Assembly: GCF_008831285.2 (NCBI RefSeq)
Contig: NC_045139.1
Span: 2,364,704 to 2,428,703 of the forward strand
DNA from: Nymphaea colorata
Lineage: Eukaryota > Streptophyta > Magnoliopsida > Nymphaeales > Nymphaeaceae
Reading direction: 5' to 3'
DNA: 64,000 bases
A program made the translations under genes and the position numbers. Positions 1-64,000 of this stretch are shown here, piece by piece; the first letter of the stretch is position 1; each line of letters starts with the position of its first letter. Under the pieces are notes generated by a model. That model saw nothing but the letters and a program-made list of their open reading frames with translations, was not told where the DNA came from and did not search any database.

Positions 1-22
1 AGAGAGAGAGAGAGAGAGAGAG
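1..22. repeat. (AG)n microsatellite at window edge
   Basis: Perfect AG dinucleotide run that is probably longer beyond the window edge. Confidence 0.9.
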
Positions 23-339
23 AAACTGATACATATTCTCATGATTTGATATAAGTTCAAGATTTTGTTCTTTGATTTTCAATCCTAATAGAGTTTGCGT
101 CCCTTATGAGTTAGCAATTATATTTGTAGGTTAGATTGTAAAAGGTTTTTTTATTGCGAAGGTCGAATTTTGTGAACTTGTATAATTCAATCTAGATATC
201 TTGAAGAATAGACACATGATTTCAGGATAGAGTTTGATGTTTTTATGTTGTTAATAAATCTGGACGAACAGGGCAGCCGATTTGTTTAACCCACTTTAAT
301 TTTTTCGCTTTCACTTAACCCAAACTGGGGATCTCCGTT

Positions 340-465
340 CAGTCACGAAGTCGCCCACCCACACGTAAGCGTAGGCACTGGGCTAGCCGGCGAGTACCAG
401 GTACCTGACCCGAGCCTGAAAAAAAGAGCATTGGGCGTGGGTTCGATAACAGTTTTTAATATATA

Positions 466-501
<36 letters not shown>

Positions 502-660
502 TATATTTTATTATGATTTTTAATATTTATATATTATTTTATATTAAAAATATGTATTTTGTATTTTAATTGGGCCGGGCCCGGGCTTTGGATGTAGGAC
601 TGAACCGAGCTCGACTTCTTATCGGGCCGGGCTGGCTCGATGCCCAGGCTTACTCGTAGG
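340..660. repeat. Dispersed repeat with GC-rich arms and AT-rich core
   Basis: GC-rich arms containing GGGCCGGGCCCGGGC-type words flank an almost pure AT core with a (TA)n run near 471-497. The same architecture recurs at 1735-2150 and, as a fragment, at 60508-60640. No coding capacity is seen. It is probably a non-autonomous DNA element, but its ends are not sharply defined. The rest of 23-2230 holds no gene that I can recognise. Confidence 0.5.
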
Positions 661-1450
661 CACAGCTTCCACAGCAAAACCACGTGAATCAAAGCAGACT
701 CTTCAAGATAGATTACCCGTATAACTTAGTTGGTGAGGTTAAGGGCTCGTGAAAATGCGTCTCTTGTGAGCATTAGCTTATGTTTTTTAAGCATAACATC
801 ATTGTACTAAGTTGAATGGTGTACCGCTGTCCTCGGAACTCTGTAGACTGTAAAGGGAATAGGGGTTTCAAGTTTTATTAATTTTCAAAGTGGTGGGTTG
901 TTGACTTCCTTCTCAAGATAGATAACAACATATAAAACTATAAAAAGTCTAATACTTTGCACGCTTGTTTTAATTTTTTTTGTTTAGATTTTTTTTCTGT
1001 TTAGCCGTAAAAGCAAATAAATTACCATGGGTTTTTATTTTGCCAAAATTTGATTGTGTGCTTGTAAAATTGTCAATTAAATGGGAGGATGTCCTAAATA
1101 GTAAATCCTGTTCGGATTTGAAAGCAGATCGAATTACTTAAAAAAGTTTTTACATCTCTTAAGAGAAAAGACTCTATTCAAATTGGGTTCGTATTCAAAG
1201 TTAAATATATCTGATTATATGTGGATTCAGATTTAGGTTAAAAAAGTGTTCTTATATGCCTTCTTTTTCAAAGTCGGATGTTAACATATTGTAATGCGAT
1301 TCTGATTGGATCAAAAGGCTAAACTTGAATTCCGATTTAAAAATTGGATTCCAATCGGACTTAAATTGGTGAACTCACATTTGAGTATAATATAGACATA
1401 ACTGCATTCTTATTCAAATTGGTCCAATTTGAAGAATTGATAATGCAGAT

Positions 1451-1508
1451 ATAAGGTACAGTAAGAGATTGTTGGTAATATAAGGTACAGTAAGAGATTG
1501 TTGGTAAT
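1451..1508. repeat. 29-bp tandem duplication
   Basis: A 29-bp unit beginning ATAAGGTACAG is repeated exactly twice head to tail (1451-1479 and 1480-1508) in noncoding AT-rich sequence. Confidence 0.95.
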
Positions 1509-1734
1509 AGTAATATTATGTTATTGTCGTATAAAAATGAAACAAATTTATACGCGATAATAAATGTGTCATGAATACACTTACATCATTTTAATTTTTT
1601 TTAAAGTAAATTTATGTTATAGTAACAATATGTTAATGTTGCTAAATCGCCAATAAAGCCAATTCAAATCCGATGAATTAACACTCGCGTTGGGTTGTAG
1701 TTGATTTGGCCGAGAGACAAGCTGTATGTAGCCG

Positions 1735-2150
1735 AGCTTGACTGTACCCTTAACCCTGACTCATTCAGGGGCTGGGCCCCAGCTATGCCGAGTCTGCTGG
1801 CGAGTAAGGATTGACATCGGGCTAAGCCGCCTTGGTAAGAACCGGGTTTGGGCCCACTGGATCTCTGAAACTTAGACTCAATATCCGAAACCCGGATTCA
1901 GGTTTGGCTCGGCCAGTTATAATAAAAAAATAAAAATTTAAAGATAAAAATATATTTTTAATAATAAAATATATATTATTATTAATAAAAAATATTTTTT
2001 AAAACCAAATCGAGTGGATGGAGTCGATCCGAGCTGGGTTTTTCGGGCTTGAACTCAGGTTCTTACCGGGTCGGGTACTGGACACCCGCTAACGATCCGA
2101 CCCGGTGCCCACCCATACCCGCGAGTGGCTCCTGTGTGCCGGTGGGGTCG
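1735..2150. repeat. Dispersed repeat with GC-rich arms and AT-rich core (second copy)
   Basis: Same design as 340-660: GC-rich arms with CCGGGTC/GACCCGG words around a core of TAATAAAATATATATT-like sequence. The core closely matches 60580-60620. It ends about 150 bp upstream of the MENG start codon and so lies in the presumed promoter-proximal region of that gene. Confidence 0.5.
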
Positions 2151-2308
2151 ACGAAAATGTGCTTTAGTTATTCTGTGCGCTTATCATAAGAATCTGACGA
2201 TTCAGATTGTAGATCTCTTCTGAAATGTGATTTGAGATATGACACGATCCCGCCATTTAAGAGGGGGAATAGGAGCTTCCTGTTGGCGCAAACACAACCC
2301 GCGCTAGG

Positions 2309-2833
2309 ATGTCTGTGCTTTCTGCTTCTGTTCCTTCTCCGGCAGTATCCGGCCGGCGATGCCGACGCCTTCCCTCAGTTGGACCTCCGCGCAGCGAATG
2401 GACGTCGTCCGACCGCCAGATTCTCTTCAATCGCATTGCCCCCGTATACGACCACGTAGACTCTTCGACTCTGTTTTTTCCGGTTTCTTCGTGTTGAATG
2501 GGAAACGGAAGAGGGATTTCTAGACCTTGATTCGTGTTTTTTTGGCTCAGTTGAACGATTTGCTGACGGTAGGGCAGCACCGCGTCTGGAAAAGGATGTC
2601 CGTGTCCTGGAGCGGGTAGGGATACCCGTCAGATCTTTGCTCGTGGCTTTTTCTTCTTCGGATGGTCCGCCGGTGGTCATTTCTTCACCTGAAAAATTCT
2701 CCGGTTAAATCTTTTTAGGGCGAAGAAGGGGGATTCGGTGCTTGATTTGTGCTGCGGGAGTGGAGATCTCGCGTTCCTCTTATCCGACAAGGTTGGGCCG
2801 CACGGAAAGGTTATTCTCTTTCTCTCTCTCGCG

Positions 2834-2887
<54 letters not shown>

Positions 2888-5800
2888 TTCTCTCTCTTTC
2901 GATTAAGTTAGTTGATCAGCTCAAGCATCAAGTCGACCGATTAATTCTTTTGGAGATTTTGCATTCTAAGGGGCACATATTACCCGAAATTCTGAATATG
3001 AGCCTCAAGTTTGTCATTTTTCTGAAATGAGCCTCTGTTTTCCTGAACGGTTCACATTTTGGATACAAGGAGAATTCTGGGTCGCTAGAGAAACAGAAGC
3101 GTCATATGGAGCCAAGCCAATGAGCATTTCCTTATTCGAACAGTTTAACATGCATTTAGATCGTGTCTACTGCTATGTTAAGCTATATGAAGTTATGCTG
3201 CGTCTCCAATTTTTTATTCCTATCTTCAATTGCATTGGAGTTTCTGACAATTTTGAGGATCTTCAAGAACGCGTTTATAAAGTGAAGCCACCTTTTCTCT
3301 GTTGGCATTTGCAGGTGACTGCTGTTGATTTTTCAAAGGACCAATTGTCGATTGCGTCAACCAAACAACAATTATTTTGGAAGGCATGCTACCAAAATAT
3401 TGAGTGAGCACTGCTTATATCCGCTCTACCTTTCTTTCCACAGTCTCATTCTTTAACTAGAATTCTGAATCAATAGTGGAGGCACCGAAATTAGTCTTAC
3501 TGGTACAAGCTAAAAATATATAGCAGAAACAAAAGTAGGGAAGTGGAGAAGATTACTTGGATCTTCCCTTGTTCTTTCTGCCCATATATGCATTGCGTCC
3601 TTTATATTTAGGTGGCTGATACTTTTGTACGACTTGTTTCCTCATATTGTTATATTCTCTTATTCTCCCATTGTTATTTTTCTCTTTTCAGTTTGACATG
3701 CAGGATGGTCCATATTTTCAAATTTGTTGTCCAAAGATAAGTTTATAGGACATGAGTCGTTAGTTTTCACTTTTCAGTGAACAAGGCACAGATTTCTCAA
3801 AGGGAAAGACTGAATGTGCGGACATTTTCTAAAATTATACCGGTTCCGAAGCTGAGCCTAAGCTGCTATTGTTTCTGGTACCGTAGAGTTAATAGAATTT
3901 GTACAGAATGTACCTACCAGGTTTAGCGGATGATAAGAATTTAATGAGAATGTTAGTAAGTCCTACATAATTTTCCTCTAAAGAAATTATTGGAGTTCAT
4001 GTGAATATGTAAATTTTCCAGGAAATTGGTTGTTGGTTCAATTAATTTTTTTTATTGGATTATATAACTAGAAACTTGTGCACACCTTGCAAATTTTTTC
4101 CCAAAGGAGTATGTATAATTTTTAAGTATAAGTGGAAGTCACTTGGTAGGCTGGAAAGTAACATTTTGAATCCAAGCAGGAACTGGAGTACTGCAGTAGA
4201 ATATCCTTGGACACCCTTACTGGGATAGAATTCATGTAGGCCATGACCTTTAGACGATTTTCTGTGATCTCCAAGCATTCTTCTTTCTGAAAGGTATTCC
4301 TATGCAGCAGAAGAATTATTATTTTTTTCTACTATTTCCGACATTCCATCTGCCTGTTTGCCTTTGTGATACTCAAGTGAAATTTGTGTTTCTATTTGTC
4401 TTCTGGAATAACTCATGGAAGCCATGTCTATTTCTTAGGCGTAATGCCAAGTGAACAAACACATCCACTGAAAGACTTCACGACCCCTAACGACAGTAGG
4501 CCTGCTCATACCGGCTTCCACCCTGTTAATGGCAACTTAAGTAGTTGAATAACGTCATAAAGAAGCTTAGACCAGGCTGTGGATATCTGTCTTAGTGTTT
4601 TCTTTTTAAGGCCCAATAAGTTCATATGAAATTAATAAATTTGCATCAGTATTATCAAATACTCTGTTCTTACATCAGCATCTTTTTCATGTGATGGTGT
4701 AATCTTTTTGTGCATTTAATACCTTTTATTCTTTAATAAGATGTAAGAAGTTGCACTTTTCCGACCATCTGCTTTCTGGTAGGTGGATTGAAGGTGATGC
4801 GCTGGATCTCCCATTTGAAGATGCAACTTTCGATGCTGTTACAATGGGCTTTGGACTTCGTAATCTGGTTGACAGATATAGAGCATTCAATGAAATTTAC
4901 AGGGTGTTGAAAGAAGGTTGTTCCATCTCTTTCCGTTAACTTTTCTGATTATTTTATTAATGACCCTAAGCCATCGTCGTGAATAATGAGTTATTTGCAT
5001 TTTGCAGGTTCCAGGGTATCCATTTTAGATTTTAACAAGAGCACTGATTCATCCGTTGATTTTCTTCAGGTTTCTAGCCTATTTCTTCCCTTTTACTCAA
5101 GTCTAATAAAATCTAATTGCTATATTTTGTAGTAAAATATGTCTTCGTTGGTTTCCTTCAGGTGACTCGTCTATACCGTCCCTTTCAATGGAATTTAGCT
5201 TATGGTTTTTTATCTAATTGATAACATTTAAAAATACTTTACCGATGGCAAAAGAAGAAAATGGTATCATGTTTATATCTCATTGGCACATCTTACATTG
5301 CATGATTGCCTCCCTTATTTTGTGGGCTGATCTTTCTGGGAAAGATGTGAAGTTAAGATGGACATCTTGATGAAAAATTTGGTTTAGGCATACAATTTGG
5401 GGCTGGCTTACTCTCTAGGGCTTACCAATGTACAGGCCTAAATAAGGGCCGAATCCTAGGCGAATCTCTATTTCTCTCTCCCTGTCTCAAGTCTTTCTAC
5501 CTTCTTTCAAAATTTCAGGAAACAATTTATATCAGTCGAAGTAAATTAAACTTTAACCGACTTTTAAGGACAAAATTGCTCACCTAGAATTTTCTTTCTT
5601 ATTAATGTAGGGGTGGATCATAGACAACGTTGTTGTGCCTGCCGGAAATGCCTATGGACTTAGCAAGGAATATGCGTACTTGAGAAGCTCCATTGCAGAG
5701 TTCTTAACAGGTTGGCTTTGCCATTTAAATGGTTTCTTATTGCCTTCTCCTCTTGAAATCAACCATATAAGATCATAACAATTTTAGACCTAAGAAGTGG

Positions 5801-6036
5801 CCCAATAATATTTGAAAACTATTGTTGTCTGATGTTTCTCTTGGTAGCTTCTTTCCTTGTGTTGAAATGATTCTTGTGGCAGTAAATTTATGTCTTCAAT
5901 GCTTATGGATAAGCAATTTAAAATTTTGTTAACAGGAAAAGAACAAGAGAAAATGGCAGAGGAAGTTGGATTTTCAAATGTCAGGCATTACGAAATTGCT
6001 GGAGGTCTCATGGGAAATTTGGTGGCCTCTCGCTAA
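2309..6036 (+). CDS. MENG: Demethylphylloquinone methyltransferase, chloroplastic (UbiE/COQ5 family)
   Basis: Catalyses the SAM-dependent ring methylation that completes phylloquinone (vitamin K1), the photosystem I electron carrier, in the plastid. Eight exons join in frame: 2309-2455, 2551-2615, 2719-2809, 3315-3403, 4783-4916, 5008-5069, 5611-5710 and 5936-6036 (stop TAA). They give 262 aa, the usual length of the plant enzyme. Visible motifs are LFNRIAPVYD near residue 40, SAM motif I VLDLCCGSGDLAFLL, the WIEGDALDLPF and FDAVTMGFGLRN blocks, and the C-terminal GGLMGNLVASR. The Ser/Arg-rich first 30 residues fit a short transit peptide. The start is the first Met in frame with exon 1. Introns 1 and 2 are short, and intron 3 opens with a long CT run. 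No break is seen. UbiE-type methyltransferases share these motifs, but the lack of a long extension and the closeness to the Arabidopsis gene favour MENG over mitochondrial COQ5. Confidence 0.95.
2816..2898. repeat. (CT)n microsatellite in MENG intron 3
   Basis: Nearly perfect CT run with a few GC interruptions, starting within 10 bp of the exon 3 donor (GTTATT at 2810) of the MENG gene. Confidence 0.9.
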
Positions 6037-7704
6037 CTGTAAAGCACAAAGAACAGAACTGATGATTTTTTCCATTGATCAGTACAAAGTTTTGTTTCTC
6101 TTTTGAAGAAAAGAAGAACTGCTACCCAGAGAGTAAATGGGCAGTCTATGAGTTTAGTGTTATATTGGCTTCTTTGGCTGTACCAATGTTGCCCGCATTT
6201 GATTTTTTAAGTGTATTCGAAAAGCTTTTCTTGGCAGCAAATGGCCCCTTATCTCCCTACATTTGCAGGTACATAGTACGCCTGGTCAGGTTCGGTCCAT
6301 TTTGCATTAGAAGCCGACCTGAAATCAGCTTGTGGCTCACGTTGAAGCGGTTCAAGTTCAATCTGGGTTCGTGCAAGAGGATCATGACCCAAGCCCGCAA
6401 GCTCATTCAGAAAAGAACAATAACTCCGCCCTGTCCTCTGGCGGATTCCGGCCATTTATATGAGCGGCGCTGAGCTGAAGACTGGCTCGGGCCATTTTCG
6501 GATGCGTGCCAGAAGCTGGCAACCATGCAGCGACCTATTTTTAACCCAAGTTTTGTTGCATGTGCTCGAACCACCACCTTCCTCTGCCCGGGACTCCCGC
6601 GCTGATGCTGATCTCCAATAGCTAAATCTGCCCATCCACCGTCACCTCGCTGGTATATCCATCAAACTGCTTTCCCACCATCCAGATCCAATAAGCTCAT
6701 ACCCGATCCGATCCACCAAGAATTTGGATAAGCTCCAAAGCTTGTTCAACGGCATGTCATCAAGATCCAATTGATGCTTTACCACACCTCGATACCAACA
6801 GGATCTGCATTTGTCAGACTGGTACATGTAAATTCGGCACAGAAAAGTGAGAATATGACAGATTTGAAGAAGAAGCATGAAGGTGGTATTGAATTTGGAA
6901 TTTATGTGCACATTACAGTGGAATCAATGGGGATGTATCTAAACTTATCCAGATCCGAGTCTAAACTGAGTCTGGTAGAGATGGATCCTTACTGATCTCC
7001 TCGAGTAACAGCTGCCTGCACAAACGCCGATGCAGTGAATCCGGAGAGGAATCATCGGTGTACCGGAGCATGTGTGAGAGGAACCGAATTCCTCCGGCCA
7101 GCCGGAGAAATCCACCCCACTTGCCGGTATTTGAGAGCTCCCATTCCAAGTATGACCCATGGCTTGAAAATCTACCAAGATTAGAATATCAAATTCTTTG
7201 AGAATTGAGCCAAACCCAGCTCAAATATGCTAATATGATATCATCATTTTACTTTAGAAATTCAACTCAGATCGAAACCCAAGAACTGGCCCGACCCATT
7301 AGCTTGTGCCCGTCCTAGATTTTAGATTTAAGATACTGAACTCGGGTCGAACTATTACAGCTCAGATCAATTTCAGGTATCAGCCGAGTAATGCATTAAA
7401 CCTAAACAATAAAATCATTGCATATAGAGAATTTTAGAAAATTGAGAAACAGATTTTCTGCTAAAGGCAGCAGATGATCAGAGTGCCAGATTATATGATC
7501 TGCTCCCCTCAAGTCCAACTGTCGATCCAAGCTGTTATGGTCCGTTGACAACAAACCGACCCAAATCCAGGTCCATTCCTCCTACCAAAAAACCACCAAT
7601 GCCCAATAACTGCAAACCAGAAGAGGAGGAGGAAGACGATGGAGAAGGAGAGAGAGAAGAGAGGACCCCCTAACAAGAACGAAGGTCTTCGCCTTCACTC
7701 CTGA
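6037..7704. other. Intergenic region between MENG and CRK-A
   Basis: MENG 3' UTR followed by about 1.6 kb in which I see no gene. Reading frames at 6075-6473 and 6642-6911 have no recognisable motifs. Words such as CCGACCC and GGTTCGGTCC near 6285 and 7290 hint at decayed dispersed repeats. Confidence 0.6.
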
Positions 7705-10700
7705 ATGGCACGGGCCTTTGTTTCACGCTCCACCTGCCTCTCCTTCCTCGCCTTCATCGTCCTCTTCGCACCCATCCACTTCATTTTCGAAGTCCTTCCT
7801 CGTTTCTACTCACCGGAAAAGGTGGTCTCCTCCATCTGCGGCAGCACCCCTTCTTCCGGCCTCTTGTCCTATCTCGACAACCTCGACGATGCCCTCAACC
7901 TTCTAGGCAACCTGATGGAGAACTCCTCCTTCGGCGTCGCCCAGTTCGGTCACGGCCCTGGCGCCGTCTACGTCCTCGCGCAGTGCGCCGGCTACCTCGA
8001 CCGCGTCGGCTGCTTTTCGTGCCATGAGAAGAGCCGCAGCTTCCTTTGGTCCTCCTGCCATCCTCCCGTCGGCCGGTTTTTCCTCGACAGCTGCTTCCTC
8101 CGCGCAGACAGCTACCGGTTCTTCAACGAGACGGTCTCGGCGGGTGACGCGAGCTCCTGCGGCGGCACCAGGTTGGACTCCGGGCTCGGCGAGTTCGTCC
8201 GCGGGAAGGTCACCGGCGTGGTGAACCGGGCCGTGCAGGGTGGCGGGTATGCGTTCGAGTCTGGGCAGTCGTCCGAAGGGGGAACGATATTCGTGATGGC
8301 GCAGTGCTGGAGGAGCCTGGACGAGGCGGGGTGCCGCGAGTGCCTCGCGGGAGCTGTGGCGAAGGCTGACGGCTGCATTCCGTCGACGGAGTTCAGGGTG
8401 ACGAGCGCCGGTTGCGTCTTGCGGTATTCTAGTTCGGACTTCTCGAAGCAGGACGTCTTGTTGTCCCGGGCCTGGCTCCAAGTGCAATACAGTAAGTAAG
8501 TAAGGCCTGTGTCTGCTGGCTGGCCATGACTGGATTCTGAGAGAAGGATATTACTCTAGTTTGCTTCGTCATAACCTAGATTGTAGGATGAATTTGAGTC
8601 GTCATGGCAAAGATTGAACTTTGTGGAATAATTTGTCAGAAAAAGCAAAGTGTATATCAACAAATAAATGTGACTTGTTTGTTTCGGGATTATAGATGTT
8701 GGAGTTCGAGTGAAATTTTCTCTATTTACTAGAAAGTGGTAGGCTATGTATCGTACTGGTAATATAGCAGAACACTGCTCTTTTGTGCTTTCGTGGAAAG
8801 GTTTTCTCTAACTTGTTATTTCTATGATGCAGTTGAAAACATGTTCGCCTCGGTTGCTTTGTTCTTCTTCCTCTTTCTCTACATCGTCGCACTGGCTCTA
8901 CTGGGCAAACACCTCTATGTGACTTGCTGTCGTAAAACAATTAAGTGGGTGAGCAAAGGGAAAGGTGAGAGGATCACACCTGAATAATGAAATAGGGAGG
9001 CCATTTAGTTTGTTGACTATTGTTTTGGTTCTGTAACAATTGGACTTTTGTGTATTTTGCAGGCAATGCAATGTCACAAGGAATTGATCTATCTATTGTC
9101 GCAAAGGACTTGATGTTCAAACAGTCCGTGCTTGTGAAAGCAACCGACTCATTCAGCAAAGCAAACAAACTTGGTCAAGGAGGATTTGGTGATGTTTACA
9201 AGGTGAGGTTCTCTCAGTCAAAAATGCAAAGCTTTAATTGCTGGAACTTTTAATCATGCCAATTAACTAAGTCTGTGTCCAAATTGGTTTAAACTTTAAA
9301 TGACTTTGGTAAGGTTCGGAACTACTGGTTGTTTGGTGTTTGACAAACATACTGGCTTCAATTTTAGCCTGAATTTAACTATTGCATTCTTACAGAATTT
9401 TGTTCCGCTGATGTACTCCCTTGCATGCTAAATCAGGGACGCTTGCCTGATGGGAGAGAAGTTGCAGTAAAAAGACTTTTTGTAAGGGCAAATGGTCGAG
9501 GTCAGGAAATTTACAATGAAATAAGCATTATAAGTCGTGCCCAACACAAGAACCTTGTTAGCTTCCTGGGATACAGCCTTTCTGGTGATGAGAGCCTTCT
9601 TGTCTATGAATTCCTTCCCAACACAAGCCTCGACAGAATACTTTTTGGTATGCATTATAAAATGCTTCATCGCATGTAATTAGTCCCTTATGCCTTATCT
9701 CGATGTGTTCTTTTGTTTTGTTTCTTGTGGACTCCTTTGTTCTCTGATTATGCCTTCACTATCTGGTTTTTATCCGTACAAATAGTTTCGAGGAACTAAA
9801 TCACTAGTTCCTGTTGAGATTGTCTTTGGTGCAAAATCCTTGATACCAAGACTTATGACTCTAGGTGCCTAGATGTCACTAGCTCGTTGTTCATGACCAC
9901 CTACATGTAAAAACATTGACATGGCAGCTCCGATGAGCTTGGCTTTGCGCTTTATACACTCGAGTGCTTGAAAAAAATCACAAAATGAAGTGATTGTGTA
10001 ATGATTTTCTTAGATAACACTATTCGTTATTCAATTATCAGATTAGTTGTTTTGCCACATCTGTCTTTACCTACGTTTGTGGAATTTGATCTGCAGATAC
10101 AGAGAAGAAAAAAGAGCTAACCTGGAAGAAGAGGCAGGAGATAGTCCTCGGTACAGCTGAAGGACTAGAATACCTCCATAAAAGATGTGAATATAAGATA
10201 ATTCATAGGGACATAAAGGCAAGCAATATTTTGTTGGATGAAAATCTAAGGCCCAAGATAGCAGATTTTGGCTTAGCACGCCTCTTCTCTTCTGATAATT
10301 CTCATATCAGCACTTCAATTGCTGGAACACTGTAAGGAGTTTTTCTTTGTTTTGTTTTCTGTTAAATTAAACAACTTCTGCAATAGGATCTCTAAGATTG
10401 GATTGCGTTCAGTGCAATAAAATTTGTTAAACCTGGTTAGCTTCATTTTCCAGAGGATATATGGCTCCAGAGTACATTGGTCACGGACAATTATCAGAGA
10501 AAGTTGATGTTTACAGCTTTGGAGTTCTTGTGCTAGAAATTATTAGTGGTACAAGAAACAACAGCTTTGACAGGCTAGATGGCGATACTTTAGTTTCAAA
10601 GGTGCGTTCATTACTATCAATCTGCATATAATCATTTTTTCTTCACATAAATTTTAGTTTAGATCTTTTTCAAATGTCAGAAAACTAACTGTGGATCTTG

Positions 10701-11229
10701 ACAAAACAAAAGGTTTGGTAGCATTTTCATGACCTTAGTTATCAATTTGACAAATCCTCGTTACATTTTTTCAACACTAAATCCATGTCGTAACTAGTAG
10801 GAAAATTTAGACAAATGTTCAGATATTCAATCCTAATTTTTTTAATATCATGTTTTCTTCCAGGCATGGAATTTGTATCGGTCTGCGTTACTACCACAAC
10901 TTATTGATGAAAGTGTGGAAAGTAGCAATCCAGATGAGGTGTCGCGGCTGGCGATAGTTGGCCTTCTTTGCACTCAGGAAGTACCAGCTCTACGGCCATG
11001 TATGAGTCTGTTAGTTGGAATGCTAAGATATAAAGACTTTCATCTCCCAACACCTTCAAAGCCTCCATTTGTGCATAGCTTCAGCATAGGAGACGTGTCT
11101 GAACAGTCCGATACCCCATTTAATCCAAATGGCTTCAGCATAGGAGACGTGTGTGAAAAGTCCGATACCCCATTGAATCCAAACGTTTCCTTTTCTTCCC
11201 TTGATTGTAGTGAGATGTATCCTAGATGA
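7705..11229 (+). CDS. Cysteine-rich receptor-like protein kinase (CRK-A, two DUF26 domains)
   Basis: Plasma-membrane Ser/Thr receptor kinase of the DUF26/CRK family. Seven exons join in frame: 7705-8491, 8833-8964, 9063-9202, 9437-9647, 10097-10331, 10454-10601 and 10864-11229. They give 672 aa. A hydrophobic N-terminus is followed by two DUF26 repeats, each with C-X8-C-X2-C ([13 protein letters not shown] and [13 protein letters not shown]). Exon 2 encodes the transmembrane helix ([20 protein letters not shown]) and a basic stop-transfer. The kinase keeps its Gly loop GQGGFGDVY, the VAVK lysine, [14 protein letters not shown] and MAPEY, so it looks catalytically competent. The C-terminal tail carries a 54-bp tandem duplication (11080-11187). 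It heads the cluster and faces a decayed reverse-strand CRK at 12.2-12.5 kb. Ligand and exact CRK number cannot be assigned. Confidence 0.93.
11080..11187 (+). repeat. 54-bp in-frame tandem duplication in the CRK-A C-tail
   Basis: Two 54-bp units (11080-11133 and 11134-11187), each encoding an 18-residue block beginning FSIGDV and ending in TP-NPN. The units differ at a handful of sites and the frame is preserved. Confidence 0.95.
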
Positions 11230-12140
11230 TCCATTTTGTTGCTTCCTCTCTTTCACTCTCATATTGAGGTTTGTAAGAGCAGTGTGCGTTCTGCCTTTGC
11301 ATGCATCTCCATGTGTGCATGCAGTGATGCTGCATGGAACGACTATGGAGTTCTACACTCCAAAACCCAGTTCCTCAACCAACGCTAAATTCATGAAATT
11401 CTGCATGCTGATGATGCCAACTGATTGACAGTTGAAGCTGAGCAGGTTGCACCCGTTTTTTTTTCCCAGTCTGGGGCTGAAGTTTCCAGAAAACCATTGA
11501 GCGGTGACTATGATAACTGGAAGGTTTTCCAATGAAAAGTGGGTTTTCAAAAGGGGGAAAAGGAATATTTGAACGCATTGGTGTAGCAGGAAGGGCTGGG
11601 CTGTCACACTTCCATGGACTCCTTAAGTTGGAAAGCACCGTGGGGTCTTCATTTGTACTCCCAGAGATTCAGGATGAGATTTTCAGCACCATGGCCGATC
11701 TCTAGACCGTATGCACGAAGCGTCGAAGCAAAAGAGAAGATGAATATCCAGGTAATTCTGACACAGCATAAGAATCGAACAATGCTTGGACCACCTGAAT
11801 TGTCAAAGCAAAAGAGAACGTGGATATTCATGATAGATTTGATGTAGTAATAGGCATCTAAGAATGATCTTAGATCAACTGAATTGCTGAAACATTTAAG
11901 ACTGTCACAGTCAATGCCACATGCTGTACGAACTAATATTTGTACCCAATGTCTTTTACAAAGGAATCAAATGGCAAATTTTGTCTTTTTTGGTGTTAAA
12001 CTAACTTCAAAATCTGTTCTCAAGGCAAGCTCAAAGGTTGCAAGGACTCAAACACACTTTCGCTTCTTTAGCTTACGATGATTAAATCATGTCCCAGATT
12101 CATGGAGCATGGTTTCGCAGTAATCTTTTCTGCCATATAT
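11230..12140. other. 3' flank of CRK-A, copy 1 of a triplicated convergent intergenic segment
   Basis: Downstream noncoding sequence containing landmarks (CTGCATGCTGATGATGCCAA near 11401, CTCCTTAAGTTGGA near 11620, a TTTTACAAAGGAAT block near 11954). Diverged forms recur at about 14.6-16.1 kb and 26.4-27.4 kb. No gene is seen. The similarity marks it as the shared spacer of a duplicated two-gene module. Confidence 0.6.
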
Positions 12141-12500
12141 GTAACTGCATACAATAGCATTCAAATCCTACAAGGCCGACATGCTTCAACTCACATCAAC
12201 CACAGTAATTGGCAACCTACTTTGTGAATATGAAGATTCACCGGCGGTCCGGCAGAGCCTTCTAGAAGAAATGCACTAGGTAGAATAAGAATAAAATATA
12301 CAATGGTTATGCACTAAACACGAATAAGAATTGCATTTTAAGAAGTAAAATATACGATGGTTGATTTCAAATTTAATCAAGCTTAGGATATGGATGTTAC
12401 CATTTGTAAAGATAGCCCAACTGTTGTATGAAATAATCGTCCCCCATCCCAGTTACCATATTCGATTATATGCACCCCATAGCTGTATTTTTCTTGTTTA
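12140..12500 (-). pseudogene. Remnant of a reverse-strand CRK 3' end (B'-type)
   Basis: On the minus strand, 12370-12490 matches the 3' half of kinase exon 6 plus the following intron of CRK-B (16560-16690) and CRK-C (27840-27940). It includes the donor-proximal GTAACATCC and a decayed version of the [12 protein letters not shown] block. The adjoining 12140-12360 resembles the 3' ends of those genes. The frame is broken and no other exon survives. By position it is the reverse-strand partner of CRK-A, lost after duplication. Confidence 0.65.
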
Positions 12501-12851
12501 TTGTACTTTTCCTCTTTTTGAGCTAATTGAAAGATTCTAATTGAAGTAATACGTATTCTGCTTTAAATTCCTTCTTGGATTTTGTTCCTCGTGTTCAACC
12601 CAGACCCACTGCTTTGTGGAGACCAGTTTCTAAATTTTATTTTTAATGATATGCAATTTCCATTACTTTTTGTTAAAATTATTAATTTTGGAAGTCATAT
12701 AGTAGAATCTGCGTCAAAAATAACACTATTTATTTGTTTAATTATCATGCAGTGATACTCGGTACAACTGAAGGATGATAGTACCTGACCATAAAAGATG
12801 TGAAAAGATCATTCATGGGGACATAATTAAAGGCGAACAACATTCTTCTTA

Positions 12852-12852
<1 letters not shown>

Positions 12853-12898
<46 letters not shown>
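12853..12898. repeat. (TA)n microsatellite
   Basis: Perfect TA run splitting the A' kinase remnant directly after its decayed HRD-encoding stretch. Confidence 0.95.
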
Positions 12899-12901
<3 letters not shown>

Positions 12902-13078
12902 CCTCACTGAAGCCACACTTGCATGTTTGGCACACGAAATGTCCAAAATGACCCTCCATTTTGAAAAGGAGATACCTCCACCTCTATAAGCAACATGGAA
13001 ACAAAAAACTATTTCTTTTTAAGAAGTGACCCAAATACCTTCCTGTTTTATAAAATAACCAAAATACAGGTCACACAA

Positions 13079-13532
13079 GTAAAAATGTTCAATGAGTCGA
13101 GCTAGCTTACGCTCAACTCGAACTCACTCGGTTAAGCTCGAAGCTCGACTCGAGCTCTACTCGTAAGTGCAACAAGTCGAGTTCGAACTTAACCGATAAC
13201 TTGAGTTTGTAAACAAGTCGAGTTCGAATTGGATGAACTTGACTGATTAACTCGATTAGATACACTAATACTTATTTTGTAATTTCAAAAACTTAAAATG
13301 ACTTAAATAAAAATGTAGAAATTTTAAACATAAAATATATATTAAAGGACACGAGGCTAAGCGAGTCGAGCTCAAGCTCGTACTCGGTTAAGCGAGTCGA
13401 GCTCAAGCTCGTACTCGGTTAAGCGAGTCGAGCTCGAGCTCACCTCATAAAGCTTGAGCCAAGTTATATGTGAGTTGAGTCAAGTTTGAGCTGGCCGAGC
13501 ATGAGCTCGGCTCGCGGGTTGAACATCCTTAC
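13079..13532. mobile_element. MITE-like ACTCG/GAGCTCGAG repeat, copy 1
   Basis: Arms rich in CGAGCTCGAG/ACTCG words surround an AT-rich core. The ends form an imperfect inverted repeat (GTAAAAATGTTCAA at the left and the complement of TTGAACATCCTTAC at the right). It contains a 31-bp tandem repeat (units from 13358, 13389 and 13420). The core matches the reverse complement of 32350-32440, so the family is dispersed in both orientations. It has no coding capacity and sits inside the A' kinase remnant. Confidence 0.75.
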
Positions 13533-14499
13533 ACACAAGGCTGTGTGAAGAAGGGTCGAACATGTGCATTGTGTTCCTTTGGCTTAGAGCACCTCTTGGC
13601 TTATAATTCTCATATTAGTACCTCAATTGCTGGGACACTGTAAGGAGTTTTTCTTTGTTTTGGTTTCTGTTAATTAGACAACTTCCGCATTGGGATCTCT
13701 AATCTTGGATTAAGTTCAGTTCTAAGAAGGTTCTTCTCTCTTTGTAATATATATGTCATCCAAGAGAGAAAATTTATTAACATGGGGGCGGTGGAGCAAA
13801 GAGCTTGTGGGATCAGAGGGGTTGTAGCTCTTTAGATTTCAGATTTTCAAGGGGCACATTAGTGTAAATGGAAAAAAGCAGCTTGAAGTATCAATAGATA
13901 CATAAGCATTTTGTGGTGTCTGTGTGGGCAATCGCCCACACAAGATCACACTAACTCCACTGTTGTAACATGGTGGGGTTTTCATTTTGGAGAGGAGATG
14001 TGGCTCCAGAGTACAAAGCGAGTTGATGTTAATTAACAGCTTTGGAGTTTGGACTTATTGTGCTATATCATTGTAACAAATATTGTTTTCGGATTTTAAA
14101 CCACAAGGCTTTTGTTGGAAAAATCTGGGCAGGTTTTAAAAAAATGAAAAAAATAAAATAAAATATGAAAAATGTGAAAATAAAAAAAACCTGGTAACTA
14201 AAAAACGAAAAAAGCGCGTGTTTTTTATTTAGCGTTAAAAAACACATTTTCCCTCATGTTTTGACCTGTCTTTAAGTTTTTTTTGCGATTTTTTCAAAAA
14301 AACGAGTATTCTTTCGATAAACAATAGCTTCTACAGACAGGACGGTAATACATTAGGTTCAAATAAATTAAGGTGAGCTCACTTCGATAGGCTAGACGGC
14401 AATACATTAGGTTCAAATAAATTGAGGTGAGTTCATTACTATCAATCTGCATGTAATCATATTTTCTTTACATAATTTTCTTTGTTGTGTCTGACGCGT

Positions 14500-16130
14500 G
14501 ATGTGTGTACCCATTTAGCTTAGTCCGAAAGATTGATTATGGCTGCTAAGCAGGATGGAAAAATATTTCAGGTGGCTGCCGCAGTTTCCAGTTAATGGTT
14601 TGCTTGAAGGAAAAAAAAGAGTTCGCAAAAAATTCTACAAGCCGACAATGAGTATTGAATGAAAGTTGAAACTCATCAAGTTGCGGCCATTTGGTTCCGG
14701 TATGGACTGAAGTTTACAGAAAAGCATTGAGTAATCAATGTGATTTGGGAGCATAGTCACGTTTTGTTCCCAAATAAATGCGAAAAAAAACGCGACCAAT
14801 AAATTTGCCGTTTAAAAATTGTGTTTCTTCATCTTTGTGCGTGCATTCTTTTTCTTTCTTTTTTTTCATGTTATTCATAATGACAAATTGTATTTTTATT
14901 TTCTAATTTTTATTTGTTGCAAATCCACTTATTCTTTATATTTGTATTATTAGTTTCTTACCTATTTATTTTTCTTTTATTGTAGTTTTTTTTAAGTTTT
15001 TTTAAAAATTTACCATATTTTTTTGCAAGCTCACCCTATTATACCTTTAAAAAACCTATGGGATAATTTTTTTTATAACCATGCATTGGCGTGGTGGATG
15101 GGCTGCGCTGTCAAACAAGGGCAGAGACATGTGTGGACACCCTGTAGGCAGTTGCCCACACGGATCCACAAAAGTGTCTATTTTTATTTTAAGAAAAATT
15201 TTCTTTGTACCTTTTAAAAATTTGAATTTTTTTAACTAGTATAGTATCCCTTAAAATTTTACAATAAACACAGTGTGGGAACCCTGTAGGCAATCTCCCA
15301 CACTGCCCACACGGACCCATAAAAAAGTTTTATTTTTATATTAATATTTAAGGGAAATTTTCTTCATTTAGTACCTTTTAAAATTTTAAAATTTCATAAC
15401 TAGTATCGGTTCATTTGAAATTTTATTATTAAGTATCCGTTACCCGAAATTTTCTTGCTCTGCCCCTATGGTTCAAGTTCAACTTCCATGGCCATCTCTC
15501 CTATACAAATCGAAGTTGCTGGGGCGAACTCCTTAAGCTGGAGAATGGAAAGAACCCTATGGTCTTCGTTGCTAGCTATTCCAAAGGATTCAGGAAAAGG
15601 TTTTGTTCTTCAACTATTAGAATTCATAAATTTTTGCAGAAAATCCAGATTAGATTCATATTCAACCATGAACTCGTCACGGTGACGTGAACCCTTTTGG
15701 CTGCATACAGGAAATTTTCGAGGCAGTGTAAGCATCGAACAGTGCTTGGAACAACCGGAAAAGCAAAACGAACACGAATATTCAGGATAAACTTTCATGT
15801 AACCATGGGCATAGGAGAATAATTTCGAATAAACTGAATTGCTGGAAATACTTAAGAGACAGTGGCATAGCTTGTCAATGCCACATGTTACACAAACTAT
15901 AACTGTAACCAATATCTTTTACAAAGAATGTAGGTGGCAATTCCTCCTCCTCCGAGTTAAGCAGACTTCGAAAAAGGTTTCTCCAAGCTAGCTCAAAGGC
16001 CGGGAGCAGTCAAACTGCATTTGCTTCACTACTCACATGCTTGAATCATATGTCAGATTCGTGAAGCATGATTTATCTCTAATCTTTTGTGCTATGAAAC
16101 TGCACAGTCTATTGCATTCAAATCCTAGAA
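14500..16130. other. Diverged second copy of the CRK convergent spacer with AT-rich insertion
   Basis: Pieces at 14640-14740 and 15500-15960 resemble the CRK-A 3' flank (for example CTCCTTAAGCTGGAGAATGG at 15530 against 11620). The intervening 14750-15460 is AT-rich inserted sequence, including the TE fragment listed separately. No gene is seen. Confidence 0.6.
15110..15465. mobile_element. hAT-like non-autonomous TE fragment with an internal duplication
   Basis: Left end CAAGGGCAGAGACATG and right end complementary to AGGGGCAGAGCAAG give imperfect terminal inverted repeats. Inside are two diverged copies of a unit of about 150 bp, each with GTAGGCA..CCCACACGGA..CTAGTAT. A related TGTGGGCAGTTGCC.. 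motif occurs at 33005. No clear target duplication is visible. Confidence 0.5.
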
Positions 16131-16261
16131 GACTAAGATTCGTTTCACCTCACATCAACAATAGTAATTGTCAAGCTGCTTTGTGAACTGTAAAGATCCA
16201 CATGTAGAGCCTTCTTGGAGAAGTGCATTGGTTGGAGAGAAGAATTTCTTGGTTTATCACA

Positions 16262-19138
16262 TCAGAGATCAAATGGAGCTGGATGCGGTGGGGGAGGGAT
16301 GGCGCAATTTCCATCAGTAAGCATCTTCACTACTTTGGACATTGGTGGACGGAGTTCATCTGATGCTTGAGCACAAACAAGTCCAATGTTAAGCACACGA
16401 AGTGCATCCCGTTTCGGAAACTTTCCCCTTAGCTTTGGATCCACGCATTCAGCTAGATTGTCCGACAGATAAAAGCTCCAAATCTGACAAGAAAGCTCAC
16501 CTTTAGTTATGAACTACATAATAACAAGAATCGCAGTCTCAAAAGTAAAATATGAAATGTTCCATTTCAAAGTTAATCAAGCTTAGAATATGAATGTTAC
16601 CGTCTGCAGAGAACACCCGACGTTCCGAAGGAAAGGAGCGGTTCCTTTCCCAGTTACTATATCAATTATAAGCATCCCAAAGCTGTAAATGTCTGCCTTT
16701 TCTGTTGAATTTCCACGGATATGACGCTCTGGGGCCAGGTATCCCCTACCAAAATGAAATCAATAAGTATCTTAAGTATTCATTAATTTCATTCACCAAA
16801 TAAGTTGGTCTATGTACATGTTCTTGGAATAAGTCGGTCTATGTACTCCTAGATCCATCTGAATGAAAGACCAGGGACATTCAAAACACATTAGTATTTT
16901 ATCTATTATTGTTTCTGATCTGACACAGTGGGACAGAAAATTTCTATGGTTCAATAACTTCTGCCCATGGATTCTAACATTTACTAGACAAGCCAACTAC
17001 TTTGAAGCAAGAAAGCTTACAGATTTCTGCCATCAGCAGTACCAACACGAGTGCCACCTTCTTGGAAGAATCTAGCAAGACCAAAATCTGCAACTTTCGC
17101 TGTGAAGTTCTCATCAAGAAGTATGTTCCTCTGTTTAATGTCTCCATGTATGATTGATTCCTGATGAAGATAAGCCAAACCTTTTGCAGTTCCCACGATG
17201 ATATTTTTCCTCATATCCCAACTTAGTATTGGTTTGTTGGCAATACCTGTGTTGAAATGAATTTAGGAATGTTAATGAAAAAAATATTTAGATATTAAAC
17301 AAAATTGCAATGAAATAGAGTGTAACCTAGGAAATGATCAAGGCTTTCGTTGGGAACATATTCATAAACAAGGAGAATTTCTGAGCCTTTAATACTGTAA
17401 CCCAGCAATTGGACAAGATTTGGATGTTGAATGCCACTGATCAAATCGACATCTTTCAAGACTGCATCCATTGATTGCATTGGATTGTTAGATAGTCGCT
17501 TTATGGCTACAGTCGTCCCATCTGATAGTACAGCCTGTTAAAAATGCACTTCCATTAATTCATGAGTCACTACATTCATAAATAAAAATTATGATGACAG
17601 AGATTGACCTTGTATGCAGATCCTGATTCTCCTAGGCCCAGTTTATTGGACTGATCAAAGTAATTGGTGGCACTTTCAAGTTCTTCATACTCAAAGTTAG
17701 GTATAGATTCATTGGCAGATGCACTCGGCCCCCCATTGTGCTTTTCTGCAATAAAAATAAACTTCAGCAAGAAAGGACCAGTCAGAGAAGAGAGTTCATG
17801 AAAGAAATCTGACCTTTTCGTTTCTCTTTGACATTTTTTGCTGCAAAGCATGAAGCTCCAAGTACAGAAACGCCCAGAATGGAAAGCGGCACAGAAACCA
17901 TAGTTGCAGGTTTTTGAGAACCTGATAAGATCCAAGTTCAGAAGTCACAATATATATATATATATATAACGAAAAAAAAAACAAAAGGTCTACGATCAAG
18001 GTACAGATAGAACTAATAAGATAATTATTCAAGGGCTGATAGGGAAAAGGAACAAGAATGACAAGCCTTTGTCTGTAGCAAGAAAATAAAAAGAGCTAAA
18101 AAATGGCTCAGAGTACTCTGTAACTTGTAGTTTTGCCAATGCTGCATAGCTTATTTTGTTTTTCCATATCTCTTAATAATCTGGATATCGTTATTAGTAT
18201 TCAAACTTTTATACTGGAAAACGTTGTAGATAACAAAAACAGTCTGAAGTATTTGCTTTCTTTCGTTGAGTTCATTTGCAGAATCCCTTTTTGAATAATA
18301 ATTTCCAAGTCTATATTGTAGAAATTTCTGAAGCTATTCTATAGATACGTGGTTTAGACACATAACTATTGCTACACCTTCAAAATGCTTATACTCGAGG
18401 ATCAAGGCACTGATACTATGTTACATCTGAATAGAGAATCAAGAAGAATGTGATTTTCAAACCAAACCAAGCACGTACAACAGAATGTAAGAGGATATGG
18501 TATCAATTAGCTTGAGATATAACGATCACTTTCACGATCTGACAAGTGCCGATGGTGATAAACGGAATTACTAAAACTAACATAATTCAACTGTGGCCAA
18601 GGGACCCTAAACTACCACCGTCACTGCTAGAAGAATGAAAGCGTAAACTACAATGAGAAGAAACAATTATACAATTTTGTATCAGGATAAAAGAAAAGGA
18701 GTTTGATAGTCTACCTCCAGAGGATCCACTTGTGTAAGATGAACCATTGTAGAACTTGTGATTTGAATACTTCAAGTAACAACCTGACCTCATAACCCTG
18801 CCTTCCGTAGCAGGAAGGCAAGAACTGATGGAGGAAACTGCTGCATCCAGGCAAGTCTTGCAGGAGCTCACATTCAATGTCTTCGAACAATGGCCGATTG
18901 CATAAACCGTTGAATTCCCTCCTCTAACAGAGCCACCCCAAAACCCATTGTTGAAAACTACCTGAGCACTCAAATTTCCCATAACTCTTACTGCATTAAC
19001 GACAAAATGATTTTGGTTGCTCTTGTTGGCTGCACTAACAGTACCACACACCAAGTCTACTTGGGTGCTTCGTGGGTCAGAGAGTACCAGAGGGAAAAAG
19101 AAGGCTGAGAAGAGGAAGATAAGCATTGAAGACGCCAT
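16262..19138 (-). CDS. Cysteine-rich receptor-like kinase with a single DUF26 domain (CRK-B)
   Basis: Seven minus-strand exons join in frame: 19138-18715, 17921-17814, 17745-17609, 17534-17327, 17246-17021, 16745-16601 and 16483-16262. They give 489 aa. A signal peptide ([20 protein letters not shown]) is followed by the start of a first DUF26 (VCGTVSA), which jumps straight into a second complete one ([13 protein letters not shown]). Compared with CRK-C, exactly 109 codons of the first repeat are missing. Then come a transmembrane exon and a kinase with [19 protein letters not shown] and GYLAPE. The catalytic-loop HRD reads HGD ([10 protein letters not shown]) and the activation segment is diverged ([11 protein letters not shown]), so activity may be reduced. 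No stop or frameshift is seen, so I call it a gene and not a pseudogene. It could be a decoy or a weak non-RD kinase. Confidence 0.85.
17950..17969. repeat. (TA)n microsatellite in CRK-B intron 1
   Basis: Short TA run in the 0.8-kb first intron of CRK-B, about 30 bp upstream (in gene orientation) of the transmembrane exon. Confidence 0.8.
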
Positions 19139-19666
19139 GAATGTGGGAGAGATAGAGAGAGAGGTCTAGCTGCGTGGTTCAGCTCAGTATAAGCTTACAT
19201 CTACCACAAAAAAGCTCACTGTGATAATGTTGTGAGGGGAAGAACACCAATATATACATGTGCATGCGTATCGTCAGGATATTGACCATCATAACTACCG
19301 TTTAGATTATGGATTGACAATCTCAAGGTTCTGCTCTTGTGTTCAAGGAAATTGCTTTTTCTTTCTTTATCATTTTCAGCAGTTCGTTCATTTGTTTGGA
19401 CGGTAGATTGACGTAGTTATTGGAGAATCTGTTTCTACCATCTTCATTTTTTCTTCTTATTTTCATTTTCCATATTAGCAAGATACAAGGTCCTTTGAAA
19501 TATGTTGGAGATCGAGCTCCACTTACCATTTTCACATCCCTTGAATCTGCTCTCCGTGAAGCGAAGCAAGTTATATGCACCACTCGTACATGTACATGGT
19601 TTTAGTATACTGAAGGCACGAAATGACCATAATAGCCCTAACCCATCACAAAGAAAGATACCCCTT

Positions 19667-20127
19667 GCAAGTAGGGATGTTAGCGAGTTCCAGTGAGCCG
19701 GCTTGATTGCCTACGGCTCAACTAACTGAGCTCGAGCTCATTGGCTCAAGCTTGGCTCGGTCAAGCTTGGCTTGGTCTGAGTTTAAGAGATTTGAACTTG
19801 CCTCAGTTAAGCTCGAGGTGAGATCCAGCTTCAGCTTACAAGCAAAGCCGTCCATTAGAAAGGCGGAACCTGGAAAGGCGGAAACCCATTGCAGCGCCTT
19901 CTCTTTTGTGATAATACTATGATACGAATTTTATATATTCTATTCCCACGAGTTTAATAGAGTTTAATGAGCCATGCTTCCCTAGCTTGGGTTGAACTCA
20001 TTTTCTTAACCAAGTTAATTTCTTAACTCGAGCTCGAATCTTTCTTCAAAAGAGACGAGCTCGTTCGAGCTCAAACGAGCTAATTCGAGTCTAGACCAAG
20101 TTGGCTCGACTTTGTCCACATCCTTGC
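19667..20127. mobile_element. MITE-like ACTCG/GAGCTCGAG repeat, copy 2
   Basis: Upstream of CRK-B. Ends GCAAGTAGGGATGT and CACATCCTTGC are imperfect inverted repeats of the kind seen in copies at 13079 and 32250. The arms are full of GAGCTCGAGCTC, CAAGCTTGGCTCGG and TTCGAGCTC words. The centre differs from the other copies. Confidence 0.65.
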
Positions 20128-20640
20128 TTATAAGCGTAAAAGATGAAAAGTGGAAAAATAAAATCTCGAAATTATCTATTCTCTTGCAGAAATAGCTAAA
20201 ATGCTCCTCATTTCTCTTTTGGTACAAAAGGGTGGTGCATGCAACTAGATCTAAGGCTCCTCTATCATCGAGCTGGTTGCATGATCACTACATTTGTTAG
20301 GGTGTCTGAAATTACTTTCATGTCCCCAGGAACAAGAGAGAGAAAGATATATATATATATATATATGTTAGTGGTTCATTTTCTCATTATGCATGATGAG
20401 GAGCAATGTGGTGCGTTACTAGGTGTCGAGCACACTACTCCAAACACGCACCACTAAGTCGCTCAGTCATTGTCAAATTGAGCCTCTCCCCCAGGCCGAG
20501 TTAGTTTGGATCAAATGAATTGAAATGGAAGCTTGCCTAAAAGTTTTGTAGAAATGTTTGCAATCCATGAGTCCAAATTGCTTGGCTTGGTAACCAATGC
20601 TTTTTCAGACTCAAAGTAGCTAGTGATAATCAATTTTGAA
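20128..20640. other. Intergenic stretch without recognised gene
   Basis: Noncoding sequence with a (TA)n run at about 20349-20366. No supported gene or element. Confidence 0.5.
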
Positions 20641-21008
20641 GGGGGTGTTTGGATGACAAAACAAAACCAGGTTTTGAGAGACAAAACTTCTCATAAAGCC
20701 TGGTTTTGCTCCAAAACACCATTTCGAAAGTGTTTGGATGACGCTGAAACTGAGTTCTTCTAAAACCAGGTTTTGGCAAAACTTGGAAACTGAGTTCTGC
20801 TAAAACCAGGTTTTGGCAAAACTTGGATTTCGTAAAGTGCCTGAAAAGAAAGATTATTTTTTGTTTTTAAACCAAGTTTGTCATCCAAACATCCAAACCA
20901 AGTTTACAAAACTGGGTTCTTAACCCAGTTTTTATCACAAAACCAGGTTTTTAACCTGGTTTTTATCACAAAACCAAGCTTTTTGAGGGTGTCATCCAAA
21001 CACTCCCC
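20641..21008. mobile_element. 368-bp MITE with GTGTTTGGATGAC termini
   Basis: Left end GGGGGTGTTTGGATGAC and right end complementary to GGGGAGTGTTTGGATGAC form terminal inverted repeats of about 18 bp. The interior is rich in AAAACCAGGTTTTG palindromes and holds a perfect-length 40-bp tandem duplication (20747-20786 and 20787-20826). No coding capacity and no unambiguous target duplication. Confidence 0.8.
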
Positions 21009-21224
21009 AAGTATTTAGCTTTATTGAGAAAAACCCAGTTTGCTGCGACAGGCGAGGACTGATAATATCGCAAATGTAGAACTGGTATATTCTCAACTTG
21101 ACTTAGAATATCCATCAAGAGAAATTGTATCCATGTAAGTCAGCCTGCTGTTGGTGCTGTGGTTCAAGTACTAAGGTTCATCATACAACACTTTTATTAA
21201 ATCTGTTTTTTAAATGTTCACATA

Positions 21225-21580
21225 TTCTAATTTAAATTCAGATTGAAATATATATATATATATATATAAATCAAATCCAAATCTGATTTCACAATCTTAA
21301 TCCGAGGTGAATCAGATTTTTGCATTCATGTCTGTCTAAATCCAAATTTTGAACTGAATCTGACCGATTTTCAAAACATAAGAGTATTGGATATAATATT
21401 TATCCGATCGAAATCTGAAATTAAATCTGAGCAAATATTTATGTACATTAAAATCCGATAAGATGCAATTTCTTAAATTCAATCAGATTTCTTAATAAGA
21501 TATTATTTTTTATATCTGATTTTTTTAAAAATGGTTCAGTCAAATCTTCGATCCCAATCAGATATATTGACATCCCTAAT
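21225..21580. repeat. AT-rich dispersed repeat with AATCTGA/ATCCGA words
   Basis: Noncoding block with many variants of AAATCTGAT/ATCCGAT, a (TA)n run near 21249-21267 and an end reading TTGACATCCCTAA. A related texture occurs at 1100-1440. The family is not recognised. Confidence 0.4.
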
Positions 21581-22353
21581 TTTTATCCTTTTTTGGCATC
21601 TGCAATGTCCAATCTTTAACAAGGAACCACGAAAGTGCTTTGTGAACCCAAGGGTTTTTGCATCCTGCCGGATCTGAATATGAAAAGGCATACAAAATAT
21701 ACTTTTGGTTGTTTAGGGCTGGCGCACTATGGAAATCCAACCATTCATTTTGCAATACAATGTTGGGTCAGTAAACAAGTTATCCGATTGAATTTCTTGC
21801 AGCATTTTTTAGGTCATGGGAGTGTTGGACAGCTTACTCTCCATCATTTTTGCGTTTCCAAGATGTCTTTCACGTACTCTGTTTGACACTAAAATCAACC
21901 ACATCAATGCTAGAAAAATTCTAGATACATACAAGATCTTATAAGAAATTTTTTGAATATTGACAACAATTTCTTGAAAAATGAGGAACAGTTGCCATTA
22001 AGAACTATATCATCTATATAGGAGCAAAGCCAAAAACTTTTTTTTTTTATGGAAAACTGAATAAATCAGTTGGTCTTGAGGTCTCATGAGACTGTCCCAT
22101 GTAACTGGACTCAGGTCCACTGAGATAAGTTCGCCATACGAAGCCCCCATGCGCTTATCTCCTTCCCTGCATCTACATAAACAAGAAGAATCCATGTTCT
22201 GGAATCTTTTGAAAGACAAACTGAATCCGCGACGCTAGAATTAGATCCAACATAAGGGCTGTCTCATGTCTCATTTTTGAACTATGGCAATGGAAGGAAC
22301 AATCTTAAAATGTTTCAAAAAAGTTAATTATGCAACAAGAGGGGGCCTTCAAT

Positions 22354-23000
22354 TTATCCAACGAACCATCGCATTTTAGTTTGCCCTTGAAAATCCATAT
22401 TGAACCCATGGAGCCAAAGATTTGCGAGTGTGCTTATGAAAAGTGATGAGCTCAGTCGGACGACGTCGTTCACCTTCGCCCCAGCCGTCCTCGGTCCTGT
22501 TCTCGCCATCATCGGAGCTGCCATCAGGTCGCTTTCTCGTTGCTCTTGCCGGCGTCCTGACAGCGCCCATCTCTGCTTCAACAATGCCACCTCCTTATCC
22601 ATCTCGAGGGCGCCCAGGCCAGTGCAGCTAGGGTTGCTGCGTTGTTGAGGAAAACATTGACAACCACTAGTCCGAGGGGAATCATAAGTTGGATGTTTTC
22701 TAATACTCTTCTGAGATGGTGAATACATGTTTGGAGAAGATGAAGGTCGCGGGGTAATGAGGAAGATGGCAGTACTAAGAATTAAAAAAGAAAAAAAAAA
22801 TCCTTAGGAAGACATGCATAGAAAAGCACGGTACTTCCAAGTCCACTGAGCTCTCAGCCAAACGATTTGGTTCTAATGGGGCAAGAAAACTATCGACTGA
22901 AGAGAATTGAGGAGTAGAAAATTTACCCTTGCCGTCGGACTGAAACATTAGCTTTTTTGACACAACCGTCACTCGACAAACTAGTGAAATAAACAGAACT
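22354..23000 (-). other. Coding-like fragments of an unrecognised gene
   Basis: On the minus strand, two stretches have coding-like composition. One is at about 22940-22800 (contains FSTPQFSSVDSFLAPLEPNR and SSVDLEVPCFSMHV). The other is at about 22760-22400 (contains SPSQKSIRKHPTYDSPRTSG and EMDKEVALLKQRWAL). They lie in the same order as exons would and just downstream, in gene orientation, of a hAT element. I cannot name the family or join the pieces with confidence. They may be a captured or decayed gene fragment. Confidence 0.3.
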
Positions 23001-23038
23001 GAGAACATTAAAAAAATTAGATTGATATTACAACTGGG

Positions 23039-24198
23039 CAGTGGCGGAGCCAAAAAAGTTTTCTGGAGGGGGCACCCATTCATAGATTTTCACATAGAAG
23101 GGGCACTCACATATAGGACAAAGCAAATATTTGAAGATACTAATGTAAAAATAAACAAACATTGAGAGATGTTTGGCGAAGCTTTGATCTCCTCATTCGT
23201 CAAGCGCGATTCAGATCGCCAAACAAAAATCCTTCATAAATTAGACAAATTTGAAAACTGAGATTCACTACTGAAAAAATCATATACGTTAAGTGCTATC
23301 AGATTCACCGTTTCCTCTTAAGTTCCTACAAATAGTTAAGAAAAGAAACAAAGAAGCATAGCAGAAGGCAGGTGCAGCAAAGGCAAAGGAGACGGAAGCG
23401 AAGAGTTGCGCCGAAAAAGAGAGATTAATTTAGTGAAAGCGGGCTAGAGGCAGAGGAAAGTGGTGGGGCGCAACCCAAGTGGAAGGTATCGGGTTCTATC
23501 GAACTCGTCCTCATGAAAGAGTAGAAGCAAAGCATGTGCTGTTGAGCACAGAGAACACATCAGAAGACAGAGATTAACATGACATGCCTTTTCAGATGCA
23601 GAGTCGAGATCTTTTTCTTTTTCTCTTATGAAAGTAATCGTAGATTCATAAATAAATAAGTGGCGAACTCAGAAAATTTTTTGTTGTAGAGCACTAATAT
23701 ATACTGATTCAAATTTTAGATCATGGAAATTAAAGATCTTATAGTCGAGATTCGAGAGGCACCAACATGTAACAAACTAAATCAAGTGATTGTTCTAATA
23801 TGTAAATGACTGTTCTAATATGTAAATGGACTAAGTTCTAATATGTAAATGGACTAAATGCTTGGCTCCTTCACTGTCATAAATGGTGTTCACGTTTTCT
23901 TAGTTAACCTGTATTGTAAATCTAAAATTTGAAATAGATCTTGAAAATTAAATTAGGCACGATTAAGGCATCTAAAGCTTGACATGAGAACAACAAAAGC
24001 ATATTGAAAAAAAAAAAGACTAAGTAATGCGTAAACGAATATAAAGAAAATTATATAAAGAGCAAAAAATAATTAGAACAATTGAACAAACATAAAATAA
24101 AACTAGTGAAATTCAAACATATATATGAATCTATATATATCTATCTTGGGCTGGCTTGGGCAAGCACCCACGCCAGCCCCACGCTGGCTCCGCCACTG
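23039..24198. mobile_element. Non-autonomous hAT-type element (1,160 bp)
   Basis: Terminal inverted repeats CAGTGGCGGAGCCA (left) and TGGCTCCGCCACTG (right), flanked by a perfect 8-bp target duplication CAACTGGG at 23031-23038 and 24199-24206. The 8-bp duplication and CAG-type ends are diagnostic of the hAT superfamily. No transposase frame is present. Near 23660 is an internal sequence resembling the left terminus (AAGTGGCGAACTCAG), suggesting a nested or chimeric structure. Confidence 0.92.
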
Positions 24199-24364
24199 CA
24201 ACTGGGAATACAACCATGTAAATATGCTACAATTTTCAATTAAAAAAAACATGAAACTTGTATCCAAGATTGGAATTGTTGGCGGCTGGTGTGAGGAGCG
24301 GTTCTTCTCTCATTGTGATATACATGTTATCAAAGAGGAAGAAAATTTGTTAAACTTGCGAGGT

Positions 24365-26160
24365 TTCATTTTCCATAGGATGTATGGCTCCTGAGTGCAA
24401 AGAAAGTTGATGTTTACGGCTTTGTAGTTATTGTGATAGAAAATTATTAGTGGTACAGGAAGCAATAGCTTGCACAGGCTAGATATAGTACTTTACTTTC
24501 ACGGGTGCTTTCGTTACTACGAATGTGCCTGTAATCATGTTTCCTTCACATAAATTTTACTTAAGATCTTTTTAATTATCAGCGAACCTTCTTTAGATGA
24601 TAATACTTTACTTTGACAGGTGCTTTCATTACTAGGAATGTGCCTATTGTCATGTTTGCTTCACATAAATTTTGGTTAAGATTTTTTTAATTATCAGCGA
24701 ACCTTCTTTACCCTCATGAATTACCACGTCTAATGCTGAAGCTAAAGAATATGTTGAACAAAATCTGAGGGTCAAAGTGAAACAAAGACATTAATCCACA
24801 AAAGAAAACAACTAACATGCAGCCACCTTAAACAAAAATTTCAAAGAAAAAGCTCATATCCCCCTTAATATGCGGCCAGATTTCTCAAGCTCTTGCTTTG
24901 CCTTCTACCAAGAGTTGGTCACCTGTGCATCCCCTAATTCTCGCGCCCATCCAATTGAGCCGACTGCACGCAGATTACATTTCATGGCCAATTTAAGAGT
25001 GAGCCTGCCCAGATTCTAATTAATTTTTAATATTTCTTGAAATTTTTATTAACCACATATTTTCACTTATTTTCAACAAATATTTGAAAACCAAACTCCT
25101 ATTCGATCCAAGCGAACCAGCAATTCGGAGATTGCTGCAAGCAGAGGAGTTGAACAACAACATGACGATGGCGAGGTGAGCAACCAGCAAACTGAGCAAG
25201 GAGAAATGCCAGAAAACAAGCAACAAAGCAGGTGAATCATGGATTTTTTGATGAAACTGGAAAAATTTGGGAAGCAATGACAGAGTTGAGGAACCTTTTT
25301 TCTTCTTCACCTCTTCTGTCAGCGACAATCAGTCGATTGTGATGGATGCTTGACATCAGTGCATGCTGCAATCGCGAGGGCCATAGGGACGAGCGGAAGG
25401 TGGATTTTCACCAGAAAGGGGGCGAGGGATTGGCTTTATTGTCACAAGTAACACGTGTTTTTTACGTTTGAGATTTAGGAAAGGATCTACAAACCGATCC
25501 TAATGGCTCGATCCTAATTCCAGTTTCCAACATTTGTTGTAGTGAGTACTCACCGGTGGAAACCATGATGGATCGGGAGGGAAGAAAGAGAGAGATAATG
25601 TAGAGGCAGAGAGAGAGGCGATGCATTAGAGGCGATTTGGTCTAAGATCCTAAAAAGCAAGAAGGAAGTTGATATGGAAGAGCAATCAACACACACGAGG
25701 GTAGCACAAGAGAAATCCAACAGACATAATCTGCCCTTTTGTCCAAACAAGAATCTGAAGCCTCCAATTGATGTGATTATAGAAAACAGGAACTTTTCAA
25801 CTGCATATCCAACTAACCTTTCTGGAGTACTAGAAGGCGCTAGTAAAAAGAAAGACGCCGTAGCGGGACGAAGAGGAGCAAAACGCGATCATTCCGACCT
25901 CTCTGTTTTGTCATGCATTCAATTTTTTGTTGTTTAAAAGAATTACCACGTCTAAGATTTTTTTAATTATCAGCGAACCTTCTTTACCCTTAGGCCATGT
26001 TCAAGCCTGTCAATTGAAATGCTAAGACATAGAGCTTCCATCTCGCAACACCTCCAATACCTCCATTTGTGTATGGCTCCAACTTAGGAGACGTGTGTGA
26101 AAAGTCGGATGCGCCACTGAGTCCAAATATTTGTTCTTCTCTTGACTAGATGATTGTGAT
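24365..26160 (+). pseudogene. Degenerate CRK-A-like kinase remnant (A'')
   Basis: The region 24365-24560 matches CRK-A exon 6 and its intron (AGGATGTATGGCTCCTGAGTG, then AAATTATTAGTGGTACAGG). Part of the following intron is repeated at 24600-24715. The region 25990-26155 matches exon 7 (GGCCATGTTCAAGCCTGTCA, then the GGAGACGTGTGTGAAAAGTC tail). Between them lies a 1.2-kb insertion. Stops and frameshifts destroy the frame. It is the forward partner of CRK-C in the third module copy. Confidence 0.8.
24734..25939. mobile_element. 1.2-kb insertion flanked by 16-bp direct repeats
   Basis: The 16-bp word GAATTACCACGTCTAA occurs at both ends (24718-24733 and 25940-25955). A 35-bp word starting GATTTTTTTAATTATCAGCG lies outside it on both sides (24680-24714 and 25956-25990). 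The interior carries no recognised TE protein. The reading frames inside (for example 25674-25937 + and 25020-25328 -) match nothing I know. A retrotransposed fragment or a repair-associated duplication is possible. Confidence 0.5.
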
Positions 26161-26193
26161 GGGACCTATCCTAGCTTCTTTTTGTTTCTCTCC

Positions 26194-26226
<33 letters not shown>

Positions 26227-27437
26227 CATGTTGAGGTTTGTAAGGGCAGTGTCTGTTGTGCCTTTTGCATGCATCTCCAAATACGTGTGTGTACACACAC
26301 ATACTCTATCGAACTACACTGATACTTCACTGAACGGCCATGGTGTTCTATGCACCAAAATCCACTTGCTCAGCCAAAGATAAATTTATGAAATGCTGCA
26401 TGCTGAAGATGCCAACTGATTGAAAGTTGAAACTCAGTAGGTTGCCCAGTCCAGGTGAAGTTTATAGAAAATCAATGAGTTATGTGATTTGACAGGTTTT
26501 TCATTAAAAAAAAAAAGAAAATTGGCCCTCAAAAGGAAAAATGGGAGTTTAAATTCCTAAACGGAGTAGGACGAACCGGGCTGTTACACAGGGAATCATG
26601 CTTCATCTTCCTTGGGCATCATAGTACAAATCAAAGCTGTATGAAGTGTACCTCCTGAGGTTGGGAAGCACCTGCAGGGTCTTCATTGCTGTTCCCAGAG
26701 GCTTCAGGATAAGATTTTCTACTTCAACTAATTAAATTAAAAATCAGCAGAAAAATCCTGATTAGATTATTTTTCTGCCATGAACTTGTCACTGTTGACT
26801 GATCTCTATACTGTGTGCATCAACTGTTGAAGCAAAAGAGAGCATGGTTATTCAGGATAAAGCTTGAGGCAGCATAATTGCTGAAGCTGATGCTCGAATC
26901 AATTGAATTGCTGAAGCAAAAGCAAATGTGGATAATTCAGGATAGGTCTTCATGCAGCATAAGCATCACAAACTGACATTGAATCAACTGAATTGCTGGA
27001 AACTTCTAAAAGACAAACAGCTTAATATGCAGCATAAACTGATATGTATATCCAATATCTTTTACAAAGAATTAGTTACACTGAGCATGTAAGAGGCGTT
27101 AGATTTTGTCATACAATAATGCAAATAACATGACAAAAAAATTCTCGTGTGTGTGAACGAAATAACTTTTCACTTTGAGGTACAAGAAAAAATGCTTTTC
27201 TGATGATAGAGCCATCTTCTGGATTGCAGTTTCTCCTAATTGAGTTAACCTCACTTCGGAAAGAGTTCTCAAGGGTAGCTCAAGGTCTGCAAGCAGTCGA
27301 ACTCAGATTTGCTTCACTAGTTCAAGATGCTTGAATCATATGTCTTTGTGGGGCATGATTGAGCAGTAACCTTTTGTGCTCCAAAGCAACATGTCTTACC
27401 CTCTCTCCAAACACAGATAATTGTTTGCCAAGCTACT
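26161..27437. other. Third copy of the CRK convergent spacer
   Basis: Contains a (CT)n run at about 26193-26226. The landmarks shared with the CRK-A 3' flank are a TGCATGCTGAAGATGCCAACTGATTG-like block near 26397, GAAGTTTATAGAAAATCAATG near 26456 and CTTTTACAAAGAATTAG near 27058. No gene is seen. Confidence 0.6.
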
Positions 27438-31031
<3,594 letters not shown>

Positions 31032-31099
31032 GACAGAGAGAGAGAGAGAGAGTTGCAGAGGAAATGGAAATGGAGAGGTGGGAGATGGGGAGGTGAATA

Positions 31100-32249
31100 A
31101 CGGAGGTAGCAAATATAGTAGTGCTGTAGGAGTTGACCGTTGCGTGCCGCCGAAATTTTTTTCAAGTATTCAAAGAATCGAAGGTCAAAGGCTTAAGCAA
31201 TATGAACTACTGTGGCCGTTTTTCTGAAAAACTCAAAATGCAAAATTAAGGATATCTCTAACTTTTAAGCATAGTTAAAAACTTGAACAATAAAAGATAT
31301 TTGATTTATTTTATTTTAATATAAATTTTCGTTTCTCCTTTTTATTCCTTCATAAAATTTATGTTAGCATTTTCAGAATGGAGTCACTGTCCTTCATAAA
31401 ATTTATGTAAAATGAAAATAATTTATACCGGTGCATGTCCATATTATTGCGTCAATGAAGTTCTGTTCACTTTTTCTGCAAGGTTGGACTTAAAAGACAT
31501 TAAATAAATTTAAGAGTTCATTTGAAACTCCTGCAAAGTCAGCTTCTCTGAAGTAACGAACAAGAAAAATTTCGTTAACATACTTGTACTTTGCTATAAT
31601 CCAAATACAGACCTCGCAGTTCTAGTTATCTTCAATCCGGCCTTGCTTTAGCTAACAACTGCTAAAAATGAACCCACAAGCTAAATGATAACAGATACAA
31701 ATTACAATCACATACAATTTATACTTTAAGCTAAAAATTTTTCTCTTCCACTTCCGTACAATAATAATAGTTATAATCGTCATTTATTTTGTTATTGCTC
31801 ATATTCTAGGTAGAACTAAGCAGCAATGGTAGTCGTGGAACTTCATTTGGTAGTTATCAGTATCATTGAGTCCTATAATAAGAAAATCAGAAACATAATG
31901 GCCCGTGTCTAATATTATAGACAAAATGCAGTCTCTTACATGAAATTTTTCTTCATTGAATGTAATAAAATATAAATGTCAAAATACAAGTCCGTGTGTT
32001 AAGGAAAGAATGATATTTTTCGTCAGTACGCGCTCTTCAAACCTTATTTCTGCATTTCAAAGGAAATAAACGTTTTAGAGGTATAAACTAGGTTGCAAAC
32101 TCGCATACGAGTCCGCTCATATCTCTTAACTATTTTATTAAAAAAAGAAAAGTACGGTTTGTCTTATAAAATATAAAAGTTCCACTCGAGATCATTTTTT
32201 CTATTTGATGGGGAGCTATCAATGGTAGAAACGCCTCATATATTTTGAC
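31100..32249. other. Intergenic, no gene recognised
   Basis: AT-rich sequence upstream of CRK-C. It probably contains the CRK-C promoter, but I can point to no specific element. An AG run at 31037-31052 lies immediately upstream of the CRK-C start. Confidence 0.5.
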
Positions 32250-32592
32250 TAGGGCTGTACAATAGGGGCGAGCTCGAGCTTGAACTCTACTAGTTATAAG
32301 GTGAACTCAAGCTCAACTTACATAACCAAGTCTGAACTCGAGCTCGATTCGTGTTCCTTAATATATATTTTATACTTAAAAATTTTTATATTTTTATTTA
32401 GGCCATTTTAAGTTTTTGAAATTATAAAAATCAGTATTCGTGTTAAAAGAGCTTAATCGAGATTAATTGAGTCGAGTTCATCCAACTTGAACTCGCTTCA
32501 TTCACAAACTCAAGTTATCAGTTAAACTCGAACTTGAATCGTTTAACTTACAAGTCAAGCTCGAGTTGGTTTGACTCTCTCAACATTCTTAA
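32250..32592. mobile_element. MITE-like ACTCG/GAGCTCGAG repeat, copy 3 (inverted)
   Basis: Its core (TTAATATATATTTTATACTT.. and CATTTTAAGTTTTTGAAATT) is the reverse complement of the core at 13265-13350. The arms carry GAGCTCGAGCTT and ACTCGAGCTCGA words. The ends AGGGCTGTACAA and the complement of TCAACATTCTTAAC are imperfect inverted repeats. Confidence 0.75.
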
Positions 32593-32980
32593 CTTTGACA
32601 TCTTTAATTTTACATGCATAAATTATCAAAAATGTTCTTTCGCCACTTGTAGAATTTTCAAAAAAATATTTTGGCCCTTTTGATAGTGCAATTCTTGACT
32701 GTTCAGCCTCTGCAAGTTAAAAATTCTTGCCCTGCCACCGTCTTGAGGTGAGAGGAAGAAAGGAGAGCTTTGGTTCTTTGTCCCTAGTAAACATATATTA
32801 AGTGAAAATTTGCTCCAAAAGAAATTCACCAAGCCGTAAAACACACCAAAACCCATTGTTGCTTTCTTCAATTTGAAGGTTTTAAGTTGTCTCATCTGAA
32901 GAACTGTGTGGAGACAGTCCACCACCACATGCCGCTGCATTCATGGAGTCCAGGGTGCCGTGCATCTTCTAGTATAGCCT

Positions 32981-33190
32981 CAGGGGCGCAGCTACATATA
33001 AGCATGTGTGGGCAGTTGCCTACACAGTCCCACACCCTTTTTCATTTATTTTTCAAATTTGTGGTCTCCAACAATTGGTTTATCTATATATTATGTCTCA
33101 CTTAATCATTTGAGCGGTGCCCCTTAATCATTTTCTTGTATCTAATTTTTTTTTTTAAGTGAATGCCCCTTCGCCAAAAATTTCTGTCTT
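32981..33190. mobile_element. hAT-like terminal fragment
   Basis: Starts CAGGGGCGCAGCTACATA, a common plant hAT-type terminus, followed by GTGTGGGCAGTTGCCTACACA, a palindromic word shared with 13925 and 15135. No matching right end was identified. Confidence 0.4.
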
Positions 33191-34200
33191 CATTCCTAAT
33201 TATAATGGCTTTGGTTTTGTTCTTTTGCATCTTAATATTGTGATTTTGGCACTAATTGCACTCTTTGCTACGGAATGACATATAAACAGCAATGGCAAAT
33301 GCTCGTCTAAAAAAAGAGGCAACAATGGTTTGACATCAGCTAACAATTCTAAAGTATGCAATTACTCCAAACAGCCCAAGTTGCCCTAAATGCAAGATGC
33401 ATGACATGAAATTTGACGATGTATCTTGTGCACCCTAGTTTCACCGCGAGCTACATCCGGTAGCTTTTAATTGGCAAATTTCGGCTATCTTTCGTTTCTG
33501 GTTTCAGCAGAGATTACGATTTCCAATCATGACGCTACCGATCTTTCCCACCTCAACAACTCTGTAAAAGATTTGATATGAGTAGAAAAAGATTGTCCTT
33601 TACTGTTAATATGACTTTTTGTGTATTCAATTTGATCAATGAACAAAGTCTGACCCCTTTATACTTTCTACGCAGTGGGGCCAAAAGATAGACAGAATGC
33701 CAATATGAGCATTTTCCACTCGAACCAGAAAAGCGGCTTCGCCAGCAGAGAGATCTGTAAAGTAAGCAAATCCATTGTGGCCCAGCCACTTATGAATTGC
33801 TCATGCATACCAACCGCATCGGTAAAGCGGAGTTCCGTGAATGGTAGAAGAGTCCACCGTACTGTTCCAACCGCATGGTGGGAACAGAAATAAACCAGCT
33901 TGAAAATTTTTCCGATGCAATCATCTTGGAAATTTTTCAAACACAAAGTCACAAACGACTCATATACGGTTGCTTGTGTCCCTCTTGTTTAGCATTGTTG
34001 GACAAAGTCAAGCACTACTTCATTCCCACGTTCACCGACCGTTGACATCTTTTCTCTCTCAAAAGAGTCGGAAACGGTTCAACTTCAACCACATCTTTTA
34101 CCACAAGTGTACTTAACGTTGTTAAGAAAGAAGAAAGAGACTTACCATCGGAAAGAGGTCCTACTCGGCTGGACGGTGCGGCGCCCCAAGAAGCTGACTC
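33191..34200. other. Intergenic downstream of MER3, no supported gene
   Basis: Noncoding apart from an unexplained minus-strand open frame at 33668-33952 with hydrophobic stretches. No family is recognised. Confidence 0.4.
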
Positions 34201-37200
34201 TCAAAGAAATGAGAAGATGCTCCGACAACCAAGGAAACTCACATCAAAAGCCGAGCCAGCAGAGCCGGAGCACGGCTGCTCGACTCGCGCCTCGGTAACA
34301 TCCTTCACTTCCAGAATCTCGACATCTCTGGTTGAACCTTCAAGCTTCTCCTGCTCCACGCAATTCTCTGAGTTTTCCTCCGCCGGAAATGCTCTCTCCG
34401 GCACTTGACGGCTGCTCTTGCTGGAGAACTCGATCAACTCTTTGTTCTCCTTGACCGGCTGACCAAGACAACCATGAGCCCTTTGAGGACTTATGGCTCG
34501 TCCTCTACCCGCATCGTCAGAGTTGCTTTGCTGATTGAATGAGGAAACGTCTCTCCAATTGTAAATGCTTTCAACCGTGTTATTAATGTCGTCAGAAAGA
34601 ACACAACTCAAATCTTCAGCCGAGCTGGAGTCGGAATCCAATAGAATGATGGTTTCTCTATCGTTTTCGCCTGCATTTGGTATCCCAATGATCTGATTCA
34701 TGTAGCAAGCTCCAAATTGCTGCTCTGGATGTCGTTCTCTGTTCATGGTCATGAATGTTTCAAAGGGCAGGAAAGTTTTGGCCTTTTTACGGATATGTTC
34801 GAAAATTCTGTCATTGTTAAGGCTTTCACCTACAGGCTTGTTGATTTCGACAACGGCAGCATCTTTAAAGTGTGAACGAAAATTTCAGTGACCATCATGA
34901 TACTCATCCGTGGAGTACATTGAACGGAAAAGAGGCCTGTGATTATTACCTTCGTTTGTGTCAGTCAGGACACTTTCGACTTCTTCATCAGCCTGTAAGA
35001 GCTCGAAGCTTGGTCTATAGCAAGAAGTTTGTAAGATCATTACTATATTCGACATGCAAACTCATCAAATGTCAAATGGAACTCTAAGTTAATCTTTAGT
35101 AAAGAAAGCAAGGCGAAGTAGTTGTGAAGAAAGGCAAGGGATTGGTACAATTGGTGGGGAACCATGGTTATTAGGCAGAAATCATGGATTAAAACTTCAT
35201 TTTTTGCTTCTTATCAGTGTTACAGCACTTGCCTGGGTAAAGGTTCAAACGATCAAGGAGGCCACAGGTAGAGCAGATGAAACCAGTGATCTTTCAACGT
35301 GCCACAGGAGAGAAAATGGACAACTATATAATGGGCACGTTCCTTTCATGAATGTAATTAGAGATAAACTTGCAGAGATCAAATGTGTGACTTTCTGTGA
35401 CTGCAAATATGAGCAGAAAAAGTTGAAAGAAATGATCACCAGAGTAATTGAGATGCAATGCTATAGTCCACAGAACCATCAAGTTCATGTGAAATTGTAG
35501 CGCACGACATCACAAAAATGCTACTCAGAAAGCTGAATCAACTCTGCCAAAATTTGAACGGGTGTTCTTCTAACTGGAGACTTGGTTCCAGAATAGTCTA
35601 AGTGAAATGTTCGGAATAGTAAAGTTCTGTAGTAAAATCACAATTTCTAAGTACGTCTTTGTTGATTTCTTGGAATTACAAATATCAGATTTTGTTTGAC
35701 ATAGTTTTCAGAGGCAAAAGAACTACTTTCAGAGATTAGGTTGGATCCACATTTTCTTGATAATCTCTCATTCTTTTGATTGTCTTTCTTGGATCTTGGG
35801 TTTACTTTCTGTTATAGGCCATATGACTAAAAAAACATTGTGAAACCTAGAAGCTAGCTTATGGTTACCTGAAAGAATGGTCACAGAAAAAGCTTACATG
35901 GAAGAGAAGGCATTATTTAGTTGATCCGTCACATCTGTTCCTTCTGCTGGGGGCTGACAATTCCTTTCGGCGTCATCTTCCACCACATAAATCTCTTCAG
36001 GTAATGAATAAGCCGAAGGTAGATCCCTCTTGGCTTTCTCCTGGTTCAAACTTGATCCTTTGCTTCTTGCTAGCACAAGTTTCTCATGGATATCACGACC
36101 AACTATTAAAGTTGCAGAGTTCATCAGAGGGTTGCAAGGCAGATGCAAAAGGAACATTCATCTGAGGCAAATTAATGGGGTAAGATGGCTACCGTATTCT
36201 TCGGAGATAAGATGAGCACTCACAGTCAGTTTATTATTCTGGGGTGAAGTGATGAAGATGGTTACTGTATATGGACTGCAAATGCAGCAAAGCTACAAGA
36301 GTTAGTAGAAAAGAGAACAGAGAAATGACAACCAATTCTTCCAAGCGAAATACAAGCTGTGGAGGAAGTCTTGGAATGAGCAATAATGATTCGGAAGCCA
36401 GACAACATAAGAATGCATGAACTGTTAGCTGGAAGATGAGGTTTCATAATATAAAATTTTCACTCTCAATAGCATCTCTGATGCCTAACAACAATAAATA
36501 GGTAAAGCAGGATAACAATTATAAAGCAAATTCAAAGTGGAAACGTTAACTTCAATATAACGAGTTAAGGGAAGTATAAGCCAGCAAAAGAAGATATATC
36601 AAGAAGATTAGATCTCCGTCTCCTGAAGAGTGTGTGTGACAATTAACACACACAGTAGAGGGTTTAGCTCTCTTCTTTAATTAGTTTCCGTGCAAGGACG
36701 GATTAACTACTTGGTTACTTTTATATTGAGTTCTACGTCCGTCATTTACGGAGGAATTCAATTATGAATTACCCCTAAATGAACTTTCCTTTCTTTGAAG
36801 AATCCTTTGGATAGATACACACCTTTACTCCGTTTACACCAGTTGTTATGTCTAGGATAATTATAAGGATATCAATGACAGTGGGATACCCAAACTTTCA
36901 TGCATTAATAGGAAGAGTTTGACCTGTCAATAGTTACCTCGAATATTCATTTAATCTGTCAAAAAATAACAGATAGTAAGTTAAGTGAATTAGGTAAAAG
37001 CTCATTAATATATTTACCATGACAAATATATTAACAAGGAATAACCTTATTTTTTCATGGTAAACGATCTGATTATCTTCTTCTGAACCTACAACCTGCA
37101 GAACCATTCAAATGTGTGATGTCAGAGGCTTAGTCAATGTGCCTTTTGTTTTTCATATTTATGAAAGTGGATAGTATCAGGTTATATGTTTAGAGACCTA

Positions 37201-40200
37201 AAATAGGCAGTATCTACAAAAGAGAGAAGACGGAGAAGACAAGGCATGTTCCTTAGTTGAACCGATCACTTCCCAACCTACACGGCGTGCAAGTATTTCA
37301 GATAGAAATACCTTGCAGAGGTTTCCACACAATGTACCGTACAAATGCTCCCACATGTAGTATAACTAAAATTATAAATTGGAACCCATATTTTTTAATA
37401 TAATATGATGCGAAATAGATTTCATTTTCCTCCCTCATCAATCTATGCGTAGCCTTATTTCATGTCCCCTGTGTCTTACGCTCTTACTTGACCAGTTATA
37501 TGGCAAAAGTATGAGCACAGACAATTATCAAGCTTGAAGCTTCACATTCAGTAGAAGGTTTCTGACTATGAAGATCTATCCCCTGAATAAAATAACATAT
37601 GACATCTTATGCCCTCATGTTTATCGTAAAATTTTGTGAAAGAACACGACTGCAAAAGTACCAGGTCTCCACAAGGCCTTGCTGGTGAGGGGCTGAATGA
37701 TGATATCCTTGTCAATGTGATGTGCAATTTGGCATCTCCTTGCCTTCTTGTTTCAACTTCCTCCATTTTCACATCAACCTTCGGGGGAATTGATAGCAGG
37801 GATTCCTTGATCTGGTTCCCGAAAGGGTACTTTCTGCCAGTAATTATTTCTATTCTCCTCGGGTCTGCACTTTCCAATGTGTCAAAAGAATGGACACCCA
37901 CTGAATGCAGTGCCTATGTCAAAATTCATTACTCAGTCAAAATCTACTTATTCATAAAAACATCTGTAAAAGAAAGAGGTCAATCACATGGAACAAGCAC
38001 TAGACCTTGGCAGTAACCAGGCCAATGCCAACCAGTTGTTTCAGCAAGTACTGACTGTCATCCCACAGTCTATGGTGTAGGCATTTTGCAAGAATACTGG
38101 CATGCAAAGCTCCTTTGTATTCTTTCCTGAAAATGAAGCACTCTTTCATGCACTTGGCCACTCTGGTTCCACTTGAGCAAATTGCATTGACATCCTGTAA
38201 AAGGAAGCAACTTTAAAAGTCAAACAATATCGAGATTCAGCAGTAATAACTGATTGCCATAGCTTACCTGATTCAGGGACAAGTCATGAATCATTGGATC
38301 ACCAGTCAGGCAGTCATTTATCAAAACAAATATCTTCTCCTCCCTTGATTGAACGCGTTTCTTCCTTTTTGCGTTTGCACTAAGGATATGATATCTGAGG
38401 CGACCATCTTTATCGGAGTTTATATCATTTAACAGTTTCTTCTCATTACGTCGCAGCTGTATCCCTTCATTACCATGATAGAAACTACAATATGAACCTG
38501 AAATGAAGAGTAGAGGTCAAAAGATGTATGTTAAAAATCCTTACAGCTAGTCTCTTCTGAACGGCAAATCACATGAAGTAATTCTTCCAAACTGCATTTT
38601 CCAGAAGTCAGCAGAACTTGTTTCATGGTACCAAACTTCAAATAATATTTTGCCATCAATTTTCCAGGCTCTGCAAAGGAAAACGAGAAAGCTTCATAAA
38701 TAAATGATGATTATATTCTGCATACAAAATTAATCATAAAAGACAACCATACTCGTAAAATTACATTAAAGACCATCAAAATCGTATCAAATTAAATCTA
38801 TGTTTAATAAGATGTTGTATTCGAGTAGCTATTATTTCATGGAACATCTAATTCACTTCCTCGAGAACATCTCTACTGAGGAAAAAGTTTCTTCTGAATC
38901 GACATAATAGGAACCCACTAATATTAAAGTCATTTCGGAGGGTTAGGAAAGAAACAATGACAATGACTAGATAGAGATGGATTGAATCACCCTGAATTTC
39001 CACACGTTCAGACATCTATTGGCCCATAAGAGCGTTACAAGCAAAAACTTACAGGTTTAGGAATGATGATGAAGCAATCCTTCGGTCTTAACTCCTTATA
39101 TTTCTTTATTCATGAACATTCTTACACTTGCAGAGCAAAATGCCTTTCGAGAATTTGTATCCAACGACCCCTTTTCTCCTTTTCCTCTTTTGTCTTAATA
39201 TTTCTATGAGCTCTCATGCTCGAGTTTTTTCCCACGTAGCAATCAACGCTTTGTTTTTGTTGTTTTCCTCTATTTCTGGCCTTTGAGGCTCCTCTCTTTA
39301 ATTCCATCGCAGATTTTTTTTTGTATAAATTGGAAATACCAAGAGGGTGTTTTTATGCCTTCTCAAAACTAGTTTTCAGCAATCATTCTGTTATGATAGG
39401 TTTGACCATTTGTAATTTTGTACATGCCATTATGCCATGCCAGTATAAGGTTAATATGATTCTAGAATCTAAATTGTTGTTCAATATCATCAACAGATAA
39501 GAAGATACCTAACGGTTTCAGAAGGAATCCATATTCATCCGTCCATACCAGACCATATTTTGATAACTCGTTGACCTGCTGTACACACAAATCTGATGTA
39601 GACTAGTTAGTAAACTTGATGATAATAAAAACACAATGGAGATATTATAAGCAAGCTATCAACAGGGTACCTTTCATATGCTTTTCTAATTGTTCAAAAT
39701 GAATCCCTTTTTTAACTCCATAATGGTCGGGGTTCTGCAGATCAAGATTATAAACGTTGTGACTACGATATGGAAAAGAAGAAAAGATGGACGCTAGCAA
39801 TATAACATGCCTTCTTTAACCGCACATATAAATATGAGCACTTCAGCCACTCTATTGCCAAGCTTATGTCAGACACGGTTAGCTGCACTATTTCTGCATT
39901 TAGATGCTCCGTCATGCAAGAAAGCAATCTATTATGACAATGACCCTGTGTCAGAACATCCGAAATTCACATCGAATATAAGGTAAGTATTCAAGTTCAT
40001 ACTGGGATTCCACCATCTCACAGCCATTTAAAAGATTTTCATATAAGTGCACCTGAAAGAAGATAACCAATCAATTTTCTGCTTGCTTTTTCCCTTGAAA
40101 AAGCAACTACACTTTTTTCAAGAGTCAAGATACAAATAAGCGTACACGATCCATATGGTAAAAAGTAATAGTTAATTGCCTAATTCTATTTCCTTATCTA

Positions 40201-43200
40201 GTCAATGTATCTGATAATGACACAACTTCCAAACAGAAAAGAACTTTCAACACGCATGCACCGTTTCCCTCCTTGTCATGATGATAACCATGCCAGTATC
40301 ATCAAATGGTGGCCGTCCAGCTCTTCCGCACATCTGCATTTGAAAAGAGTATAAAGGTTATTCTGAAAAATGGCATGTCCAAAAACTTCAAAAGATGGCA
40401 TCCTTGTTGCTTTCCATACCTGAATTTAGAGTTTTAGTTGTTTATTTCCTCAAGATAGCAATAAGCATCAAAAGGAGCAGAACGTGGTAAAAGGAGTCCA
40501 ACAGAAAACATTGCTTAGATTCTCCTCCTTTTATGTATTCTCCTAAGTTCCTTGGGAACTAAAACGTTTTCAAGAGTAAAGTGACAAACAACAACAAAAA
40601 AGCTGGATAACATGAAAGATTTCTTGTCGCTGATTTTCAGTTAACATGTAAACCCTGTTGTCAAACCGGAAGCACTAGACTGTTGTCAGTTATTTTGCAG
40701 ATTCTGTCCAAAGTTTTCTTTGAAATCCTGGTAGTACTGAGCTTGCTACTTCTTAGATCATGTGTTGACCATTCGAGATACTTGCAGTAGATGGGAATGG
40801 AATCAGCATTCATTCAAGAACAAAAAGCCAGACAATTCTCTTCTGAACGTTGCAAAATTCAATCCAGGTGGAAGGGCACTACGCTGGGACAATGTAACTG
40901 TGACAAGTGGCTTTTGTTTGCCTTTTCCTTTTGGGGTTGAACTTTCTGATTACCACAAAGACATTATACTTTTAAGTTGCTTATAGGGGGAAATCAGAGC
41001 ACTTATTGAATACGTTTTATTTAAGCAGGTAGAGGCCTTTTGTTGGTGTGGATGCAACTTTGCTTGATCATGGTTGTTGAGAATCAAGGAGTTGGTTGCT
41101 GCAGGGATGCTTTTGACGCAAAATATTAGATTTCCTTCTGGAGAGGTTTGACTATCAGTTTATTCTATTTTTTAAAAAAGTTTAAGAATAATTACTGATT
41201 ATAACCAGAACACAACAGTTGCTACCTTCCGACAAGGCAATTATTTAACTATCCAGAAAAGAGAGTGAATATAAAATATAGAAAAGAAAAACTGCAGGGA
41301 CCAAAATAACGGACCTGAAGTACAGTGGACCGGTCGTATTCCGTATACAGACCCTTTTCCTTGTTGCTGAGAGAAAAAAAAGATCAGCAAACGATAGCGG
41401 TGAGAAACAAACACCTTTTGCTAGAAGGAAATGAAAATTCAACTAGCTGGACAATGTCTTCAGGAACATACAAGTACTGAGTTGATTTGATCACAACTGT
41501 ATGAGCCGGTAGGTTGATTCCATGTGCAAGGGTGTTTGTCGTGCACAGGATTTGAAGATCACCATTGAGAAAAAGACCCTCAACCAGACTGCGATCTTTC
41601 TGGCAAAGTCCACCGTTGTGATAACCAACTGAAATAAGATTTAAGTTCATATTTCACTTGAGAAAAGCTTCTCAGATAGAAGGTTGCTTAAATTTGTGCC
41701 ACCGTGTCCTTCTTTAATCATCAGAGGGGAGAAAAGTTATCGCCTTCTTACTGGACCTTAAACGTTTTGCTAGGATAGGTCGAGGAAAAAACACAACATC
41801 ACTGTTTGCACATTGGCAAACCTCTGCCAGCTAAACCCCTTCAGAGGGCGTCCCTTCAGCGTTAAAGCAAGGGATGACCACTATGAATTTTGTACTTAGT
41901 ATCTCCTCAACTTGGTGGCATCACAAGATGCTCCTACCAGATAAGCAAAGCATTGAAAACAAGGAACTTAAACTCTAACTAGTTCCAAAATAAAGTTATT
42001 ACCACCATAGGGAATACATGTTTGCATGTTCTTGTCGCTAAATGACAGTGCAGCAGACTTCAACCTCTCCCGCTGTTCGTGGGACTTAATGAAGGGGTTC
42101 GAATAACCAAGGGCAATTGCAGACTGACAGATACGTTGTGCAGCTCCTTGTGCTCCTTTTCTAGTAGAACAGAAAACAAGTGCAGATCTGCCTCTAGAAT
42201 ATTGCATGAGAATATCTGTTCCAACCAATATAATATCAGGATATTTGACATCACAACACACGGATACATGAAAATGTGAACGAAGGCAGCTGACATGGAC
42301 ATGTATTGGTGATTTTGCTGTTCATTTGCTTACCAAAAATGAAGTTCTGAAGGCGCTGAAAAAAAATACCAAAAAGAACACAGGATATAAACTGTTAAAC
42401 TTCCAAGATGAAAAAGTAACCGAGTATCTTTAGAACATGAACATAGCCCCGAAATGGCTAATAATAGGTAAATACCTGCTCAAATAAAAAGTCATTCTTC
42501 GCAGGAGCATAACCTGTAAGCAAGGGAAAAGGGCCAGCGTCATATTTCCCAACCGTTAGCTACAATTAGAAAATGAAAGAGAGAGAGAGAGAGAGAGAGA
42601 TGTGGGGGCAGGAGAAGACAGTCATTTGACTCCTTTCTTCTAGCCATGGTGATGGGGCTCATGAAGTTTCTCGTTGGGTTAACCTCGAATTTTAACGTGG
42701 GTACCCACGGATTCGAAACACTAACCTGGACAAATTCTATTGAAGCTGGTGGAATTTCCTTTTTTTTTTTTGTATTATTGCCTTGACGATGAATTTATGA
42801 CAATTCCATTCCTGAAGCAGTATTCAGAGGAGTGATGTGATGTGAGCTTCGGTGGCTATTCTGCATGTCCACTAGTCGGCTTCAGTTGGCCCATATTCAA
42901 GATTCATGAGCTAATGAATTACGATATTCTTCCGTATGAAATATTTTAAATGTGCATCCTGAATCAAGATGAAGCTTGCATTCATGGATTCTGAAGAATT
43001 CGGCAGGATTTTGTATTATGATTGAGAAAAGGTTCGTGGTGGAGGTACAGTACAAAAGAAGTTAGCTGTATTTTTAGTACAAATATCACGTGATTCTGCT
43101 ACAGAAAAGCACCAATTCATTTTCAGGAAATGCTTAAAGAAGTGGCACAATGGAAGCATACCAAAGACCTTGGTTGTCAGCTTTACAGGCCTCATTTCTT

Positions 43201-45578
43201 CTCCAAACCTGGAAAAACGGACAGTTCCTAATTAGAGCAAGTACTTTGGCAATCATGCAGATGAGGAGATCTAAAACGAAAAGGATTCATGTAAACCTTC
43301 TCACTCCTTCTGCAGGAACCATCAGCCATTCAGCTGTAAAAGCCAATGGATCATAAGAAATTGGTTACAAGAAGAAATATACTGCAAACCTGCGACACAC
43401 TCCACAGCCAGATATTGAGAATAGAACCAAACAAAGACAAAACCTTGGATCAAGCAATAGCAGCCTTATTATGTTACAAACCTTCCAGGTTTTCTCTTTA
43501 GCTTAATGACAATTGGCAACTGATAGCAATGGAATAACTTTCTAGGTTGGCATTTTGTTAAACTATCGTAGGTTGAACAGGCAAAAATAAACCGAAAACA
43601 TAGGTCAGACTTGCACCATCATGTAATTCGATAAACCTAAGTTGTTTAAGATGCAGGAGAAAGGATTTTGTTGAACCAACGAGTGAACAGGACCTGGACG
43701 TTGCATACAAGCGTCAAGATTTTGAGAGCAGATGCTGTTTTTCAAGGATCATTGCCAGTCTATTATTAAGTTCAATGACAATCAGTTGTCTATTGTCAGA
43801 GAAAGTGTTGATCCCATCTGAGAACGCAAGTTGTACGTTTTTCCTTTTTACGGCTCTTTGGTTGATGGAAAACGTTTTGCAGTAAACAAATTCTTGCCTA
43901 AGCAAAATTTGCATTTTAGATAAAACTTTTGCCTTTCTTAAGGAAAATTTCTTTTTACCTCAAAAAAGCAAAAATTAAATCGAAAACAAGACCTTGGCAA
44001 AAGTTTTCCCAAGCCAACTCGTATTTCTCAGTATTAAGCAAAATCAGTGGGTCCTACCATTCTTAGAACAGTTTTTTGCCTCCAGAACTTTTGCCTTCAG
44101 TCAAATTGCCCCACAACAAGCACACAGTACTTATAATCACATGAGAATCAGGATTCTGATAAGATGCAGCAGTATATAGGCGAAAACCGTGGGATAGACA
44201 TGTTTCAACTTTCCAGATGGATACAGGTTAAAAAAATTCCTACAGACTTGAGTTGGAACACCTACCAAGGTCTTCAATGTTTGGAATTGTAGCAGAAACT
44301 GCAACCATACGTACATGAGCGAGGGGGCTTGAACTCATTTTGGGGTTGCGAGCAAGCATCTTTATCCTGCTAACTATAGCTTCCAGAACTGCTCCCCGTG
44401 TATCACTTAGAAGGTGAACTTCATCAATAAGTAGAAGAGAAATATCCCCAAAGAACCCGAGTCCACCATCCCATATACGTTGCCGGGTAACAGCATCAAA
44501 TTTCTACAGCAGCCAGATTATCTTGGCTGAATTTTACAATTTAAGCCTAGAAACCACCACAAAGTGCAAGATATATAGCTTTCTAAAACATATATATGTG
44601 CAGGATAACCTATGATAGCTTCCATAAAGCAAAAAAAGAATAAACTAAAAGCAGGTGTAGCAACCTCTGGCGTGGTTAATATAATGTCAGCTTCTTGTAG
44701 ATGTCGAACATTATATGATTCATTGTCTCCTGTCAGCTCCAAGCAACTGATTCCCAGAGAACCAAATTTCTGGTTCCAATCTCGGAGCTTCTCTTGTACT
44801 AAGGCTTTAGATGGAGCTACATAGACCTGCCAAACATTTGTTGGAAATGGAACAATTCAAAACCTGTCATTAACATGAGCATGATTATTCTAGTACAATT
44901 TTTAGTCTTCATCAAATGCCTGCTCTGTAGAGCAAGAAGACCACAAAATTCAATTAAGGAAAGCTACACAAATACAGCGAGACAAACTGAGGAAGAAGCC
45001 TACGGTTTTAAAAGTTCCTTTCATTTGGTTGAATTTTCCTTCTTCTGTTAGAAACCTGGAGAGAACTCTCAAGATGCACAGCTCAAACAGTACAGTTTTA
45101 CCACTCCCAGTTGGTGCGGATATAGTAGCATTTGTATCTGAGAGATAACACAGAGGAAAACACTCACTCTGCAAAGAGTTGAAATATCTGCATATAAAAA
45201 AAGGGATGTGTTATGTTTTCACTGATGATCTATATGCAGTAAATTTTTCACCTTCCAAATTATTGAATCGGATCTACGATTAGAAACAATTCAATTGTAA
45301 GGGCCACTAGTATGAATGTTGAAAAAGCCTAAGATGTTTTATGACCACTCAAGATGCCAACACTGTTTTCATGATAAGACATTATGCTGCAGAACCTGTA
45401 TAGGTACAGAACTGCGTGCAGGTTGATGCTAATCAGACATGCCGACTAGATGAATCAACCTTGGTAAGGAAGCGAAAGGATTTGTGGAGTTGCTCTGTGA
45501 TTATTCATACCTGAAGTTAAAAGTCGGCCTGAAAGGTGGTGGTAGGTCGGAGACAGATTTCAGGCTGTATGGATCCAT
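34201..45578 (-). CDS. MER3: Meiotic DNA helicase MER3/HFM1 (RCK)
   Basis: Ski2-like superfamily 2 DNA helicase of the ZMM pathway, acting in prophase I nuclei to stabilise recombination intermediates for interfering crossovers. At least 24 minus-strand exons can be traced. The first are 45578-45511, 45187-45004, 44826-44665, 44503-44266, 43333-43297, 43208-43162, 42513-42476, 42355-42334, 42215-42003, 41628-41472, 41366-41315, 40333-40262, 40052-40003, 39928-39811 and 39734-39671. The last is about 34865-34201. Motifs present are SAPTGSGKT (Walker A), IDEVHLL (DEVH box), AVSATIPN, LVFCSTRKG, TNTLAHGINLPAH and QMCGRAGRPPFD. A winged-helix/Sec63-type region follows, including LLKQLVGIGLVTAK (helix-hairpin-helix). 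The C-terminus ends FLGCRSIFSFL, close to the Arabidopsis protein. One exon near 36.2-36.6 kb could not be fixed. One intron uses a GC donor. It appears intact, about 1,100 aa. Confidence 0.94.
42580..42601. repeat. (GA)n microsatellite in a MER3 intron
   Basis: Short GA run in the intron between the FGEEMRP-encoding exon and the next downstream exon. Confidence 0.9.
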
Positions 45579-46383
45579 AACTGGACTTATTCACCGTGCA
45601 AAACAGAATGAGCTAAAATATTCCAAATGGAACCAGATTAGACAATTGCAACAGTAAAACAGAATATCCTTGTTCAATTTCACTGAGATCTTGTATTTGT
45701 GTGTGCGTGCGTGCGTGCGTGTGTGTGTAAGAGAGAGAGAGAGAGAGAGAGAGAAAGAAAGATTCCAGTCAAAATTTTAGGTCATGATCGTGCGTAAATA
45801 TGTACTTAACAAGTTTATGTGAGTACTTGTTGCTGGAAGTCCAAACAGATAATTCTGTGAGTACACCTGAGGACACACCTTTTACTTGCGGCAGTTCTTC
45901 AATTTTCTACATGCACCAGAGGAGACTCAGATCTGCACAAGAGTTTCCACGGAGGTAAGTTTAACACAAATTATTCACAATTTCACCAAAAAATAGGTAA
46001 AGCATATCCAGAACTAGGAAAATTCACATGGAAACAAAGTGATCGCTGCTGAAGGAGCATCACTGCATCAGGGCTCCGTCAAACGCAAGGTTAGAAAATA
46101 GACGGTTTCAAATTTATAAAGAGAATCATCAGCTACTTTTCTCTGCTGAATTCCCGGTTACTATGCTAGAACAGTAAGTTCATCCGATGAGATCGTACAA
46201 TCTGAATTCTGAAGTTCAACCTGAATCTAAGCCTCTTTCTAGGATCGAACGGCGCGCAACTTAAGCATTCTTTTCCAGAATTTGTGATCCAAATGAGGAA
46301 AAGTCCAAATTGAGTAAAAAAGATGCTTACATTTCCCAAAGCTTAGGTTTGCTGCAACAGATTCCCAGGTTGAGTAGAAAAAT

Positions 46384-46416
<33 letters not shown>

Positions 46417-47559
46417 AGCCGAGAAGGAAACAGAAAATATGTGGAGGCAGCGGTTTAAACGAGGATTGGCGCGTAAAAACTTGAGCGCGAAGATTCGAAA
46501 TGGATCGGGATTTAAAACCCGACTCACTTCTTACCAGGACAAGCATGGATCTCAGAATCAGATCCAAATCTGTTACCGCTTTGGGTTTGAAGTTTGAACT
46601 CAATCAATACGACTTCACATATTAGTGTTTGATCGGATCATCTTCATTCATAACCCTTTTCGGGTCAGAAGCAAACTTATTCTATCTTGACATTTCGAGA
46701 TGACACATTCAACCATATGGGTAAGTGCATATTATTTTACTTGCAAATGAGTATGAATGGTCATTTTCAAGTACTTTAAAATCAAAATTCATTTAACAAG
46801 AGATTCTTGGGACTTGTGGAGAAGATGAGGCTCATGCGACAAGACATGTAACAAAGAGATTACATATATAAATTGTCTATATTCCAATCAGTCTATTCAG
46901 AAAGCCATTAGAAAGCTGCTTATAACAGATTTCAGTCGCCTAATGTCGTTCATCCAACTGCGGAATGACGTCGAAACGAAGGAGGAGATTGGATCTGCCC
47001 AATGCCACCAAAACAGTTCATCTTGGCCGTTCATTTTCTTCTGTGTATGGTGGTCATTAGTCATGGTAAAGGTTGTCAAAGGGTGAGAGGTTTTTTTGGA
47101 TATAATATAGACTTGAATAATAAGGGAAAAAACAGAAAAGGACGATATTTTAAAAAAAAATTAAAAATAAGAAAAATAAAATAAGTGAGAAAATAATAAC
47201 ACAATAATATTTGCAACAAATAAAAAATAAAAAAGACCGTTTGGCATTAAAAAATCAAAAAAATCAAAAAAATTCGTTGTTCATGTTTTTTTTTCAAAAA
47301 AAACTCGTTTTTTAAAGTTTTAAACAGTTCATTTTCTCATGTTATTTTTTACGTTTTTTTTTTCAAAAATAAGTAGTCTTTTGTGTGACTATGCTTCATA
47401 GCAATACATATGGTAATTAAACCAACCCCATCAAACATGCACATGTCAAGACTATGTAGCAGAGTTTGTAAAACACGGTGACTAATCTTATTTGATCGAA
47501 ATCATAGCATTGGTGTACATTATTTGGCTGGTCAACGCGTTTCTATTGCAAGTTCAATC
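45579..47559. other. MER3 5' region and AT-rich spacer
   Basis: Holds the presumed MER3 leader and promoter, with mixed GT/GA runs at about 45699-45760 and a GA run at about 46386-46411. The region 47090-47400 is A/T homopolymer-rich. No gene is supported. Confidence 0.5.
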
Positions 47560-48230
47560 TAACGCTTTGTTTTGTTTGAATGGAGAGAAAAAAAAAAGAA
47601 AAGGGAGGGATAAAAAGAGAAGTGAATGGAAAAACAAGAGAATAAAAAAAAAAGTGATTATAAAGTTTTTTTGAATAGAAAAGTTTGTTTGGGCTATATA
47701 AAGAAAATGAAAGAATATAATTTGTAATACGTTACAATAATACCTTTAACATTAAAAAATTTATCATTTAAATAAAAAATTTATTTAATTTGATTTTCTA
47801 ATTCAATAAAAGAGTAACCACACTTACACTCACATTTCATTCTATATTAATAAATATTATAATAATTTACATCGATCATACAAAATGCCATTTTCAAGTA
47901 CATTACTTGGATGACATAAACATGGTAAAGGGCTCATTATAAAATATCATCCAAGTCTCAAGTAGTGGCCGGAAAGGAGAGAAACAGATAGGCTGGGCGC
48001 TCGTTGGGCTCTTGACCAATGGCAAGGAAGGAGAGAAAGAGTCACGCAAGTCAGTTGAAAGTGTATACACGTTTGTATTTACATTAGAGCTTCATTTCCT
48101 TTTCTTTTCTTTTCTTTTCATCCATTTGCAAGCAAACAAATTTTTTACTTTTTTTAATTAATCAACCAAACAAATAAGAATTGATTGTTTTTCCTTTTAT
48201 TTCCCTCCATTCAAATAGAGCATACATAGC
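47560..48230. mobile_element. MITE-like element with TTTGAATGGAG termini
   Basis: The left end, near 47572, reads TTGTTTGAATGGAGAGAAA. The right end is the reverse complement of CTCTATTTGAATGGAGGGAAATAA. Together they give terminal inverted repeats of about 15-20 bp around an AT-rich centre. No protein-coding capacity. Confidence 0.5.
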
Positions 48231-48800
48231 ATCACTAGGGACTTACTAGTAATTAAATGAAAGGAATGCGTGAGCAACATGACAAGCAAAAATTGAGAAG
48301 CAAATGTCTTCTAAAAATACTACAATGAGATTAGACGATGATCATCAGGAGACTGTGAGGAGCAAATTCTAGAAAAAGGAAAGTAGGATTCTAGCACTAC
48401 GGTTTACAAAACCACTTCTTAGTAGCCAGAGTGACTTCATCAAGACAACCAAATCTAGAACAATACCGATGGAAGGACTTGTAAATGCGACCATATGTTG
48501 GTCATGGGGTCACCCATGTTCTTATAGTCTTTCTAGTTAGCTCTCTTTGGCAGGAGAAATGACTTACTGTGCCTGATGTGGTGGGGTGCGCGGGCGGTCG
48601 AGTGCTCCTTCTCCTGGAGCATTCTTGATGGCAGACGATTAGGAAAAAGAAAGAAAAAAAAGAGAAAAAAAAAAAACTTGATAGTTTCTTTATTCAAGCG
48701 ACCCAATCTATCATCGTGCGCAGAACCGTCTAAGCTACAAATTCTTGTTTGCGATTAATACTAACAAAATCATCTATGCCTTTTGATTTGCATTCATTTG
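48231..48800. other. Upstream of NLR-1: no TIR exon found
   Basis: The 570 bp preceding the NB-ARC remnant contain no TIR-like frame, only an A-rich stretch at 48640-48680. The TIR exon of NLR-1 is absent or was lost. Confidence 0.5.
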
Positions 48801-48805
48801 GCAGG

Positions 48806-51800
48806 CAACTGGAGAGGATTTTCGAAGTCATTGTCAAGCGGATTCTACGTGAACTACCATCACCGCTAATGCTTCCCGAGAACCTGGTTGGCCTTGCTCA
48901 CCACATGTTGGAATTGTTGACATTGAGGCTGACTATGTTCGAATTATTGGAATAGCTGGCATAGGCGGCTTGGGCAAGACTGTTAGGAACAACACAGAAT
49001 AAACTCTCCTCTCGCACTCTCAAGAGGAGGTTAGAAGCAACAAGGAAGAAGACAACGATTTACGTGGTTCGGAGCAATAATCTCCTATGTCCACGGTCGC
49101 ACAGATCTCACACACTCAAGCGGCGGCCATCCTCTAAACATAAGGATTAGGGCAAACCCGCATTGTACAAAATGACATATATGCCCTTACATAAAGACCC
49201 GCGGTATTGCAAATGAGTGTCCAGTATGGATGGCCAACAACCCTCGCGGTGGCCGTCTCCTACAACTATCATGCCTCCTCTTTCATTTCAGATGTCAGAG
49301 AATTGTCAAGAGAATACAATGGATTCATCAGACTTCAAAGGCATCTCGTCCAGGACGTCTTAAAAGATGAGAGCGCGCACATAAGTGAAGTGAATGAGGG
49401 GATCAGCATCATCAGGAGAAGAGTTCAGGGAAAGAGGGTTCTTATTGTTCTCGACGACGTTGATCGCACCGAACAACTTCAGGCACTGGCTTGTCGGCGG
49501 GAGTGGTTTACGGGAGGGAGCCGGATAATTATTACAACAAGAGATGAACGTGTTCTACGTCTCAGTGCAGTCCGAGAACATGAGATTTGCCGGCTTGGAG
49601 AATTGAATTCAAAGGATGCACTTCAACTGTTCTACTATCATGCCTTTCGGGGGAATACACGCTCCTATGCGAGCAGGTTGCGTCCAATTGTGGGGGCCTG
49701 CCTTTGGCGATCCGGGTGCTTGCGTCACTTTTCTCTGACTTGGAAAGTCTTGAAGAGTGGAAATTCATGTTGGAGAAGCTGAATGTGTCTCCAGGCAGCT
49801 CTCTTTTCGACAAATTGAAGGTAAGCTTTGATGCACTTGATATTAACGAGAAGGAGATTTTTTTGGATGTTGCGAGCTTTTTCCTTGGAAATGGCAAAGA
49901 TAATGCATGTTACATGTGGGAGGACCGCGGCCTTTTTCCATCAGCAGCAACTAGAGTCCTTGTCGATAAATCCCTCGTTCAGATCAACGATCAAAAGGAA
50001 TTTGAAATGCATCAGCTAATTCAAGGAATGGGAAAGGACATCATTCGACGAGAAAGTCCCTTGAAGCCTTGAGGACGGAGCCGGTTGTCAGATGCTGATG
50101 ACATATTGGACATCTTGCAAACCAGAAAAGTAAGTGCTAACTTTACATGCTCCTCGGATTCAAAATTTTGCTACTTGAACTTGATCTCGCTTGTATCTGC
50201 AACTCGAGTTTAGGATAATTATTAATTGATAATGGGTTTCAAGTTCCCTTTTTTTTTCGAACTTGAATCACAAACCTTATATGTTCATTTACTTGGGAAT
50301 CTTATGAGTTGGTCAGTCAAGGTTTCAAATTCATCCACTTCATTTAGGACACTGAAATGATCCAAATTTCTGATGGGTTAAAAATGGTTTCAGCTATACA
50401 TGAATGTGGAACACGAATTTCTGGAATGTATGTGACGCGTCTTCCTATTTATAGGATATGTTTTTAGAACCTGCAGATTGTTTGCAGCCTCTACAATTGA
50501 GCTCTGCTTGTTGAGGCGAATCCTGACCAGCTCACTCAAATGTGCATGACTCTGCATGCTTTCTAAGGATAAAATAGCGCTAAAATGAACTTAGGTTTTA
50601 TTATGTGATACTAAAAGGTTAATCATTGTTTTTAATTTCAGGGAACTGAAAAAGTCAAAGGTCTTTCTCTCAACATGGAAAATTTTGAAGAGGAGGAGCG
50701 GCCATGTTTGGAGGCGGAGGCTTTTGGTGACATGCCAAATCTGGAACTTCTGCGACTCAATTCTGTTGAGATCGGTGGCGATTATCGGCATTTCCCTAAA
50801 GGCCTAAGATGGTTTGAGTGGAAAGGATGCTCATTGAATTCACTTCCGGATGAACTTGATCTTCAGAACTTAGTCACCCTTGACCTATCAAACAGCATGA
50901 TCAAGGAGCTTTCGTTAAAGAAGGTAAACCATAGGAAAAACTGAGCCCTAGCTTTTATTTATTTTGAAGGAAGAAATAAAATGACATTTACGTAATGGTG
51001 GACAGGTTCACGGTCGTTTACTAGTTCTCAATCTCAGCGGCTGCAATTGTTTATCGGCGATTCCTGAGTTTTCGCATTTTCCGTGGCTGAAGAAATTGGC
51101 ACTTGATGGATGTGGAAGCTTGACCCACCTTCACGATCCTATTTGGTTCGCAAAGAATTTGATTCACTTGAGTCTGAGAGAGTGCAGCATGCTTAAGCAT
51201 CTTCACGAGAACCTTGGTGAATTGCAGTCACTTGAAACTCTTAGACTCAAAGGTTGCTCCAGAGTCCAGACTTTCCTATTTGCCAAACTCCATAGGTGAT
51301 ATTGGAACTCTAAAGGAGCTTGAACTGGATTCCACCAAGATAACAACGCTACCATCTTCCATCGGGTGCTTGGAGAACCTAAGATTGTTGTCTCTGAAAG
51401 GATGCAACTATCTCACGGCATTGCCTGATAATATTGGCAGTTTGATATCGTTGACGCAACTTGTCCTTGATTTCACCCGCTTAAGTGCGTTGCCCGACTC
51501 AATGGGGTCCTTAGCTGAACTCAGATTGTTCTCACTGGAAGGGTGCACGAATCTGGTGGCCTTGCCTGATAGTATTGGCGGTTTGATATCATTGATGGAT
51601 CTCGTCCTTGATTTCACTCTCATAAAGGAGATTCCTCACTCCGTCGCCAACCTGAAGAAACTTCAACGGGTATCTCTTATAGTGTGCTTGAAAGAACTGC
51701 ACGATTCAGTCAGGGAAATGGATTGGTTTGCATCACTGGCAGGTAAAATTTTGATCGCCGATTCCAAAACAAAGCCACCCGCTGATTCTCCAGTATCTTC

Positions 51801-51876
51801 AAGTTCGTTCTCACAGAAGCGCCGCCAAAAGAAAAGAAGAAGATTCTCTAAAAAAAGAATATCAGAACCTGAACAA
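48806..51876 (+). pseudogene. TIR-class NLR pseudogene, NB-ARC and LRR only (NLR-1)
   Basis: Intracellular immune receptor relic. NB-ARC parts: linker (VIVKRILREL), P-loop GIAGIGGLGKT, kinase-2 VLIVLDDVDR (Asp after LDDV is TIR-class), GSRIIITTRD, GGLPLAI, EIFLDVASFF and an MHD-like MHQ. LRR exons: 50642-50923 and 51006 to about 51720 (LPNSIGDIGTLKEL, ALPDSIGGLISL). The lesions are a 1-bp frameshift at about 48918, a TE insertion right after the P-loop (48982-49239), a frameshift or small deletion at about 49695, a stop TGA at 50070-50072 and a frameshift at about 51275. No TIR exon is found upstream. The frame after the last shift stays open through a polybasic linker into the TIR of NLR-2. 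It is clearly nonfunctional as an NLR on its own. Confidence 0.88.
48982..49239 (+). mobile_element. TE insertion (TRIM/LTR-like) directly after the NLR-1 P-loop
   Basis: The insert of about 258 bp begins TGTTAGGAAC and carries the plant LTR-type words GATTTACGTGGTTCGG and CCTATGTCCACGG. It separates GGLGKT from TLAVAV, residues that are contiguous in every NB-ARC. No clean target duplication is visible. Confidence 0.65.
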
Positions 51877-52175
51877 ATGACTTCATTTTCATCATCATTG
51901 CAAGAACCACTGGAACATCCTCAAGTGAGCAAGCTAGGTGCGTCGTCATCCCATCTGCCGAAACAATTCAAGTATGACGTATACTTGAGCTTTAAACGTG
52001 AAGATGCTGGCAATGCCTTTGCAATCAATCTCTCCCGAGCCCTCGAGCAGCACGGTGTGGCTGCGTTCCTAGACAATGGGACATTAAGCAAGCAAGACAA
52101 GCACTCAGACTTGCTGGATGCAATCGCCAATTCGACTGTGGCAATTCCAATTTTAACAGATTCATATGTCAAATC

Positions 52176-52726
52176 TGAAGAAAATAGAGGCGATATCAGT
52201 AAGGAAACTCTTGATCAAGAAAGAAAGGAGGAAAACAGAGGAAGTCAGCGTTACAATGCCAAAGAGGAAAACAGAGGAGTGAATGAAGAAACTCCAGCCA
52301 GCCGTGACAATGAAAACAGTAACGGCTGTAATCACTATAATGCCAACAAGGAAACACCAGCCCATCATGACGCTGGAGACAGTAACGATTATAATCGTTA
52401 CCATGGAAAGAAGGAAACATTGTCATCTGGCCAACCGTGTGAAGAAAGAAATACAAAGACAATGGCTGGCCAGGCAGCTCTCAAACAGAGAGACACAACT
52501 CAACAAAGAAATAACGACTGTAAATCAGATACAGTTTCCTTCTGTAAAGATTGATATAGATCTTGTAATTCAGGAAATAATGATGCTTGTAATTATATTA
52601 TAAATAGAAGAAAGAACCAGGCATATCGTCACCAAGAACGATAGCTGCCCTTGTGGATGTAGGTGTGATTTTACACCGAACCACGTTATATCAGGCGTTA
52701 GTCCCTTAAATCTCTGTTTTTCTTTA
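52176..52726 (+). repeat. Left LTR of the copia element (551 bp)
   Basis: Starts TGAAGAAAAT and ends TTCTTTA, that is TG..TA and not the usual TG..CA. It differs from the right LTR only at 52238 (G versus A) and 52254 (C versus T). Confidence 0.98.
52599..52606 (+). promoter_or_regulatory. TATA box of the copia LTR
   Basis: TATAAATA about 120 bp before the LTR end, preceded by AT-rich sequence. A likely core promoter for genomic RNA. The same word is in the right LTR at 57382-57389, where it could drive outward transcription into NLR-2. Confidence 0.6.
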
Positions 52727-52738
52727 TGGTATCAGAGC
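52727..52738 (+). other. Primer binding site (initiator tRNA-Met)
   Basis: TGGTATCAGAGC, the standard plant copia primer site complementary to the 3' end of initiator tRNA-Met, lies directly after the left LTR. Confidence 0.97.
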
Positions 52739-52749
52739 AGGACAACCCT

Positions 52750-55700
52750 ATGGCGCAGAACAATTCTTCCTCAAGCATGGCGTCAGCTCCAAGCAAATAC
52801 CCTTACCCATACAATCTGAACGTTGCCAACTTTGTGTCGATCAAGCTCAATCAAGGAAATTTTCTGCTTTGGCAAACACAGATGATGGGGCTCATCGAGA
52901 GCCAAGATATGACTGGTTTCCTAGACGGAGAATACCAGCCGCCCGCACAGTTCCTCACTGCCTCTGCTGAAAATACAGTCACAGGACTGAATCCCGACTA
53001 TCTTGCTTGGCGAAAGTCGGATCGTCTTCTTAAAGGATGGATCACTGGGACTCTTGCAGAGGAAATCCTAGGCATTATCATCGGACAACAAACTGCCATG
53101 GAGGTATGGACTACTCTAACTCAGCATTTCGCTAATAAATCTAAGGAGCGAGAAATGTTTCTTATGCAAAAACTTCAAATGCATAAGAAAGGGAACTCGT
53201 CCATTGATGAATATGTTCGCAGCTTCAAGAAAATTTCCGATGAGCTCGCTGCTATTGGAAAGCCTATTACAGACGAAACTAAAGTCTTTTGGCTCCTCAC
53301 TGGCCTCGGAAAAGATTATGAATCTTTTCGAACAACCTTATTGACAACCATGCTGAAACCACCAGCACCCTCATATCTTGAGGTAGTTGCTCTTCTTCAA
53401 AATCATGAAACTATGAGGACGTTAGAAGAAGATTCTTCTAGCACCCACGTTACTTTTTTCAGCCACCGTCAACCTAATCAAAGGTACAAGGGAAGCAAAA
53501 ATCAAACCTTCAATTCTAAAGGACGTGGGTTTGTGCAAGCTAGCCAAAGTGGTTCATGGAACTCAGCCAACAAAAACAAAGATGGCAATATGAACCGATC
53601 AGCTCCAGAAAAAGGCATAATATGCCAAATATGCAGCAAAAGAAATCACACCGCTCTCAACTGCTGGCATAGGTTCAATCAAGTGTTTCAGTCACAAAAG
53701 GCCCCACAAGCTTTAACCATCACGAAAGCATCTGAAAATCAAGATCAACAATGGTTTCCTGACACCGGTGCATCGGCTCATGTGACGTCTAACGGAGGTA
53801 TACTCAGTTCTCTATCTAAATATTATGGGACAGATAAAATTATGGTTGGAAATGGAGAAAAATTGGATATTACTCATATAGGGCAGGCTACTATAGCTAA
53901 TGGGCAACAAAAACTGGTTCTTGATAATGTTTTAGTCGTCCCCAAGATCAAGAAAAACCTTATCTCTGTCAGTCAGTTAACGTCCGATCTTCCTTATGTT
54001 TTTGAATTTTCAACTAATGAATTTGCTGTGAAGGAAAAGATGACCAACAAAGTGATAATTACGGGGAAGAGGCATGAAGATCTTTATGCGGTTGAAAATA
54101 AGAGAGAAGGCAGCGACCAGATCCATGAAGTTCATTTCTCTACAAGATTTCAAGCAGCAACTAAAGAAGTTTGGCACCAACGTCTAGGTCACATTCATCG
54201 TGAGGTAGTAAATTTTCTTGCAAATAAAAAGGCCATTCGTGTGACAGGCCATAGTTCTTTAAACAGCATATGTTCTAGTTGTCAAATGGCAAAAATGTGT
54301 CATCTTCCTTTCTTACCAGTGGATGAGCATTGTGAAAAATTTCTTGATAAAGTTCATTGTGATTTATGGGGACCAGCCCCTGTTATTTCAGTTGCTAAAT
54401 TTCGATTCTATGCTGTTTTCATTGATGAAGCCACCCGGTTCACTTGGTTCTATCCCTTGCGTTACAAATCTGAGTTATACCAAGTGTTTACGATTTTCCA
54501 TAAATATGTTGAAAATCAGTTTGATACAAAAATTAAGATATTTCAAAGTGATGAAGGAGGTGAATTCAATAGTCTCAAACTTGCAGCGTATTTACAAGAA
54601 CATGGTATACATCATCACAAAGCTTGTCCTAAAACGCCACCCCAAAATGGAATGGCAGAACGGCGTCACAGGACCATTGTCGAACTCGGTTTGGCAATGA
54701 AGTTCAATGCTAATATACCAGCTCGATATTGGGTTGAAACATTTTCCACTGCAGTTTGGCTTATTAATAGACTACCCACTCCTACATTGAAGATGAAATC
54801 TCCTTTTGAATTGGTTTTTGGAAAAAGTCCGTCTTACTCTTGCTTGCGGACATTTGGGACTAGATGTTTTCCATATCTCAGAGATTACGCTCTCAACAAA
54901 CTTGAACCAAGATCCTTACCTTGTGTATTTTTGGGTTATAGTAATACACATAAGGGATACAAGTGCTTATATCCACCTACAGGGAAAATATATATTTCCC
55001 GACATGTTGTCTTTGATGAAAGTATCTTCCCTTATAAACAGCCTGGAGCACTCTTTTCTTCTACATCAACCAGCAACAGTGGGGTGACTTACAGTGATTG
55101 GATTGCATTAGATCAATGTTCAGATGGTAACAATGATAATTCATATCAAGTGGTTGATCATCATCTCTTGCATGATGGTTCATCAGACACTGCTTTTGTC
55201 CAAGAGCCGCCTAGCAGACACGACAATGTTTCAACACAAGAGACACATGATATAGGTGCAAATGATCTACTCTCACCAAACAATGAGGCTGGAAGTCAAC
55301 CACCTACAGAACAACGGCCGTTCCAAGGAACCTCCAATATTCATTCAATGGTAACTCGGGCTAAGGTTGGTACCTTAAAACCAAACCCTAAGTATTTTTT
55401 GGCCTTAACGGTACCACTTGAACCCAAAACTGTTAAGCAGGCCTTTAAAGATCCAGGTTGGGTCGCTGCTATGAAAGAAGAGTTACGTGCCTTGGAACAA
55501 TGCCACACTTGGACGTTGGTACCTCGCCAATCAGGTATGAACGTTGTTTCAACCCGATGGGTCTTTAAAACCAAACTCAAAAGTGATGGAACGGTTGAGC
55601 GACTCAAAGCTAGACTGGTTGCGCGCGGGTTCAACCAAGTGCCTGGCATTGACTTTCTAGAAACCTTCTCTCCTGTTATAAAGCCAGCAACTATTAGAAT

Positions 55701-56904
55701 TGTGCTTACTATAGCTCTTTCTCACAACTGGGATATTCGACAAATGGATGTCAAAAATGCCTTCTTGCATGGTGATTTGGATCAAACTGTATTTATTGAA
55801 CAACCACCAGGATTTCTTGATGATCAAAAACCAAATTATGTGTGCCAGTTACACAAAGCTCTCTATGGTTTACGTCAAGCTCCAAGAGCATGGTACGATC
55901 GGTTTGGAACTTATCTTCTCTCAAAAGGTTTCTTCTCCAGCATCTCTGATTCCTCGCTATTTATCTATAAAGAAGGTCGTGGTGTCATACTTTTATTATT
56001 GTATGTCGACGATATCATATTAACTGGCAGCAACCCTATGCTACTTGAAGACTTCATTCGAGATATTAGCAAGGAGTTTTCTATGAAGGATCTTGGTTAT
56101 CTTCATCACTTTCTTGGCATAGAAGTGATCAAATTTTCTGGAGGGCTCTTCCTCAATCAAAAGCGATATGCCTATAGCCTGCTGGAAAGAGCAAATATGA
56201 CATCGTGCAAACCGGCCGTCACTCCCTTGGTTCAAAATTACAAAAATCTGGTTGATGACATACCTTTTTCCGATCCGACACTCTTTCGAAGCTTGGTGGG
56301 AGGCCTCCAATACCTCACGTTCACGCGGCCTGACATCTCCTTCGCTGTGAACTTTATCAGCCAATACATGCAATCACCCATGGTCAGTCACTTTCAACTA
56401 CTTAAAAGACTCATTCGATATGTTAGTGGTTCCATTGATATCGGATGTCATATACATTCGCAAGCGCAACTCCAACTTCATGCCTTTTCTGACTCTGACT
56501 GGGCGGGATGCCAGGCAACACGTCGCTCAACTACTGGTTTTGTTACGTTTATTGGCACTAATCCTATTTCATGGACAGCAAAGAAGCAACCTACAGTGGC
56601 CAGATCTACCACCGAGGCTGAGTACCGATCAATGGCATCTGCTGCTGCCGAATTAACCTGGATTACATATATCCTCAAAGACATCGGACTCTATCTCCCA
56701 GAACCACCGGTCCTCTACTGTGACAACATGTCTGCACTTCAAGTCTCTATCAAACCGGTTTTTCACTCTCGCATGAAGCATGTCGAATTAGATTATCATT
56801 TTCTAAGGGAAAAGGTTGCACTTGGTCTTCTTACGACTCAATTTGTTCCAACGACCCAACAGGTGGCCGACATTTTCACCAAGGCTCTCTCGAACCACTT
56901 TTGA
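52750..56904 (+). CDS. Copia gag-pol polyprotein
   Basis: Single uninterrupted frame of about 1,384 aa encoding all proteins needed for copia transposition. In order: a gag domain (KLNQGNFLLWQTQMMGL), a CCHC zinc knuckle (CQICSKRNHTALNC, about 53623), an aspartic protease (PDTGAS, about 53758), an integrase with its HHCC zinc domain and catalytic core (FQSDEGGEF; PQNGMAERRHR), a reverse transcriptase (RLKARLVARGF, MDVKNAFLHGDL, YVDD at 56002-56013) and RNase H (SDSDWAGC, STTEAEY). The Met at 52750 is preferred, since the earlier in-frame Met at 52726 overlaps the primer site. No stop or frameshift. Order PR-IN-RT-RH defines Ty1/copia. An Ale/Retrofit-like lineage is possible but unproven. Probably autonomous. 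Confidence 0.97.
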   Translation: MAQNNSSSSMASAPSKYPYPYNLNVANFVSIKLNQGNFLLWQTQMMGLIESQDMTGFLDGEYQPPAQFLTASAENTVTGLNPDYLAWRKSDRLLKGWITGTLAEEILGIIIGQQTAMEVWTTLTQHFANKSKEREMFLMQKLQMHKKGNSSIDEYVRSFKKISDELAAIGKPITDETKVFWLLTGLGKDYESFRTTLLTTMLKPPAPSYLEVVALLQNHETMRTLEEDSSSTHVTFFSHRQPNQRYKGSKNQTFNSKGRGFVQASQSGSWNSANKNKDGNMNRSAPEKGIICQICSKRNHTALNCWHRFNQVFQSQKAPQALTITKASENQDQQWFPDTGASAHVTSNGGILSSLSKYYGTDKIMVGNGEKLDITHIGQATIANGQQKLVLDNVLVVPKIKKNLISVSQLTSDLPYVFEFSTNEFAVKEKMTNKVIITGKRHEDLYAVENKREGSDQIHEVHFSTRFQAATKEVWHQRLGHIHREVVNFLANKKAIRVTGHSSLNSICSSCQMAKMCHLPFLPVDEHCEKFLDKVHCDLWGPAPVISVAKFRFYAVFIDEATRFTWFYPLRYKSELYQVFTIFHKYVENQFDTKIKIFQSDEGGEFNSLKLAAYLQEHGIHHHKACPKTPPQNGMAERRHRTIVELGLAMKFNANIPARYWVETFSTAVWLINRLPTPTLKMKSPFELVFGKSPSYSCLRTFGTRCFPYLRDYALNKLEPRSLPCVFLGYSNTHKGYKCLYPPTGKIYISRHVVFDESIFPYKQPGALFSSTSTSNSGVTYSDWIALDQCSDGNNDNSYQVVDHHLLHDGSSDTAFVQEPPSRHDNVSTQETHDIGANDLLSPNNEAGSQPPTEQRPFQGTSNIHSMVTRAKVGTLKPNPKYFLALTVPLEPKTVKQAFKDPGWVAAMKEELRALEQCHTWTLVPRQSGMNVVSTRWVFKTKLKSDGTVERLKARLVARGFNQVPGIDFLETFSPVIKPATIRIVLTIALSHNWDIRQMDVKNAFLHGDLDQTVFIEQPPGFLDDQKPNYVCQLHKALYGLRQAPRAWYDRFGTYLLSKGFFSSISDSSLFIYKEGRGVILLLLYVDDIILTGSNPMLLEDFIRDISKEFSMKDLGYLHHFLGIEVIKFSGGLFLNQKRYAYSLLERANMTSCKPAVTPLVQNYKNLVDDIPFSDPTLFRSLVGGLQYLTFTRPDISFAVNFISQYMQSPMVSHFQLLKRLIRYVSGSIDIGCHIHSQAQLQLHAFSDSDWAGCQATRRSTTGFVTFIGTNPISWTAKKQPTVARSTTEAEYRSMASAAAELTWITYILKDIGLYLPEPPVLYCDNMSALQVSIKPVFHSRMKHVELDYHFLREKVALGLLTTQFVPTTQQVADIFTKALSNHF

Positions 56905-56958
56905 ATTTTTAAGAGGCAAACTAGCGCTTTCCATACTGCCGCCTAGCTTGAGGGAGGC

Positions 56959-57509
56959 TGAAGAAAATAGAGGCGATATCAGTAAGGAAACTCTTGATCA
57001 AGAAAGAAAGGAGGAAAACAAAGGAAGTCAGCGTTATAATGCCAAAGAGGAAAACAGAGGAGTGAATGAAGAAACTCCAGCCAGCCGTGACAATGAAAAC
57101 AGTAACGGCTGTAATCACTATAATGCCAACAAGGAAACACCAGCCCATCATGACGCTGGAGACAGTAACGATTATAATCGTTACCATGGAAAGAAGGAAA
57201 CATTGTCATCTGGCCAACCGTGTGAAGAAAGAAATACAAAGACAATGGCTGGCCAGGCAGCTCTCAAACAGAGAGACACAACTCAACAAAGAAATAACGA
57301 CTGTAAATCAGATACAGTTTCCTTCTGTAAAGATTGATATAGATCTTGTAATTCAGGAAATAATGATGCTTGTAATTATATTATAAATAGAAGAAAGAAC
57401 CAGGCATATCGTCACCAAGAACGATAGCTGCCCTTGTGGATGTAGGTGTGATTTTACACCGAACCACGTTATATCAGGCGTTAGTCCCTTAAATCTCTGT
57501 TTTTCTTTA
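56959..57509 (+). repeat. Right LTR of the copia element (551 bp)
   Basis: 549 of 551 positions equal the left LTR. It is preceded by a purine-rich tract (TTGAGGGAGG) that serves as the plus-strand primer. Confidence 0.98.
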
Positions 57510-57742
57510 AAATCAAGATGGTGCCTTCTAGAGGTCGCCAATGCCGTAGAATGCTGCAGGATAGTCCTTCCTGTGTTCATCTATCATGACCCGATACATG
57601 TAAAGGAGCAGAGCGGACCTCTAGCGCTTGTCTTCCAATATCATAAGGAGAACGCCCCGCCGGAAGAACTTGATCACTGGAGAGAAGCACTGTCGGAAGT
57701 GGGAAATGCTTCAGGATACCATCTTCATCATGACGCAGATGG

Positions 57743-57762
57743 GTAAGGCCATTGCCTGTCTC

Positions 57763-57811
<49 letters not shown>

Positions 57812-59076
57812 CTCCTCCTCCTCCAGGTAGGTTTATTTTCTTGAATTTTTTATTTAATAACATAATGAATTAATAAGTGAATGCTAAATATTTTCCGATA
57901 ATCTTACAATTTAGAAGTGAAGACAACTTCGCAGAAGAGTTCTCCACTTTTGTCAATCAGAGTTCTACTGACAGTTTGTAGACGGACTCCTTTGTTTGTC
58001 CCAGTTTCCCTTCATTTATTTTTCTGAAGCTAAAAAAAGAAAATATGTCTTACATTATGTGAATAACATTGGGCGCGTGGGGGGAGGTTGGAACGAGGTT
58101 TTGCCTTGTAATCACTGGCTGTAAGAACAAAGAGACACTTAAAAGCAAAAATTGATTCGTTAACTTGACAAACAGGAACAGGGCACGCCATCCTCACTTC
58201 ACAAATCAGTTTTGTAACTGAACCGGTGTAAGTATAACCACACTTCTAACAACTTGTAATCAAAATTTTGTCTGCTAGACTATTTTCTTTATCGTGCGCT
58301 TCTTGCAAAAGTCACCATTACTTTTCACATGTCCTGCGGGGCACATCTTTCATTGGAAAAACTCTAGCACCGCATAGACCTCTATGCTTTCAATGGTTTG
58401 AGTTATTGGCAGTCTGACGAAGTGCATAAACCAAGCTATATTTGCTCCCATCCTCTTTTGCATTTTTCTTATGAGAAAAAAGTAGTGGCAAAATTTTTCT
58501 CAACTTTGTTTAATGATGTGGTGCACATCTTATCCTGATGAAGAATATCAATGTCATAGATACACAGATGTTTTCTGAACCAACGCATTTATGAAACAAT
58601 TTCAGCACGTATTTAGAGCTCTGAAACAGACCTTGACTCTGTGCACATTGCAGCACAGCAGTATTAGCTTGTTGTTTAGTTGATCCTTCAATAACCATGA
58701 TTTACCTGCTATTGAATTTTCCATTTTCTAACAGTTTCTCCTGAATTCCATTTCACTGCTCTCCATTTGCAACTTCAGCTAACGGCAATTTGGTAGTTCC
58801 AAAACTAGCTTGTCAAACGAAGTACTTCATTCTGTCTGCTTAAACTGCTTTTAATGACAAATTTCTATCAGTGGGTGTCTGAAGGATCCCATGCCCTTAG
58901 ATCAAACAGGATCATCCGTTTATTGACTGACACAAGCTCGACTAGTCTCTTGCTCCATCACACTGCTCATAGTTTCCTTGAGCTGAAAATTATCATTCTA
59001 TTGCACCTACATCGATAATCAGTACCACACATTATGGGAATTTTCTGTTCATGGTTTATGTGGTTTTTTTTGGCAG
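57743..59076 (+). other. NLR-2 intron 1
   Basis: Runs from donor GTAAGG after the TIR exon to acceptor TTGGCAG before the NB-ARC exon. It contains a (CT)n run at 57765-57808, beginning about 20 bp after the donor. Nothing else is recognised in it. Confidence 0.75.
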
Positions 59077-59304
59077 AGATGAGGTCCGGCTGGTTCAACT
59101 AGTCGTCAAAAGGGTCTTAAGTTTACTAAATCGGACTCAATGCCATCCTTTTCCATACACCATCGGGATGAAAGCACGGATAGATGATTGCATGAAGCTG
59201 TTGAACATTGAGTCAGGCGATGTTCGCAGGGTTGGAATTGTTGGTGTTGGTGGAATTGGTAAGACTACCCTTGCAAAGGCTCTTTTCAGTAGAATATCCA
59301 ACTG

Positions 59305-59318
59305 CTACGAACTACGAA
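59305..59318 (+). repeat. 7-bp tandem duplication causing a frameshift
   Basis: CTACGAA occurs twice head to tail (59305-59311 and 59312-59318) in the NB-ARC exon of NLR-2. The P-loop is read in one frame before it. The conserved YEASCFISN stretch is read in the next frame after it. Confidence 0.93.
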
Positions 59319-60507
59319 GCCAGCTGCTTCATTTCCAACTGGAGGACAAAGGCGATGGAACAACCCAATGCACTTGTCTTTCTGCAAAATGAACTGATTC
59401 GTGGCATATTCAAGGACAAAGTTAAACCAGTGAACGATGTGGATGAAGGGATGGATGTGATCAGGAGCAAAATCCAAAGCAAAAGACTTCTTCTTATTCT
59501 GGATGATGCTGATCAAACAAATCTTATAAGTGCATGGGCTGGAGAACGGTATTCCTTTCATCCCGGTAGCAGAATTATCATTGTGTCCAAAGATGTTGAA
59601 GTACTTGGGAAGAACAAGGTCTATGAGCGGGAGATCTGCCAGTTACAGAAGCTAAGTGAGGACGAATTTGTGGAGCTCTTCAACTTTTATGCCTTCGGGA
59701 GAGATCAACCCCATAAGCAATACCAAGAGATGTCAAAGAGAATTGCATCGTCTGTGGGTGGTCTGCCCTTAAATCTTAAAGTGTTTGGGTCATTCTTCTC
59801 AGATTGCAGGAATATAAGCAGATGGGAAGAGGTGCTAGAAAAGTTGACCTTCCATGGTAACGCACAGGAGGACTCAATTCAGAGCACCAATTTGGGCCAG
59901 AATGTAGGACCAATTGCTGAACAAGCCTTCGGCTCTACCTCTTCTCCAAGCAGAGACGGAGAGTCAAGGCAAAATTTGGAGACACCCATGCGACCATCCA
60001 TGGCTCCTGACTCTTCTTCAAACAGGGATGCAAACACAGGCAGGACATTGGACCCAACTGGAGGCCCGACCTCCGATGGAGATTATGACTCGGATCGAAA
60101 TCCAGATGATCCAGATCGGCTTGAAAAAATTATTGACAAACTGGATGCAACTGCTAGGGAGATATTTCTTGATATAGCATGTTTCTTTATTGGAATGAAT
60201 AGAGAAAACGCAATGCATATCTGGAGAGGTTGTGAATTTTCAGGAGGTACAAACCCTGACAAGGCAATTCAAGAGCTGCTAAGAGTGCAGCTTGTGAGTA
60301 TAAATATAAAAGATGATACATTTTATATGGACGAAAAGACAAAAGAGATGGGAAGGAAAATGGTCGAAAGGGAGGATGAGGAGCTTGGAAGACGTAGCAG
60401 ATTGTGGGAGCATGAGAAGAGCTTGCATGTACTCAACAATAAGAAAAGTAAGGCCCAAATTATAGTGCATCTTTCCAATTTAAATTGTTTGCGTAGATTG
60501 TATTAAG

Positions 60508-60640
60508 CCTGGTCATCGGGCCCGAGTGCCGGAGCCTGATTTGTCTTTATTTATTTTTTTATATTATTTTTATTTAATACTAATATATATTATTATTAAA
60601 AATATTTTTTACTTTTCTAGAGAAAACTTCAAGCTTGCAC
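60508..60640. repeat. Fragment of the GC-arm/AT-core dispersed repeat in an NLR-2 intron
   Basis: A GC-rich arm (ATCGGGCCCGAGTGCCGG) is followed by an AT core (AATATATATTATTATTAAAA) matching 1960-2000. It occupies the intron where NLR-1 carries an LRR linker exon. Confidence 0.6.
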
Positions 60641-62228
60641 CACAATGCACAATTATCCTCAAGTTTAGATAAAATTACATATATTTTAGGCTTTACAGTT
60701 ATTATGCGAGATGGATCATCGATAGTTTTTTGGTAACAAATATCATTATTTTCTGCTCACATAAATCTATTTCATGATCAATAGGCTATGCAGTGGATGA
60801 AATCCCTTACTTGTTCTTCTTCTGCAAAAGAGGTGAGATGTGCTTCTAACTGCGTCACTGTGAGATCATATACACGTGACCGCTTTCTAATGTGGAACTT
60901 ATATTTCAACGAGCAGGATTTTGAGAACTTGAAAGTTCTTGAGCTAAAGAGCAGCGAGAACCAAACTGCATTTCCTGATTTGTCTAGCTTCCCATGCCTA
61001 GTGAAATTGACACTTGATGACTGCTGTCGCTTGGCCGAAGTTCGCACATCTATTGAGCGTCAGCGGGAGTTGACTTACTTGAAAATTAGGAACTGTTCCA
61101 TCTTACAGAGTTTGCCTGCCAATTTTTCATCTTTGCTTTCTTTTAAGATTCTTGACCTTTCTGGGTGCTCCAGCCTTTCAGATTTGCCGGGTGAAGTTGG
61201 AAACTTACAGTCACTGATGGAGCTTCTACTTTCTGGAACTTCTGTAAAAGTTATACCTGATTCCATAAATCAGCTAAGGAAACTGGAGCGACTGTTGTTG
61301 GATAATTGCAAGGCACTTACTAAATTGCCTGGGTCCCTGGAAGGATTGAAGTCCCTGCAAGAACTAAATGCCAAGAAGTGCACATTACTGGCTACACTGC
61401 CGACTTCAATTGTTAATGTTTCAAATTTAACCCATCTGCTTCTAGATGGCACAAAGATCGAAGAGCTTCCGTCTTCGTTGACCAAGCTTCTTTGTTACGA
61501 TTGCACTGCTTTAGAGAGATTAGAAGACGTTTCGAACTTGGAGAATTTAATCGAGCTCAATCTCACTGGCTGCACAAGACTTGTTGAGATCAATGGCATA
61601 GACAGTTTGGCAGCCCTGAGACGCTTTCACATGAGCGGATGCAGGAGGCTTAGTAATGCTTCCAGAAACCAACTTGTCCAGGTTTGTGATTTTTCTCTCT
61701 CATATGACATTGTTCTGCAGTTCACCTGGGTATTTACTCATGACCAACGATTTGTCACAGAAAATTTTTGAACACCTTGAAAGTTTCTCCATCCTGGGAG
61801 GCGAGATTCCCAACGCGTTCACCAATCGACAGCTATCCTATGAAGTGCCAGTCTCGCTTGACGTCCGGGAGGGAATGGAATTGCTTCTATGCCTGGTGGT
61901 TGCCGTCGAAGAGCAAGCAGGATGCTGGGAACCAAACATTAAAGTCGAAACAGAGGCAGAAGGGGAGAAGATTGTGAAGTTGCCGGGAGTTGCGTTATCC
62001 AGCAAAGACGACAACCTTTGCTTGTGGCATTACAAGGAGGCTGACCGGGTGTTCCCTCGTGGAAACGTGAAGATCACACTAGTGCACCATGAGTGGATAA
62101 AAGACGAGGTGAGGAATGGTGGCCTTTGTGAGCCCGAAAGGGAAGTAGAAGCAGCAAACCAGGATGGGCAACAAGCTTCTGTCTTTGAATGCATCGCACG
62201 CTGTTGCAGGACAAGCAATACAGCTTGA

Positions 62229-63164
62229 TGGAATTCAATCTATTGGCACAAAGGTGCAGGATTGTGCCTGACCCCAAATTGGCGATCAAAGGGGAAGGAA
62301 AAGGGCAGAAGTGGAACTAGCACTAGATTGCGTTGGAACTGCACGGTGAAGGTCGCGAAATACTAAACTTGTAGATACTATTCATGTAGCGCTAGAGAAT
62401 ACTTAGCGTTTGCAGTAAAATGATTGCAAATGCATAATCACATTTTCTCTGTGTTCTTAGCGTCCATATTCTTTTTCTTTCTTTAGGCAGCATTTCACTG
62501 TTTTTCCTGATTTGGATGGGAAATTTCACTAGGAGAAAGTTCAGTTGATAAAAGAACGAAAGAGGGGGAACTTCACCTCATACTAAAATGAGGTGTGTTT
62601 GATCAACTAGAAAAAGTTAAATTGGAGAAATTTATTGAGGTTTGATGGCTAGGTGTGGAGAGGAAAAAAAACAGTTATAACCACCAATTACAAATTTTAT
62701 CATTTTTAATTTGTATTTCAATAAGCCACATGATTTAGGGACCTAGCAATTTCTCAGCAGAAAATAGATTCAGGAACTTACCATTGAAACAAGAATATTG
62801 AACTGAAGATCAAATGGAAAATAGAAGGATAGATAACCTTTTAAAACATAAAAAAAAAAACTAGATAGATTAGGGAAGAAGCAGTAAAAAAAACAATATA
62901 TAGAACAGATTCCCACGATGAATGCACGTACTGCAGGTTATGTTTCGGGCCAGTTTGAGAATATACTCAAAGATGGTACATGCACCAAATTTATGCTACT
63001 GCATTTTGGAAATCGATGTTTTAGTTGTTGGACCTCCTCATAATCATTTTAACAAACATTTAATCCACAATCTGCACGTGAACTTGTAACATGTAAAACT
63101 AGGAAAAATGAAATAGGGGGAAAGCAGGCGCACAGACAACCGCACGTCCTTCGGCTTTGGGAGG
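62229..63164. other. 3' flank of NLR-2, no gene recognised
   Basis: Probable 3' UTR followed by AT-rich noncoding sequence. No supported feature. Confidence 0.5.
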
Positions 63165-63418
63165 GAGAGAGAGAGAGAGAGAGCAAATCTAATACTGAAT
63201 GGGCAAGAGAGGATCATATCTTACACAGAGCTACTTACCAATTTAGAGAGAGAGAGCAAATCTAATACTGAAGGAGCAAGAGAGAATCATATCTTACACA
63301 GAGCTATTCAACAATTTATATAGAGAGAGAGCAAATCTAATACTGAAGGAGCAAGAGAATCATATCTTACACAGAGATATTTACCAATTTATAGAGGGAG
63401 AGAGAGCAAATCTACATG
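63165..63418. repeat. Minisatellite, about 75-bp unit, three copies plus a partial
   Basis: The unit begins with a GA run and GCAAATCTAATACTGAA and ends TTACACAGAG..ACAATTTA. The GCAAATCT anchors lie at 63183, 63256, 63331 and 63406 (spacing 73-75 bp). Confidence 0.92.
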
Positions 63419-64000
63419 TGCAACAGTGCAAGCATCTCATGCGGATGAGGCTTTAGTACTTTGCGTTGCTGTTGACATCTGCTATCTTAATTGACATGGC
63501 ATATGCTAAATGCAGTTATTTTCCCTTCAAAACTTTGGCCAAATAAGATGTAATGTCCTTCTACAGTTATTTGTGGTACTGATCACAATAGTTTTTGTCA
63601 CAGAATGCTATTCTCAACAAGATTTTGCCACAACCTGAGCGTCTTCTATGCCCGCAACTAAATGCTATGTGTCGTTCATTGTGCACAACCATTCCATATC
63701 CTTCATATTCTCCCATGCATCTGAAGTTTTTTTTATCTTCACTCGTGATTGGAACAGCCAACGTCAGTTACACTGTCAGTGGAAATTGAATTTCTATTCT
63801 CCTAAAGAATTTCACATGTTTGCAGCATTTTCGTTTTTTCTACTTTCACATATTATTTCATTTCCACAGCAAGCAGAAAGTCATGATCCCGTTCATTGTC
63901 CATAGCTCCCCTATGTTGTGAGCTACCTACAGTTGCATTTTCTTTAAAAATATTTGGTCTGCAGAATCGAGCTATCTGGTTAGGCTTTGCACGTTCAAGA
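63419..64000. other. Window end, no gene recognised
   Basis: Short open frames on both strands at 63567-63905 have no recognisable motif. Nothing is supported. Confidence 0.4.

Follow-up and report, generated by a model that had tools for sequence, protein, structure and literature searches.

Crr1a of Brassica rapa is a close precedent for the locus described here. According to its report (PMC3559844), exon 1 of this TNL gene, which codes for the TIR, harbours a copia-like element or its solo LTR, comparable to the TIR exon in our window (the whole 64,000-nucleotide stretch of Nymphaea colorata DNA that was analysed, C2:2364704-2428703 of a 408-Mb assembly in 783 contigs). This exon-1 insertion was missing from 18 of the 24 non-resistant cultivars tested. 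A further Ty1-copia element with a target site duplication (TSD) is present in exon 4 of Crr1a, and RACE places the 3' end of a transcript in the first LTR of that element. The two loci differ in that a functional insertion-free resistance allele has been proven for Crr1a, whereas the gene in the window carries unrelated lesions and was examined in one assembly. The Arabidopsis pairs RPP7/COPIA-R7 and RPP4/COPIA4 also combine a copia element with an NLR gene and the 5' LTR or the element serves as a polyadenylation site (PMC7529245, PMC8116057); unlike the window element, however, COPIA-R7 lies in an intron and RPP7 continues to be produced at full length. In Arabidopsis, H2A.Z-guided integration of copia elements into exons of responsive genes is established; one of the insertions described there hit ADR1, an NLR gene, in its 5' UTR.

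Two other systems are relevant. Tandem NLRs of the TNLTNL type (PMC3782705, PMC6115920) resemble the gene in the window by a second TIR-NB-LRR unit fused behind the LRR, but the present gene is broken, and tblastn found no first TIR in the part of the window that precedes the first NB-ARC. In CRM chromoviruses, as in the siblings of the window element, the pol frame continues past the polypurine tract (PPT) into the 3' LTR; yet CRM elements are Ty3/gypsy and their extension is an integrase chromodomain or CR motif (PMC3605345), whereas the present family is copia and has an uncharacterised pol C-terminal tail.

Based on the observed structure, TSD and age of the element and on the reading frames and lesions around it, we consider it highly probable that the window contains a young, sense-oriented Ty1/copia element which integrated into a TIR exon, and that the host is a tandem NB-LRR/TIR-NB-LRR gene in decay within a TNL cluster. 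No complete TIR could then be made, because of a stop codon and probably polyadenylation signals in the element, and an element-free allele would also be without an intact full-length receptor because of the other lesions. The gene content of the window is plant-like. Up to 100 kb on each side, tblastn detected several NB-ARC places, the N-terminal half of the TIR at seven places and its C-terminal half at eight. A second haplotype was not seen, 211 bases of the right flank being single-copy across the 783 contigs of this one assembly. Three Stress-antifung (DUF26, PF01657) frames occur earlier in the window (7705-8499, 18587-19165 and 30093-31169).

Structure and age of the element

52171-52175, forward strand: left target site duplication, AAATC
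52176-57509, forward strand: Ty1/copia element, LTR ends TGAAGA..TCTTTA
52176-52726, forward strand: 5' LTR, 551 bp, with TATAAA at 52599
52177-52551, forward strand: 125-codon open frame of the 5' LTR, entered in phase by the TIR frame
52727-52738, forward strand: PBS-like TGGTATCAGAGC, directly after the left LTR, judged by eye
52750-56904, forward strand: copia polyprotein frame from ATG, with gag, integrase and RT by Pfam; TGA at 56902-56904
56948-56958, forward strand: PPT, judged by eye
56959-57509, forward strand: 3' LTR, 551 bp, with the pol-tail frame at 56960-57334
57510-57514, forward strand: right target site duplication, AAATC

An earlier note on this DNA had proposed that a young copia element was inserted precisely into a TIR exon with a perfect 5-bp duplication, and both proposals hold. 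The element belongs to Ty1/copia: the integrase (Pfam rve, residues 563-646) precedes the reverse transcriptase (RVT_2, residues 935-1177) in a single polyprotein. Two LTRs and a 5-bp TSD are accompanied by a PBS and a PPT, the latter two recognized by eye, and TG..TA termini are typical for some copia elements. It may resemble Ale/Retrofit or another named copia lineage.

The two LTRs are identical at 549 of 551 sites and both differences are transitions (K2P 0.0036). With substitution rates of 7e-9 and 1.3e-8 per site per year, this corresponds to an insertion age of 0.26 and 0.14 My, respectively, with a Poisson range of 0.017-0.94 My over both rates. In an ungapped comparison of 11 LTRs from the window element and five siblings (omitting the 5' LTR of sibling E, which has indels), both differences are private to the 3' LTR in the window and thus arose after insertion.

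The split TIR exon

51271-52173, forward strand: end of the LRR, basic linker and N-terminal half of the second TIR in one open frame (NL-TNL fusion)
57515-57742, forward strand: C-terminal half of the second TIR exon, with a candidate donor at 57743

When the flanks are joined without the element and one duplicate, they read ...DSYVKSRWCLLEVANAVE... and remain stop-free to the candidate donor GG/GTAAGG (the slash marks the exon end, 57742). This donor agrees in phase 2 with the candidate acceptor GGCAG/AGATGAGG of the next NB-ARC exon (exon start 59077). The continuous frame and the phase match expected in the earlier note are therefore both present, as is the Glu of the WCLxE motif downstream of the insertion point, a residue which we take to be catalytic. 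PF01582 is matched separately by each side, over profile positions 1-68 on the left (E 4.9e-8, within a 332-residue query) and 70-143 on the right (E 5e-12), so that the two matches are adjacent on the profile. The 301 codons on the left were open in none of 2000 dinucleotide shuffles and the 76 codons on the right in 32 of 2000. In an alignment of TIR exons from the surrounding cluster, six of the seven local places are ungapped across the insertion point; the seventh (T5) has no open frame by the filter used and was omitted. In two of these exons (T1 and T7), the sequence shows a candidate donor in the same phase and at the same place as in the window exon. The linker between the LRR and the second TIR (51760-51900) is strongly basic (KRRQKKRRRFSKKR) and appears NLS-like by eye.

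Family copies and a second TIR insertion

The LTR search yielded at least 43 matches (40 of 73 candidates scored). Six full LTR pairs, including that of the window, each have a 5-bp TSD; per 551 sites, the LTRs of a pair differ at two in the window element, none in copy A, one each in B and C, and six in D, while E has six mismatches plus gaps. Copy F consists of one LTR followed by element sequence and copy G is a solo LTR. As to their surroundings, a Stress-antifung (DUF26) frame has its first ATG about 26 bp downstream of E, a Kunitz inhibitor frame follows D at about 0.45 kb, and an exon of an amino-acid transporter is about 1.3 kb away from A. For one frame next to F, Pfam returned nothing.

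Solo LTR G (L033:151-648; C2:3452282-3452779) splits the TIR exon of another gene. The joined site matches PF01582 (E 2.4e-7), and the left flank alone matches local TIR exons up to the junction (best E 1.9e-17); tblastn with the window pieces only did not detect this TIR. G has the same orientation as its TIR and lies 24 bp downstream of the position homologous to the window insertion. With this offset and a different TSD (GTTGC), G is an independent event. The host gene of G is broken as well, since the N-terminal half of its TIR is in two frames.

Such a near-coincidence could mean that the TIR exon is an integration hot spot for this family, for instance through one positioned nucleosome, beyond a random hit in a gene. 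If 100-1000 TIR exons of 500 bp are assumed, one or more further hits would occur by chance with a probability of 0.0009-0.0086 for the seven other close-family sites and of 0.002-0.019 for 16 sites. However, the number of TIR exons behind these figures is an assumption, there are only two events and they were noticed post hoc, and the flanks of the remaining six close-family copies (both sides for A-E, left side for F) showed no TIR when searched with an HMM built from local TIR exons; we regard a hot spot as unlikely. The site of the window insertion agrees with the preference for exons of environment-responsive genes that is known for copia elements.

Among diverged LTRs, 23 right flanks were taken, leaving out three 5' partners of pairs: five run into element sequence (four by script and L087 by eye), ten represent one duplicated locus and eight are distinct. 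NLR queries had no match at E 0.01 in these right flanks (0 of 9 independent sites), but the scan is insensitive and uninformative, because the right flank of G itself was missed both by it and by the local-TIR HMM at E 0.1. One LTR insertion recurs with the same flank in ten copies (L065, L067-L072, L074, L078 and L080), of which seven are on contig C15.

State of the host gene

48981-49193, forward strand: solo-LTR-like insert, 213 bp, in the P-loop of the first NB-ARC; TG..TA ends, TSD AAGAC at 48976-48980 and 49194-49198
49198-50072, forward strand: first NB-ARC plus winged-helix region, with a change of frame at about 49650-49660 and a TGA in frame at 50070-50072
50985-51299, forward strand: first LRR region; frame switch near 51270
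59077-60443, forward strand: second NB-ARC exon, borders by eye; a 7-bp tandem duplication (CTACGAA x2, 59305-59318) shifts the frame
60785-62228, forward strand: second LRR region (Pfam) and a C-terminal part without a Pfam match

TIR, NB-ARC and LRR follow each other in the order of a TNL (PF01582, PF00931, PF23282 and LRR matches, and also ROQ1 and RPP1), but the coding sequence is interrupted by lesions beside the element. In the second NB-ARC, ROQ1 residues 163-240 are matched in one frame and residues 237-411 in the next, and the switch coincides with the CTACGAA tandem at 59305-59318. No complete second copy of the P-loop insert occurs in the window. Since the first NB-ARC, the first LRR region and the second NB-ARC are also broken, the element is one lesion among several. 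The earlier note had foreseen a normal TIR exon in an empty-site allele, and this part stands; a normal gene at the empty site is not supported and was rejected in view of the independent lesions to the left and right of the element, namely the P-loop insert, the frame switches and stop of the first half, and the 7-bp duplication in the second NB-ARC. Any single indel among these lesions may be an assembly error. Between the NB-ARC and winged-helix parts, about 96 in-frame codons (59847-60134) have no Pfam match, and matches to local paralogues run nearly on across them.

A counterpoint to a decaying gene is the LRR-linker-TIR frame, which is clean over its 301 codons although a long-dead pseudogene need not keep such a frame. 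The open TIR exon and linker, together with the young LTRs, might suggest that the copia insertion ended the function of a working gene and that all other lesions came later. We find this improbable: the first half alone contains a nonsense codon and several changes of frame besides the solo-LTR-like insert, whereas rough arithmetic (7e-9 per site per year, about 6 kb of coding sequence, 0.2 My) expects fewer than two such disabling changes. We infer instead that part of the decay of the host gene preceded the insertion.

Host transcripts would read from the LRR and half TIR into the 5' LTR, where they would meet 125 in-frame codons and a stop at 52552-52554. They would probably meet polyadenylation signals of the element too, and would most likely end in the left LTR; AATAAA and ATTAAA are absent from the LTR, and the polyadenylation step therefore rests on analogy. 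The TIR frame enters the 125-codon frame of the LTR in phase, which would suit a product that is still useful, either a truncated regulator or a short protein of LRR and half TIR whose tail is encoded by the LTR. Such a product is hardly credible: a phase match is expected by chance in one case out of three, and the lesions of the first half lie upstream.

Coding potential of the LTR

In all five full siblings (L023, L025, L027, L029 and L031), pol stays open beyond the PPT and extends 125-155 codons into the 3' LTR, an open frame like that of CRM elements. The chromodomain or CR motif of a gypsy element is not part of the likeness: the domain order is that of copia, and the tail of the window copy has no Pfam match. 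We take the tail to lie after RNase H, following the usual copia order. The window copy itself is without the extension, its pol ending before the PPT at 56902-56904 because the frame changed shortly before the LTR. The copy of the tail frame in the 5' LTR of D, which does not follow pol, has a stop after 13 codons. Matches to the end of pol were obtained at 17 places, five siblings and 12 diverged ones (L043, L044, L047 and L049, with no such match, are omitted from this count). Eight of them keep at least 100 codons (the siblings plus L035, L046 and L048), two have a shorter tail (L038 and L045) and seven are broken in or near pol. As seven of the 12 diverged places (L036-L040, L042 and L045) are copies of one duplicated locus, the long tail is kept in three of six independent diverged insertions.

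Chance openness of the LTR frame was rejected: among 5000 shuffles, 125 codons remained open in this particular frame once, and in any of the three frames six times. In plain DNA alignments of five pairs, which are not independent, gap length is divisible by three in 19 of 22 cases (one long gap of at least 108 bases in each of four pairs was set aside as terminal), and the tail frame has no in-frame stops and pN/pS of 0.57-0.74. The +2 frame gave 0.58-0.70 in four of the five pairs, but contains many stops. Protein-guided values over 10 pairs were 0.49-0.77, low values being favoured by construction. Because of the similar values in the +2 frame, pN/pS was not accepted as proof of coding. A copia case of pol extending into the 3' LTR was not found in searches of an open-access library, nor in passages of PMC7264820, on additional ORFs in plant elements, and PMC6317226, a plant element survey; this is weak evidence of novelty.

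It is thus possible, although our judgement leans slightly the other way, that this copia lineage encodes a fast-evolving, hydrophilic pol C-terminal tail of 100-160 residues inside its LTR, with a frame that spans the PPT and, in some copies, the TATA box as well. Promoter and coding sequence would then coincide in the LTR, a copia parallel to CRM. Such a tail might, speculatively, bear on the choice of integration sites, TIR exons included.

Implications

The insertion in the window is a further example of copia elements breaking NLR genes, and such insertions were already known; the putative LTR-coded tail and the paired TIR insertions are more interesting than the insertion itself. A statement that an empty site would be a normal gene needs checking over the whole gene. 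With two insertions so close to each other in TIR position, nucleosome-guided integration in immune genes could be put to the test and, if the tail is real and general, the LTRs of this copia lineage would have to be read as coding plus promoter sequence.
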